Source of the DNA: Crocinitomicaceae bacterium
GTDB lineage: Bacteria > Bacteroidota > Bacteroidia > Flavobacteriales_D > Crocinitomicaceae
Direction of reading: 5' to 3'
Length of the DNA stretch: 51,259 nt
Assembly (NCBI GenBank): GCA_022447665.1
Contig: JAKVAQ010000019.1
Location: 28,827 to 80,085, forward strand
A model generated the notes under the pieces. The model saw only the letters and a program-made list of their open reading frames with translations. It was not told the origin of the DNA and searched no databases. A program made the position numbers and the translations under genes. Every line of letters starts with the position of its first letter. Position 1 is the first letter of the stretch. This document shows, in pieces, positions 1 through 51,259 of this stretch.

Positions 1-281
1 AAAACCAGATCAATTATACTATTGGTGTGCCAGTTAAGGAGGTTCCAGCAGATTTACCAGCACATATTAAAGTTGGAGAATTGCCGAAAACCTCTGTCCA
101 GTCTGTAGAACACGTAGGACCTTATCGACATCTAGGTAATGCATGGAGTACGCTTTACACGATGCAGAGAAACAAGGAATTCAAATCAAGTAAAATTCAT
201 CCTTTCGAAACGTATTCAAACAGCCCTGCCGAAGTTGATGAAAAAGAACTTGTTACTAGAATCCAATTTCCACTAAAATAA
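1..281 (+). CDS. GyrI-like (AraC effector-binding-like) domain protein, C-terminal part
   Basis: The reading frame is open back to the window edge (first full codon at 3-5), so this is the tail of a gene that begins upstream. The GTG at 27 is probably not the start. The visible 92 residues contain the pattern VEHVGPYRHLGNAW, typical of the GyrI-like/SOUL-type small-molecule-binding fold found after AraC-type or SRPBCC domains. What the missing N-terminal part is cannot be seen. In the family this fold binds small ligands or inhibits gyrase; the ligand here is unknown. The next gene follows 16 bp downstream on the same strand. Confidence 0.6.
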   Translation, partial: NQINYTIGVPVKEVPADLPAHIKVGELPKTSVQSVEHVGPYRHLGNAWSTLYTMQRNKEFKSSKIHPFETYSNSPAEVDEKELVTRIQFPLK

Positions 282-297
282 ATGATAGCGCTCAGTT

Positions 298-795
298 ATG
301 ATTGAAGATCACAACTGTTTCCAAGTTTTTCCAGTGCTCCACTCTCAAAGTTTGGTTTTAAAAGAAATCACCTTGAAACATGTTGATGATTTTTCTCAGT
401 TTGCATGGAGAAACGGAGCACCCATTGATTCAAAAGATTGTCCAGATCTTATCCGTGCAAATCAAGAACGATACAAGAATAAAACCAACATTAATTGGGG
501 TATCTTTCTTGATGCTAAGCTAATTGGAGCCATTGGTTTTTATAGAGGTTTCAAAAATATGATTGGTGAGATTGGATATGTCCTTCATGAGTCTTACAGA
601 AAAAGAGGTGTTATGAAAGAAGCTGTAGAGTTGGTTTTGAATTTTGGATTCAAAGAGTTAAGACTGAATAAAATTCAGGCATTCACAGAGCAGACAAACC
701 TACCATCTGTAGCATTATTAGAAGGTCTTCATTTTGAGAACACCGGAAAGAAACACGAGAAATATACGATTTATGAACTTGCTGCAACTACTTAA
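298..795 (+). CDS. GNAT family N-acetyltransferase (RimJ/RimL-like)
   Basis: A 165-residue protein of typical single-domain GNAT length. The N-terminal part has the RimJ-like pattern of a beta strand followed by a charged helix (LVLKEITLKHVDDF). The acetyl-CoA-binding loop is visible around residue 100 (YRKRGVMKEAVELVLNFGF), followed by the usual strand with a conserved Asn (TEQTNLPSVALLEGLHF). It should transfer an acetyl group from acetyl-CoA to an amine; the substrate cannot be told. Its 3' end overlaps the convergent anti-sigma gene by 8 bp. Confidence 0.85.
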   Translation: MIEDHNCFQVFPVLHSQSLVLKEITLKHVDDFSQFAWRNGAPIDSKDCPDLIRANQERYKNKTNINWGIFLDAKLIGAIGFYRGFKNMIGEIGYVLHESYRKRGVMKEAVELVLNFGFKELRLNKIQAFTEQTNLPSVALLEGLHFENTGKKHEKYTIYELAATT

Positions 796-1030
796 TCTCG
801 TTGCGAAGGGCTTCTTTTAGTCTCTCTTTTTCAAGTTTGTCTAAAAGTTTCGTTGGCTCAGTTATGTTGGCCACCTTCAGGAGCATTCGATTTAATGCCG
901 TAGTATCTTTATCATAGTTTCTGCAACAGTTGCAAACCGATTTATGCAAACGAATTTGAATTTTCTCCCAGAAATTAAGCTTAGCAATAGCTCGCTTTTC
1001 AATTAAATATGTTACTTTCTTACAATTCAC
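788..1030 (-). CDS. Small zinc-finger anti-sigma-like protein (zf-HC2/ZAS type)
   Basis: Eighty residues, starting inside the last codons of the upstream ECF sigma gene (4-bp overlap), which implies translational coupling. The H-x3-C-x2-C motif (HKSVCNCC, about residues 29-36) with an upstream Cys at position 3 is the zinc-binding anti-sigma (ZAS) signature. There is no membrane segment and no periplasmic domain, so it would act in the cytoplasm as a direct binder of its sigma factor. The functional pairing is inferred from the operon; the signal it senses is unknown, though Cys pairs in such proteins are often redox-sensitive. Confidence 0.7.
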   Translation of the reverse strand: MNCKKVTYLIEKRAIAKLNFWEKIQIRLHKSVCNCCRNYDKDTTALNRMLLKVANITEPTKLLDKLEKERLKEALRNEIK

Positions 1031-1590
1031 GAGTTAACCCATTTACTTTCTAAACACTCACGCAGTTGCAACTTCGCCCTATGCACAATAACCCACAAGT
1101 TGGACGCTGAAATGTCATAATCCTTACATACCTCTTCGCTATCTTTTTCTTGCACTAACTTATCTAATATAATTCCCTTCTGCTTACCAGGTAAATCATC
1201 AATGCATTCATGGATAACCCCACCTAATTCTTCATTGTTAATCTTTTCTTCAAATTCAGGGATTAACCCTTTCGGTGAGCTTGGCTCCAGAAAATGAGGT
1301 CCCATACTGCCTTCAGCAAAATAGCTTGACATAGGCCTTGTCTTTCTTGAATCTTGTTTACGCCAATGGTCAATAATCTTTCTCTTTAAAATCGAAAAGA
1401 GCCAAGTTTTAATAGTACTCTTTCCTTCAAAGTTTTCAAGCGCTTTCAAAGCCGAAATAAAGGTGTCTTGGACTAAGTCTAACGATAAATCATGATCGGA
1501 AACACGGGCTTGAGCATAATTGTACAGCATATCTGAATATTCATCAACCCAGAGATCTGTATCAATATGTTTTAAATGATCTTCTTTCAC
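1027..1590 (-). CDS. RNA polymerase sigma-70 factor, ECF subfamily
   Basis: 187 residues. Region 2 is visible at about 18-85 (DLVQDTFISALKAL, then TWLFSILKRKIIDHWRK), and region 4 near the C-terminus (helix-turn-helix VCKDYDISASNLWVIVHRAK). An acidic linker of about 45 residues separates them, longer than in minimal ECF factors. The start is GTG; the ATG just before it is out of frame and meets an immediate stop. A -7-like box, TAAGTTTA, ends 4 nt before the start codon. The gene is followed by its presumed anti-sigma partner with a 4-bp overlap. The regulon is unknown. Confidence 0.9.
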   Translation of the reverse strand: MKEDHLKHIDTDLWVDEYSDMLYNYAQARVSDHDLSLDLVQDTFISALKALENFEGKSTIKTWLFSILKRKIIDHWRKQDSRKTRPMSSYFAEGSMGPHFLEPSSPKGLIPEFEEKINNEELGGVIHECIDDLPGKQKGIILDKLVQEKDSEEVCKDYDISASNLWVIVHRAKLQLRECLESKWVNS

Positions 1591-1716
1591 ATCTTAAACT
1601 TACGAAATCGAAACCTTGAATCCATGTGAAAATCGGTAAAAGGTTGTATTTCTATTTATGTAATGAAATTTTGTGAAATTTTCACTTTCAAGGCATCTTC
1701 AATAAAAACTAAAAAA

Positions 1717-2688
1717 ATGAAATATATTTTATTCGCTGCTGTTGTTATGATTAGTTCATTATCAGCAGCAAATAGTACGATCAATCCAATTATCGGAGAT
1801 GCCAGCTTGACCATTTTAGGGAACGTAGAAAAAGACAAGCTAACAGAAAACGAAAGAATAAAGCTGCATTTAGCTTATGCAGAAAATCTACTTAGGAATA
1901 AAGCTACTGACCATCTTTCAGAAGGCTTGAAAGAAAGAAGATTAAGATTTTTAGACCATTTAAGAGATTACTGGTTAAGAGCTATGTTCCCTGTGAATAC
2001 TGTTTACAAAAACCAAAGAAAACCATGCTTTAAAGATGAGCTTGAAACTCTTTGCGCAGTTGGTTACTTAGTTGAACAATCTGAAGGGATTGAGACAGTT
2101 GACCTGATTAACGAGAATTGTCAATTCCAGGAGATTATGGAGATGGAATTAGCTGAATTAGAGAAATGGATCTTGACTTCTGGATTTACAAAAAAGGAAA
2201 TTGCAACTATACAGCCTACTTATGAGTGGAGAAATTTAAATAGACGAATGTTCGGCGTTCATTATGGCCCAAGTTTTCTAGGGAATCATGTGGGCTCAAC
2301 AATAACATTATCTCGCTTTTATGCCTATGGTGAAGGGAATTTAAAGTGTACTCCTGCTGTAAGGGGAACTTCCGTTTCAGCGATATTCTTGAGGAATTCG
2401 GATAGGTTCTTTGAACTAACTGGTTTTTATTCTCTGCGTTTCTCGAATCAAATCGCTGTAAAATTTGGAGTCTCTCCTACTCTGTTATCTTCATCTGAAG
2501 GTTTTGGCATTGGATTTAAACCAGATATTGGAATTAAAAGAATGTTTGATATAGGTAATCTTATAGGGATTGTTTTTGATGCTAACTATGGTTATAACTT
2601 CAGCATTGCTGGTATCGAGAGTGACGATTATTCTCGTCATATGTTTTCAACAAAATTAGGAATAGCAGTAAATCTTAATAATTTCTAA
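1717..2688 (+). CDS. Secreted protein with FPxN/CAVGYL motif domain and C-terminal beta-rich region
   Basis: I choose the ATG at 1717 because it begins a clean signal peptide (MKYILFAAVVMISSLSAANS); the frame is open from 1663 but the extra 18 residues would spoil it. The 323-residue product has an N-terminal helical domain (about 40-150) with RRLRFLDHLRDYW, AMFPVN, and ETLCAVGYLVEQS. I recall this Arg/Trp-FPxN-CAVG pattern from secreted proteins of Bacteroidota and myxobacteria, but know no name or function for it. The C-terminal half has alternating hydrophobic strands ending in NLNNF, resembling a small outer-membrane barrel. Confidence 0.6.
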   Translation: MKYILFAAVVMISSLSAANSTINPIIGDASLTILGNVEKDKLTENERIKLHLAYAENLLRNKATDHLSEGLKERRLRFLDHLRDYWLRAMFPVNTVYKNQRKPCFKDELETLCAVGYLVEQSEGIETVDLINENCQFQEIMEMELAELEKWILTSGFTKKEIATIQPTYEWRNLNRRMFGVHYGPSFLGNHVGSTITLSRFYAYGEGNLKCTPAVRGTSVSAIFLRNSDRFFELTGFYSLRFSNQIAVKFGVSPTLLSSSEGFGIGFKPDIGIKRMFDIGNLIGIVFDANYGYNFSIAGIESDDYSRHMFSTKLGIAVNLNNF

Positions 2689-2737
2689 AAAGCGTTAAGT
2701 TATTGTTAAACCATTAAATGTCACAACATATAATAGT

Positions 2738-2745
2738 TATGTTTG
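2738..2745 (+). promoter_or_regulatory. Putative -7 promoter box (TATGTTTG) for the YceI gene
   Basis: An exact TAnnTTTG match lying 16 nt before the start codon of the YceI-like gene. No good -33 TTTG is present at the usual distance, so the call rests on the -7 box and position only. Confidence 0.4.
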
Positions 2746-2761
2746 TATCAAAAGATATAAA

Positions 2762-3277
2762 ATGAGACTATTAATATTAACAGCAACACTATTACTAGCA
2801 GCAACCAATTATGCCCAAGAACTAAAAGTCAAAATGGAGGGCGTAAAAATAGACTTTGTTGCAGATATGCAGAATACATCAGGTTCAGTAAGCGGGTTTG
2901 TAGCTAAGATATTATTTAATACTGATGATTTAGCGAGCTCCGTTATTACTGGAACGGTTAGTGTAAAAACACTCGAAACTGGCAATACCAAAAGAGATGA
3001 GCACTTAAAGAGTGCCGACTATTTTGATGCTGAAACCTACCCTACAATGTCATTTACAAGCGGTGAAATAAAATTGATGGGAGATCATTTTGAAATGATA
3101 GGTAAAATGAAGATTAAGAATATAGAACGGGAAGAAAAAATCTCTTTCACTTTTGTAGATAATATTTTCAGTGCAGAATGCACAATCCAGGCAGCTAATT
3201 ATGATTTAGGAAGTTTCGCAAAAAAGAAACCAGAGAACACTAATGTAAAAATATCAATGTCTATACCGGTGGAATAA
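2762..3277 (+). CDS. YceI-like domain secreted protein
   Basis: 171 residues with an N-terminal signal peptide (MRLLILTATLLLAATNYAQ) and a full YceI lipocalin-like barrel: the characteristic GSVSGFVAKILFNTDDLASS, the charged loop TGNTKRDEHLKSADYFDAETYPTMSF, and the closing strands. YceI proteins bind isoprenoid or other long lipids in the periplasm. In Bacteroidota they are common small secreted proteins with no fixed assignment. A single-gene transcript is likely, because a strong terminator follows 20 bp downstream. Confidence 0.9.
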   Translation: MRLLILTATLLLAATNYAQELKVKMEGVKIDFVADMQNTSGSVSGFVAKILFNTDDLASSVITGTVSVKTLETGNTKRDEHLKSADYFDAETYPTMSFTSGEIKLMGDHFEMIGKMKIKNIEREEKISFTFVDNIFSAECTIQAANYDLGSFAKKKPENTNVKISMSIPVE

Positions 3278-3297
3278 AGCATTTCAAAGCCATTATG

Positions 3298-3331
3298 AAA
3301 GCGGGATTCGAAAATGAGTCCCGCTTTTTTT
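3298..3331 (+). terminator. Rho-independent terminator after the YceI gene
   Basis: A perfect 9-bp stem (AAAGCGGGA / TCCCGCTTT) with a 12-nt loop, running into seven T residues. Confidence 0.9.
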
Positions 3332-3389
3332 GTACTTTAAATTGTTGAGATGATTAGAAAAACAACGTCTAACATCACGTTTGAAAGTT

Positions 3390-3397
3390 TAATTTTG
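3390..3397 (+). promoter_or_regulatory. Putative -7 box (TAATTTTG) 4 nt before a start codon
   Basis: An exact TAnnTTTG match whose last base is 4 nt from the ATG at 3402. If used, transcription would begin at or next to the start codon (leaderless). No clear -33 element is visible. Confidence 0.45.
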
Positions 3398-3401
3398 ACT
3401 C

Positions 3402-3917
3402 ATGGAAAAACCTCAAGTAATTGAAATCGCTACATTCAACCCTAGTATCAAGAAATATGTGCTAGCTTATGTTGCATTGATTCTATTGCTCACCATCGCT
3501 GGAATACCGTTACTTTTGGTTTGGTTTTTAGGATTAGGGCAAACAATTAGTCGCCGTTACTATGAGAATTTAAAATGTCAATTGACCGTATCGCATTTAG
3601 AGTATAAAAAAGGGGTTCTATTTAAGGTAGAGAAGACTATTCCGCTAGAAAACATTCAGGATCTTACTTTTATTGAAAACCCAATTTTGAATTACTTCGG
3701 ACTTAAAATCTTGAAAATTGAAACAGCCGGAGGAGGAAATAAAGCTACAGGTTCAGCTGATATGAAACTTATTGGAATTAACGGAAGCCATGACTTTAAG
3801 GAGCTTGTACTTAGACAGCGAGAAAAAATGAAAGCAGAGACCAAAACAGCTGATATGGAAATGCTCGATGTAATGAAAGAGATCCGTAATTTACTAGAGG
3901 AAATTAAAAACAAATGA
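3402..3917 (+). CDS. PH domain-containing membrane protein (bPH2/YdbS-like)
   Basis: 171 residues. A pair of hydrophobic segments (about 18-46) is followed by a bacterial PH domain of the YdbS/YdbT class with the typical strand pattern LTVSHLEYKKGVLFKVEKTIPLENIQDLTF and GLKILKIETAG. A charged helix with MKEIRNLLEEIKNK closes the protein. These proteins sit in the inner membrane with the PH fold facing the cytoplasm; no ligand is established. It is the first gene of an overlapping operon with a small membrane protein and a DEAD-box helicase. Confidence 0.8.
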   Translation: MEKPQVIEIATFNPSIKKYVLAYVALILLLTIAGIPLLLVWFLGLGQTISRRYYENLKCQLTVSHLEYKKGVLFKVEKTIPLENIQDLTFIENPILNYFGLKILKIETAGGGNKATGSADMKLIGINGSHDFKELVLRQREKMKAETKTADMEMLDVMKEIRNLLEEIKNK

Positions 3918-4258
3918 GCGCAGTAAAAGATATTGAATCATTTGGAGAGAAAGCTAAAGTAGTACCTGGAATTATTCGTTTAGGATTACTGGGGTTATCC
4001 GCTCTAGGATTCGCCTATTCTTGGTATTATTTTAGCGGCCCTTACTTATGGTTAGCTGAGCTTCAAGCATCTATATTTGATGGTGAATATTACCTATTAC
4101 TCACGGCACTGCTAAGTTTTTTAATATTTCTTCTTCCAGCAGTACTTATTGTTCGCTTATTAGTTCCCTATTATACAAAAAAGAAAAATCCTTCTGGAAA
4201 TGACGATATCGTGGATGAAGAACTGAAGGAAGATCATTCTAATCAAGATATTTTGTGA
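3914..4258 (+). CDS. Small two-helix membrane protein, unknown function
   Basis: 114 residues, ATG overlapping the previous stop codon (ATGA). Two hydrophobic stretches are visible (about 20-45 and 60-83), followed by a basic cluster (YYTKKKN) and an acidic tail rich in Asp and Glu. I do not recognise a family. The tight coupling to the PH-domain gene upstream suggests that the two proteins form a membrane unit; this is inference. Confidence 0.6.
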   Translation: MSAVKDIESFGEKAKVVPGIIRLGLLGLSALGFAYSWYYFSGPYLWLAELQASIFDGEYYLLLTALLSFLIFLLPAVLIVRLLVPYYTKKKNPSGNDDIVDEELKEDHSNQDIL

Positions 4259-5493
4259 AATTCGAAAAATACAATTTAGACGAAAAGGTTTTAAGAGGCC
4301 TGAACACACTAGGATTTAAACGACCTACTGATATTCAATACAAATCTATTCCATCAATTCTTAATGGAGAAGATTTGTTAGCGATTGCACAAACAGGAAC
4401 TGGAAAAACAATTGCTTTTATTCTTCCGATCGTCGAGAAACTCTACAATAAAAAAAGGAAAGAACGTAGAAAAGGAGGGATCAAATGTATTATCCTCGCT
4501 CCTACCCATGAATTGGCATTACAGATAAATGCAGTGTTCTTACAAATAGCCAAACATACCAATTTGAAATCAGAGGTGATTATTGGAGGTGTGGATCAAG
4601 ATCCTCAGATTGACAGTCTGGATAAGGGCATTGATGTGGCAATTGCAACTCCCGGAAGAATGTTTGATTTGATAAGTCAAGGACATTTAAGAACCTCTGA
4701 TGTTGAGATTTTAATATTGGATGAAGCTGATCACATGCTAAACCTTGGCTTTATTGATGATATAAAAGACTTGATCAGAGTCTTACCAAAAAGAAAGCAG
4801 ACCTTGTTTTTCTCTGCCACCATCAATAAAAAGATAAAAAAAATAGCCTATAACATTGTTAAGCAGAATGCTATAAGGATTCAAATATCTCCAAAAAACC
4901 CGGTTTCGAAAAACGTAAAACACTACGTTGTGAATATAAAAATGGATGATAAGCGATTTTTCTTAGAAAGGTTGGTGTTCGAGAATCCCGAATCCAAGAT
5001 TATCTGCTTTGTTCGAACCAAAATTCGTGCAGAAAGAGTGCATCAAGCCATGCAGCGTGTAGGAATTGAGGGCTCCACTATTCATAGCGATAAGGATCAA
5101 GCGGAACGAGAGATCGCTTTAGAAGACTTTAGAAATGGTAAAACTAATTTATTAGTAGCAACTGATATAACCGCAAGAGGAATAGACATTCCTGATGTTC
5201 AAATAGTTGTGAATTATGACTTGCCTGATGATCCCGAAAATTATGTTCATCGAATAGGTAGAACAGGTAGAGGAAATAATAAAGGTGTAGCGTATGCATT
5301 TTGTGCTCCAAGGGAAAAGGACCTATTGTCGGAAATAGAAAAGTTCATTGATAATAAAATCGAAGTTATCAAAGTGGATCGCAAAACATATTCAGATACA
5401 TTAAATATCAAAACAGAGAAAGATAACGATGTTCAAGCTTTGATGGAAGATTTTGAGACTTCAAAGAAAAAAAGGAGAAAAAAGAAGCGATAA
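4255..5493 (+). CDS. DEAD-box ATP-dependent RNA helicase (RhlE-like)
   Basis: 412 residues with the complete helicase core: Q motif (GFKRPTDIQ), motif I AQTGTGKT, motif Ia PTHELA (usual form PTRELA, here His for Arg), TPGR, DEAD (LDEADHML), SAT, ARGID, and HRIGRTGRG. The C-terminal tail is short and ends in a run of Lys/Arg, as in RhlE-type enzymes that work in ribosome assembly and RNA turnover in the cold. The start is GTG at 4255, overlapping the previous stop codon. The particular RNA substrate cannot be inferred. Confidence 0.92.
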   Translation: MKFEKYNLDEKVLRGLNTLGFKRPTDIQYKSIPSILNGEDLLAIAQTGTGKTIAFILPIVEKLYNKKRKERRKGGIKCIILAPTHELALQINAVFLQIAKHTNLKSEVIIGGVDQDPQIDSLDKGIDVAIATPGRMFDLISQGHLRTSDVEILILDEADHMLNLGFIDDIKDLIRVLPKRKQTLFFSATINKKIKKIAYNIVKQNAIRIQISPKNPVSKNVKHYVVNIKMDDKRFFLERLVFENPESKIICFVRTKIRAERVHQAMQRVGIEGSTIHSDKDQAEREIALEDFRNGKTNLLVATDITARGIDIPDVQIVVNYDLPDDPENYVHRIGRTGRGNNKGVAYAFCAPREKDLLSEIEKFIDNKIEVIKVDRKTYSDTLNIKTEKDNDVQALMEDFETSKKKRRKKKR

Positions 5494-5495
5494 AG

Positions 5496-6065
5496 TTACC
5501 TCCTTGGTTTATTCATATTTGAAATTAACTTTTCCGCGATTTTATCTTTAACAGGAATGCTATAACCCTCTTCTACTGCCTTTAGTGCTTTACGAGCTAC
5601 GGAGTACTTTAGAAAATCATGAATGGAATGTTTCTCCCCAAGATCATCAATCACCTGTAGATCGTAAGTCGTTACTTTTCGCTGAGTAGGCATTGCTACT
5701 CCCATTGCTGGAGCAAATTCTGTAGAGGAATTATCTGTATAAATCGCTAAAACTGCCATTTGTGGGTTCACCAATTTTTTCCAAATTCCAGTTTTTCTTG
5801 TGCCTATCTTTCCATAAACACGATACCTACTGTTATCAATATCAAATTCAACCCCGTTTGTTGCTCCGAATAAAAGAACTGCAAAAATAAATGCACCCAA
5901 TGCAGGTAACAGGAAAATCAAGTTTCCTGCAAGCCCCATTGCCAGAAGGAATAAAGATAAAATAACCAATCCCACGCCATGAATGAGGTAATTGTTAGTT
6001 CTTCCTTCGTTAATATCAATAATTCCAGACATACTAAGATTTTGACCACTTAAACGGAATTCCAC
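5496..6065 (-). CDS. Conserved membrane protein, unknown function
   Basis: Up to 189 residues with two adjoining hydrophobic segments near the N-terminus (about 32-48 and 51-68) and a soluble C-terminal part rich in beta-type sequence (GVEFDIDNSRYRVYGK). No family recognised. The long form starts with GTG at 6065, but an exact -7 box (TAGGTTTG, 6065-6072) overlaps that GTG, so the ATG at 6032 (residue 12) may be the true start. It converges on the helicase gene with a gap of 2 bp. Confidence 0.6.
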   Translation of the reverse strand: MEFRLSGQNLSMSGIIDINEGRTNNYLIHGVGLVILSLFLLAMGLAGNLIFLLPALGAFIFAVLLFGATNGVEFDIDNSRYRVYGKIGTRKTGIWKKLVNPQMAVLAIYTDNSSTEFAPAMGVAMPTQRKVTTYDLQVIDDLGEKHSIHDFLKYSVARKALKAVEEGYSIPVKDKIAEKLISNMNKPRR

Positions 6066-6082
6066 AAACCTATGGTTTAAAC

Positions 6083-6114
6083 GTTGTATTTTTTTCTAAT
6101 TTAAAAAATACAAC
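6083..6114. repeat. Inverted repeat between divergent genes, 12-bp arms
   Basis: GTTGTATTTTTT at 6083-6094 and its exact reverse complement AAAAAATACAAC at 6103-6114, separated by 8 nt. It lies between the divergent starts at 6065 and 6144, so it could be an operator or a hairpin in the leader. Confidence 0.5.
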
Positions 6115-6143
6115 CTACCTTTCAAACCAAATACACCAATACC

Positions 6144-6671
6144 TTGAAAGACGAAATAAAAATAGTAAGGGCAACTTCTGAAGATGCCACATTAATTGCA
6201 GAGTTGGGAGAAAAAACTTTCTGGGAATCGCACGGTAATAGTGCCGAAAAGAAGCATGTACAAAACTTCATAGATAACGTGTACAACCCAACAGCTCAGC
6301 GAAAGGAACTTCTAGACAAATTAAATGAAGTGTATATCATCTATTGCAATAATCAACCTGCTGGATTCTCAAAAATAATATTCAACTCTCCACACGAAAT
6401 TATTTCGGGAAAAATCAACACCACTAAATTTGATAGGATCTATATATTGAAGGAATTCTATGGACAAGGTATTGGAAAAGCCTTATTTGATTTTAATGTA
6501 GATCTAGCGAAGAAAAACCAACAAACTGGATTATGGCTCTTTGTTTGGGTGGAGAATAAACGTGCGGTTAGATTCTACGAGACGTGCGGATTTGAGAAGA
6601 TTGGAGTGCACGAATATAGGCTTTCTCCTACTCACACCAACCCTAATCATATCATGTATTTAGAATTTTAA
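6144..6671 (+). CDS. GNAT family N-acetyltransferase
   Basis: 175 residues. The acetyl-CoA loop is KEFYGQGIGKALFDF (Q-x-x-G-x-G/A type), preceded by the beta-4 strand with KFDRIYIL and followed by VWVENKRAVRFYETCGF, where the Asn and the aromatic RFYE are family hallmarks. The start is a TTG codon; there is no ATG upstream in frame before the divergent gene. Substrate unknown; the sequence resembles the PaiA/spermidine-acetyltransferase-like group, which is only a loose suggestion. It converges on the lipoprotein gene downstream (2-bp gap). Confidence 0.85.
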   Translation: MKDEIKIVRATSEDATLIAELGEKTFWESHGNSAEKKHVQNFIDNVYNPTAQRKELLDKLNEVYIIYCNNQPAGFSKIIFNSPHEIISGKINTTKFDRIYILKEFYGQGIGKALFDFNVDLAKKNQQTGLWLFVWVENKRAVRFYETCGFEKIGVHEYRLSPTHTNPNHIMYLEF

Positions 6672-6673
6672 CA

Positions 6674-7411
6674 TTAGAGAGGTTTTATTTCTTCAGTCTC
6701 TATTCTACTAAGTTCCTTGAGGCTATCCTTTTCATATAATTCTAATAGATCTTGTAGCGGAATTTCTAAGGAGGCTTCGTAGTTTACATAATCCTTAAAA
6801 AGTATTCCAGAGACACGACGAGGATTGTAAGCCGCTCTAAATCTTGCTCCTCCACCATTCACGCGGTAGTTATAAGCGAAAAAGTCCATTTCCTTAGTCT
6901 CTTTATTGAACCAATAGAAATATTCATCTTCAAAGTCGTCCCCCCCACCTTCTTCAGTAAACGTGACGGCTACTCCGTGATAATTCCCAAACTCCCCTTT
7001 GTATTCTGCTTTCACGGCATCATCCAAGAGTTTGTATGGGAGGGCTAAAAAATAAATGACTGAATTAATTGAACTGGAGTATTTATCCATCATCTCGGTG
7101 CTTAAATTATTTACTACACCATTAGTAGTTCTTTTAAATAGCCCGTTTTCATAGGTGTCAACAGTATTGGTTGAATCTAAAGTCAATTGTCGCGTGTACT
7201 TATAAGCGCCGGCTGATTCTTCCCAGGTGTAGTTATATTCTCTAAACTTAAATGACAATGCAATATTCTCATAAGCTTGCCCTCCATGGGCATTTACCGC
7301 ATCATTAATTAATTCTTCGGCTAAGGAGAGTTCTTGATCTCCGCTTTCGCTAATGCACCCTGGCGCGATCAACAATAATAGACCTATAATAATTCCTTTT
7401 CTATTCTTCAT
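6674..7411 (-). CDS. Putative lipoprotein, DUF6503-like
   Basis: I choose the ATG at 7411 because it opens a lipoprotein signal peptide (MKNRKGIIIGLLLLIAPGC, Cys at residue 19 as lipidation site); the frame is open to 7468, giving 19 extra residues of no clear purpose. The mature part begins with an AHGGQAYENI motif and continues with a series of beta strands (FKFREYNY, YFYWFNKETKEMDF, GVAVTF). This looks like the LolA/LolB-type half-barrel seen in DUF6503 proteins of Bacteroidota, probably a periplasmic or outer-membrane lipid-anchored protein. Exact function unknown; the DUF number is from memory. Confidence 0.6.
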   Translation of the reverse strand: MKNRKGIIIGLLLLIAPGCISESGDQELSLAEELINDAVNAHGGQAYENIALSFKFREYNYTWEESAGAYKYTRQLTLDSTNTVDTYENGLFKRTTNGVVNNLSTEMMDKYSSSINSVIYFLALPYKLLDDAVKAEYKGEFGNYHGVAVTFTEEGGGDDFEDEYFYWFNKETKEMDFFAYNYRVNGGGARFRAAYNPRRVSGILFKDYVNYEASLEIPLQDLLELYEKDSLKELSRIETEEIKPL

Positions 7412-7520
7412 GCTAGTCCATAAATCATTTCGTACTAAGATACCTTTTTTCGATGCCTTCATCCTCAAACATTTTATTCTGGAATATGTTATGATTTTAG
7501 ACGAATCAAAAGACTGAAAC

Positions 7521-9026
7521 TTGACAAAAGCATCAATAATATTTCCGCACCAACTTTTTGAAAACTCTTCCTTACTGGAATTAGATCATCCCATCATATT
7601 AATCGAAGAAAGTTTATTCTTTAAACAGTACAATTTTCACAAGATTAAACTAGCCTTTCACCGTGCGAGTATGAAATCTTACGAGAAATATCTCTGTAGC
7701 TTAGGGAAAGAAGTTCTATATGTAGAAAGCACTGATAATAAATCTAATACAACCAATCTATTAAACTCATTAATTAATGAAGGTTTAAGCGAATTACATG
7801 TATTAGATACAGTAGACAATTGGTTGGATAAGAAAATAAAAAACGCCTCGAAAGATATCGAATTAAACACCTATAAAAATCCTGGCTTTATAAATTCCGA
7901 AGAAGATTTAACAAGCTTTTTTAAGCCCGGTAAAACTTCATTTTTTCAAACAACTTTTTACAAAAAAGAGAGAAAAAGGCTTGATTTAATGATGAAAAAC
8001 GGTGATCCAATAGGCGGTAAATGGACCTACGATGGTGAAAACAGACTAAAGTACCCTAAGGATAAAACGCCGCCTAAAATTGATCCACTTAACCCTAATT
8101 CAGCATGGAAAGAAGCGATTGATTATATTGAATTAAACTTTGAAAATAATTTAGGAGAACTTAGTCCAAAATTCAGATATCCTATTGATTTTAAGGAAAG
8201 TAAAAGCTGGTTCAATGATTTTCTTCAAAATAGGTTTGAAGAGTTTGGTCCATACGAAGACGCCGTGGTCAAAAAGGAATCTTTTCTAAATCATAGTGTT
8301 TTATCACCATTAATTAATTCGGGATTGTTAAGTCCCGAGTATGTTGTGAAAAAGGCCATAAGCTTTGCAACTGAAAATGAAATCCCTTTGAATTCGTTAG
8401 AAGGTTTTGTGCGCCAGATCATCGGATGGAGAGAGTTCATTAGAGGGGTTTATGTTCACTCTGGCACAAAAGAAAGAACCACTAATTTTTGGAAACATGA
8501 CCGTAAAATACCTCCTTCATTTTACGACGGAACCACAGGCATACTGCCTATTGACAATACGATTAAGAAAATATTGAAAACGGGATATGCTCACCACATA
8601 GAACGTCTAATGATTCTCGGGAATTTCATGTTGCTATGTGAGTTTGATCCTGACGAGGTATATCAATGGTTTATGGAGTTATTTATAGATGCCTACGACT
8701 GGGTAATGGTTCCTAATGTCTACGGTATGACACTGTTCGCAGATGGTGGTGTAATGTCCACTAAACCCTATATCAGTGGAAGTAATTACATCAAAAAAAT
8801 GAGTGATTACGAAAACGGAGAATGGCAAAAGGTTTGGAATGGGCTATTTTGGAATTTTATGGTAAAACATAGAGATTATTTATCAAAGAACCCAAGGCTC
8901 AATATGCTCTTGAGTTCAATTGATAGAATGTCATCAGAAAAATTAACGGGCCATTTAGAAGTAGCAAAAGAATTTCTAAAAAACCTTGAAAACCCAAAAT
9001 CAGAAGGGCAGCTCGAACTTTTGTGA
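7521..9026 (+). CDS. Cryptochrome/photolyase of the iron-sulfur (PhrB/CryPro) family, lacking cluster cysteines
   Basis: 501 residues, TTG start. The N-terminal Rossmann-like antenna domain starts IIFPHQLF, and the C-terminal FAD domain carries family marks ([68 protein letters not shown]). This is the DPRP/PF04244 family, whose studied members repair (6-4) photoproducts or act as photoreceptors and hold a [4Fe-4S] cluster. Here the stretch after KMSDY, which normally carries the CxxC and CPFN cysteines, is replaced by a short [13 protein letters not shown]. Only two Cys remain in the whole protein. The stop overlaps the next start. Confidence 0.88.
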
Positions 9027-10516
9027 TGAATACCAAAGAAGAAATATCAATTGTTTGGTTCAAAAGAGACCTCAGACTAACGGATAACGATGCTTTATAT
9101 AATTCGCTGCTGACGGATAGACCAACTCTTTTCTTGTATGTTTTTGAAAATATACTCTTAAAGGACAACCACTACAGCGAACGTCATTGGAACTTTGTGA
9201 AAGAATCTCTTAATGAGATAAATCAAAGTCTTAAAAAGTATAAAACACAAGTACTTGTGGTTGAGGGGGATATTTTCAAAGTGCTAAGTGTCATTAATAG
9301 TACATTTTGCATCAGCGCTATCTTTTCACATCAAGAAACCGGCTTAAACATCACGTTTGAAAGAGATAAAGAAATGAAAGTGTTTTGCAAAGTCAATGGA
9401 ATTGATTGGTGTGAAAACATTAATAATGGTGTCATAAGAGGCTTAGAAAACAGAGAAAACTGGTTTGAAAAATGGGAATCATACATGTATGCACCGATGG
9501 TCAGGACCAATTTATCAATGGGCAAATATCTTTCAGATGATCAGGTCAATAAGCTGAGGAATGATTTGCATCCAGTAGATTTAAACGTGAATCCTAATAC
9601 AAGACATCAAAAAGGAGGCTCTAGTATGGGTTGGAAGTATGCTTCATCATTCTTAAAAGAGAGACACAAGAATTATATGTTCCATATCTCTAAACCTGAA
9701 GATTCAAGAACCAGTTGCAGTAGAATTTCTCCCTACCTCGCTTGGGGCAATATTTCGGTAAGGGAGATATTTCAGCGTGCCAAACAAATCAAGGCAGTTT
9801 CGAAAGAAAAAAGGCATTTAGGAGCGTTCATTTCTAGACTGAGATGGCAAACTCATTTCATTCAAAAGTTTGAAATGGAATGCGGAATGGAGTTTAAGAG
9901 TGTTAACAGAGGTTTTTGGAAGCTCGAAAAAGAAACCAATACTGAATATGTAGAAGCTTGGAAAACAGGAAATACTGGTTTTCCATTAGTGGATGCGGCT
10001 ATGCGTTGCTTAAATGAAACCGGCTATATCAACTTCAGAATGAGAGCGATGCTTGTTTCATTCTTTACACATATTCTATGGCAACCATGGCAAGAAGCGA
10101 CACATCATTTAGCAAGTAAATTTCTGGATTTTGAACCTGGAATACACTTTCCACAAATTCAAATGCAAGCAGGTGAAACGGGCATTAACAATCTGCGAAT
10201 TTATAATCCTTTTGTTAATGCTGTAAAGCACGACCCGGAAGGTATCTTTATTCGTAAATGGGTGCCCGAAATTGCCCACCTTCCTACTCCATTTCTTTTA
10301 GAGCCGTATTTAATGACACAAATGGATCAACAATTTAACAATTGTGTATTTGGAGTAGATTATCCAGAACCTATTGTAGATATTGATAAAAATAGAAAAG
10401 CAGCTACCGATATTTTATGGGGCTTAAAGGCAGATCCTGAAGTTAAGAATGATAGCTACAGAATATTGAGAAAACATACTATTACGAATAGAAAAAGAAT
10501 GTTGCGTGATGAATAA
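9026..10516 (+). CDS. Cryptochrome/deoxyribodipyrimidine photolyase, atypical clade
   Basis: 496 residues from the ATG at 9026, which overlaps the upstream stop by one base (TGATG); a GTG one codon earlier is possible. The N-terminal photolyase domain begins [16 protein letters not shown]. The FAD domain shows [44 protein letters not shown] and NLRIYNP. The usual Asn/Asp-containing NxGxWQW segment next to the flavin N5 is replaced by [14 protein letters not shown], so this is not a classical CPD photolyase, and its photochemistry cannot be assigned. It is coupled to the preceding photolyase and the following DUF2805 gene. Confidence 0.85.
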
Positions 10517-10775
10517 TAGAGATATTGACAGAATTATAGAAATGGCTTGGGAGGATCGAACTTCTTTTGATGCCATAACATTTCAGTTTGGATTATCTGA
10601 AAAAGAAGTAATTGATTTGATGCGGAGAGAACTAAAGCCGAATTCATTCAAACGTTGGCGCAAACGAGTTCAAAACAGAGGTACTAAGCATGCGAAGAAG
10701 CGCGATTTTGTGAGCGGAAGATTTAAGTGCTCTAGGCAACGATCAATATCTAATAACAAAGTTTCGAAACGTTAG
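10509..10775 (+). CDS. DUF2805/TIGR03643 family protein
   Basis: 88 residues. The N-terminal part ([19 protein letters not shown], then [19 protein letters not shown] and [15 protein letters not shown]) is the DUF2805 signature: a helix-turn-helix-like fold plus a basic tail. From memory the family is often found beside photolyase/cryptochrome genes. The C-terminal 25 residues are basic and Ser/Arg-rich and suggest nucleic-acid binding. I start at the ATG at 10509, overlapping the preceding gene by 8 bp; a GTG at 10506 is the alternative. The role is inferred to be DNA-related or regulatory within the light operon. Confidence 0.85.
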
Positions 10776-10850
10776 TGAACACATGCTTTCTCATGTAAGG
10801 CATGCAATTACCAAACCTCTAATTGACCCCGAAGTGGTTTTTGTTTTTCC

Positions 10851-10858
10851 TATCTTCG
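10851..10858 (+). promoter_or_regulatory. Putative -7 promoter box (TATCTTCG) of the WG-repeat gene
   Basis: One mismatch to TAnnTTTG, 29 nt before the start codon; a TTG lies 25 nt further upstream, slightly beyond the best spacing. Confidence 0.35.
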
Positions 10859-10887
10859 CAGCGCTAAAACATCTCTGCTAATAATTT

Positions 10888-13152
10888 ATGAAAAGAACAG
10901 CAATTACCTTAATCACCCTATTAATTTGCGCATCAACTTCTTTAGCCCAACTAGTCGCTTTCGAAGAGAACGGTAAGTATGGCTACAAAGATGAATCTGG
11001 AAAAGTAATAGTAGAACCAAAATATGACACTGATAACGAGTACTTTCAGGATGGATTAGTTGCCGTAGCTATAGGCGGAAAGTATGACGAATATGGATAT
11101 TGGCAGTCGGGAAAATGGGGCTACATGGATGTTACTGGAAAAGAAGTTATTCCTGCGATTTATGACGAAATATCAGAAGGATTTCGAACTGGGATTTTTA
11201 GAGTTAAACTCAATGGAAAAATTGGGTTTCTAAATAATAAAGGCAAAGAAGTAATTCCAGTGATTTACGATGATATGGCATATTACTTTGAAGAGAATAT
11301 GCTCAAGGTAAAGCATAAAGGTTTTTGGGGTTATATCGATAGTACTGGCATGCAAGTTATTCCGCTAATTTATGAACAAATTGAAGGCGATGTTCTTAGC
11401 GGCTTAGTTAAGGTGAAACAGAACGGCAGCTGGGGATTCATTGATAAGTCAGGAAAAGAAGTTGTTCCGATAATTTATGAAGAAATGGGATATCAATTTG
11501 AAAGTGGTGTGCTCAAAGTAAAACATAAAAGTAAATGGGGGTATATTGATTCAACCGGTAAAGAAATGATCCCTATAATCTATGAGGACATGGAATTCAA
11601 CTCTGAAGATAAAACTTACAGAGTTAAGTTGAATGGTAATTGGGGCTACATTAATGGATCAGGTGAGGAAGTTATACCGGTTATTTATGAAGATATGGGG
11701 TACAGTTTTGACAATGGCCTACTGAAAGTAAAACTTAATGGGAAATGGGGTCATGTGAATAAGAATGGAGAGGAAATAATCCCTACTATTTACGAATCAA
11801 TGGACTACAATTCTGACGATGGAACGTTCAAAATAATACTAAATGGAAAATACGGTTTTATAGATAAAGAAGGTAAGGAAGTCATCCCCGCAGTGTATGA
11901 TCAAATGGATTATGATTACGAAGATGGAACATTTAGAGTTAGACGTAATGGTAAATGGGGCTATATAGATAAATCAGGAAAGGAAATTATTCCTATAAAG
12001 TATGAGGAGTTTGGTTATGGGTTTACAGATGGAATTCTTCGTGTGAAGCTTAACAATAAATGGGGTTTCATAGATAAGTCTGGTAAAGAGGTTATTCCTG
12101 TAGAATACGAAGATATGTCAAGTGGTTTCGATGATGGTTTACTTCAGGTGAAACTAAATGGAAAATGGGGCTATATAAATAGAGAGAATAATCAAATTAT
12201 ACCATTGGTTTATGAAGAAATGGGATACAGCTTTAATGATGGACTGCTTAAAGTGAAGAAAGGAAATAACTGGGGTTTTGTTGATAAAACAGGAAAAGAA
12301 GTTATTCCAACAGAATATGAAGAGTTTGGCGATGGTTTTTCAGAAGGGTTAATCAAGGCTAAATCAAGTGGAAATTGGGGTTGTATTGACAGAGAGAACA
12401 ATCAAATCGTTCCTATTATTTATGAAGAGATGGGTTATGGATTTGAAGATGGCCTACTTAGAGTAAAAAGGAACGGCTACTGGGGCTTTGTTAATGTTAC
12501 AGGTAAAGAAATAGTACCCACTATTTATCAAGAGCTGGGCTATAGTTTCGAAAATGATATGCTAAGAGTTCAGCTTAATGGTAAATGGGGCTTTATTAAT
12601 AAATCTGGCGAAGAAGTTATCCCTGTAAGCTATGAGGAAATGGGATATAATTTTGAAAATGGAATAATTAAAGTAAAGCGTAACGGCAAATGGGGGTACA
12701 TAAACACGGCGGGGAAAGAAATCATTCCTGTTAAGTATGAAGACATTGAATACATATCAGATGACGGAATATATAAAGTTAAATTAAACGGCTACTGGGG
12801 CTATATAAATAAATCTGGTGAGGATGTTGTTCCTGTTATTTATGAAGAAATGGGATACAGCTTCAAAAATGGTATTCTGAAGGTGAAACTGAATGGCAAA
12901 TGGGGCTATGTTAATAAATCAGGTGATACAGTTATCCCAATCATTTATGAAGAACTTGGTGATTCTTTCCAAAGTGGTATGCTCAAAGCCAAACTTAAAG
13001 GAAAATGGGGTTTTATTAATGAAGAAGGCAATGAAGTTATTCCTATCATATATGAAGAAATGGAATACGAATTTTACAACGGAAAAATTGAAGTAAAACT
13101 CGACGGCAATAGGTTCTACATTGATAGAAATGGTGATGTGTTCGAAAAGTGA
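10888..13152 (+). CDS. WG repeat-containing secreted protein (about 20 repeats)
   Basis: 754 residues: a signal peptide (MKRTAITLITLLICASTSLAQ) and then essentially only WG repeats to the end. Each unit is about 36 residues with the pattern NGKWGYIDKSGKEVIP-x-IYEEMGY-x-F-x-G-x-L-x-VK; I count 20 copies of the IPxxY core. WG repeats form beta-propeller-like or elongated beta-rich solenoids and are taken to mediate protein-protein contact outside the cytoplasm; no catalytic residues are evident. It has its own transcript, convergent with the two-component operon. Function beyond a binding scaffold cannot be told. Confidence 0.88.
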   Translation: MKRTAITLITLLICASTSLAQLVAFEENGKYGYKDESGKVIVEPKYDTDNEYFQDGLVAVAIGGKYDEYGYWQSGKWGYMDVTGKEVIPAIYDEISEGFRTGIFRVKLNGKIGFLNNKGKEVIPVIYDDMAYYFEENMLKVKHKGFWGYIDSTGMQVIPLIYEQIEGDVLSGLVKVKQNGSWGFIDKSGKEVVPIIYEEMGYQFESGVLKVKHKSKWGYIDSTGKEMIPIIYEDMEFNSEDKTYRVKLNGNWGYINGSGEEVIPVIYEDMGYSFDNGLLKVKLNGKWGHVNKNGEEIIPTIYESMDYNSDDGTFKIILNGKYGFIDKEGKEVIPAVYDQMDYDYEDGTFRVRRNGKWGYIDKSGKEIIPIKYEEFGYGFTDGILRVKLNNKWGFIDKSGKEVIPVEYEDMSSGFDDGLLQVKLNGKWGYINRENNQIIPLVYEEMGYSFNDGLLKVKKGNNWGFVDKTGKEVIPTEYEEFGDGFSEGLIKAKSSGNWGCIDRENNQIVPIIYEEMGYGFEDGLLRVKRNGYWGFVNVTGKEIVPTIYQELGYSFENDMLRVQLNGKWGFINKSGEEVIPVSYEEMGYNFENGIIKVKRNGKWGYINTAGKEIIPVKYEDIEYISDDGIYKVKLNGYWGYINKSGEDVVPVIYEEMGYSFKNGILKVKLNGKWGYVNKSGDTVIPIIYEELGDSFQSGMLKAKLKGKWGFINEEGNEVIPIIYEEMEYEFYNGKIEVKLDGNRFYIDRNGDVFEK
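10960..13140 (+). repeat. Tandem 108-bp coding repeats (WG units)
   Basis: The coding sequence is built from about 20 diverged copies of a roughly 108-bp unit, each containing a variant of AATGGxAAATGGGGCTA. Copies differ at many silent sites, so the array is old rather than freshly amplified. Confidence 0.75.
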
Positions 13153-13196
13153 TTAGGCGCAAGCAACACTGTTTCCCAGAGCGTAATTAACCACTC

Positions 13197-13949
13197 CTAT
13201 TTATCCAACCATTCCTTAAATTCCTTAACACGAGGTCTGCTTACAATTGTTTCCTGAGAGTCTTCAGGGGTTAGCACTACTTTTAGCCTGCTATTAAAAT
13301 GAGAATGCACCGAAGAAATTGCATCTATCGATATTATTTTTTTTCTACTAACTCTAAAGAAATTATTCGGATTTAATTGTGATTCAATGTGATCCATAGT
13401 GTCGTCCAAAATAAATCGGTTACCAAGTTTTGATACTAAAAATGAATAACTCCCTTCAGAAATAAAGTAAGCCACATCTGTCGATTTAACAAAATTCAAT
13501 TGGTCACCAGACTTTACCATGAAACGATCTTTATAGCTTTTCTCTTTTGGTTGAAAAAGGGCTTTTACCTTTTCAAAATCAATGTTTTTAGACAACTCCA
13601 GATCCTTATAGCGTCTGATCGCATTCTCTAAATCCGCCTTGTTAATTGGCTTCAAAAGATAATCTAAGCCGTTCACTTTAAAAGCTTTTAAAGCGTATTG
13701 GTCATAAGCCGTTGCAAATATTATTGAAGAATTAATCTCTGTGGACTCAAAAATTTCAAAACTATACCCGTCAGCCAATTGAACATCCATGAAAACAATA
13801 TCCGGGTGGGGATTTTGACCAAACCAAACAATTGCTTCAGCTACCTCCTGAATACGGGCGATAATCTCTGCCTCTGGATCAAGCTCTAGGATTAATTTTT
13901 CTAATCTTCTAGCTGCTGGCAACTCGTCTTCAATGATTACAATTTTCAT
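13197..13949 (-). CDS. LytTR-family response regulator
   Basis: 250 residues. The receiver domain (1-120) has the acidic pair at EDE (residues 7-9), the phospho-acceptor Asp at about 55 (VFMDVQLADG), Thr (FATAYD) and Lys (LLKPI). The C-terminal LytTR DNA-binding domain (about 145-250) carries FMVKSGDQLNFVKSTDVAYF and FFRVSRKKIISIDAI. It would bind direct repeats upstream of its targets after phosphorylation by the coupled kinase, whose gene ends 4 bp inside this start. Third gene of a TonB receptor-kinase-regulator operon. Confidence 0.93.
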   Translation of the reverse strand: MKIVIIEDELPAARRLEKLILELDPEAEIIARIQEVAEAIVWFGQNPHPDIVFMDVQLADGYSFEIFESTEINSSIIFATAYDQYALKAFKVNGLDYLLKPINKADLENAIRRYKDLELSKNIDFEKVKALFQPKEKSYKDRFMVKSGDQLNFVKSTDVAYFISEGSYSFLVSKLGNRFILDDTMDHIESQLNPNNFFRVSRKKIISIDAISSVHSHFNSRLKVVLTPEDSQETIVSRPRVKEFKEWLDK

Positions 13950-15007
13950 TTTATTACATTCATTTTTACGAGAGGTATTATTACTTGAAAATCAGTTTCT
14001 GTTTCAACGATTTCAACTTTCTTTTCCATTAACAAGTCATAACGTTTTTGAATATTCACCAATCCAACTTTAGTTGATGCTTGGTGCACCTTCTTCAATT
14101 GTAAGTTATTCGAAACCTTAAGGCTCTCCCCTTCAATGATTATTTTGATAGATAGCGGATTCTTCTGAGAAACTATATTATGCTTCACCGCATTTTCCAA
14201 TAACATTTGTATCGACAAGGGTATGATATGTTTATTATAACATTCATTTTCATTCGGATATAAAATTTCAATACCATCGCCAAACCTTATTTTTAGAAGG
14301 TAGTCATATGCTCGAATACAATTCAATTCGTCTTTGAGTGATATTATTTCTTTATCTCTGATCTCAAGAAGGTACCTGTATACCTTGGAAAGGTTCTCTG
14401 CAAAACTCACTGCAGTTTCTTGGTCTTCCGGAATTACTGAAATTAACGTATTCAAAGAATTAAAAAGAAAATGAGGATTCACTTGATTCTGTAGAGCAGC
14501 CAATTGAGCTTGGGCTGATTCTTTTTTCAGTTCTTCGTTTTTAATCATTCCATCTTTGAATTGTGCAAAATTGTACCACCCTTCATAAATCGAAACTATG
14601 ATTACTGTAATAATTATACTGGCCATGAGCCTAATAAAGAATGGAGTCTTAGCCCGGTATTGAAGATCGTCGTTAACCAGATCAGGAATGTGCGACAACA
14701 CAGTTAAAACTACGGTAGAAATCATTAAAAAAACACCTGTCATCACAAGCCTTTTCTTGTGGTTTTCGAATCCTTGAAAACGCTTCCTTACAGTAAGAAC
14801 TATCCTGTAATCAATAGCCCAAAAGATGAAAATATAAACGAATCCAATAAAAAAACATATTGCAAATTCTAAAGGCGTCTCATTTGGCCATATGCCAAAA
14901 ACTAAAATTGGATAAAAAAAGGCAAAAAGAGGTATTAGCACGGCTCTAAGCGCCATATCGTTAAAACCTGTAAGTTTTAATTTTTCCTCTTTTGTGATTT
15001 TTGCCAT
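13946..15007 (-). CDS. LytS/YpdA-type sensor histidine kinase
   Basis: 353 residues. Four hydrophobic segments (about 20-40, 46-64, 85-105, 122-141) give a membrane domain without a large periplasmic loop. A short coiled linker leads to the His_kinase domain with the phospho-acceptor His at about 179 (NPHFLFNSLN) and the ATP-binding N box (LLENAVKHN). It partners the LytTR regulator downstream (overlap ATGA). The gene follows the TonB-dependent receptor by 34 bp on the same strand, so ligand uptake and signalling may be linked; that link is inference. Confidence 0.92.
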   Translation of the reverse strand: MAKITKEEKLKLTGFNDMALRAVLIPLFAFFYPILVFGIWPNETPLEFAICFFIGFVYIFIFWAIDYRIVLTVRKRFQGFENHKKRLVMTGVFLMISTVVLTVLSHIPDLVNDDLQYRAKTPFFIRLMASIIITVIIVSIYEGWYNFAQFKDGMIKNEELKKESAQAQLAALQNQVNPHFLFNSLNTLISVIPEDQETAVSFAENLSKVYRYLLEIRDKEIISLKDELNCIRAYDYLLKIRFGDGIEILYPNENECYNKHIIPLSIQMLLENAVKHNIVSQKNPLSIKIIIEGESLKVSNNLQLKKVHQASTKVGLVNIQKRYDLLMEKKVEIVETETDFQVIIPLVKMNVIK

Positions 15008-15041
15008 TCTTCTGCCTTTTGTAAATCTTCTGCCTTTAAAT

Positions 15042-17393
15042 TTAGAAGTTTATTCTGTATTGGATATTAGGAAAGAACCCTCTCTGATAAACCTCCTCTA
15101 TTTGTCCGGTGGTGTTATTATATCCATATTGAAATATATTCTGCTGGTTTGTGAAATTCTGTAAATCCACTGAAAATTCTTGATTCACTCTTTTTCCATT
15201 GAGCTTTAAGGTAGTTTTGAAATCCGTTCTAAAGTAATCAGGCTGCTGCTCTTCAAATGCTTGATCAGTAAATTCAATTTGAGTTCCAAATAATTGAGAT
15301 GAAGCTAAATCAATTGGGGTAAATCTTCTTCCTCCTGCATAAGTGATTTTCCAATCAAATCCTATGGTGAAGTTTTGATTTAGATTAAACTCATATCCTG
15401 CAAGAAAATTGAAGATGTAATTGCCATTAAACGCCGTATTTCTTTCTATTCCATCACTTCCTTTGTATTTTGAATCGAAGAGCGATGTTGTAAACAAGAA
15501 ATAGTAGCCTTTGTCAAGAAATTTCTCTAACGTAAGTTCAACGCCGTAGTTTCTTCCAGTGCCCTCGTTCAGATAGCCTGTACCATTAGGAAGCAGAAAG
15601 TCTGCACCTTGATTCAACATCGAAAATGTAGATGGAAAGGAATCCACAGGAATGTCATATAAATACTGATAATATGCTTCCGCCTTCAATCGCATACTTG
15701 GCCCTATTCGAAAGTCATAACCTAAAACATTGTGAATAGACTTAGTAAAATCTAAATTTTGATTGGGGTAAGTGATTTCTCCTTCCAATTCCTCTTCAAT
15801 AAAATACACCGTAATTGGTTGGATTTGCGAATGGAGTCCGCTTCCTAAACTTAGTGTATGGCGTTTATTTGGTTGAAACTTAAAACCAAGGCGTGGTTCT
15901 ACGATATTGGATTCGCTTAACCAGAAGTGCTGAGAATGTACTCCTCCATTAAAGGTCCATTTGTCATTGAATCTATGCTGATAATTTATATAAGACTGCA
16001 ATAAGAATGCGGATCCCCTGTTGTCCGAAATTGTTCTGTAAGCCCCACCAACATACGCGCTATCTAGAATGTCAGTAATAAAGTTGTCACCAATAATTCC
16101 TGCAGCAATTGTGTTTTTTGCATTGATCTTATGATTAAGCTTAAGATTTAATGAGTTTTTCATTTGTAGACGATTAAAGCCAACCGTATTAAAAGCATCT
16201 CCTCCCTCGGAAAGAGTATCTATTTCACCTAATGTATTAGAGACAGAAGACGCTAAAATCAATTCATAAAAGGTATTCTTATTAAAGAAATACTTATGTG
16301 AAGCGCCAACTACAGCAGTATTTGAAGTAAACTTTGACTGTTCATTATCGCCTGAAAATAAATTAGTAGAATCTAAATCTCCTGATGGTTCAAACTCAAT
16401 AAAACTAGTTCCTCCTACTCCCCAAACGGTGAACCTACCTGCTTTTTTGGTTGGAAAATTCATCTTAAACGTTAAATCTTGATATTGGGGAATTGCTGTA
16501 CCTACACCTAAATCAACACCCAAGGCTGAAATTACACCAAGTGTTGAATAACGATAGTTGACCAAATAAGAACCTCTATGTTTGCTACTAAATGGACCTT
16601 CAGCGCCGAACTCAAAACCGTTAAACCCAACTTGTCCTAAGAATTCATTTTTTGAGTTGTTTCCATTTCTCAAACGTAAATCAAACACCCCTGACAAAGC
16701 ATTTCCATAATCAGCTGTCCATGCCGAGGTATAGAAATCTGAATTGGATAGATTGTTAATGTTAAGCATGCTCACTGGACCTCCAGTTGTGCCTAATGTT
16801 GCAAAGTGATTTGGACTAGGAATGTCAATGCCTTCCATTCTCCACAATACGCCTAATGGGCTATTACCTCGTATAATTATGTCATTTCTATCATCACTAA
16901 CCCCACTCACTCCTGCGTAGTTTTGCGCCATTCTTGCAGGATCACTTAAAGAGCCTGCAAACTTACCTGCTTCTTCGACAGATATAGTTCTAGCACTAAC
17001 TGTCGACATTTTGTTGATTGTTTCACCTTTGTCTTCTTTATAAACAACTTCTACCTTTTCCAAGACAGCAATGCTTTCTTCCATACCCGCATTAACAATT
17101 AATTCCTTTCCAGACTTTAGTTCGAGATTGGACAAGGTTAATGGCTCGTAACCTACAAATGATATTTGTAAAGTGATTCTTCCTACCGGCACATTCTTAA
17201 TTTCGAAGTTGCCGTCAAAGTCAGACATTGCACCCAATACGGGATCTGTATTCGCTACAATAATCTTCGCTCCTGGGATAGGAAACTGTGATTGTTTATC
17301 GATAACCGAGCCTCTTACGGTTTGTGTGATCTCTTGAGAAAGTCCGGTTAAGGATACTAAGAGAACAAAAATTAGGATCAAATTCAGTTTCAT
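15042..17393 (-). CDS. TonB-dependent receptor with N-terminal carboxypeptidase-regulatory-like domain
   Basis: 783 residues. Signal peptide (MKLNLILIFVLLVSLTGLSQ), then a CarboxypepD_reg-like beta sandwich (about 24-105: VRGSVIDKQSQFPIPGAKI, DFDGNFEIKNVPVG), a plug domain (about 125-235, NDIIIRGNSPLGVLWRMEGI) and a beta-barrel ending in the aromatic C-terminus QYRINF. It is an outer-membrane importer driven by TonB. No SusD partner is adjacent, so a glycan substrate is not implied; iron chelates, peptides or others remain possible. First gene of the operon with the LytS/LytTR pair. Confidence 0.93.
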   Translation of the reverse strand: MKLNLILIFVLLVSLTGLSQEITQTVRGSVIDKQSQFPIPGAKIIVANTDPVLGAMSDFDGNFEIKNVPVGRITLQISFVGYEPLTLSNLELKSGKELIVNAGMEESIAVLEKVEVVYKEDKGETINKMSTVSARTISVEEAGKFAGSLSDPARMAQNYAGVSGVSDDRNDIIIRGNSPLGVLWRMEGIDIPSPNHFATLGTTGGPVSMLNINNLSNSDFYTSAWTADYGNALSGVFDLRLRNGNNSKNEFLGQVGFNGFEFGAEGPFSSKHRGSYLVNYRYSTLGVISALGVDLGVGTAIPQYQDLTFKMNFPTKKAGRFTVWGVGGTSFIEFEPSGDLDSTNLFSGDNEQSKFTSNTAVVGASHKYFFNKNTFYELILASSVSNTLGEIDTLSEGGDAFNTVGFNRLQMKNSLNLKLNHKINAKNTIAAGIIGDNFITDILDSAYVGGAYRTISDNRGSAFLLQSYINYQHRFNDKWTFNGGVHSQHFWLSESNIVEPRLGFKFQPNKRHTLSLGSGLHSQIQPITVYFIEEELEGEITYPNQNLDFTKSIHNVLGYDFRIGPSMRLKAEAYYQYLYDIPVDSFPSTFSMLNQGADFLLPNGTGYLNEGTGRNYGVELTLEKFLDKGYYFLFTTSLFDSKYKGSDGIERNTAFNGNYIFNFLAGYEFNLNQNFTIGFDWKITYAGGRRFTPIDLASSQLFGTQIEFTDQAFEEQQPDYFRTDFKTTLKLNGKRVNQEFSVDLQNFTNQQNIFQYGYNNTTGQIEEVYQRGFFPNIQYRINF

Positions 17394-17496
17394 TTTTTAG
17401 TTCGTTTTGAATTATGGGTCAAAACTCTTGAAAACTCTTACCTAATAAAATACAGTTTCGTTGAATTGTCGAAAATTGGAGTTGAATTGTAAAGAA

Positions 17497-18873
17497 TTAT
17501 TTCCCGATACAGAAATTACCGAAAATATTGCCCAAAAGTTCATCATTACTAACTTCCCCTGTGATCTCCCCGAGATAATCTAATGCTTCTCGAATATCCA
17601 TAGCTAGCAAATCTCCAGGTATTTCATTGTCTAAGCCAAAACTTACCTTTTCGAGGGCTTGTTGAGATTTATTAAGCACATCAAAATGACGAACATTAGA
17701 AACGATTATATTGTCAGAATCACTTAAACTAACACTTTTGGTAAGTTTTTCAATCAACTGATTTACACCACTTTTATTCTTAGCAGAAATTACTATACCT
17801 AATTTGGACAACTCTTCTTTTGACACGTTTTGATTGAGATCAATTTTGTTGAATACTGGAATCAATTCTTGATCATCATGGACCGAATCAGCTCTAAAGG
17901 AAGCTATTCTTTCCGTTAACTTCTCAATGCTCACTGTTTTTGAATCAAGATCCATTAAATAAAGAATAATTCTAGCCTTCTTTATATGGTCATAACTACG
18001 CTGAATCCCGAGGTTTTCAACTACATCTTTCGTTTTACGAATCCCAGCAGTATCAATGAATCGGAAGTTAACTCCCCCTATATTTATAACATCTTCAATA
18101 CTATCCCTAGTCGTTCCAGCGATATCAGATACTATCGCTTTATCTTCGTTTAATATGGCGTTGAGCAAGGTTGATTTACCCGCATTTGGGGGACCAATAA
18201 TTGCCACAGGAACACCATCTTTTAGCACATTCCCTAATTGAAAAGAATTGATCAACTTCCTTATTCTATTATCAATTTTCGTAATTAACTCTACAAGCGC
18301 AGTACGATCAGCAAACTCGACATCTTCTTGACTAAAATCTAATTCAAGCTCTATCAACGAAGCGAAATTCAATAGTTCTTGTCTCAATTCACGAATTTCC
18401 TCACTAAACCCTCCTCTCATTTGATTCATAGCCACCCTATGAGAAGCAGCTGAGTCTGACGAAATTAAATCTGCAATAGCCTCGGTTTGAGAAAGATCCA
18501 TTTTCTTATTGAGAAAAGCCCTAAAAGAAAACTCTCCTGGATTTGCCATTCTACAACCTTTTTGGACAAGTAGTTTCAACAGTTCTTTCTGAATGTATAC
18601 AGAACCGTGACAAGCGATTTCAATTACATCCTCTCCAGTAAATGAAGATGGATTTTTGAAATAGGTTATTACCGTCTCGTCAAGTAGCTCATCATTTTTG
18701 AAGATTCGAGCAAAAATTGATTTGTTAGGTACATAAGCATCTGGCCCCTTTTTACTAATGGATGCTGCAATTTCTAACGCCTTACTTCCTGAGATTCTGA
18801 CTATTGCAATAGCACCCGTTCCTTGAGCAGTACTCAAGGCACAAATTGTATCGTCTTGGTTTTCAAATTGCAT
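17497..18873 (-). CDS. mnmE: tRNA modification GTPase MnmE
   Basis: 458 residues, the usual MnmE length. N-terminal tetrahydrofolate-binding domain (TICALSTAQGTGAIAIVRISG), a helical domain, and an inserted G domain with GPPNAGKST, DIAGTTRD, DTAG and NKID. The C-terminal FCIGK carries the invariant Cys. With MnmG it installs the cmnm5 group on the wobble uridine of several tRNAs. A TAATTTTA box ends 4 nt before the ATG. It is divergent from sucD. Confidence 0.97.
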   Translation of the reverse strand: MQFENQDDTICALSTAQGTGAIAIVRISGSKALEIAASISKKGPDAYVPNKSIFARIFKNDELLDETVITYFKNPSSFTGEDVIEIACHGSVYIQKELLKLLVQKGCRMANPGEFSFRAFLNKKMDLSQTEAIADLISSDSAASHRVAMNQMRGGFSEEIRELRQELLNFASLIELELDFSQEDVEFADRTALVELITKIDNRIRKLINSFQLGNVLKDGVPVAIIGPPNAGKSTLLNAILNEDKAIVSDIAGTTRDSIEDVINIGGVNFRFIDTAGIRKTKDVVENLGIQRSYDHIKKARIILYLMDLDSKTVSIEKLTERIASFRADSVHDDQELIPVFNKIDLNQNVSKEELSKLGIVISAKNKSGVNQLIEKLTKSVSLSDSDNIIVSNVRHFDVLNKSQQALEKVSFGLDNEIPGDLLAMDIREALDYLGEITGEVSNDELLGNIFGNFCIGK

Positions 18874-18907
18874 GTGGTAAAATTAATAATACTTTATGGC
18901 TTATTGC

Positions 18908-18938
18908 TTTGTAAAGACAAATCAAAAACATAAATTTG
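18908..18938 (+). promoter_or_regulatory. Bacteroidota consensus promoter of sucD
   Basis: TTTG at 18908-18911, 19 nt, then TAAATTTG at 18931-18938: both elements match the Bacteroidota consensus with ideal spacing. Transcription would begin near 18943, about 20 nt before the ATG at 18965. This also rules out the in-frame ATG at 18896, which lies upstream of the promoter. Confidence 0.8.
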
Positions 18939-18964
18939 GTGCTCTATATAAAACCAACCAAAAT

Positions 18965-19843
18965 ATGTCAATTCTAGTCAATAAAGATTCAAAAATTATA
19001 GTTCAAGGATTTACTGGAGGTGAAGGTACATTTCACGCTGGTCAAATGATTGATTACGGTACTAACGTTGTTGGAGGTGTAACTCCAGGAAAAGGTGGAA
19101 CTGAGCATTTAGGGAAACCTGTTTTTAATACAGTTGAAGAAGCTGTTAAGGCAACAGGTGCAGATGTCTCAATCCTATTTGTTCCCCCTGCATTTGCTGC
19201 AGACGCTATAATGGAAGCTGCTAACGCTGGAATTGGTGTGATTATAGCAATCACTGAGGGAATTCCTGTTTCAGATATGGTGAAAGCAAAAGATTACATC
19301 AAGCAATTTGATTGTAGATTAGTTGGACCTAACTGTCCTGGAGTCATTACCGCAGACGAAGCAAAAGTTGGAATTATGCCAGGATTTGTCTTCAAGAAAG
19401 GTAAAGTTGGGGTTGTTTCAAAATCAGGAACACTTACTTATGAAGCAGCTGATCAAATTGTGAAAGCAGGGCTAGGAATTACCACAGCTATCGGTATTGG
19501 TGGTGACCCAATTATTGGAACCACTACAAAGGAGGCTGTTGAGCTATTAATGAACGACCCAGAAACAGAGGGAATCGTTATGATTGGTGAAATTGGTGGT
19601 AACCTTGAAGCTAAAGCAGCTAGATGGGTAAAAGAACACGGAACTAAGCCTGTTGTTGGATTTATTGCTGGTGAAACTGCACCAAAAGGAAGAACAATGG
19701 GACACGCTGGTGCAATTGTAGGAGGTCACGAAGACACTGCAGAAGCTAAGAAAGCAATCATGAGAGAATGTGGAATTCATGTTGTTGATTCTCCAGCTGA
19801 TATTGGAAGTAAAATGGCTGAAGCTTTAGGCGTTACTGCTTAA
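18965..19843 (+). CDS. sucD: Succinyl-CoA synthetase (ADP/GDP-forming) alpha subunit
   Basis: 292 residues from the ATG at 18965, chosen because a consensus promoter sits just upstream and the family starts with [10 protein letters not shown]. Visible marks: CoA-binding fold ([16 protein letters not shown]), [18 protein letters not shown], and the phospho-His region [12 protein letters not shown]. It converts succinyl-CoA to succinate with formation of ATP/GTP in the TCA cycle, together with the beta subunit SucC, which is not in this window; separate location of sucC and sucD is usual in this phylum. Followed by a strong terminator. Confidence 0.97.
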
Positions 19844-19864
19844 TACCGATTCTTAATAATTTTG

Positions 19865-19900
19865 AGCCCCGGCCCCGTTTTAATGGGATCGGGGCTTTTT
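19865..19900 (+). terminator. Rho-independent terminator after sucD
   Basis: Stem AGCCCCG / CGGGGCT (19865-19871 and 19890-19896) with further inner pairing, followed by a T run. The next gene starts 14 bp beyond it. Confidence 0.88.
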
Positions 19901-19913
19901 ATTGACCTTACCT

Positions 19914-20669
19914 ATGAAAAATTCAACCCTTACCCTACTCCTCTTGTTTTTAACTACGTTGTCTTTCGGGCAAATCGTTAATATTGAGAACAAGCGATTA
20001 TCCGATCAAAAAGATGGTTTTATCGGAAGCGCTGATTTGAACCTCAATTTCGTAATGAATACACGTCAACTATTTCAAATTGGCGATAAAGTAAAACTTG
20101 GCTATAAAAAGAAAAAACACTTTGCTTTCTTGATTACAGACCACGCATTGGTGAAATCTGACGATAATAGCTTCGTAAACCGAGGTTATGAACACCTTCG
20201 TTATAATTACACGCTAAAGGATAGTGGCCGGGTAACATTGGAAGTATTTCAACAAGGTCAATTCAACAAGATTCAGAGAATTGATTTAAGACTCTTGCTA
20301 GGTAGTGGTTTTAGATTTAAAATACTCGACCATAAGAACTACCAAATGAATTTGGGCACCAGCGTTATGGGAGAATACGAACGATTAAGTGATACAGGGA
20401 TTTCTACTACCGATATTTTGAATAGCACTTACTTTTCTTTTGATGGCCAATTCACGGAAAGCTTTGGAATGAATACAATTGTATATTTTCAGCCTAAACT
20501 CACAGACATCGGCACATACAGAATTGCTAATGAAACCTCGCTAAGATTTAAATTAAGTGATCATTTTACATTTAAATTGGTTTATTATCTTGCGCATGAT
20601 TCGCGAAATATAGAAGGCGTTAGAAAAACGAATTACACATTAAAAAACACCTTTAGCTTTAGATTTTAA
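19914..20669 (+). CDS. DUF481 outer-membrane protein
   Basis: 251 residues. The ATG at 19914 opens a signal peptide (MKNSTLTLLLLFLTTLSFGQ); the frame begins at a TTG 12 bp earlier, which I reject. The mature part is almost all amphipathic beta strands: GFIGSADLNLNFVMNTRQ, HLRYNYTL, RVTLEVFQQGQFNKIQRIDLR, LLGSGFRFKIL, and a C-terminal aromatic FSFRF. This matches the DUF481 (YdiY-like) barrel family. Cargo or role unknown. It begins an operon with a GNAT and an ATP-grasp enzyme, its stop overlapping the next start by one base. Confidence 0.82.
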   Translation: MKNSTLTLLLLFLTTLSFGQIVNIENKRLSDQKDGFIGSADLNLNFVMNTRQLFQIGDKVKLGYKKKKHFAFLITDHALVKSDDNSFVNRGYEHLRYNYTLKDSGRVTLEVFQQGQFNKIQRIDLRLLLGSGFRFKILDHKNYQMNLGTSVMGEYERLSDTGISTTDILNSTYFSFDGQFTESFGMNTIVYFQPKLTDIGTYRIANETSLRFKLSDHFTFKLVYYLAHDSRNIEGVRKTNYTLKNTFSFRF

Positions 20670-21184
20670 TGAAAATCATCACAACTACCAATCGTTTAAT
20701 AATGCGCGAGTTTCTTCCTGAAGATGCTCCATATTTTTGCGCCTTAAACAATGATTGGGAAGTAATGAAATACACTGGAGACAAAGCCTTTACAGACGAA
20801 GAAGATGCCTTGAATCTGATCTTAAACTATACTGATTACAAAAAGAATGGCTTTGGTAGATGTACCGTTGTATTGAAAGAGTCAAATGAAGTGATTGGTT
20901 GGTGTGGCTTAAAAAGACATCTCAACAAAGAAGTTGATTTAGGTTATCGGTTATTAAGGAGATATTGGAACAAAGGCTACGCAACAGAAGCCTCACTAAA
21001 GATCTTGGATCATGGGTTTAAAGAATATGGACTTGAAGAGGTTGTTGGACACGTTTCACCATTAAATGGAGCATCCATAAGAATCTTTGAAAAATGCGGC
21101 TTTAGATTCGTAAAACGAGACGATTATGAGGACTTTGGAGATTGTTTACACTACATCATAACAAAAGAAGAGTTTTATGCTTGA
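20669..21184 (+). CDS. GNAT family N-acetyltransferase (RimJ/RimL-like)
   Basis: 171 residues with the RimJ-like start RLIMREFLPEDAPYF, the WCGLKRHLNKEVDLGYRLLRRYWNKGYATEA acetyl-CoA region and the closing PLNGASIRIFEKCGF. Translation is coupled on both sides (TAATG with the DUF481 gene, 8-bp overlap with the ATP-grasp gene). The shared operon suggests a small molecule or peptide as substrate, but nothing in the sequence names it. Confidence 0.88.
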   Translation: MKIITTTNRLIMREFLPEDAPYFCALNNDWEVMKYTGDKAFTDEEDALNLILNYTDYKKNGFGRCTVVLKESNEVIGWCGLKRHLNKEVDLGYRLLRRYWNKGYATEASLKILDHGFKEYGLEEVVGHVSPLNGASIRIFEKCGFRFVKRDDYEDFGDCLHYIITKEEFYA

Positions 21185-22070
21185 TTTAGTAATTGCTGTT
21201 GAAGCAAAATATGTTAACCCCAACAGAGATGATTGGTATGAAGCACAAATTGCAAAAGAAAATGACTTATTATTGTCGGCTTGCAAGAGTAATGGCATTG
21301 ATGCTAAATTAGTTGCTTGGGATGATGCTGAATTTGATTGGTCCAATACAAAAGCTGTTTTGATTCGCGAAGTATGGGATTATTTTCATCGATTTAAAGA
21401 ATTCAAAGAGTGGATGGAAGCTGTTTCATCAAAAACTCGACTAATTAATGATGCTTCTGTAATTAAATGGAATTGGGATAAGCATTACATGGCAGATGTA
21501 GAGAAAAATGGAGTCGCCATAGTTCCCACCCTTTTCATTGAAATAGGTGACCCTAGAAGGCTCTCAGAAATCATTAGAAGTTCAGGTTGGAATGAATGCA
21601 TTTTAAAGCCTTGTATTTCTGGAGGTGCAAGACATACCTATAAATTAAATAGCTCTAATTGCGCAGAATATGAAGAGATTCATGCAGCATTAATAAAAGA
21701 TGAACCTATGATGCTGCAGCCCTTTATTCATAGTATTGGAACAAAAGGAGAGGTTTCATTCATTGTAATAAATGGTAAATATGAGCATGCGGTATTGAAA
21801 AAAGCGAAAGAAGGAGATTTCAGAGTGCAAGATGATTGGGGCGGAACCTTGCATGAATATCAAATAAGTAATGAAGAAATCAAATTAGCTGAGGACATTG
21901 TAAAAAGGTCATGCCCTAGCGCTTTTTACGCGAGAGTTGATCTCGTCTGGGGCGACCAAAACGAACTGTTATTAGGTGAGTTAGAGCTTATTGAACCTGA
22001 ATTATGGTTCAGGAGAAATGAAAAGGCAGCAGAAAATTTAATACTCGGAATAAAGGATTCTATTTCTTAG
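21177..22070 (+). CDS. ATP-grasp domain protein (RimK/glutathione-synthase-like)
   Basis: 297 residues. N-terminal pre-ATP-grasp domain with DAKLVAWDD and VLIREVWDYFHRFKEF. The ATP-grasp core has WNWDKHYMADVEKNGVAIVPT, a nucleotide-binding Lys (CILKPCISGGARHTYKL), PMMLQPFIHSIGTKGEVSFIVING, and the Mg-binding tail ARVDLVWGDQNELLLGELELIEPELWF. It should form an amide-type bond between a carboxylate and an amine using ATP. It resembles the COG0189 group that includes DcsG-like ligases; the substrate is unknown. Its last 11 bp overlap a small gene on the opposite strand. Confidence 0.85.
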   Translation: MLDLVIAVEAKYVNPNRDDWYEAQIAKENDLLLSACKSNGIDAKLVAWDDAEFDWSNTKAVLIREVWDYFHRFKEFKEWMEAVSSKTRLINDASVIKWNWDKHYMADVEKNGVAIVPTLFIEIGDPRRLSEIIRSSGWNECILKPCISGGARHTYKLNSSNCAEYEEIHAALIKDEPMMLQPFIHSIGTKGEVSFIVINGKYEHAVLKKAKEGDFRVQDDWGGTLHEYQISNEEIKLAEDIVKRSCPSAFYARVDLVWGDQNELLLGELELIEPELWFRRNEKAAENLILGIKDSIS

Positions 22071-22182
22071 GACAGCCTCCACAGAATTTACCCTTCTTCT
22101 TGTACTTTTTGCAACACTTTTTCTTCTTCTCATCACAACCTTGAAAAAAACACGGTTCTTTTATGAATTCTTGATTTTCCAC
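22060..22182 (-). CDS. Cys/Lys-rich 40-residue protein, unknown
   Basis: A short frame not obvious from length alone. It starts with GTG (in-frame TGA two codons upstream) and encodes 40 residues: an N-terminal acidic stretch, CFFQGC, a Lys run followed by CC, YKKKGKFC, and a CGGCP tail. Six of 40 residues are Cys and 14 are Lys. The spacing C-x4-C-x6-CC-x9-C-x2-C suggests metal or Fe-S binding or a nucleic-acid knuckle. A near-consensus promoter lies directly upstream (TATTTTTG ending 4 nt before the GTG, TTG 20 nt beyond), so the message would be leaderless. No family recognised. Confidence 0.6.
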   Translation of the reverse strand: MENQEFIKEPCFFQGCDEKKKKCCKKYKKKGKFCGGCPKK

Positions 22183-22186
22183 ACCT

Positions 22187-22217
22187 CAAAAATAGTACTA
22201 GAGAGTTTTTTAGGCAA
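22187..22217 (-). promoter_or_regulatory. Promoter of the Cys/Lys-rich small gene
   Basis: Read on the minus strand: TTG (22215-22217), 20 nt, TATTTTTG (22187-22194), an exact TAnnTTTG. The box ends 4 nt before the GTG start. The -33 element sits in the loop of a hairpin (arms 22207-22214 and 22220-22227) just after the SpoIIE-phosphatase stop codon. Confidence 0.6.
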
Positions 22218-22236
22218 TACCTAAAAAGTGGTATTC

Positions 22237-24495
22237 TTAAAACTTAACCCCCATCACGCAAATATCATCCACCTGTTCCAAATCATTTTTCCAGACAAGA
22301 TGTTCTTTCCAAATAATGTCCTTTTGTGTGGACATAGAATTATCTGCATGACCTAGAAGAAACCGTTTAAATGTTTTGTATTTATACTTCTTGCCTCTTT
22401 CACCTCCAAATTGATCAGCATAACCATCAGTAAAAATATGCAGACTATCCCCTTTTTCTAACTGAACTTGATTTAAAGAAAATGGCTTTTGATCGTCCAT
22501 ATATTTTCCAACGGGTTGCTTATCGGGTTTGATCTCAAAGAGGTTATAAGTATTCCCTTCAAGATTTGGTTTCAAGATTTGCTCAGAACCATTTGAGTTA
22601 TTTACAATACTCGCTCTCTTAGAGATTATCCATAATGGATTATTCGCTCCAGAATAGGACAATACTCTTGAGGTTTTGTTGTACATACAAAAAGAGATAT
22701 CCATACCGTCTTTCATTTGTTTACCATCACTTGACGTCAGTGTTAATTGAATCAATCGATTTAACTCATCCAGAATGTTATTTGGCTGTTTAAGATTCTT
22801 TGAATTAAATATTTCATTCAATAGAATTGTCCCAATTAAAGCTATAAAAGCGCCGGGAATCCCATGCCCTGTGCAATCGGCCACAGCGAAATAGGCCAAT
22901 TCTTCATCTTCTTCGATCCAATAAAAATCACCACTAACAATATCTTTTGGTTTGTATAGTAAATACGAATCTTTAAAAATATCATTGATCGTTTTCTCAG
23001 GTAAAGAAGTCCGCTGAATCATTTCAGCATAGTTGATGGACTGGTCAATTTCGTGCTTCTGTTCCGTGATCAACTCTTTCTGAGCTTTTATGAGCGCTGT
23101 TTTTTTCTGTTGCTTTTTGAGCTGAGAGATTATAAAAACCAGCACAATTATCAAAAGCACACCTAAAACTGAAAAGAAGATTAATTGTGTTCTTTTTGAA
23201 GCTTGAATATTTGACTTCTCGAGTTCATTTTTCTCAATTTCTAGCTGAGTTAAATAATCCTTTTCTTTTTGTATTCTCTCTCTTTCTAAACTATCTGCAA
23301 GGTTCTTATAGTAGTACATATACTCCATTTCTTGCTTAGCAATAGCCTTTGTGTTTTCATCATTGCGCAGCAAAGCCTCCAGTTCAACTTGTTCTTTTAA
23401 GTACCTAAAAGCATTTGCCGTTGCACCTAACTCATCATAAGCTTTTGACAAGCAACCACAGGCGATTGATTGTTCGTACACAAGACCTGCATCTTTTGCC
23501 AAATCATAACTTTTAAGGCAATAGCTAACGGACTTCGAATACTTTTTTTGCAGAAAGTAGAATTCACCTAGGTTGCTATAAGACATGGTGAGCGGTTCTA
23601 CATAACCAAGCTCTTCTCTTATTATTAGGGCTTCTTGATAATAATATAGACTTGAGTCCATTACTCCATCATATAAAAATGACAGACCTATATTATTATA
23701 ATTGAGCGCAACTCCTGGCCAATCTTCTAACCTTTCATCAATAGCTAGCGATTTTCGAGAATACTCACGACATTCTTTTGTTTTTTCTTGAGCCAAATAA
23801 ACACGACCAATATTCAATAACACTGAACTCATTTGCACATCAGAATCTAAGTTCTTACGAATTTCAAGCGCTTTATGATGGTACGATAAAGCCATGTCAT
23901 AATCATCCATTTGAGCATATATGGTTCCTAGGTTATTGTAAGCATTACCTTCACTTTCTAAATCACCAATCTCCTTTGAAATCCTGATTGATTCATGGAA
24001 GTAATTAGAGGCTTGTAGGTAATCACCTTTATCCATAAACACAATAGCAAGATTGTTCGTGATCTTTGCAATTCCCTCATTATCATGTATCTTATTGGCT
24101 AAATCAAGACCTTTTTTATACCAGAATGCCGAAGAATCAAGCAAAGATATATTCGAAAATATGATCCCTTTGTAGTTGTAGCAATTAACGAGCTCAATGC
24201 TATCGCTAAGTGTTTTATAGATGAATTCTGCCGAATCTACATAAACCAATCCTAAGTCAGGCTCAGCAATATCATCATAATAAAAGGCGTAGTACTTATA
24301 CGCTTTTGCTCTTAACCCATTATCATTTATGTCTGTGAGTTTGCTGTAGGCCAAATCTAACTGAGATTTAGCATAGGCCGTACTATCGTATTCATATGTA
24401 ATAAATTCTTCAAGGCACGCTTCAACAAACACTTCATTTTGAGCTATTGAAATGGTTGCGAATAATGAAACAAGAAATACTGCTAAGCACTTCAT
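22237..24495 (-). CDS. TPR-containing SpoIIE-type protein phosphatase, membrane-anchored
   Basis: 752 residues. Signal peptide, then about eight tetratricopeptide repeats (roughly 40-380, for example AYNNLGTIYAQMDDYDMALSY), a coiled segment, one membrane helix at about 441 (FFSVLGVLLIIVLVFIISQL), a second coil, and a cytoplasmic PP2C/SpoIIE domain (about 488-752) with DIVSGDFYWIEE, AVADCTGHGIPGAF and DGYADQFGG as metal-binding motifs. The periplasmic TPR array would sense a partner and the phosphatase would act on a Ser/Thr-phosphorylated regulator such as an anti-sigma antagonist or SiaC-like protein. A TATCTTTA box ends 4 nt before the ATG. Confidence 0.9.
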   Translation of the reverse strand: MKCLAVFLVSLFATISIAQNEVFVEACLEEFITYEYDSTAYAKSQLDLAYSKLTDINDNGLRAKAYKYYAFYYDDIAEPDLGLVYVDSAEFIYKTLSDSIELVNCYNYKGIIFSNISLLDSSAFWYKKGLDLANKIHDNEGIAKITNNLAIVFMDKGDYLQASNYFHESIRISKEIGDLESEGNAYNNLGTIYAQMDDYDMALSYHHKALEIRKNLDSDVQMSSVLLNIGRVYLAQEKTKECREYSRKSLAIDERLEDWPGVALNYNNIGLSFLYDGVMDSSLYYYQEALIIREELGYVEPLTMSYSNLGEFYFLQKKYSKSVSYCLKSYDLAKDAGLVYEQSIACGCLSKAYDELGATANAFRYLKEQVELEALLRNDENTKAIAKQEMEYMYYYKNLADSLERERIQKEKDYLTQLEIEKNELEKSNIQASKRTQLIFFSVLGVLLIIVLVFIISQLKKQQKKTALIKAQKELITEQKHEIDQSINYAEMIQRTSLPEKTINDIFKDSYLLYKPKDIVSGDFYWIEEDEELAYFAVADCTGHGIPGAFIALIGTILLNEIFNSKNLKQPNNILDELNRLIQLTLTSSDGKQMKDGMDISFCMYNKTSRVLSYSGANNPLWIISKRASIVNNSNGSEQILKPNLEGNTYNLFEIKPDKQPVGKYMDDQKPFSLNQVQLEKGDSLHIFTDGYADQFGGERGKKYKYKTFKRFLLGHADNSMSTQKDIIWKEHLVWKNDLEQVDDICVMGVKF

Positions 24496-24590
24496 GTCCT
24501 AAAGATAAGAGAACTAAAGACGTCCTTTCTGTTTAAGCCGAATTTTAGACGGATAAAATGATTCCTTCGCTGAAATAGCTTTACCAAATG

Positions 24591-25394
24591 TTAATACGCA
24601 GAGAATGAAGCATTAGAGTTCGCTTCTGTTTTAACCGTAAGTACAGGAATACCATACTTATTATTGATCATGTCACGAACAAAGTTCTTTCGGATACTTA
24701 AAATGCTTCCAGAGAAATGTGCTGCAGCAATCATATCTGCATTAATTTCTTCCGCATATTTCAAAAGATTGTCCTCGTAAGAACCATCTTTCCCCATATT
24801 CACAAACTCAACATCTAATTCATTGTTTTTAAACAACTTAGCAATCACTGCTTTATTTGTGATCATGTCCATTTTTAGCCATTGATCCTGATCCATATAG
24901 CCTACTAGTTTTATATGGCAGTTGGCGTGATCAACAAGGTCAACAATAAACTGACCAATTTGAATACTTTCTTTCGAATATGAAAACGGCACAACCACAG
25001 TATCTAAGTTTTCAATTGACTTAGTATCCTGAGTAATAATGAAAGGAATATTTGAATCAGTAATTACTTTTAATGCATCTGGACCAAAAATATTCTGCAT
25101 TCCATGAACACCATGTGTACCCATACATGCATAATCATAATTCATTTCTTTCAAGGTTTCTGGTATTACATGTAACACCTTGCCTGTAAGAACAATATGC
25201 CCAATTTCAAAATCATGCTTATCCGTTACTTCTTTCAGTTTGGCAATAGTCGTATTCTTTTCTGAATCTTTAGTAACAACGTTGAGAACTTCAACAGTAC
25301 TGCCCTCATGCATTTTAGCAATAGTTATTGCACTTTCAAGGGCTCTATCAGCTGCAGGGGTAAAATCGTAAGGTACTAGAATACTTTTTGTCAT
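24591..25394 (-). CDS. Universal stress protein, two Usp domains
   Basis: 267 residues, a tandem of UspA-like domains: residues 1-145 (SILVPYDFTPAADRALESAI, then YACMGTHGVHG) and 148-267 (DTVVVPFSYSKESI, then NADMIAAAHFSGSIL). The first half keeps the G-x-H-G pattern of nucleotide-binding Usp proteins; the second is degenerate. Usp proteins are cytoplasmic stress and energy-state responders. A good promoter lies upstream, its -33 part within the end of the neighbouring esterase gene. Confidence 0.9.
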   Translation of the reverse strand: MTKSILVPYDFTPAADRALESAITIAKMHEGSTVEVLNVVTKDSEKNTTIAKLKEVTDKHDFEIGHIVLTGKVLHVIPETLKEMNYDYACMGTHGVHGMQNIFGPDALKVITDSNIPFIITQDTKSIENLDTVVVPFSYSKESIQIGQFIVDLVDHANCHIKLVGYMDQDQWLKMDMITNKAVIAKLFKNNELDVEFVNMGKDGSYEDNLLKYAEEINADMIAAAHFSGSILSIRKNFVRDMINNKYGIPVLTVKTEANSNASFSAY

Positions 25395-25419
25395 GATTTT
25401 AAGTGGTTGGTTTTGCCTG

Positions 25420-25452
25420 CAAATATAGAAATGAATTATAAATTATCTGCAA
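25420..25452 (-). promoter_or_regulatory. Promoter of the universal stress protein gene
   Basis: On the minus strand: TTG (25450-25452), 22 nt, TATATTTG (25420-25427). The leader to the ATG at 25394 is about 20 nt. Confidence 0.6.
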
Positions 25453-26347
25453 TGAAATCAACCATGTCATCAAAGCAATCAAAGCAATACCAAAACCCCG
25501 CATGGTCTTTTCCTGTTAAGGTTTTTAAATGGTTCTTTAAGCCGACTTTGTTCGCTCTTTCGTGTATGAGTCCTGAACCTTGTGTCTCGACTAAAGTTTG
25601 ACCTGTTAAACCTGTGCGATAAGGCACAATATCGTCCGATGTGCCATGAACACTAAATAAAATAGGTTCATCATTATCCACAAGATCAGCATCGAACAAG
25701 GAACCTGCTATATTGATCACCCCTTTTACTTTTTCCGAATAACCAGCATTTCCACTCAACCCCTCTACCCCGTTATTTTCTCTTATGTATTGAATCATTT
25801 CTATTCCACCCATTTTCAAAATATCATCAGGCGTTGTAGCATATGCATAATGTAAACTTGCTATTGCCCCAGCAGAATAGCCGCCAATAAATATATTTTC
25901 GGGATTAATTGCATATTGATTAGCCTCCTCGTGGTCTTTATTGAAATATCTTACAGCTGCTTTCATATCATAAACAGCATCTATCACAGCGCGCTTTGGC
26001 GTCCAAACCGAATCACCATCAATTACATCAATTAGTCGGTATTGTATGGTAGCAGCAACATAACCCCGTTTTGCCAATTCCTCGCACAGAGGCCAAAACC
26101 AGTTCTTATCACCAAAGAGAAAAAAACCACCATGAGCGAGAATAACTAGCGGCCTATCTTTTACACTATCTTCTGCAGGCTGGAAAACATCCATCTTGAG
26201 CTCCATTCTCAAGCCCGCTTGCGTTACCGAGGATCCATAAATAACATTTGAATCTACCTGAACTTCATTAAATACGGGTTCTAAAAACCGTTGAGCTTTA
26301 ATGTTAAATGAGAGTAATGTAATTAAGAGTAAAAGTGAAGTTCTCAT
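25436..26347 (-). CDS. Secreted alpha/beta hydrolase (esterase-like)
   Basis: 303 residues with signal peptide (MRTSLLLLITLLSFNIKAQ). The oxyanion region is LVILAHGGFFLFG, the nucleophile Ser lies at about 156 in GGYSAG, the acid in HGTSDDIVPY, and the His in LTGKDHAGFW, so the catalytic triad is complete. The HGG box and overall length match the BD-FAE/acetylesterase group acting in the periplasm on acetyl or feruloyl esters, but the natural substrate is unknown. It ends 41 bp before the start of the universal stress protein gene. Confidence 0.88.
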   Translation of the reverse strand: MRTSLLLLITLLSFNIKAQRFLEPVFNEVQVDSNVIYGSSVTQAGLRMELKMDVFQPAEDSVKDRPLVILAHGGFFLFGDKNWFWPLCEELAKRGYVAATIQYRLIDVIDGDSVWTPKRAVIDAVYDMKAAVRYFNKDHEEANQYAINPENIFIGGYSAGAIASLHYAYATTPDDILKMGGIEMIQYIRENNGVEGLSGNAGYSEKVKGVINIAGSLFDADLVDNDEPILFSVHGTSDDIVPYRTGLTGQTLVETQGSGLIHERANKVGLKNHLKTLTGKDHAGFWYCFDCFDDMVDFIADNL

Positions 26348-26380
26348 ATTTTAACTACGACTTTAGCAAAACAAGGTTGT

Positions 26381-27082
26381 TTACCCCTCAAAAGTGATCG
26401 AGAACCACCAATAGTTGGTTTTTAGATATTGCAGCGGCGCAGCAAAAAAGGTATCGTCCTGAATCAATAAATTAGTGATTCCCTGTGCAGTTTTAATATC
26501 GATTCCAAGTTTAAAATAAGGAAGATAAAAGTCAAAACCTCCACCAATGTGGTATTGCCAATCATGTTGTTTAAGCTTAATAATCGGCGCAATAGTTGTT
26601 TGCTCTACATCTTGTTGTGAAGCCAAATCTAAACTGTAGCCGAACCCTCCACTCGCATAAGCAGAGAAATTATTTAGCCGCTTAGAGCTTAATTTTAGCA
26701 TTAAAGGGAAATTTAGGTTTGTGGGTTCTGTTCTGGTCTCAGCAGTATAGTTTTCTCCATTCTCTTGGTAGGTATAGGTAAACAAAGTTTCATGAAAAGA
26801 AATACTAGGAGTAAACCTTAAATGCACTGTGGAATGAATGTTCCAAGAGGCTACTGGTACATGTATTCCAAATCCAGGCCTTCGTGTAAGCGCAATATTC
26901 GTGATGGAATTCGTGTCCGAAAAATTTGGCTTTACCTGATAGTTGAAGGTGGAAGTGTTAGTACCAAGCATTGTTCCGAAATGCCATTTTCTGTACTCAA
27001 AAGTTGGTATATTCTTTCCTTGCTGACCGAAAAGTGGAGTCAAACCAGATAAAAAACATAGTATAATTAATAACTTCCTCAC
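26381..27082 (-). CDS. porT: Type IX secretion system outer-membrane protein PorT
   Basis: 233 residues, GTG start, signal peptide MRKLLIILCFLSGLTPLFGQ. The barrel shows the PorT/SprT family signature I recall: KWHFGTMLGTN, GFGIHVPVASWNI, LRFTPSISF, NFPLMLKLSSKRLNNFSAY, IIKLKQHDWQYHIGGGFDFYLPYFKLGID, and the terminal WWFSITFEG. PorT is an outer-membrane component needed for T9SS export and gliding. Two proteins with T9SS sorting tails are in this window. The usual ubiE neighbour is absent; an esterase gene lies downstream instead. Confidence 0.82.
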   Translation of the reverse strand: MRKLLIILCFLSGLTPLFGQQGKNIPTFEYRKWHFGTMLGTNTSTFNYQVKPNFSDTNSITNIALTRRPGFGIHVPVASWNIHSTVHLRFTPSISFHETLFTYTYQENGENYTAETRTEPTNLNFPLMLKLSSKRLNNFSAYASGGFGYSLDLASQQDVEQTTIAPIIKLKQHDWQYHIGGGFDFYLPYFKLGIDIKTAQGITNLLIQDDTFFAAPLQYLKTNYWWFSITFEG

Positions 27083-27200
27083 TTCTCTGTAACGCTCAAG
27101 TATTGGTAAATATTACTTATAACTTTGAATTCATTCGCCGTTACGTTGTGTTTAATTAATTTAGTTTGCAAATGTAGTCAATACTTAAAAACAGGTTCTT

Positions 27201-27686
27201 TTGAAAAGAGTTGAAATCAAAGAAATAAAAAAGACTGATAATGAAATCATTGCGCGCGTTATACGAGATGTGCTAACGGAGCATGGGGTAAACAAACCAG
27301 GCACGGTATTTACTGACCCAACAACTGACCACTTGTTTGAGCTATTTGAAAAAGATAAATCATTCTACTACATTGTTTGGTTAAATGAACAAATTGTTGG
27401 AGGCTGTGGTGTTTTCCCTACAAAAGGACTTGCGGAAGGCTGCGCAGAACTAGTGAAACTCTATGTTTTGAAAAAGGCAAGAGGGTTAGGCCTTGGAAAA
27501 GAACTAATGGAGCGTTGTGCAGAAAATGCCAAAAAATTAGGGTATCAAAAGCTCTATCTTGAGACATTACCAGAATTGAGTAATGCTGTTAAGCTTTATG
27601 AAAGTTTAGGCTATGAAAGACTGGATGAACCCTTAGGTGATTCGGGGCATTTCGCTTGTAATTTATGGATGTTAAAAGAGCTATGA
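27201..27686 (+). CDS. GNAT family N-acetyltransferase
   Basis: 161 residues from a TTG start. Beta-4 strand AELVKLYVLKKARGLGLGKELMERCAENA carries the acetyl-CoA loop R-G-x-G-x-G/K; the downstream LETLPELSNAVKLYESLGYERL has the family Asn and Tyr. It resembles small MarR-linked acetyltransferases of amino-acid or peptide type, but the substrate is not determinable. Its stop overlaps the next start (ATGA). Confidence 0.88.
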   Translation: MKRVEIKEIKKTDNEIIARVIRDVLTEHGVNKPGTVFTDPTTDHLFELFEKDKSFYYIVWLNEQIVGGCGVFPTKGLAEGCAELVKLYVLKKARGLGLGKELMERCAENAKKLGYQKLYLETLPELSNAVKLYESLGYERLDEPLGDSGHFACNLWMLKEL

Positions 27687-28270
27687 AAAGTTTAGAAGAA
27701 CTGCAGGGACTCGATATTTATCTTCTTGATCAATTTTTAAAAGGTAGAATAAACAAGAAAAGTAGAATACTTGATGCGGGTTGCGGAATGGGAAGAAATA
27801 TTCACTTTCTAATCAGAGAAGGATATAATGTCACTGCATTTGATCCGAATCCGGAGGTTATCGATGACTTAAAATCAATTTACCCTCAAAAAAAAGATAA
27901 TTTCAAGGTCTCCTCAATTGAAGAATTGACCTTGGAAGCTAAATTTGATTTTGTCATCTGCAATGCCGTTTTACATTTTGCAGAATCACATGAGCATTTT
28001 AATAATATGTTCAAAAGCCTTACCAATCTATTGGCTCTTGGAGGGATTTTATTTATCCGTATGACTTCAGATATTGGCTTATCTGGCTTTAAACAGGATT
28101 TAAGCGATGGCAGGTACTATTTACCTGATGATAGTGTTAGATATCTTCTCTCACGAAACAAAGTCGATGAACTATTAAGTGTTCACGAGCTTGACTTGCT
28201 GGAACCGGTTAAATCCTTGAATGTCGACGAACTTCGATGCATGACGACGTTGGTCTTCGTTAAGCAGTAA
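27683..28270 (+). CDS. Class I SAM-dependent methyltransferase
   Basis: 195 residues. I choose the ATG at 27683, overlapping the stop of the GNAT gene; an in-frame ATG at 27665 is possible. Motif I is RILDAGCGMGRNIHFLIREG, motif II FDPNPE, and the post-motif region FDFVICNAVLHFAESHEHF. The fold resembles TehB/UbiE-like small-molecule methyltransferases. No substrate hint other than the coupled acetyltransferase. Confidence 0.85.
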   Translation: MKSLEELQGLDIYLLDQFLKGRINKKSRILDAGCGMGRNIHFLIREGYNVTAFDPNPEVIDDLKSIYPQKKDNFKVSSIEELTLEAKFDFVICNAVLHFAESHEHFNNMFKSLTNLLALGGILFIRMTSDIGLSGFKQDLSDGRYYLPDDSVRYLLSRNKVDELLSVHELDLLEPVKSLNVDELRCMTTLVFVKQ

Positions 28271-28271
28271 T

Positions 28272-30068
28272 TTAGTCCCTAACTTTAAGGTTTAAGCTAA
28301 CTCCGGCCTGAATGTAAGCTCCACTAAAGCTTGTTTTTGGAAAGTCATTAATCTTTTGATCAAGCTTCCAGCGCTTACCTGACATATCCACATTAAATCC
28401 TCCTCTTAAGTTAAGGGATATCAAAGGAAGGCTTAACCTTAGCTCGAGATTTGGATCAAATATGAAAACGTCGTTTCTATAAACCACTTTATCTAGCCCC
28501 TCGCTTTGAATCAAGTTAGGCGTATTATTATCGGATTGTTCAATTAATTTCATCGAACCAAACCCAATGTCATATCCCAAAGATGCTGAAAAATAGTCTC
28601 TGCCAAAGTTTGCATAGGTTCCAAGTGTCGCTAAATATCCTCGCATGGAAAAACGATCGCCATTGGAAGCTTCCGGAAAATAACTAAAGGTGTAACGAAC
28701 ACCGAACATCCCAGTGGTATAATAATCAAAAGCTCCACCATATGCCAACCATTTATTGGTAAAAGCATTTGAACCTAATGCCACCATTCTATTATTCAAA
28801 TCATCTAGCTTATTGAAATAATGATAACCATAATAAGCTCCTAAGTGGTACTGTTTAACTTCTTCATACCAATAGTCTACAGCTTGTTCGTATCGATCAT
28901 CATTGGCATTTGAAATAATCACAAAGGGTAAATCATCGTAAAACCCTACAATATCTGTTTGACCACCCTTGGCCTTCAAGTCAAAAATGTAACTGAATCC
29001 ATTATCCAAATACGCTTCGGGTATCGCTAAATCTGAAATAACATCCCTATCAAAATCTCGTGATTCATAATAGAAAATCGGAATAACGAGCACCTGATTC
29101 TCAAGGGATTCATGCATTTCATTTATTCTATTGGCAACCGAATTCATATAATAATCATAGCACCGTCCAGCATCTTGATCTCTATGCAAATGGCAGCGAC
29201 CAAATTGACCATAATACTTCTCATCACTTTCTGGATCGTAAAAACTTTCAAACTCTTGAACCATGTATCTTTCACGAACTATAGGAGATTTAATATCGCC
29301 TCTTTTTTCCGCAACATACCATTCCCTTCCAACTTCCATACTCTCAAGAATAGAATAGAAAATCGTAGAGTCATCACCTAAATAAGTTACCAGCGAATCC
29401 CTATATTTTTCAGCTCCTTCTATAATTGATTTTACTGATTCCCAAGCGCTCACATCGCCGAACCCAAAGGCAAATACATCTTCCTCTTCAGCATAAAAGG
29501 ACCTAGCCGAACCATATTGATATTCAGAGCTTTCAAGCGCTTTAATTTGTTCAAACACCTCCCCTCCAGTCCTATGAGATGGCATTTCCTCTGAAATCCT
29601 GGCCAATGTGTATAAAGAGAAAGTTGGGAAACGTTCAATATCAATGCCATGCATGTGAATTTTCCCACTATCAGGTTGCTCACGATTAAAATCTCGAACT
29701 TCTTTAACCAACTCATAAAAAGGACCATAAAACATGTCACCTAAATAATTCATATAGCTTTGACTATCTTCAATTATTACTTTTTCAATGATGTAACCTA
29801 CGGCAGGACTTTGCTCAAAAATAAAGTGACGAACGTTTTGTTCTTCATGAAGATATTTCAAAAGTTTGAACTGGAACTTTGTGTTGAACGTGGCGTAAGT
29901 GTGGTTCTCACCTGTAAAATAGACCTTGTAATCGTCAATTTTGCCATTGAAAATTTGAAACTCATTAAAATTCTCTACTTCTAGATCTATTCTTCTTGGT
30001 TCTCCCTGCTGCGAGAATGAAAGGGATGCAAGTGCGATCAATATCCCTAATAATCCAATTCTAATCAT
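28272..30068 (-). CDS. Secreted erythromycin-esterase-like (EreA/ChaN fold) protein with C-terminal barrel-like domain
   Basis: 598 residues with signal peptide (MIRIGLLGILIALASLSFSQ). The N-terminal domain has the EreA/ChaN/TraB-type arrangement: VYFTGENHTYATF near residue 50, a helix KFQFKLLKYLHEE, strand RHFIFEQS, a HGIDIE strand, and a later CHLHRD His pair. GE-x-H plus the downstream Glu and His are the catalytic or metal residues of this superfamily. From about residue 400 the chain is a series of beta strands ending in GAYIQAGVSLNLKVRD, like an outer-membrane barrel. Substrate unknown; the fusion is unusual to me. Confidence 0.65.
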   Translation of the reverse strand: MIRIGLLGILIALASLSFSQQGEPRRIDLEVENFNEFQIFNGKIDDYKVYFTGENHTYATFNTKFQFKLLKYLHEEQNVRHFIFEQSPAVGYIIEKVIIEDSQSYMNYLGDMFYGPFYELVKEVRDFNREQPDSGKIHMHGIDIERFPTFSLYTLARISEEMPSHRTGGEVFEQIKALESSEYQYGSARSFYAEEEDVFAFGFGDVSAWESVKSIIEGAEKYRDSLVTYLGDDSTIFYSILESMEVGREWYVAEKRGDIKSPIVRERYMVQEFESFYDPESDEKYYGQFGRCHLHRDQDAGRCYDYYMNSVANRINEMHESLENQVLVIPIFYYESRDFDRDVISDLAIPEAYLDNGFSYIFDLKAKGGQTDIVGFYDDLPFVIISNANDDRYEQAVDYWYEEVKQYHLGAYYGYHYFNKLDDLNNRMVALGSNAFTNKWLAYGGAFDYYTTGMFGVRYTFSYFPEASNGDRFSMRGYLATLGTYANFGRDYFSASLGYDIGFGSMKLIEQSDNNTPNLIQSEGLDKVVYRNDVFIFDPNLELRLSLPLISLNLRGGFNVDMSGKRWKLDQKINDFPKTSFSGAYIQAGVSLNLKVRD

Positions 30069-30284
30069 TTTTATTCTCTTCCTCTGAATTTAAATTTGTG
30101 AATTCTAATTTAGCCTTTTTTATCCAGTTAAGTATTGACTACCTAGTTCAACTTCTGCTACAATTCATTAAGCCCTCTAAAGTAACCATTAAATGCAACG
30201 CTATACAAAGTTTAAGTTACATTTTAAGTATAACTTCTAAAAAACTGAATATGTTCAGCCTCAGGCACAGCGAATTAAAACTCT

Positions 30285-30324
30285 TAAATTAATAAGCCCT
30301 GAAAACTCGGTGTTTTCAGGGCTT
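30285..30324 (-). terminator. Strong hairpin terminator after the PspA gene
   Basis: A perfect 13-bp stem (AAGCCCTGAAAAC / GTTTTCAGGGCTT, 30294-30306 and 30312-30324) with a 5-nt loop, followed on the minus strand by a T-rich tract. The remaining bases between 30069 and 30284 show no convincing gene. Confidence 0.8.
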
Positions 30325-30357
30325 GAATTAACAAAAGTATGTGGTTATTAGAATGGA

Positions 30358-31077
30358 TTAAGCTTCTCCGCCGTCCATCCCCATTTTTGCTTTCAGTGCA
30401 GCCAAACTGTCTGATGCCTTGATTTCAGCAGAACCAGAATCAAGAGCCTTATTGATTTCTTCGTCAACAGAAACATTTTCGCCTGCGATTTCACCATAAG
30501 ATTCAGCCAACGCCTCTTCTTCAGCTACCTTATCCTTCATTCTTTCTAACATTGAAATCGTACTAGAAGAATCGATTTGTGCCATTTGCTTGTTGATGTT
30601 CTTCGTCGCTTTAGAAACTTTAGATCTCGCTTTAAGCGTTTTAAGCTCAACTTCAAATTTCTTGATGTTCGATTTTAAACGATCAATATTTCCTTTGAGC
30701 TTATTGGTACTTGCTTCAAATTTTTCTTGATCTTTTCTATTTTGAGTTGCAATAGCAATGTTTTGATCTTTCTGAACCAAGCATTCAGAAGCTAAACGAT
30801 CAGCCTCTTCCATTGTGATCTCACCTTTTTCGGCTCTTTTTAGCAATAGAATAGCTTTCTTTTCATAATCCTTAGCTCTAGTTTCAGCTGCTGCAGCATC
30901 ATTTTTCGCTCTAATGGCTAAAGCTTTTACTTCGGCCATCGCTTGTAAGGCAGCAGAAAGATCCTTTTTTAAATCACGGATACCTTGCTCCGTCATTTTG
31001 ATTGGATCTTCTAGTTTATCGACCATGCTGTTTGCTTCAGCTTGTCCAATTTTAAATATTCTTTTAAATAAGTTCAT
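30358..31077 (-). CDS. PspA/IM30 family membrane-stress protein
   Basis: 239 residues, almost wholly alpha-helical coiled coil, with the family start NLFKRIFKIGQAEANSMVDKLEDPIKM and long Lys/Glu/Ala-rich helices (LKKDLSAALQAMAEVKALA). PspA/Vipp1 proteins bind stressed inner membranes as ESCRT-III-like polymers. The C-terminal segment (SAEIKASDSLAALKAKMGM) is the usual helix. No PspF- or PspB-like genes are nearby; instead it follows a YbjN gene by 27 bp, a pairing that suggests joint function. A strong terminator lies downstream. Confidence 0.9.
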   Translation of the reverse strand: MNLFKRIFKIGQAEANSMVDKLEDPIKMTEQGIRDLKKDLSAALQAMAEVKALAIRAKNDAAAAETRAKDYEKKAILLLKRAEKGEITMEEADRLASECLVQKDQNIAIATQNRKDQEKFEASTNKLKGNIDRLKSNIKKFEVELKTLKARSKVSKATKNINKQMAQIDSSSTISMLERMKDKVAEEEALAESYGEIAGENVSVDEEINKALDSGSAEIKASDSLAALKAKMGMDGGEA

Positions 31078-31104
31078 TTTCTTCTATTTAGTCTTTTTAA
31101 TGTT

Positions 31105-31497
31105 CTAGTTCTTTGCGAAACCAAGTAATTCATCAGTATACTCACTCAGTAGTAAGCTCAATGAAGTAAGCGTTCCCTCTAATTCTTCTAAATCCAACGT
31201 GTCTATTTGTAAAGTATCACGGAATAAAACCTTCTTCCCATCGTCGTCTAAAACAAAAGCTCCATGTACGATATCACGATTCTTCTTTAATAATTCAAGA
31301 GCAACATCCCCTTGATTATTGTTTAAGTCAAACAAATATTGCTCAACGATTATAATAGGGTCTGCAATTCCAATCATCGCATTCTTAATTCCATCCTCTT
31401 CCGATTCTACTATAAGGAATTCATTTTCGGCATCCTCGTTGGTGATGGAATATTCAAGCTCCATCAAATAATCTTTAACTTTATCAAAATTGTTCAT
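31105..31497 (-). CDS. YbjN domain-containing protein
   Basis: 130 residues with the type III chaperone-like YbjN fold: an N-terminal helix (DKVKDYLMELEYSITNED), strands FLIVESEEDGIKNAMIGIADPIIIVEQYLF, and a C-terminal helix. The family is small and soluble, thought to act as a regulator or chaperone of other proteins; no enzymatic residues. It is transcribed before pspA on the minus strand and probably co-transcribed. It is divergent from the XRE/phospholipase-D pair. Confidence 0.7.
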   Translation of the reverse strand: MNNFDKVKDYLMELEYSITNEDAENEFLIVESEEDGIKNAMIGIADPIIIVEQYLFDLNNNQGDVALELLKKNRDIVHGAFVLDDDGKKVLFRDTLQIDTLDLEELEGTLTSLSLLLSEYTDELLGFAKN

Positions 31498-31654
31498 TAT
31501 AAATAAAATGTGTTTCTATTAGTACCACTGTAAATATATAAATATTTCGTTCTCGTAAAAGCGCGCTTATCATTTTCTTATGGTGGTTGAAATACTTTTA
31601 ATTTAAGTCGACTAATTTTTATATTTATCATGATCACAACACAAACATACTAAT

Positions 31655-31662
31655 TAAATTTG
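31655..31662 (+). promoter_or_regulatory. Putative -7 box (TAAATTTG) for the XRE gene
   Basis: An exact TAnnTTTG match 28 nt before the ATG; no convincing -33 element. Confidence 0.4.
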
Positions 31663-31690
31663 TGTATTGCTAATATAATTAGTTTTATTT

Positions 31691-32038
31691 ATGGGGAAGA
31701 ATCATTTATCACAGAATATCAAGAAGCTAAGGTTGTTCAAGCACATGAGTCAACAAGAATTTAGTTCATTGTTCGATGTTAAGAGAGGTACTCTAGGTTC
31801 TTATGAAGAAGGACGAGCCGAGCCTAAACTAGAATTTCTAATAAAATTAGCAGAGTACTTTAAGCTAAAAATTGATGATATCGTGAGATCAGATCTTACG
31901 GTAAACAAGATCGCAAATTTCAATCCGCCAAAAGAGAATACAACCTTACCCCAAGAGATTTCTACTGAATTGGAAAAAATTCACTCACGAATTGGGGCAC
32001 TTGAATTGCTCATCAAAAGAACAAGAAATAATGAGTGA
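31691..32038 (+). CDS. XRE-family helix-turn-helix regulator
   Basis: 115 residues. HTH_3 domain at about 5-62 (LSQNIKKLRLFKHMSQQEFSSLF, then RGTLGSYEEGRAEPKLEFL), followed by a variable linker and a short C-terminal coiled segment (ISTELEKIHSRIGALELLIKR) that may mediate dimerisation. Its last codons overlap the start of the phospholipase-D-like gene by 8 bp, so it is probably the regulator of that gene and of itself. Confidence 0.88.
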   Translation: MGKNHLSQNIKKLRLFKHMSQQEFSSLFDVKRGTLGSYEEGRAEPKLEFLIKLAEYFKLKIDDIVRSDLTVNKIANFNPPKENTTLPQEISTELEKIHSRIGALELLIKRTRNNE

Positions 32039-32723
32039 TTTATTTGAAAAACTAGAAGCAGCGGTTTCAGATGACTTCATAACTAGCGCAGAAAAAAAGG
32101 AGCTAAAAAGCTTATTTCGAAAAGAAATTGAAAGTGATCATGATGCCAATCTAATTCGCAGTCTTGTCTTTGATTTAGCCATGGAGAAAGCCACCTCTGA
32201 AAACTATCCTGCAATTCTAGGATGGGTGGAAGAAATGAACAAGTTAATAATCGCAGCTAGAAAAACAGTCCAAGTAAAAATTGAAGAGTCGATATATTAC
32301 AGTCCTGGTGAAGATTGTTTGGACGCAATCCTAGCAAGAATTCGTTCATCGAAAGATAGTATTAAGGTTTGCGTATTTACCATTTCCGACAATAGAATTT
32401 CAGAAGCGCTCATAAAAGCACATAGAAGAGGTGTGCACATTAAAGTAATTACAGATAACGACAAGATGTTTGATAAGGGATCAGACGTTGAAATGCTTGA
32501 AGAAGCGGGAATTAAAGTAAAAATTGACCTAACGGACAAGCATATGCACCATAAGTTTGCGGTTTTCGATAATAAATACGCTTTAACCGGCAGTTATAAC
32601 TGGACCCGGAGTGCGGAGAAATACAATCATGAAAATATTCTTATCAGTAATGCCGAAAAAACGGTTAAATCGTTTTCGAAAGCTTTTGATAAGCTCTGGG
32701 ATGAAATGGAATGGTTAGATTAA
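32031..32723 (+). CDS. Phospholipase D-like (single HKD) protein with TerB-like N-terminal helices
   Basis: 230 residues from the ATG at 32031, within the end of the XRE gene; the longer frame from 31992 lacks an ordinary start. The first 80 residues are helical with ITSAEKKELKSLFRKE, reminiscent of TerB-like domains. The C-terminal PLD domain (about 90-230) has one HKD motif, HHKFAVFD, followed by GSYNWT, so it should dimerise to form an active site, as Nuc/MitoPLD do. It is likely a nuclease or phosphodiesterase in the cytoplasm (no signal peptide). Regulation by the coupled XRE protein is inferred. Confidence 0.82.
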   Translation: MSDLFEKLEAAVSDDFITSAEKKELKSLFRKEIESDHDANLIRSLVFDLAMEKATSENYPAILGWVEEMNKLIIAARKTVQVKIEESIYYSPGEDCLDAILARIRSSKDSIKVCVFTISDNRISEALIKAHRRGVHIKVITDNDKMFDKGSDVEMLEEAGIKVKIDLTDKHMHHKFAVFDNKYALTGSYNWTRSAEKYNHENILISNAEKTVKSFSKAFDKLWDEMEWLD

Positions 32724-32724
32724 A

Positions 32725-33975
32725 TTACTTCATTTCATTTAACAACTTCACCTCTTTAGAATTTTCTAAGACCATATTAGGAGTATTATTGAACATACCT
32801 ATTTCAGCAGTAAAGCATACCTCTTTATCCATTAAGTAAACCTCGGGTTCGTATTCAAAGTTTGGAATATTTTGCTCGAAAATGGAAGCAGAGAATATTT
32901 GATTCGGAAATTTCTTATCTAAATTCAAGAATACGTGGCCTTTTTCACTTTTCTTAGCGCTCACAACTTTTCCGCAAACTGTATGCTTTTTACCATCGTC
33001 TGCAAACACATGAACACCATAGGTATTACTTGCTTTCTTTGGTAGACGTTTTGGAGATATGGCAGCAGCATCACCTTTCTCTCTGTCTGGAAACCAGTAT
33101 TGTAAATTATAACTCGCCTCTACTCTATTTTCTATTGAGTCAACTATACCTGAGAATAAATTATACCCGAGTAAATTTTCTACACTATCAATACTAACCG
33201 CATAGGCTTCAACAGGTAATTCTAGAAATTTATTTTCCATTACAAATCCTATCCCCCTTTTATTTTCAATATCAAAAGCTGCTTTTACATACAGACGTGG
33301 AACCGAAACCCCATTTACACTTCGCTCTACTTTGGTCAGATCCTCAGTTAAAACAGGTGCGGTAACAATGTAAAGCTCTACTCCACAGGTCAATACGTAT
33401 CCTCTAAGCCAGTTCTCAAGCTCAGCCCACTTTTCCCTGTTAAAATCGCCCAGTTGAGGAGACATATTCGAGTAAAAATACGATTCTGATAAGGCTAACG
33501 AACTCCACCTAAAATCTGCTGAAGGAGCCAAATGACCCCGATCATAACCAAAACCATCATATTTATAAGTCACACCATCATCCTTAAGCCCCTTTAAAAA
33601 GTAGTCCTCTTCCTGTGCTGTACCCGTAGACACCCCTGGATCTATTCTGAAATCATTGGAACGAGAGAAATTACCAGATGCAATATCCGGGAGAATCACG
33701 TGCATTACCCAATTGGCCTGCTCATGAGTTTCGTTGTAAGACAGTGTCATAGCTACATGTTCGACTAATTCACCAGTAGGCCCATCAATTGGAAGACCTA
33801 CAATTTTTAATTGATCTTGAATCCATGAAAGCTTAATTTCTTCTGCTTGCGTGATTAATTCCTTCTTTTGTGTTTCTAGGGAATCGATTTGCTCATTTAT
33901 GCGTGTTAATTGCTCATCTTTCACCTGAGCGATTGAAATTGAACTAATAAGAAATAATAGGAGGATTGCTTTCAT
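32725..33975 (-). CDS. Secreted DNA/RNA non-specific endonuclease (NUC1-like)
   Basis: 416 residues with signal peptide (MKAILLLFLISSISIAQ) and a Gln-rich coiled N-terminal segment. The catalytic domain (about 85-290) has DRGHLAPSADFRWS with the general-base His of the beta-beta-alpha Me family, near residue 145, and the Mg-binding Asn in YFYSNMSPQLGDFNREKW. The C-terminal part (about 310-416) has a beta-rich OB-like pattern (KHTVCGKVVSAKKSEKGH). It would degrade extracellular DNA and RNA as a nutrient source. A promoter with both elements precedes it. Confidence 0.9.
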   Translation of the reverse strand: MKAILLLFLISSISIAQVKDEQLTRINEQIDSLETQKKELITQAEEIKLSWIQDQLKIVGLPIDGPTGELVEHVAMTLSYNETHEQANWVMHVILPDIASGNFSRSNDFRIDPGVSTGTAQEEDYFLKGLKDDGVTYKYDGFGYDRGHLAPSADFRWSSLALSESYFYSNMSPQLGDFNREKWAELENWLRGYVLTCGVELYIVTAPVLTEDLTKVERSVNGVSVPRLYVKAAFDIENKRGIGFVMENKFLELPVEAYAVSIDSVENLLGYNLFSGIVDSIENRVEASYNLQYWFPDREKGDAAAISPKRLPKKASNTYGVHVFADDGKKHTVCGKVVSAKKSEKGHVFLNLDKKFPNQIFSASIFEQNIPNFEYEPEVYLMDKEVCFTAEIGMFNNTPNMVLENSKEVKLLNEMK

Positions 33976-33999
33976 ACATCAATATTAGTGCGATTTTAC

Positions 34000-34033
34000 C
34001 AAAATTAAACCCAGTTCATTCAATCTTATCAAA
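34000..34033 (-). promoter_or_regulatory. Promoter of the secreted nuclease gene
   Basis: Minus strand: TTTG (34030-34033), 22 nt, TAATTTTG (34000-34007), leading to the ATG at 33975. Confidence 0.55.
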
Positions 34034-34103
34034 AACTTAACGGAAGTTGCCAACAATTTGCCCAATAAGAACGCTCGATTCAATATATTTACGGTACGAA
34101 CTT

Positions 34104-37100
34104 ATGAAACTCGGATTTTTAAAACGCTGGAAATTCTGGAGAAGGCTCACGATATGGCTTATCCTTTTCCCTATTCTACTCTTTACTACTGTTGTTATCA
34201 TTGTTTATGTGAAGCAAGATGTAATTGTTCAAGAATTAATCACGAAGCTAAATGAAGACTTCGTTGGTGAGATAGAAATAGAGGACTCTCATGTAAGTCC
34301 TTTTGAGAACTTCCCTTATATCTCGATAGATTTAGATCATGTCAAACTCTATGAAGATAAAGAAGATCACTCTGAACCAATAGTTGATTTAGAGGACATT
34401 TATGTTGGGTTCGATTTATGGACATTATTATCGGGAGACTATGATATCAAAGTAATGGAGCTAAAGAATGGTTATATCCATGTGATTCAACATGAAGATG
34501 GAGAACTCAATATAACCCATGCTTTTTCAACACAGAAAGAAGTAGAAGATGTTGAAGAGGAATTTCACATGCATCTGAAATCAATAGAGCTAATCGATGT
34601 TGATATTTACAAATACAATGAAGCCAATGAATTAATGGTAGAATCCTTCGTGTCGCATGCTGATCTTGGTTTTAAAACTAACGATGAACACATTTTAGCC
34701 CATGTTGATGCTCAAATGGAGTTAAACGTAATAATGGAAGGAGACACCACTTTCTTTAAACATAAGCATCTTAATGTGGATGCAGAAATGGAATTCTTTA
34801 AAGAAACTGATTTACTCGTTATTGAGCCTTCGATGCTTGAGCTTGAACATGCAACTTTTACAGGAGAAGGGTCTATTGATTTTGCTGATGAGTCTAACCT
34901 AGATCTCAAGCTATATGGCGAAAAAGAAAACTTTGAACTTTTTATGGCGTTGGCCCCGGAAGAGATTTACCCTGTTTTAGATAGGTACGATAATGCTGGT
35001 GAAATAAAATTTGAAGTGGACGTTAAGGGAAGATCGACTTACGGAAACACCCCTCTTATAGATGCTACTTTTTCATGTCATAATGGCCTTTTTGAAAATA
35101 CCGTTTCGCACAAGAAAGTTGATCAATTGAATTTTGAGGGACATTTTACAAACAATGGCAAACCAGGCTTAGAAAACATGGAATTCACCATGGCAGATTT
35201 TACCATGCGACCTGAAGCGGGAACCTTTTCTGCGAATATTGATGTGGAGGATTTTGAATCTCCCAATATAGACATGTCCTTAGATTCTGATTTTGACCTT
35301 GAGTTTCTTTCTTCGTTTATTAATGTAACGAGCTTGGAAGATTTAAGGGGCAAGATACAATTGCAAATGAAGTTTCATGACATTATTGACCTAAGCCATC
35401 CAGAACGCTCAATAGAGAAGCTTAACGAAGCGTATTACTCAGAACTACTAGTTGAAAATTTAGGATTCAGTACAGATGCCTACCATTTACCCTTGGACAA
35501 TTTCAGTACAAGAATAACAGTTACAGGCCATGAAGCTCAAATTGAGTACATGGACATAAAAATGGGAAACACAGACCTCGGACTCTCTGGACATATCAAC
35601 GATTTACCAGCAATAATTCATCATACGAACGATCAAATAATTGCCGACTTAGAGCTTCATTCGAAACTGATAGATGTAGAGGAATTAACTTGGTCTGAAG
35701 ACCCTGAAAAACAGCCGATTGATGAAAAGATTGATGATTTAAAAATGAGCTTTAAATTCGTGTCCTCGGCAAAAAAGATTACAGAGTCTCCGAACCTTCC
35801 TGTTGGCGAGTTTTTTGTCGAAAACTTATATGCTAAGCTCGAGCATTACCCACACACCTTCCATGACTTTCATGCAGATGTTTTTGTGGAAGATTCCAAT
35901 TTTAGGATTATTGATTTCTCAGGAATGATTGATGAAAGTGACTTTCATTTTAATGGTAAGCTATTGGATTATGAGAGATGGCTTCAAGAACACCCTGTAG
36001 GAGACACTAAAATAGAATTCGATTTAACATCAAAACATTTAGAATTAGATGATCTGTTTTCCTACAAAGGTGAGAACTATGTTCCTGAAGATTATAGACA
36101 TGAAGAAATCACAGGCTTAAAACTACATGGGGATGTGGCTCTGCATTTCAATGATGGCCTAAAATCTACGGACTGTAATTTAACAGAAGTTGATGGAAAA
36201 ATGTTAGTTCATCCTATGCGTTTTGAAGATTTCAATGGACGTGTGCACATAGAAGATGAGCACATCGTTATTGAACAATTTGCGGGTAAAATAGGACGTT
36301 CAGCATTTGAACTTGACATGAACTATTACTACGGTGAAGACGAAACTGTAAGAAAACGTGACAACCACTTTGGTTTAAGAGCGAATAAGCTCGATTTCGA
36401 TGAACTGTTCAATTATAATGAACCGCCAGGCGCATTGGCTGAATCGCCCGAAGAGCACGAAAACGTTTTTAACATTTATGAGCTTCCTTTCTCAACAATG
36501 ACCATTGACATTGATATCAATGACATGAATTACCATAGATATCACTTAACTGACTTGCACGGACGGTTTAGAACGACTCCTGAGCATTATATCTATGTTG
36601 ACACTTTAAGAATGCGTGCGGCCGGAGGAAAAATGAGAATGTCTGGTTATTTCAATGGTTCTGACAAGGACAAAATTTATTTTAGTCCTAACCTTGAACT
36701 AGTTGATGTAAACCTAGATAAGCTATTGTTTAAGTTTGAAAACTTTGGTCAGGATTATCTTGTTTCAGATAATCTACATGGCAAAATAACGACCTCTATC
36801 GATGGTAAAATACATGTACATGCTGATATGGTTCCAATACTTGATGATTCAGAAGTACACATGGATGTTTTAGTTGTTGATGGAAGATTGGTTGACTTTG
36901 CTCCAATCGTTGATATGAAGGATTACTTTGTAGATAAGAATGTACATAATGTAAAATTTGATACACTCAGGAATCATATTGACTTTACCAATGGGACAAT
37001 TAACATTCCTAATATGAGTATAAATTCAACCTTGGGTTACATTGAAGTATCAGGAACACAAGACATGGACTACAATATGGAGTGGTACATGAGGGTTCCG

Positions 37101-37313
37101 CTAAATCTAGTAGCAGGCACAGGCTTTAAAATGCTCTTTGGAAAAAACAAAGAAGAAGTTGACCCAGAACAAGAAGACGAAATTGAATATCGTGATCCAG
37201 GCAAAAAACAAGCCATGGTCAACGTGAAAATTGTTGGTGACGCTGAGGATTACGAAGTTTCTCTGGGAAAAGACAAACGAGATAAAAAGAAACGAAAGAA
37301 TAAAAAGAACTAG
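34104..37313 (+). CDS. AsmA-like envelope protein (large)
   Basis: 1069 residues from the ATG at 34104; the frame is open from 34047, but the shorter form starts just before the membrane anchor. One N-terminal helix (about 15-38, RRLTIWLILFPILLFTTVVIIVYV) is followed by a long periplasmic chain of repeated beta strands with conserved DIDLDHVKL-like and GxISGxxxF-type turns. These are typical of AsmA/YhjG proteins that bridge membranes and are now thought to transport phospholipids. It ends in a highly charged Lys-rich tail, presumably near the outer membrane. A TATATTTA box lies 12 nt upstream, with TTTG 23 nt further. Confidence 0.85.
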   Translation: MKLGFLKRWKFWRRLTIWLILFPILLFTTVVIIVYVKQDVIVQELITKLNEDFVGEIEIEDSHVSPFENFPYISIDLDHVKLYEDKEDHSEPIVDLEDIYVGFDLWTLLSGDYDIKVMELKNGYIHVIQHEDGELNITHAFSTQKEVEDVEEEFHMHLKSIELIDVDIYKYNEANELMVESFVSHADLGFKTNDEHILAHVDAQMELNVIMEGDTTFFKHKHLNVDAEMEFFKETDLLVIEPSMLELEHATFTGEGSIDFADESNLDLKLYGEKENFELFMALAPEEIYPVLDRYDNAGEIKFEVDVKGRSTYGNTPLIDATFSCHNGLFENTVSHKKVDQLNFEGHFTNNGKPGLENMEFTMADFTMRPEAGTFSANIDVEDFESPNIDMSLDSDFDLEFLSSFINVTSLEDLRGKIQLQMKFHDIIDLSHPERSIEKLNEAYYSELLVENLGFSTDAYHLPLDNFSTRITVTGHEAQIEYMDIKMGNTDLGLSGHINDLPAIIHHTNDQIIADLELHSKLIDVEELTWSEDPEKQPIDEKIDDLKMSFKFVSSAKKITESPNLPVGEFFVENLYAKLEHYPHTFHDFHADVFVEDSNFRIIDFSGMIDESDFHFNGKLLDYERWLQEHPVGDTKIEFDLTSKHLELDDLFSYKGENYVPEDYRHEEITGLKLHGDVALHFNDGLKSTDCNLTEVDGKMLVHPMRFEDFNGRVHIEDEHIVIEQFAGKIGRSAFELDMNYYYGEDETVRKRDNHFGLRANKLDFDELFNYNEPPGALAESPEEHENVFNIYELPFSTMTIDIDINDMNYHRYHLTDLHGRFRTTPEHYIYVDTLRMRAAGGKMRMSGYFNGSDKDKIYFSPNLELVDVNLDKLLFKFENFGQDYLVSDNLHGKITTSIDGKIHVHADMVPILDDSEVHMDVLVVDGRLVDFAPIVDMKDYFVDKNVHNVKFDTLRNHIDFTNGTINIPNMSINSTLGYIEVSGTQDMDYNMEWYMRVPLNLVAGTGFKMLFGKNKEEVDPEQEDEIEYRDPGKKQAMVNVKIVGDAEDYEVSLGKDKRDKKKRKNKKN

Positions 37314-38246
37314 TTATTCTTCGACAAATTCTCCGTTTACTACTTTAAGAATATAACGCTCCCCTTCTCGATTTACCACGAGCATATCATTCCCAAAATA
37401 GAATGATGCTTCACCCTCTCCTTCCATTATAATTGATTGGTGCGCCCATGTTTCTGCTGCAGCACTATAAAAAACTTGCACTACGCATTTGTAGGTTGTG
37501 GTTTCTATCTCGCCTTCGTATACGTCAGATACAACACACATAACTTTGGCTATCTTAACCATACCATCCATAGCATCATCAAGGGCCACGAATAATACTG
37601 AAGAATTATGGCCTCCGAACTCGCTGTCATAAAAGCCGAAAAGATAAATTTTATCGTTACTAAACCATCCTCCTTCAAAACCTTCTTTCGCAATTAATTG
37701 GTCGTTCTCAATTGAGATTTTTTCAAGTTCTTCATAATTCAAAGATGTTTCAATATCATCTCCTTGACTACCTATTTCAGCGGCGGTATAAGGCAAGCTA
37801 GAAGGTATTCCTTTAGACGGCTCGAGCTCCAATTCAACGTCCAACATTTCCTCTGCCTTGGTCCAAGAACCTACTAGAAAGTCCTCATCAAACTGTAAAT
37901 TAAAGGTTTCCTTTATTTCTCCATCTTCTTCTCGCTTTAACTCGAGCTCGCTTCCATTTCGTTCACCAAACAAATCGAAGCTTACGCCGTTTTCGGTATA
38001 AAAATAAGAACCAGTAGTATATCCATCACTTCCATCCGTAAATACTTCAAAAAAAACTTCATATTCACCCAAGGCTCCAGTGTATGATAGAATATTTGGA
38101 TACTTCTTTAAATCTTCTGTTTCTGTATCTAGAACCACATCACTAGAATCTTCAACTTTGTTTTCAATTCCGTTGTCAGAGTTGTCACTAGAATCTCCGC
38201 AAGCAAACATTAAAACTGGTAAAGCAAATAGAACAATCTTTTTCAT
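37314..38246 (-). CDS. Putative lipoprotein, unknown function
   Basis: 310 residues. Lipoprotein signal peptide (MKKIVLFALPVLMFACGDSS) with lipobox LMFAC at residue 16, followed by an Asp/Ser/Asn-rich linker and a globular part of alternating strands and short helices. I recognise no family. Acidic residues are frequent (about 20% Asp+Glu), as in surface lipoproteins. It lies between the convergent AsmA-like gene and the terminator of the T9SS hydrolase gene, and probably has its own promoter (a TATCTTTA box 3 nt before the ATG). Confidence 0.6.
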   Translation of the reverse strand: MKKIVLFALPVLMFACGDSSDNSDNGIENKVEDSSDVVLDTETEDLKKYPNILSYTGALGEYEVFFEVFTDGSDGYTTGSYFYTENGVSFDLFGERNGSELELKREEDGEIKETFNLQFDEDFLVGSWTKAEEMLDVELELEPSKGIPSSLPYTAAEIGSQGDDIETSLNYEELEKISIENDQLIAKEGFEGGWFSNDKIYLFGFYDSEFGGHNSSVLFVALDDAMDGMVKIAKVMCVVSDVYEGEIETTTYKCVVQVFYSAAAETWAHQSIIMEGEGEASFYFGNDMLVVNREGERYILKVVNGEFVEE

Positions 38247-38268
38247 GCTTAAAGATAATTATTATGTC

Positions 38269-38302
38269 AAAAAAAAGTCCCGGCTCAAATGAACCAGGAC
38301 TT
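38269..38302 (-). terminator. Rho-independent terminator after the T9SS hydrolase gene
   Basis: On the minus strand a 12-bp stem (with two G-U pairs) around the loop ATTT, ended by eight T residues. It closes the transcript of the large secreted hydrolase. Confidence 0.85.
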
Positions 38303-38322
38303 CTCATATTCAAATATTCAAT

Positions 38323-41300
38323 TTATTGCAATACTATTCGCTCTACCACATTTCTATCTTCAGATAAAATATTGATAAAGTACATTCCTCTCTCTAAATT
38401 ACTTAGATCCACTTGTAATGAATTGTCGTTTGTGGGAATAAATTTGGCAGCTACCACCTGACCTGCAGCATTTAAAATTGTAATATTGTTCTCTGCAATC
38501 CCTTCTCCCATGATATTAATTAATCCTGAACTTGGATTAGGGAAAATAGAAATTTCAGCGTCATTCTCAATCTCTTCTGCTCCTAATTGACCGTCAACCG
38601 TCACTGTCAGTGATTCCTCTGAAGAACAACCTCCAGTAAATGAAGCTGTACATGTATACGTTGTTGTTACCACAGGAGAAGCTACTGGTGTCATACTCGA
38701 AGGATCATCTAAACCAGTTGCTGGTGTCCATAAATAAGTGTCTGCAGCACCGGTCACTGCTAATGTAGTTGATTCACCACCGATAATTGTAACATCACCA
38801 CTTAAGGTAATGGCTGGAACAGGCTCTGTATCTGCTAAAATCTCTACCCTTTCACTTACACAACCAGGCTCTCTTACATTCCAATCGTAGAAAAAATAGT
38901 AGTAATTTCCAGCATCTCCACCTGTTACATTATTGCCTGTAATTGAAACTAAACCAGGAATTGTATATGGGAAAGCGGTAGCAGCGTCATTATTTCTGTA
39001 CAACTCTACAAAGCCATCAATCGTCATCCAATACCCTGAATAAGCATCAATATCCCAGTTAAGCGTAACTACATTCTCTCCGGTAACAAGGTTAGCATCC
39101 ATTGTGTGTACTACTGAACCACCATCGCCGTCAAGAATTTGAATTGTTCTTGTTCCAGGCGATTCTGCATATACAGTGACTGAAATAAATTCAAATGGAG
39201 CTATCGCATCAAAGAATAATCCTCTAGTATCAAAATCGAAGTATCCCCCACCACCATATGTGTTATCAGCAGGCCCAACAGTTTGGATAGGATAATCAAC
39301 TAATTCTTCTACAAAATAAGAAGTCGGTGTTGAAATAACAGGATTATAAGTGGTTCCGGTATTTACTAACGTGCCTCCAATAGCATCATCATACCAGTTT
39401 AACGTTCCTCCTGTACCTGTAGCGGTTAAGCTTGCAGTGTATCCTGGGCAATCTATATCTCCAGTCCCAGTTGGAGCAGCCGGTTTATCCACTACAATAT
39501 AAGCAACCTCAGTATGCATATCAGTTCCTTCATCATTAGTCACTGTGAGCGTTACAGTATATGTTCCGTCTGCAGCGTAGGTGTAGGTCGGATTTTCATC
39601 AGTAGAAGTGCCAACGCCATCACCAAAATCCCATAACCATGAGGTTGGTGTAAAGGCAGATTCATCTTCAAATTCAACTTCTCCAGAACACGTAAATAAA
39701 GTGTTTGCAGAAAAGGCAGCGATTGGCGCGAAAGCAACCACGTCGTCACCACTCACCATTAAATCCGATACGAGAATAGACCCTGCAGCAGTTTCATCAA
39801 ACACGAATCGAATATATTCAATCTGCGTCATGTCAACTCCTGAAAAAGCTGATAAAGGAATCTTTACAGAGTTAGCCATAACTCTTGGAAGAGTTGTACC
39901 GATATCTCCAGGAGGCCAATATAAAGCAGTAGAGTGATCACTAACAAGTACACTACTAGAAGCGCCAGATAAATCAGTTAACTCTACTTTAAAGTCCTGC
40001 GCAAGTCCTGCAGGCGAATCATCAAAATTTACCGAAACTCTAAATTGTAATGCTTTGAACTGTGTTAAATCCTGCAGGTAATCCGGCAAATCATTTCTAT
40101 ACCAATCATCAGCACTATTCCACTCCATTTCGATTTGGCTTAATCCTAAATAGGTAACACTCCCCATCTTTTGGTGCGGCTGTTGTGATGCACCAGCAGT
40201 CATACAGTATTGCTCACCTAAGTCATCTCCACAAACATCGTAGCGTACTAGCCCATTTTGAGTAACCGCTTCTCCTAAATCGTTCGTAACCTCAGACCCT
40301 TCAGAATCTTGCGTATTAATAATTACACTCTTATTATAAGGTGGATGATACGTAACCCAAACTTCATCCTCAGTAATACCAGAAGACGCAGGAGGCACTA
40401 TACTATCCACTTGAAGAATTTGCGCGAATTCAGTTTCTCCACCAATATGGTATCTAAAGAAAGCACTTGCATACGCAGTTAATGATGTTTGCTGTTGTGT
40501 GTAAGATAATCTCCCAGAAGTTCCAGAACCAGAACCGCAATGAATATCGTTTTGTGCAGGGTTTACAAATCCCCAGTCATCAGAAGTTGCATATGAAAAT
40601 AAGGCTGGTGTCCAAAAAGTATTGTAGTAATTGTGGTTAGAACCAAATACTGTTACATTGTACTTTTCAGTAGTATCTTCATCCATTAAATAACGTGCGT
40701 CATCGTAAAAGTGAACACCTTGAAGGTCAGAAACATCTCCATCACAATAAGGAGCTAAATTTAGCACAGGAATACCGGTGAGAATAGGTCGATTAAAATC
40801 AACAGGAGCTAAGGTAAATACTGCATTCACTCCATAAGGTCTTCCTAAATCTTCGTTATACAATGCATGTGTAATTACACCTTCTCCTCCTCTTGAATGC
40901 CCGAGGGTACCAACATTGTTTAAGTCAAGCGCACCAAAGAAATCAGAGCCAAAAGGACCAGTTGCATCTGAAGTATTCCAACCATTCCAAAGATCTAAAT
41001 GATGCTGAATTAACTCAGCTCTAGCCTGCATACCATAATCTGGTGTCGAATTATCTGTAGCAGATATTGAATTTGCCGAAATTGAAATCACAATATATCC
41101 GTGACTTGCTAAATGATCTCCTAAAAAGTCGTAGCCATCATAACTAGGTATTCCTATAAAGCCGCCAGTTGGTGGCCAAGAGTTTGAAGTAGCCCCTGTA
41201 CCAGGGTTATACATTGCCGTATGTCTACCATGTAAAAGTAGAATTACGGGATAAGGTCCACCTGATAAATCTGTTGGATGATGAACCGACCCCACAACTT

Positions 41301-41457
41301 CAACATCAACAGGGAAAGTTGGTGGATCATATGCTTCATCTCCTAAATCATAGTACTGTTTTGTAACGGCTAATGGTCCTGGTAATCCTGGATCATCAAC
41401 CTGTGCAAATGAAATTCCAAAAAGAAAAGTAAATGCAAGGGCAAGTATCGTTTTCAT
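38323..41457 (-). CDS. T9SS-exported alpha/beta hydrolase with PKD and Ig-like domains
   Basis: 1044 residues with signal peptide MKTILALAFTFLFGISFAQ (start at 41457; ATGs at 41466 and 41475 are alternatives). The hydrolase domain (about 45-390) has ILLLHGRHTAM, a HGYIVISISAN strand and the nucleophile elbow GHSRGG near residue 186. A PKD domain (about 586-655, SWLWDFGDG) and an Ig-like domain (LNWYDDAIGGTLV) follow. The last 80 residues are a type A sorting tail (EISIFPNPSSG ... YFINI), so export is by T9SS to the surface or medium. It resembles PAF-acetylhydrolase/chlorophyllase-like esterases; substrate unknown. Confidence 0.87.
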   Translation of the reverse strand: MKTILALAFTFLFGISFAQVDDPGLPGPLAVTKQYYDLGDEAYDPPTFPVDVEVVGSVHHPTDLSGGPYPVILLLHGRHTAMYNPGTGATSNSWPPTGGFIGIPSYDGYDFLGDHLASHGYIVISISANSISATDNSTPDYGMQARAELIQHHLDLWNGWNTSDATGPFGSDFFGALDLNNVGTLGHSRGGEGVITHALYNEDLGRPYGVNAVFTLAPVDFNRPILTGIPVLNLAPYCDGDVSDLQGVHFYDDARYLMDEDTTEKYNVTVFGSNHNYYNTFWTPALFSYATSDDWGFVNPAQNDIHCGSGSGTSGRLSYTQQQTSLTAYASAFFRYHIGGETEFAQILQVDSIVPPASSGITEDEVWVTYHPPYNKSVIINTQDSEGSEVTNDLGEAVTQNGLVRYDVCGDDLGEQYCMTAGASQQPHQKMGSVTYLGLSQIEMEWNSADDWYRNDLPDYLQDLTQFKALQFRVSVNFDDSPAGLAQDFKVELTDLSGASSSVLVSDHSTALYWPPGDIGTTLPRVMANSVKIPLSAFSGVDMTQIEYIRFVFDETAAGSILVSDLMVSGDDVVAFAPIAAFSANTLFTCSGEVEFEDESAFTPTSWLWDFGDGVGTSTDENPTYTYAADGTYTVTLTVTNDEGTDMHTEVAYIVVDKPAAPTGTGDIDCPGYTASLTATGTGGTLNWYDDAIGGTLVNTGTTYNPVISTPTSYFVEELVDYPIQTVGPADNTYGGGGYFDFDTRGLFFDAIAPFEFISVTVYAESPGTRTIQILDGDGGSVVHTMDANLVTGENVVTLNWDIDAYSGYWMTIDGFVELYRNNDAATAFPYTIPGLVSITGNNVTGGDAGNYYYFFYDWNVREPGCVSERVEILADTEPVPAITLSGDVTIIGGESTTLAVTGAADTYLWTPATGLDDPSSMTPVASPVVTTTYTCTASFTGGCSSEESLTVTVDGQLGAEEIENDAEISIFPNPSSGLINIMGEGIAENNITILNAAGQVVAAKFIPTNDNSLQVDLSNLERGMYFINILSEDRNVVERIVLQ

Positions 41458-41467
41458 TCTATTCATC

Positions 41468-41893
41468 TTATTCATTTTCAGCAGTTTTTAGTGAAACAAC
41501 GCCATTTACCTTCCAATGCAGTCCTTCAAAACCGACAATTTGCTGACTTTCACCATCTTGTTTAGTATTGCTATCATACAGTCCGTAAACAAGAACCAAG
41601 TCACTTGAACCGTTAATTATTCCGAACTCATCAATCGGTATAAAAAATGTAATTTTCGTTACATCTCCACCTGGATGAGTATTCATTAAAAAGTATTTAG
41701 CACCAGAATGCAAAACATATCTATTGGCACCCACAATAAAGTTTGTATTACTACTTAAAGTAACTTCAACAATATCATCTTTTTGTATTGCCGACTCAAA
41801 AGAAATTTGAGTCTCTGTAGTGGCTTGATTTTGAGCAGCTACCAGTAAAGGAAGGAGCAAGATCAAAACGCCGAATCGCTTGAGCATCTTCAT
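41468..41893 (-). CDS. Small secreted protein preceding the T9SS hydrolase
   Basis: 141 residues. Signal peptide MLKRFGVLILLLPLLVAAQ; the mature 120 residues are beta-rich (ISFESAIQKDDIVEVTLSSNTNFIVGANRYVLHSG and KITFFIPIDEF), like an immunoglobulin-type or lectin-like sandwich. No family recognised. Its stop codon lies 10 bp before the hydrolase start on the same strand, so the two are surely co-transcribed, and it may be a partner or chaperone of the exported hydrolase. Confidence 0.6.
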   Translation of the reverse strand: MKMLKRFGVLILLLPLLVAAQNQATTETQISFESAIQKDDIVEVTLSSNTNFIVGANRYVLHSGAKYFLMNTHPGGDVTKITFFIPIDEFGIINGSSDLVLVYGLYDSNTKQDGESQQIVGFEGLHWKVNGVVSLKTAENE

Positions 41894-41995
41894 TTTTTTT
41901 AATTTGGTCCCTAATTTACGGAATTGAAATGGAAATCTTTAACCGCTCATAATTTTGAACTAAAGGACTGTGATATGTTATTTTATTTGGCCAAA

Positions 41996-42012
41996 ACCCC
42001 AGCTTCTGGGGT
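41996..42012 (-). terminator. Hairpin downstream of the SiaC-like gene
   Basis: Perfect 7-bp stem ACCCCAG / CTGGGGT with a 3-nt loop, followed on the minus strand by four T residues. It is 65 bp beyond the SiaC-like stop codon, so it may terminate that transcript; it is also the start of the GGGGTCGGGCTTTC element described in the findings. Confidence 0.45.
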
Positions 42013-42077
42013 CGGGCTTTCACTACTAGTCCATCACCTTAAAGTTCTGGAGCTAACCGTTCAATCCCTTTTGGAAT

Positions 42078-42473
42078 CTAGTACTCCAATAAGTGGGTTT
42101 TACTTTGAATAATGAAGTTAATGCTAGGTGCTACTTCTTTCATTTTATTTATGAAATCGAGCATATCTAGATCCTCCGCTTCGTACAACCATTCACAACT
42201 AATATTCGTTTTCCCGGTTTCCTGTAATCGTCCAAGCATATGAAAGATTTTATGAATCATACTTGAACTTGTAGAATTCAAATACCTAAAGGCTACCCTT
42301 ATCTCTGTATCACCACTCGGCAATCTATAATAATCACTAAACCAATCAATTATTGGGAAATAAAATGACGCAGCGTCCTCAGGCACTGATGTTCCTCCGA
42401 AAGAAAGTTTTCCCGAAGGCAAGAGACTAAAAAAAGGAGTTTTCTCCTTTCCTTCTATAACTAGCGGATTCAT
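42078..42473 (-). CDS. SiaC-family regulatory phosphoprotein (DUF1987)
   Basis: 131 residues from the ATG at 42473: MNPLVIEGKEKTP, SLLPSGKLSFGGTSVPEDAASFYFPIIDW, and FRYLNSTSSSMIHKIFHML match the SiaC fold, in which a Thr/Ser near the N-terminal part is (de)phosphorylated by a PP2C-type phosphatase and a kinase to control a diguanylate cyclase or other target. The frame is open from 42539, but a promoter with TATACTTG lies at 42511-42540, so the longer form cannot be translated from it. Cyclase and kinase partners are not adjacent; a SpoIIE-type phosphatase is 18 kb away. Confidence 0.85.
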   Translation of the reverse strand: MNPLVIEGKEKTPFFSLLPSGKLSFGGTSVPEDAASFYFPIIDWFSDYYRLPSGDTEIRVAFRYLNSTSSSMIHKIFHMLGRLQETGKTNISCEWLYEAEDLDMLDFINKMKEVAPSINFIIQSKTHLLEY

Positions 42474-42510
42474 AGAACCTAAGAAATTTACGGAAATAAT
42501 ATTTACAATG

Positions 42511-42540
42511 CAAGTATAAGAAATGAGCGCAATAAACAAA
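42511..42540 (-). promoter_or_regulatory. Promoter of the SiaC-like gene
   Basis: Minus strand: TTTG (42537-42540), 18 nt, TATACTTG (42511-42518; one mismatch). The leader to the ATG is about 32 nt. This supports the start at 42473 and makes the SiaC-like gene divergent from the candidate RNA. Confidence 0.6.
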
Positions 42541-42548
42541 GTTCTTTG

Positions 42549-42556
42549 TAAATTTG
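42549..42556 (+). promoter_or_regulatory. -7 box (TAAATTTG) of the candidate non-coding RNA
   Basis: Exact TAnnTTTG match; the predicted first nucleotide is near 42561, directly before the first helix of the candidate RNA. No -33 TTG at the usual distance. Confidence 0.5.
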
Positions 42557-42559
42557 TAG

Positions 42560-42808
42560 TACAAGCACTACGCCGAGAGCGTTAAGTAGCTTTATTCGTT
42601 TCGACGGAGACCCACACAGCAAGTTTTTGGTTCTTAACAGTTATTACATTAGAGTCATCTTAGTGCTTAACAATGACAGGGCCCCAAGTCTCGATTATTC
42701 GGGATAACTTTTACGGAAGATAACAGGGGATTTCAGAACTTTGCCGGTAGCTCTAACCATTTTAGATTTAGAAGATTCCTAAAATGTAAAGTCTGAGTGG
42801 GTTTTTTT
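42560..42808 (+). ncRNA. Candidate structured, pseudoknotted non-coding RNA
   Basis: About 245 nt with no reading frame but dense complementarity. Helices I can trace: AAGCACTA (42563-42570) with TAGTGCTT (42661-42668); GTTAAG (42581-42586) with CTTAAC (42633-42638); a 5-bp hairpin with TTCG tetraloop (42595-42608); a 6-bp hairpin at 42689-42704; CATTTTAG/CTAAAATG (42758-42786). The segment 42608-42619 pairs with 42793-42804 (11 of 12, one A-A mismatch), crossing the first helix, so the fold is a pseudoknot. A run of T follows at the 3' end. It does not match tmRNA, RNase P or SRP RNA as I know them; could be 6S-like or new. Confidence 0.55.
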
Positions 42809-42842
42809 CTTTCACTTGAAATCAAACTATAATAATGTGATT

Positions 42843-42862
42843 GCTTATTACGTTCAATAAGC
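42843..42862 (+). promoter_or_regulatory. Hairpin ending at a start codon
   Basis: GCTTATT (42843-42849) and AATAAGC (42856-42862) form a 7-bp stem with a 6-nt loop that ends exactly one base before the ATG at 42863. It could mask translation initiation. Confidence 0.35.
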
Positions 42863-43630
42863 ATGAAAAAGATCGCATTATTAATTTTTAGCACTACTCT
42901 TCTTAATGGTATAGCTCAAGAAGAAGACATTACAGAAAAACTTCGAAAACACAGTATAGGAGTTGAGTTCGGAACTTATGTCGGTGCTATTCTGGGTAAC
43001 AATGTTAGAACCCACAAAACTTCAATTCAATACAAACACACTCTAAAGAATCCGGCTTGGTCATTCAGGGGAAGTGTAAATTACTCCGAACATTATAGTT
43101 GGTCTTGGACTACCGGAGACGTTGTGGCCCTGAGCGATAGTACAATGACATTTGAGAATAATGATTTTGGAACTTTAAACCTGTCTTCTACTGCAGGTGT
43201 TCAGCGAAGATTTGGTAAAAGTAAATTAACTTGGTTTATTGGAGGTGAAGCCATTCTCGGATTCTATAGAAGTTTGAGAACAGACAGGTTTAATGATCAG
43301 CAGTATACGATTGACACAACAAATAATAGCGTTGACTTGTCCACTGGTTTTCAATTTCAAGAAACTAGTTATCGTCAAACGGAGCGCACCTATCTTTCAA
43401 CCGGATTAGGCTTGATACTAGGCGCAGAATGGAAGCTAGCAAAAAGGTTTTCCTTTGGCGTTCAATCCAATATAAACTTTTTATACAACATTGGTTTAAA
43501 ATATAAATACACCACTATCGACTGGAGTGAAAATGAATCCATATCTAATTCTAGTGAGTCTGAATTAAATTCAACTTTTTTTTCGATAAATAGTTCTCCA
43601 GTATTACTCTATTTTAACTTTCATTTTTGA
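42863..43630 (+). CDS. Outer-membrane beta-barrel protein, unknown function
   Basis: 255 residues with signal peptide (MKKIALLIFSTTLLNGIAQ) and repeated amphipathic strands (IGVEFGTYVGAILG, SWSFRGSVNYSEHY, GTLNLSSTAGVQRRFG, LTWFIGGEAILGFYR, YLSTGLGLILGAEWKLAKRFSFGVQS) closing with LYFNFHF. This is a small porin-like barrel of the OMP_b-brl type; no specific ligand. The candidate RNA lies upstream and a bidirectional terminator follows. Confidence 0.75.
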   Translation: MKKIALLIFSTTLLNGIAQEEDITEKLRKHSIGVEFGTYVGAILGNNVRTHKTSIQYKHTLKNPAWSFRGSVNYSEHYSWSWTTGDVVALSDSTMTFENNDFGTLNLSSTAGVQRRFGKSKLTWFIGGEAILGFYRSLRTDRFNDQQYTIDTTNNSVDLSTGFQFQETSYRQTERTYLSTGLGLILGAEWKLAKRFSFGVQSNINFLYNIGLKYKYTTIDWSENESISNSSESELNSTFFSINSSPVLLYFNFHF

Positions 43631-43650
43631 ATCGAAAAGTACGTAAATTA

Positions 43651-43680
43651 AAAAGGCCGTCTCGATGAGACGGCCTTTTT
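43651..43680. terminator. Bidirectional terminator between convergent genes
   Basis: Perfect 13-bp stem AAAAGGCCGTCTC / GAGACGGCCTTTT with a 3-nt loop, T-rich on the 3' side for both strands. It serves the barrel gene (+) and the Omp28-like gene (-). Confidence 0.9.
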
Positions 43681-43699
43681 AATGCATTATTATCAAAGA

Positions 43700-44816
43700 C
43701 TACTGTACAGTAATTTTTCTTACTTCAACAGCGTCATTAATCGTAGCTCTTACGAAGTAAATTCCTTTTGGAAGGTTAGCAACATCTACTGACGTTAAGT
43801 TTGTTCCAATTGTCATGCTTTCAGCACCATTGTTTGAAACAACTTCACCAACTAAGTTCAATACTTCAATATTCACCTGAGCATCTTGTTTAAGATCTAA
43901 TCTTACGTTAACTATATCAACAACAGGATTAGGGAATACAGAAAGACCAAATTCTAATTCAGAAGCAAATTCGTTAACACCTAAGAAACCAGTGTGAGCT
44001 TTTGCTCCAGTAATGATGTTTTGGTTTGTTTCAGAAACGAAAACCACGACTTCTAAGTCCTCCAATACAAGATCAACTCCATTTAAATCATCAGGAATTG
44101 TCCATGTTTCACTTTCTTCAACTAAAGTACCCACTGTAGTCGTAGAAATAGAATTACCAGTAGTACCAGTAATTAATTTTCTCAACATGTGGTGATGGTT
44201 GTAAGTTCCATCAGGGTTTACTTCAGCAGGATAGAAAGTTGACCCACCATTTTGTGGCCCTTTAATATTACTTTGTAAAACAGCCACGTGGTACTTCATT
44301 GATGAAGGAGCTCCACTTGCTGTGAAATACGCTTCAAAGTTCACTGTAAGCTCTCTAGTCGTTGGATCGATGATAGCATCAGCCGCAACATTCACATAAG
44401 AGTCTTCAGTTAAAACCGTTTCTCCCATTGGTTGCCAATAACTTCTGCTCATTGCTGTACCACCAGCTTGCTCATACCCAGAAAACACACGTCTATTAAT
44501 AGTTCCCGCAGGGTAAACACCAATACTTGCTTGCCCTGCTAAAGAAGAGCCATGTGTTGTTCTGTAATCAGGATCAGAACCTGAAGGGCTAGCATAAGAA
44601 CCTGTATGGATGTTAATTAACATTACATCACCAGGATAATCCTCAGCAAATTCTTTTCCTTTTTTATGTCCATCAGGACAATAACCGCAGTAGATACCTG
44701 TATATTCTTCAAGTACTACATTTTTTCTCAACAGTTTCGCTAACTGGTAATTGACCGAAAGAAGTTCCGGCAATCCCTAAAGCTAACGCACTTAAAACGA
44801 GTTTGTTTCTTACCAT
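43700..44816 (-). CDS. Omp28-like protein with T9SS type A sorting tail, split by a frameshift
   Basis: The main open frame (43700-44773, 357 codons) begins with a TTG and lacks a signal peptide. In a neighbouring frame, directly upstream, an ATG at 44816 encodes MVRNKLVLSALALGIAGTSF then GQLPVSETVEK, a proper signal peptide. The two join at a run of six A (44721-44726): one base fewer would give one continuous protein. The mature part has a thioredoxin-like GIYCGYCPDGH, typical of Omp28-related proteins, and ends in the T9SS tail (LSVFPNPVVDIVNVRL ... GIYFVRATINDAVEVRKITVQ). The cause may be a sequencing error, a mutation or programmed slippage. Confidence 0.75.
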
Positions 44817-44985
44817 AGTTAATTAGAGTTATATAGATTTACTATTAAATTAATGAGATGGTTGTTATAAATTTTATAAATGTGAATCATAAAATTGATA
44901 AATATTGTATTCCTTTTTTGACTATATATCAAGGATTTATGCAAGTATAATGAGCACTCAAAACCATTTCACTTATAACAGGTTG

Positions 44986-45540
44986 TTAAAAATTAATCGA
45001 GCAACGATTCTCTTGAACAGCCCTTATCATGACGTCTAAACCAACATCTTTCACATCTTTATTAAGCATTTCATTAATTTCAAAACGCTTAGACTTAAGA
45101 AGCATTGCATCATAAAATCGGCGAACATCTTGAGGATTTTCGAGTATTAATCTCGGAACCTTCATTAAAGAACCATCGGCATTTTTTGCTACCATCGTAA
45201 AATAACAAGAATTCGTATGTTTCTCCTCACCAGTTTTAGGTTTTAAAGAGGTTACTCTTATACCTACTATCATTGACGAATTTCCTACATAATTAATGGA
45301 AGCGGCCAAACTCACTAACTCCCCCACTTCCACCGGCTCTCTGAATTCCACACCATCAACTGAAACTGTTACACAATAGGCTCCAGAATGCTTCGCAGCA
45401 CATACATAAGCCACTTTATCCATTAAAGAGAGTAAAGTTCCTCCGTGTACCTTACCAGAGAAATTCGCGAAGGAAGGAATCATCAATTCTGTTATGGTGA
45501 CTTTTGAATCACTTACTGGTTTTGCTTCCATATTCATCAT
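44986..45540 (-). CDS. Acyl-CoA thioesterase (hotdog fold, YciA/BFIT-like)
   Basis: 184 residues (starts at 45540, 45537 or 45531 possible). The hotdog signature is clear: NFSGKVHGGTLLSLMDKVAYVCAAKHSGAYCVTVSVDGVEFREPVEVGELV, with the catalytic Asp in LMDKVAY. A C-terminal extension of about 50 residues (SKRFEINEMLNKDVKDVGLDVM) goes beyond the minimal fold. It hydrolyses acyl-CoA to free acid and CoA in the cytoplasm; chain-length preference unknown. Confidence 0.9.
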   Translation of the reverse strand: MMNMEAKPVSDSKVTITELMIPSFANFSGKVHGGTLLSLMDKVAYVCAAKHSGAYCVTVSVDGVEFREPVEVGELVSLAASINYVGNSSMIVGIRVTSLKPKTGEEKHTNSCYFTMVAKNADGSLMKVPRLILENPQDVRRFYDAMLLKSKRFEINEMLNKDVKDVGLDVMIRAVQENRCSINF

Positions 45541-45685
45541 CTTAATTACGTTGAATTTATAAATAAGTAAAAGAATTATGACTATTTCCGAGTCAAATAT
45601 TAGTGTACCTTACTAAATCGTTTTAGTTGTTACAATGCACGGTTTGGCTTAATCTTTGCTCTTTTTTTTAGAAGATCGCAATCTT

Positions 45686-47092
45686 ATGAAAACTCTATTT
45701 CTACTATCGCTAATGCTAATTAGCGCTTCTTCCTTTGCCATAACCCGTAGGTTTGTAAAATCAATAGAAAAAGTAAATCTTAATTACGACATCCGTCACT
45801 TGCAAAGAGGCTATAGATTAGACTTTTCCATAGATGTTTTAACAAATAAGGAAGTATTACACAACTCTTCCTCCTCTTTAAAGATTAATCTTAAAGACTT
45901 TAACATTACGGTTGAGGGCGATGGAACTCTTGTCAAAAAGAACAAACGAAGATTCACGGTAGGCATCCCTTATGAACTATCAGAAGAGGGAGAACTTATA
46001 ATCAAAGCAAACCTAATTAAGTTTCCAGAATACCGATACGAATTTGAATTACCCTTGACAGATTTTAGAGAAAAAATTATTGGCGTCGGTGTTGCCAATA
46101 TTGAAAACGATTTCATTGCAGGAAGGAGTTTACAATTAGCACTCTTTTGTGATATGCAAGATGGAGATATTTACAATACTTTTGATCGGTTTCCAAAAGT
46201 ATTTAATAGGGACTTCGAATTTGAAATTTCTGGGGCCGCTTATGCACTATCTTCAACAGGCAAAATAGCTATAGATTATACGAGTATTGAAGAAAATACT
46301 GTAAACATAAAAGCGACCCTAAGATCAAACCCCTCAATTTCGATATACAGAGAAATTCCCGTAAGCTATAATACGCAATACACCTTCAATTATTCAGCTT
46401 TGGACGGGTATACTGGGAGCGATGGAAGATGTGGGAGAGATGGGGCTTGTGGTGACGATGGACGCCACTGCACTTCTGAAAACGGAGATGACGGCAATAA
46501 CGGTAGCGACGGACAAGATGGTGAAGATGGTGACAACGGATACCATGCAAACAACGTGAGTGTTGAACTTACTTTAGTTCACCGTGAGAAAATTAAGGAT
46601 AGTTTACTTGAGGTCATTGTTCGTTCGTCAAATCAAATTACAACGCGCTACATAAGTTTAGAAGCTGGTTCACAAATTCAAATTTATGCGCATGGAGGTG
46701 ATGGCGGCGACGGTGGTGATGGTGGATCAGGAGGAGATGGAGGAAACGGTGGTGATGGTGGCTCAGGAACGGATGAAAAACCAAAAGGCAATGGTGGCGA
46801 TGGTGGTAACGGCGGTGACGGTGGGAATGGCGGAGACGGTGGACGTGGTGGAGATGGTGGTGATGTAAGTATCTATTACGATAAGTCGGCAGAGCCTTAT
46901 CTAAGCCTTATCAAAGTCTACAACCGCGGAGGTGATGGTGGTGCTGGCGGTGATAGAGGTTCACGAGGCGACTCTGGAGACGAAGGTGATGGTAGGTGTG
47001 ATGGAGATAATGGATCAAGCGGCAGATGCGGCTATTACGGTGATGATGGTCAGGATGGTCAAGACGGAAGAATTAGCTACGTTTTAAAGTAA
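45686..47092 (+). CDS. Secreted proline-free Gly-X-Asp repeat protein
   Basis: 468 residues from the ATG at 45686 with signal peptide (MKTLFLLSLMLISASSFA); the longer frame from 45656 is rejected. Residues about 25-235 are an Ig-like beta-rich region of unknown family. After that three Gly-rich blocks occur: one of Gly-X-Y triplets with Cys (GRCGRDGACGDDG, near 46410-46540), one of repeated GGDGGN/GGDGGS (46692-46866), and one again with Cys at 46927-47075. No Pro lies in the blocks, so a collagen triple helix is unlikely; polyglycine-II packing with Asp-mediated Ca binding is plausible. Convergent with hisIE. Confidence 0.75.
   Translation: MKTLFLLSLMLISASSFAITRRFVKSIEKVNLNYDIRHLQRGYRLDFSIDVLTNKEVLHNSSSSLKINLKDFNITVEGDGTLVKKNKRRFTVGIPYELSEEGELIIKANLIKFPEYRYEFELPLTDFREKIIGVGVANIENDFIAGRSLQLALFCDMQDGDIYNTFDRFPKVFNRDFEFEISGAAYALSSTGKIAIDYTSIEENTVNIKATLRSNPSISIYREIPVSYNTQYTFNYSALDGYTGSDGRCGRDGACGDDGRHCTSENGDDGNNGSDGQDGEDGDNGYHANNVSVELTLVHREKIKDSLLEVIVRSSNQITTRYISLEAGSQIQIYAHGGDGGDGGDGGSGGDGGNGGDGGSGTDEKPKGNGGDGGNGGDGGNGGDGGRGGDGGDVSIYYDKSAEPYLSLIKVYNRGGDGGAGGDRGSRGDSGDEGDGRCDGDNGSSGRCGYYGDDGQDGQDGRISYVLK
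46692..46866 (+). repeat. GGTGATGGNGGN-type coding microrepeat
   Basis: A 9-bp periodic run of Gly/Asp codons in frame with the secreted protein. Codon use varies (GGT, GGC, GGA), so the run is selected at protein level and is not a simple slippage tract. Confidence 0.6.
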
Positions 47093-47680
47093 CTATTTCC
47101 TCCTTTTCTCTAATATACCTTTAACATCTTCTAACTTATAGCCTTTTGCCTGTAAGAGAATAAGATAGTGAAATAGTAAATCTGCAGATTCATTTAAAAA
47201 TAGATCTGGTTTAAAATCACCACGAGTAGACTCAATCACCGTTTCTACGGCCTCCTCTCCTACTTTCTGAGCGATCTTGTTAATTCCCTCATTTGCTAAA
47301 GACTTAACGTAACTCTTATCATCAGACCCTGTTAATCGATTTTCGATCGTATCTTCCAAATAGTCAATTATGTCTTTTTCAGTTTCACCCCAACATGTTT
47401 CCGTTCCTTTGTGACAGGTTGGACCAACTGGGTTAACTTGAATGAGCAATGTATCTTCGTCACAATCATTTTTAATTGAGACCAAGTTAAGGTAGTTTCC
47501 ACTACTCTCACCTTTTGTCCATAAGCGCTGTTTTGAACGCGAATAAAAGGTCACTCTTTTGGTTTCTAACGTCTTATTCAACGCCTCTTCATTCATGTAG
47601 CCCAGCATCAGTACTGTGCGCATTTTTTCGTTTTGTATGATCGCTGGTACTAATCCGTTTTCGTCGTATTTTACATTCAT
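47093..47680 (-). CDS. hisIE: Bifunctional phosphoribosyl-AMP cyclohydrolase/phosphoribosyl-ATP diphosphatase HisIE
   Basis: 195 residues. HisI domain (1-105) with [32 protein letters not shown], the metal-binding DCDEDTLL and [11 protein letters not shown]; HisE domain (about 110-195) with [27 protein letters not shown]. It carries out steps two and three of histidine synthesis. Its 5' end overlaps hisF by 4 bp; it is the last gene of the visible his operon. Confidence 0.96.
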
Positions 47681-48429
47681 CGTACTACAATATTGTTATT
47701 ACTTAATTCTTGTTTTAGAACTGGGATTGGAATCTCTTTATAATGAAATACTGAGGCAGCTAACGCAGCAGCAACTCCTGCTTCTTTAAACACCTCTATA
47801 AAGTCATCCATCTTACCTGCACCGCCTGAAGCTATAACAGGAATTGAAGAACTTTCATTTACTGATTTTAGTGCCTCTATTTCAAACCCATACTTAGTAC
47901 CGTCCTTCTCCATTGAAGTAAATAGAATTTCACCAGCACCTCTAGCCTCACCCTCTTTACACCACTCAAATAAATCAACTTCGGTAGGGACTTTACCTCC
48001 AACTAAATGAATTTTCCAAGTTTCATCGACCCTTTTGGCATCAACCGCCAAAACCACACATTGATTACCGAAAGCTTCAGAAAGTTCATTTATGAGCTCA
48101 GGGCGTTTTACTGCTGCTGAATTTACAGCAATTTTATCCGCACCAGCTCTCAATATAGCTCTTGCACCTTCAACACTGTTTACTCCTCCACCAACGGTGA
48201 AAGGTATATTAATTTCTGCGGCAATTTTTTCAACAAGGTGAACTAAGGTTTCTCTTCGTTCTTCCGTGGCAGAAATGTCCAGAAAAACCAATTCATCTGC
48301 ACCCTCTTCAACGTATCTTGCGGCCAATTCCACAGGGTCACCTGCATCTCTAAGGCTTTCAAAATTCACACCTTTTACAGTTCTTCCATTTTTTATATCC
48401 AAACATGGAATAATTCTTTTAGCTAACAT
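47677..48429 (-). CDS. hisF: Imidazole glycerol phosphate synthase cyclase subunit HisF
   Basis: 250 residues, (beta/alpha)8 barrel: [23 protein letters not shown] with the catalytic Asp11, [23 protein letters not shown] with the second catalytic Asp, and [13 protein letters not shown]. With HisH it forms IGP and AICAR from PRFAR. It overlaps the DinB gene by 11 bp and hisIE by 4 bp. Confidence 0.97.
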
Positions 48430-48943
48430 TCTTTTTGTTTTTAGTATTCAAATCGAATCCGTTATAAAATCCCAAATCTTTGTTCTTCAGCAATTTTACA
48501 GCATAAGTGATTTGGCCGGTATGGTATGACAAATGCTCTGTTAAGTGTATTAGATTACCCATTCCAGTGAACTCAAATCCTTGCACAGATCGTTTTTGCA
48601 TCATCTCTTGAGGACTCAACGAATCCATACTATTTATAACCTCCTCTACAGTCAACGCAAGCATATTTAAAAGTTCATTTTTTGACAATCCTGAAGTTTG
48701 GGAAAATTCAGTATCACGTTCACGGTTATCTTCATAATTCATTAATGAATCAATTCCATATTGACGCATATTCCCGCATATATGGAGTACAAGGTTTCCA
48801 ATAGCACTCAAATTATCATTTGGTCTTATCCAAACCTCTGTCTCACTTAATTCTTCAAAGGCCGTTCGTACAAATCGCAGGCTTTCATTTAGTCGAAAAA
48901 CTATATTTTTTTTGAAATCTTCGAGGATTACCGTGCTATCCAT
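48419..48943 (-). CDS. DinB-family protein within the his operon
   Basis: 174 residues from the ATG at 48943 (a TTG two codons upstream is possible). A four-helix bundle with metal-binding His residues: [16 protein letters not shown] and [22 protein letters not shown] are the DinB/YfiT marks (His near 51 and about 140-145). DinB-like proteins are metal-dependent thiol S-transferases or hydrolases in other bacteria. It overlaps hisF by 11 bp and hisA by 8 bp, so it is fully embedded in the histidine transcript; its relation to that pathway is unclear. Confidence 0.82.
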
Positions 48944-49673
48944 TGACAATAAATTTTTCGAGATCTTTTAACGAGATTCTATTTTCATAAATTGCCTTAC
49001 CAACAATGGCGCCCTCACAATCTATTGCTCTTAATTCTGTCAAATCATCTAAAGTCGCCACCCCGCCGCTTGCTATTAAGTTTAGTTTTTGTTTGTTCTC
49101 CTCAGCTTGTCCAATCAAGTTTTTGTACAAATCAACTGAAGGCCCTTCTAGCATACCATCTTTACTAATGTCCGTTGAAATAACATACTCTAGTCCTAAA
49201 TCAAGATACGTTTTAATAAAGGATTCAATTTTTAAGTCTGAATCTTCCTGCCAGCCAGAAGTCGATATAAAACCATTTCTAGCATCTGCTCCAAGAATAA
49301 TCTTTTCTGGACCGTATTTCCCTATCCATGTCTTGAATAGCTCCGGATTTTTAACCGCTATGCTACCACCTGTAATTTGTTTTGCGCCAGATTCGAACGC
49401 AATTTTGAGATCTTCATCTGATTTCAACCCTCCTCCAAAGTCAACAGAAAGAGAAGTTTTCGAGGCTATTTCTTCTAAAACCTTATAATTTATAATCCTT
49501 TTTGCCTTAGCTCCGTCCAAGTCAACCAAATGCAGGTATTTAACCCCAGCATCTTCGAATTGTTTAGCTATATCTAAAGGGTCTTCAGAATATACTTTCT
49601 TCGTGCTATAATCTCCTTTTGTTAACCTAACACATTTTGCATCAATGATATCAATTGCAGGTATTATTCTCAT
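48936..49673 (-). CDS. hisA: Phosphoribosylformimino-5-aminoimidazole carboxamide ribotide isomerase HisA
   Basis: 245 residues, half-barrel duplicate fold: [22 protein letters not shown] (catalytic Asp8), [23 protein letters not shown], and [14 protein letters not shown]. It isomerises ProFAR to PRFAR. The gene is packed between hisH (4-bp overlap) and the DinB gene. Confidence 0.96.
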
Positions 49674-50254
49674 AATTCAACAAAGTTTTTTAAAATTCTC
49701 TCCCCAATACTCCCACTTTTTTCAGGGTGAAATTGACATCCATAGTAATTGTCTTTTTTAACTGATCCTGAAAACTTTATTCCATAATTCGTCCAGCCAA
49801 TTGTATAAGCTTTATTGTAAGGAACATAGTATGAATTCACATAATAAACATAGTCATCACTTACACCTGCGAGCAGCTCATTTTCGTTAGTAAATAGCTT
49901 ATTCCAACCTATTTGAGTTGTCTTTAACTCTTTCGAGGTGAATGGCTTTACTTCTCCATTTATCACACCAATACACTTTGTATTCCCTTCTTCTGATTTA
50001 TCGAAAAGAAGCTGCATTCCTAAACAAATTCCTAATACAGGTTGAGTTAAATTTTGGATAACTTCAACCAATTGTTTTTGTTCAAGAATCTCCATCGCTG
50101 CTTTAGCATGCCCCACACCAGGAAAAACAACTTTTTCAGCAGTTTTAATTTCTTCAGGATTATCTGTCAAAAAGCTTTCCACCCCAAGTCTATTCAGTGC
50201 ATTTTGAACCGACTTAACATTTCCTGCCCCATAGTCAATTATGGCTATTTTCAT
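49670..50254 (-). CDS. hisH: Imidazole glycerol phosphate synthase glutaminase subunit HisH
   Basis: 194 residues. Class I glutaminase: [19 protein letters not shown] at the start, catalytic Cys in [16 protein letters not shown], and the His-Glu pair in CQFHPEKSG. It supplies ammonia from glutamine to HisF. Its start abuts the hisB stop by one base. Confidence 0.97.
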
Positions 50255-51259
50255 TACAAGACACCTTTTGTAGAAGGCAAAAACGCCTCATTAATACTTC
50301 TTTTCTTTGCCATTTTTATTGATTTAGCGAATGCCTTGAAAATAGCCTCAATTTTGTGGTGCTCATTCTCACCATTGGCTTTGACATTCAAATTACACTT
50401 TGCTGTATCTGTAAAAGATTTAAAAAAGTGTTTAAACATTTCAGTAGGCATTTTCCCAACCATTTCACGGTTAAATGTCGCCTCCCATTCAAGCCAATTT
50501 CTTCCACCAAAATCTATTAACACCTGTGCATCAGCATCATCCATAGGCAAAGCGAATCCATATCGCTCTATACCAAGTTTGTTCTCAAAACATTGAGCAA
50601 AGGCCTCTCCGAGTGCCAGTGCCGTATCCTCAATAGTATGGTGTTCATCAACTTCTAGGTCACCGTCAACTTTAATATTTAGGTCTATTTGTCCGTGCTT
50701 GGATATTTGTTCCAGCATGTGATCAAAAAATGCGATTCCGGTTAAAATTTCGGATTTACCTGAACCATCTAAGTCCATTTTAACCTGAATATCAGTCTCT
50801 TTCGTCTTTCGACTTACACTCCCTACTCGACGTCCAAATTTTAAGAACTCATAAATTCTCTTCCATGAAGTTGTGCTAAGTGCAGCATTTAAAGAATTTT
50901 CACCAATAAATATTCCTTGCGCACCTAGGTTTTGAGCCAATTCCATATCTGTTTCTCGATCACCCAGTACATAAGAATTTGCTAAATCATATTCACCCTC
51001 AATATATTTCGTCAACAACCCTGTCCTCGGCTTTCTTGTAGGTGCATTATCTTTAGGAAAAGATCGGTCAATAAGTATTTCATCAAACTCTACCCCCTCA
51101 CCTTTAAATGCTTCAATAATCTTATTCTGAGCCGGCCAAAAGGTTTCTTCGGGAAAAGAATCTGTTCCCAATCCATCTTGATTGGTCACCATAACTAGCT
51201 CATAATCTAACTCCTCGGCAATACGAGATAAATACTGAAAGGCACCTGGATAGTAAACT
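50254..51259 (-). CDS. hisB: Bifunctional histidinol-phosphatase/imidazoleglycerol-phosphate dehydratase HisB (5' end beyond the window)
   Basis: The frame continues to the window end; the visible 334 codons start in [19 protein letters not shown], before [11 protein letters not shown] of the HAD phosphatase domain, so the ATG at 51192 is internal. The HAD domain continues with [12 protein letters not shown]. The dehydratase domain has the Mn-binding motifs [13 protein letters not shown] and, near the C-terminus, [15 protein letters not shown]. It performs steps six and eight of the pathway. The 5'-most genes of the operon (hisG, D, C) are expected outside the window. Confidence 0.96.

Follow-up and report, generated by a model that had tools for sequence, protein, structure and literature searches.

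What kind of RNA, if any, is encoded between a SiaC-family gene and the ORF that follows it in a Crocinitomicaceae bacterium? The window, i.e., the whole stretch of DNA analyzed here, comprises 51,259 nt of contig JAKVAQ010000019.1 (assembly GCA_022447665.1), and the feature in question lies at 42549–42808. The original prediction described a gene for a structured non-coding RNA, with both a promoter-like box and a terminator-like end, and that description holds; it went on to propose a pseudoknotted, possibly switching molecule outside all known RNA classes. The sequence elements that it named are present. Across the 12 positions of the long-range pairing (42608–42619 with 42793–42804), 11 pair, one of them as G-U, and one is an A-A mismatch. 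The −7 box TAAATTTG is located at 42549–42556, the T run at 42802–42808, and the 5-nt strings GAGAC and GTCTC at 42607–42611 and 42688–42692, respectively. The upstream gene is indeed of the SiaC family (PF09345, E 1.7e-24), and the downstream ORF (42863–43630, 255 aa), which is on the same strand as the RNA, has no Pfam match at E 0.001. Further away in the window, a 478-aa ORF at 45656–47092 (+) contains long glycine-rich GGDGGDGG repeats and weakly resembles the collagen repeat of Pfam (24.8 bits, below the cut-off of 27.2), and a 1050-aa protein at 38323–41475 (−) combines PKD with Ig-like domains, carries a Por secretion tail at its C terminus, and matches PET hydrolase-like below threshold (26.1 bits, cut-off 28). 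A scan of viral contigs with the SiaC-like protein found nothing.

Single-sequence folding of the window RNA gave a z value of −0.56, with its stability equalled or exceeded in 60 of 200 shuffles, and folding of the opposite strand gave no signal (z 0.29). Because the fold is no better than chance, the pairings seen in the window sequence alone prove nothing, and relatives had to decide. A homologue search, which had been proposed with the original prediction, found them across the GTDB family of the window by BLASTN and covariance models. BLASTN against 59 genomes, including the window's own, located the RNA in six genomes of four genera. Covariance model R1, built from these six sequences and a nested structure, was run on 200 genomes of the family, to which Crocinitomix algicola belongs, and matched 108 of them, in 22 of 24 genera. 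The match was single in 106 genomes and double in two; two of the best matches were weak (E 5.9e-4, and a partial one at 0.023). The other 92 family genomes gave no R1 match, and these misses do not prove absence because only 12 candidates per genome were scored. A second model, R2, built from 30 family sequences only, extended the search to the order: it matched 88 of 199 genomes in 36 of 62 genera and found one place in the window's genome at E ≤ 0.01. When 30 genomes without a match were searched again with R2, the RNA was found in one and again not in 29. Sixteen of these 30 genomes belong to genus g23 and are mostly near-complete (e.g., G022, G062, and G075), and none of the 16 matched R2; the exception in the genus is G211, which has a strong R1 match. 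In the non-matching genomes, including most of genus g23, the RNA is absent through loss or too diverged. The gene is stand-alone, usually single-copy, and present in most genomes of the lineage, with 92 of 200 family genomes unmatched.

The features of the locus, as deduced from the window and its relatives, are as follows.

42549–42556 (+): −7 box TAAATTTG, matching the consensus TAnnTTTG
42563–42592 (+): 5′ hairpin H1 of the single-sequence fold; pairing in the 14 close sequences 82.1% of cells for one half and 64.3% for the other
42595–42608 (+): 5′ hairpin H2, stem TTCGT/ACGGA with a TTCG loop, holding TTTCGACGG; pairing and covariation in relatives
42609–42804 (+): 6S RNA core by R2 (135.5 bits, E 2e-27; the window sequence is one of R2's own 30 training sequences)
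42611–42619 (+): 5′ strand of closing stem P1, partner 42793–42801; pairing in the window, covariation
42629–42635 (+): 5′ strand of inner closing stem P2, partners 42772–42776 and 42778–42779; covariation
42636–42648 (+): 5′ strand of the central bubble, putative pRNA template; no consensus pairs in the gap from P2 to P3
42649–42756 (+): terminal stem overall, consensus fold
42649–42655/42750–42756 (+): P3 of the terminal stem
42665–42668/42741–42744 (+): P4 of the terminal stem, with only two of four pairs in the window
42674–42676/42733–42735 (+): P5 of the terminal stem
42682–42685/42726–42729 (+): P6 of the terminal stem
42686–42725 (+): variable apical part of the terminal stem
42757–42771 (+): 3′ strand of the central bubble; likewise free of consensus pairs, from P3 to P2
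42793–42801 (+): 3′ strand of P1; pairing and covariation
42802–42808 (+): T run after P1, terminator-like end; a T run also follows P1 in the family loci printed

The runner-up R2 match within the window reached 8.9 bits only. P2 of the window contains one unpaired position (T42631–T42776).

The conserved structure is nested. In the six-sequence alignment, it pairs in 93.1% of cells (88.2% in shuffled alignments), the value falls to 46–49% when the structure is slid by one column, and two-sided changes occur at 10 of 34 pairs. The 30-sequence alignment reaches 94.5% (81.7% shuffled) with two-sided changes at 24 of 34 pairs, and the 14 closest full-length sequences, with the 5′ part included, reach 86.0% (78.1% shuffled) with such changes at 23 of 50 pairs. 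In the joint alignment A7 (40 sequences), which like A4 was fitted to its own model, so that the counts lean towards that model, 92.4% of cells pair versus 70.3% in shuffles. A7 combines the window with 18 family loci (out of 30), three loci of the order, and 18 Rfam-marked loci. Because its forerunner A6 held three antisense matches (L041, L032, and L037; E 0.0067–0.015), the search was repeated at E 0.003; rod-like RNAs can give such antisense matches. A7 is without L074, which was a source in both searches and passed neither threshold, and L053, L047, and the duplicate L068 were not put in. Among the 40 sequences, P1 pairs in 98.8% and P2 in 98.1% of cells, with two-sided changes at all nine and all seven pairs, respectively, whereas P3 (84.5%) and P5 (80.0%) are weaker. 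The letters of P1 vary from CCCAUG/CAUGGG to GCCGCA/UGCGGC with pairing kept. RNAalifold on alignment A2 found P1, P2, and P3 unaided. Alignments A3 and A5 were made by sequence alone, with structures chosen after viewing an alignment; one of five measures on A3, further pair types, was not above shuffles (20 versus 20.3), and P4 and P6 pair in 43.8% and 69.8% of cells on A5, in part because gaps fall there. The covariation expected of the long-range helix is thus observed, as P1 is paired with two-sided changes in relatives. Taken together, the RNA is a rod of closing stem, central bubble, and interrupted terminal stem, kept by covariation.

The proposed pseudoknot is not conserved. Only its long-range helix persists, as the closing stem P1, the core of which has 8 of 9 pairs in the window and is complete (9 of 9) in each of 13 close homologues. 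The helix that would cross it, which we identified as 42563–42570/42661–42668 (the original prediction gave no coordinates for it), forms 8 of 8 pairs in the window but only 1–5 of 8 in these homologues, and pairs in 34.6% of cells versus 32.7% for shuffles. The GAGAC/GTCTC switch, which would compete with the closing stem, has 5 of 5 pairs in the window and 0–3 of 5 in the 13 homologues, and we do not retain it. Both helices are complete in the window only, and neither is kept in homologues. The perfection of both in the window, the lack of any Rfam family reached by it, and its weak P4, which would leave 42661–42668 partly free, could be read as signs of a novel pseudoknotted or switching class, in which 42563–42570 crosses the closing stem to 42661–42668 or GAGAC/GTCTC competes with that stem. 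We regard this as highly improbable: the homologues keep neither helix, the crossing helix scores at shuffle level, the 42563–42570 segment doubles as the 5′ strand of the retained hairpin H1, and the RNA is homologous to 6S models, as described below.

A stretch recalling tmRNA had also been pointed out. The letters TTTCGACGG are present, but they form the loop and 3′ side of H2, the stem letters of which are quite different in relatives. ARAGORN finds no tRNA or tmRNA gene in the window, in agreement with the predicted absence of tRNA-like ends; neither a tRNA-like domain nor a match to RF00023 is found here. The tmRNA of the genome is on another contig (C29:12074–12479), as is its RNase P RNA, and the generic 6S model RF00013 has no match in the genome at E ≤ 10. 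tmRNA, RNase P RNA, and generic 6S RNA in the sense of RF00013 were rejected as the identity of the locus.

Rfam itself yields no family at its cut-off in the window, where RF01685 (6S-Flavo) and RF01693 (Bacteroidales-1, "6S-Bacteroidales RNA suggested") are unmatched even at E 10. To this extent the RNA matches no known class, as claimed; through intermediate relatives, however, it joins a known one, 6S RNA. A forward test used 10 of the 30 family loci, all more distant members. End-to-end matches to the RNA came from RF01693 in seven loci (best E 0.0012) and from RF01685 in two (L029 and L030), together eight of 10 at E ≤ 1 and all below cut-off; neither model matches L033 or L038. Of five close relatives, two (L003 and L007) have an RNA that aligns with RF01685 over the full length, at chance-level E values (0.22 and 1.2); another place in the L003 sequence gives a better value (0.026) with an unrelated family. 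In searches of eight whole genomes, the best RF01685 match is this RNA in G008 and G030, and the weak matches in the window's own genome are located away from it.

The reverse test started from matches of the two Rfam models at E ≤ 0.01 in 149 genomes of the class. RF01685 marks nine loci, none over cut-off, and RF01693 marks 13, four over cut-off; as one place (L048 = L068) is common to both, these are 21 distinct loci, one of which (L067) is from a genome of the window's own family. R2, which contains no sequence from them, matches all 21 at the same place and on the same strand (E 2.8e-16 to 0.023), and its remaining four matches are at E 2 to 5.1. R1 matches seven of the nine RF01685 loci. 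Therefore, the RNA is homologous to the RNAs behind both Rfam entries, i.e., to the 6S-type RNAs of the phylum. Because the curated cut-offs (85 bits for RF01685 and 60 bits for RF01693) are both missed, with family members scoring up to 33.7 and 41 bits and L067 42.5, we file it as a homologue of the two and under neither. The cut-off of RF01685 is exceeded by no genome in our samples of 59 and 149.

The likeness to RF01693 consists of the full-length alignment with family members. Its four loci over cut-off are all matched by R2; they share the nested helices, and their closing stem is followed by a T-rich end. They differ in that the TAnnTTTG box is 14–17 nt from the core, whereas it is 48–60 nt away in the window's family, with two hairpins between. 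The window itself is unmatched by RF01693, and that model leaves P1 and P2 unpaired. RF01685 resembles the RNA by end-to-end alignment with L003, L007, L029, and L030, and all nine of its loci are matched by R2, but the scores are only 28.6–33.7 bits against 85. Its model has 108 positions and a short apical loop, and lacks P1, H1, and H2. Covariation of the closing stem extends over both families, and yet P1 and P2 are unpaired in each of the two models as printed; for this reason, RF01685 and RF01693 look like one family. RF00013, the E. coli ssrS type, has the same plan of closing stem, central bubble, and terminal stem. The anatomy of the RNA is that of 6S RNA. We conclude with high confidence that the locus is the 6S RNA gene of a bacterium from the GTDB family that contains Crocinitomix, and hence belongs to a known class.

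6S RNA, a regulator of wide distribution, is believed to keep RNA polymerase idle as growth slows, and the 5′ strand of its bubble is the pRNA template. Here, we propose how the RNA may act, by analogy with that class. The sigma-A-type box at 42549–42556 would drive a transcript of about 245 nt, starting near 42562, that probably consists of two 5′ hairpins, closing stem, central bubble, and interrupted terminal stem, and ends at the T run after P1. The bubble would mimic an open promoter and hold the housekeeping (sigma-A) RNA polymerase when growth slows. The polymerase may then copy the 5′ bubble strand into a short pRNA and thereby be released. Transcription, polymerase binding, and pRNA synthesis are predictions in this scheme, while the conserved, covarying RNA with 6S architecture, homologous to the RNAs behind the Bacteroidota 6S-type Rfam models, is observed. 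Wehner and colleagues are said to have dealt with Bacteroidetes pRNAs in 2014. Weinberg et al. (2010; PMC2864571) defined 6S-Flavo and, in a passage of that paper, count it among RNAs functioning as a validated class. No paper joining "6S RNA" and "Crocinitomi" was found in the open-licence literature.

A conserved housekeeping RNA of Bacteroidota, homologous to 6S-Flavo and Bacteroidales-1 and having a function other than that of 6S RNA, would also fit the homology. The wording of Rfam for RF01693 goes no further than suggesting 6S-Bacteroidales RNA, and the B. thetaiotaomicron 6S RNA described in PMC7366714 may lie outside RF01693. Nevertheless, we consider such a different function very unlikely. 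Passages in PMC7366714 and PMC9723704 report 6S RNA and pRNAs in Bacteroides thetaiotaomicron and 6S RNA in Flavobacterium psychrophilum, respectively; the RNA has 6S architecture, and no RF00013 6S RNA occurs in the genome. The B. thetaiotaomicron RNA, as presented in those passages, shares the phylum and the proposed function with the RNA described here.

The genomic context differs among relatives. In all 13 close relatives (L003 and 12 others, L015–L028 without L022), a class-I glutamine amidotransferase gene, which we take to be of the trpG/pabA type, ends upstream on the same strand (PF00117 in L003), and in nine of them a transglycosylase-domain gene lies downstream, convergent to the RNA (PF01464 in L003). 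At the window's locus and at 16 more distant ones, neither gene was found up to 1.5 kb away. Since the amidotransferase neighbor is found in 13 of 13 relatives and not in the window, either the 6S gene or its neighbor has moved in the window's genome. The RNA is upstream of ORF 42863–43630 on the same strand and TTTCGACGG recalls tmRNA, as would suit a 5′ leader of this ORF or a tmRNA fragment. Close relatives, however, have other neighbors (13 of 13 upstream and 9 of 13 downstream), and thus the RNA does not travel with the ORF; it also ends in a T run of its own, and a full tmRNA is present on contig 29, with none found by ARAGORN in the window. A leader or a tmRNA fragment is therefore extremely improbable. 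For the 6S RNA gene, the changing context suggests that the RNA acts in trans.

The 5′ part distinguishes the window's lineage. The promoter consensus TAnnTTTG was taken from a passage of PMC9723704. Of 36 family loci, 35 have a box with 5 or 6 of its 6 letters on the 5′ side of the core, at a distance of 48–60 nt; in 500 shuffles, the mean was 3.9 and the maximum 10 loci. Perfect boxes are found in 13 of the 36 loci, against a shuffled mean of 0.4. In six loci of two other families of the order, the box is at 48–50 nt in 5 of 5 loci of family f3 and at 29 nt in the single locus of f13. The H2 stem averages 4.97 bp over 30 loci versus 2.45 bp in shuffles and reaches at least 5 bp in 16 of 30, and in the 14 close sequences it pairs in 94.1% of cells with two-sided changes at four of five pairs; H1 is less regular. 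The window's lineage thus appears to start the transcript about 40 nt earlier and to add two hairpins. Separately, the motif GTTCTTT lies no more than 60 nt upstream of the 6S core in 9 of 20 class loci, against 0.12 on average and 2 at most in shuffles; its bearers in other families include L046, L051, L052, L066, and L070, and none of 36 family loci has it in this interval. The copy in the window (42541–42547) ends 61 nt upstream of the core and adjoins the −7 box. This motif may be a promoter element or a boxA-like signal.

These results are chiefly of specialist interest, concerning a missing annotation in a lineage, the link between two Rfam entries, and a 5′ hairpin extension. None of the 59 related genomes reaches the 6S-Flavo cut-off, yet the RNA is present in 22 of 24 genera of the family. 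The sequences that bridge the two separate Rfam entries point to an improved consensus in which P1 and P2 are paired, which should help 6S RNA annotation across Bacteroidota. Our tentative view, held at somewhat less than even confidence, is that the Bacteroidota 6S RNAs form one family with a covarying closing stem, one branch of which added a two-hairpin 5′ domain that alters 6S processing, stabilization, or handling of the polymerase. This branch comprises the window's family and probably the neighboring family of the order, in which the box spacing is the same in all five loci. The extra 5′ hairpins represent a testable lineage-specific change in a well-studied regulator.
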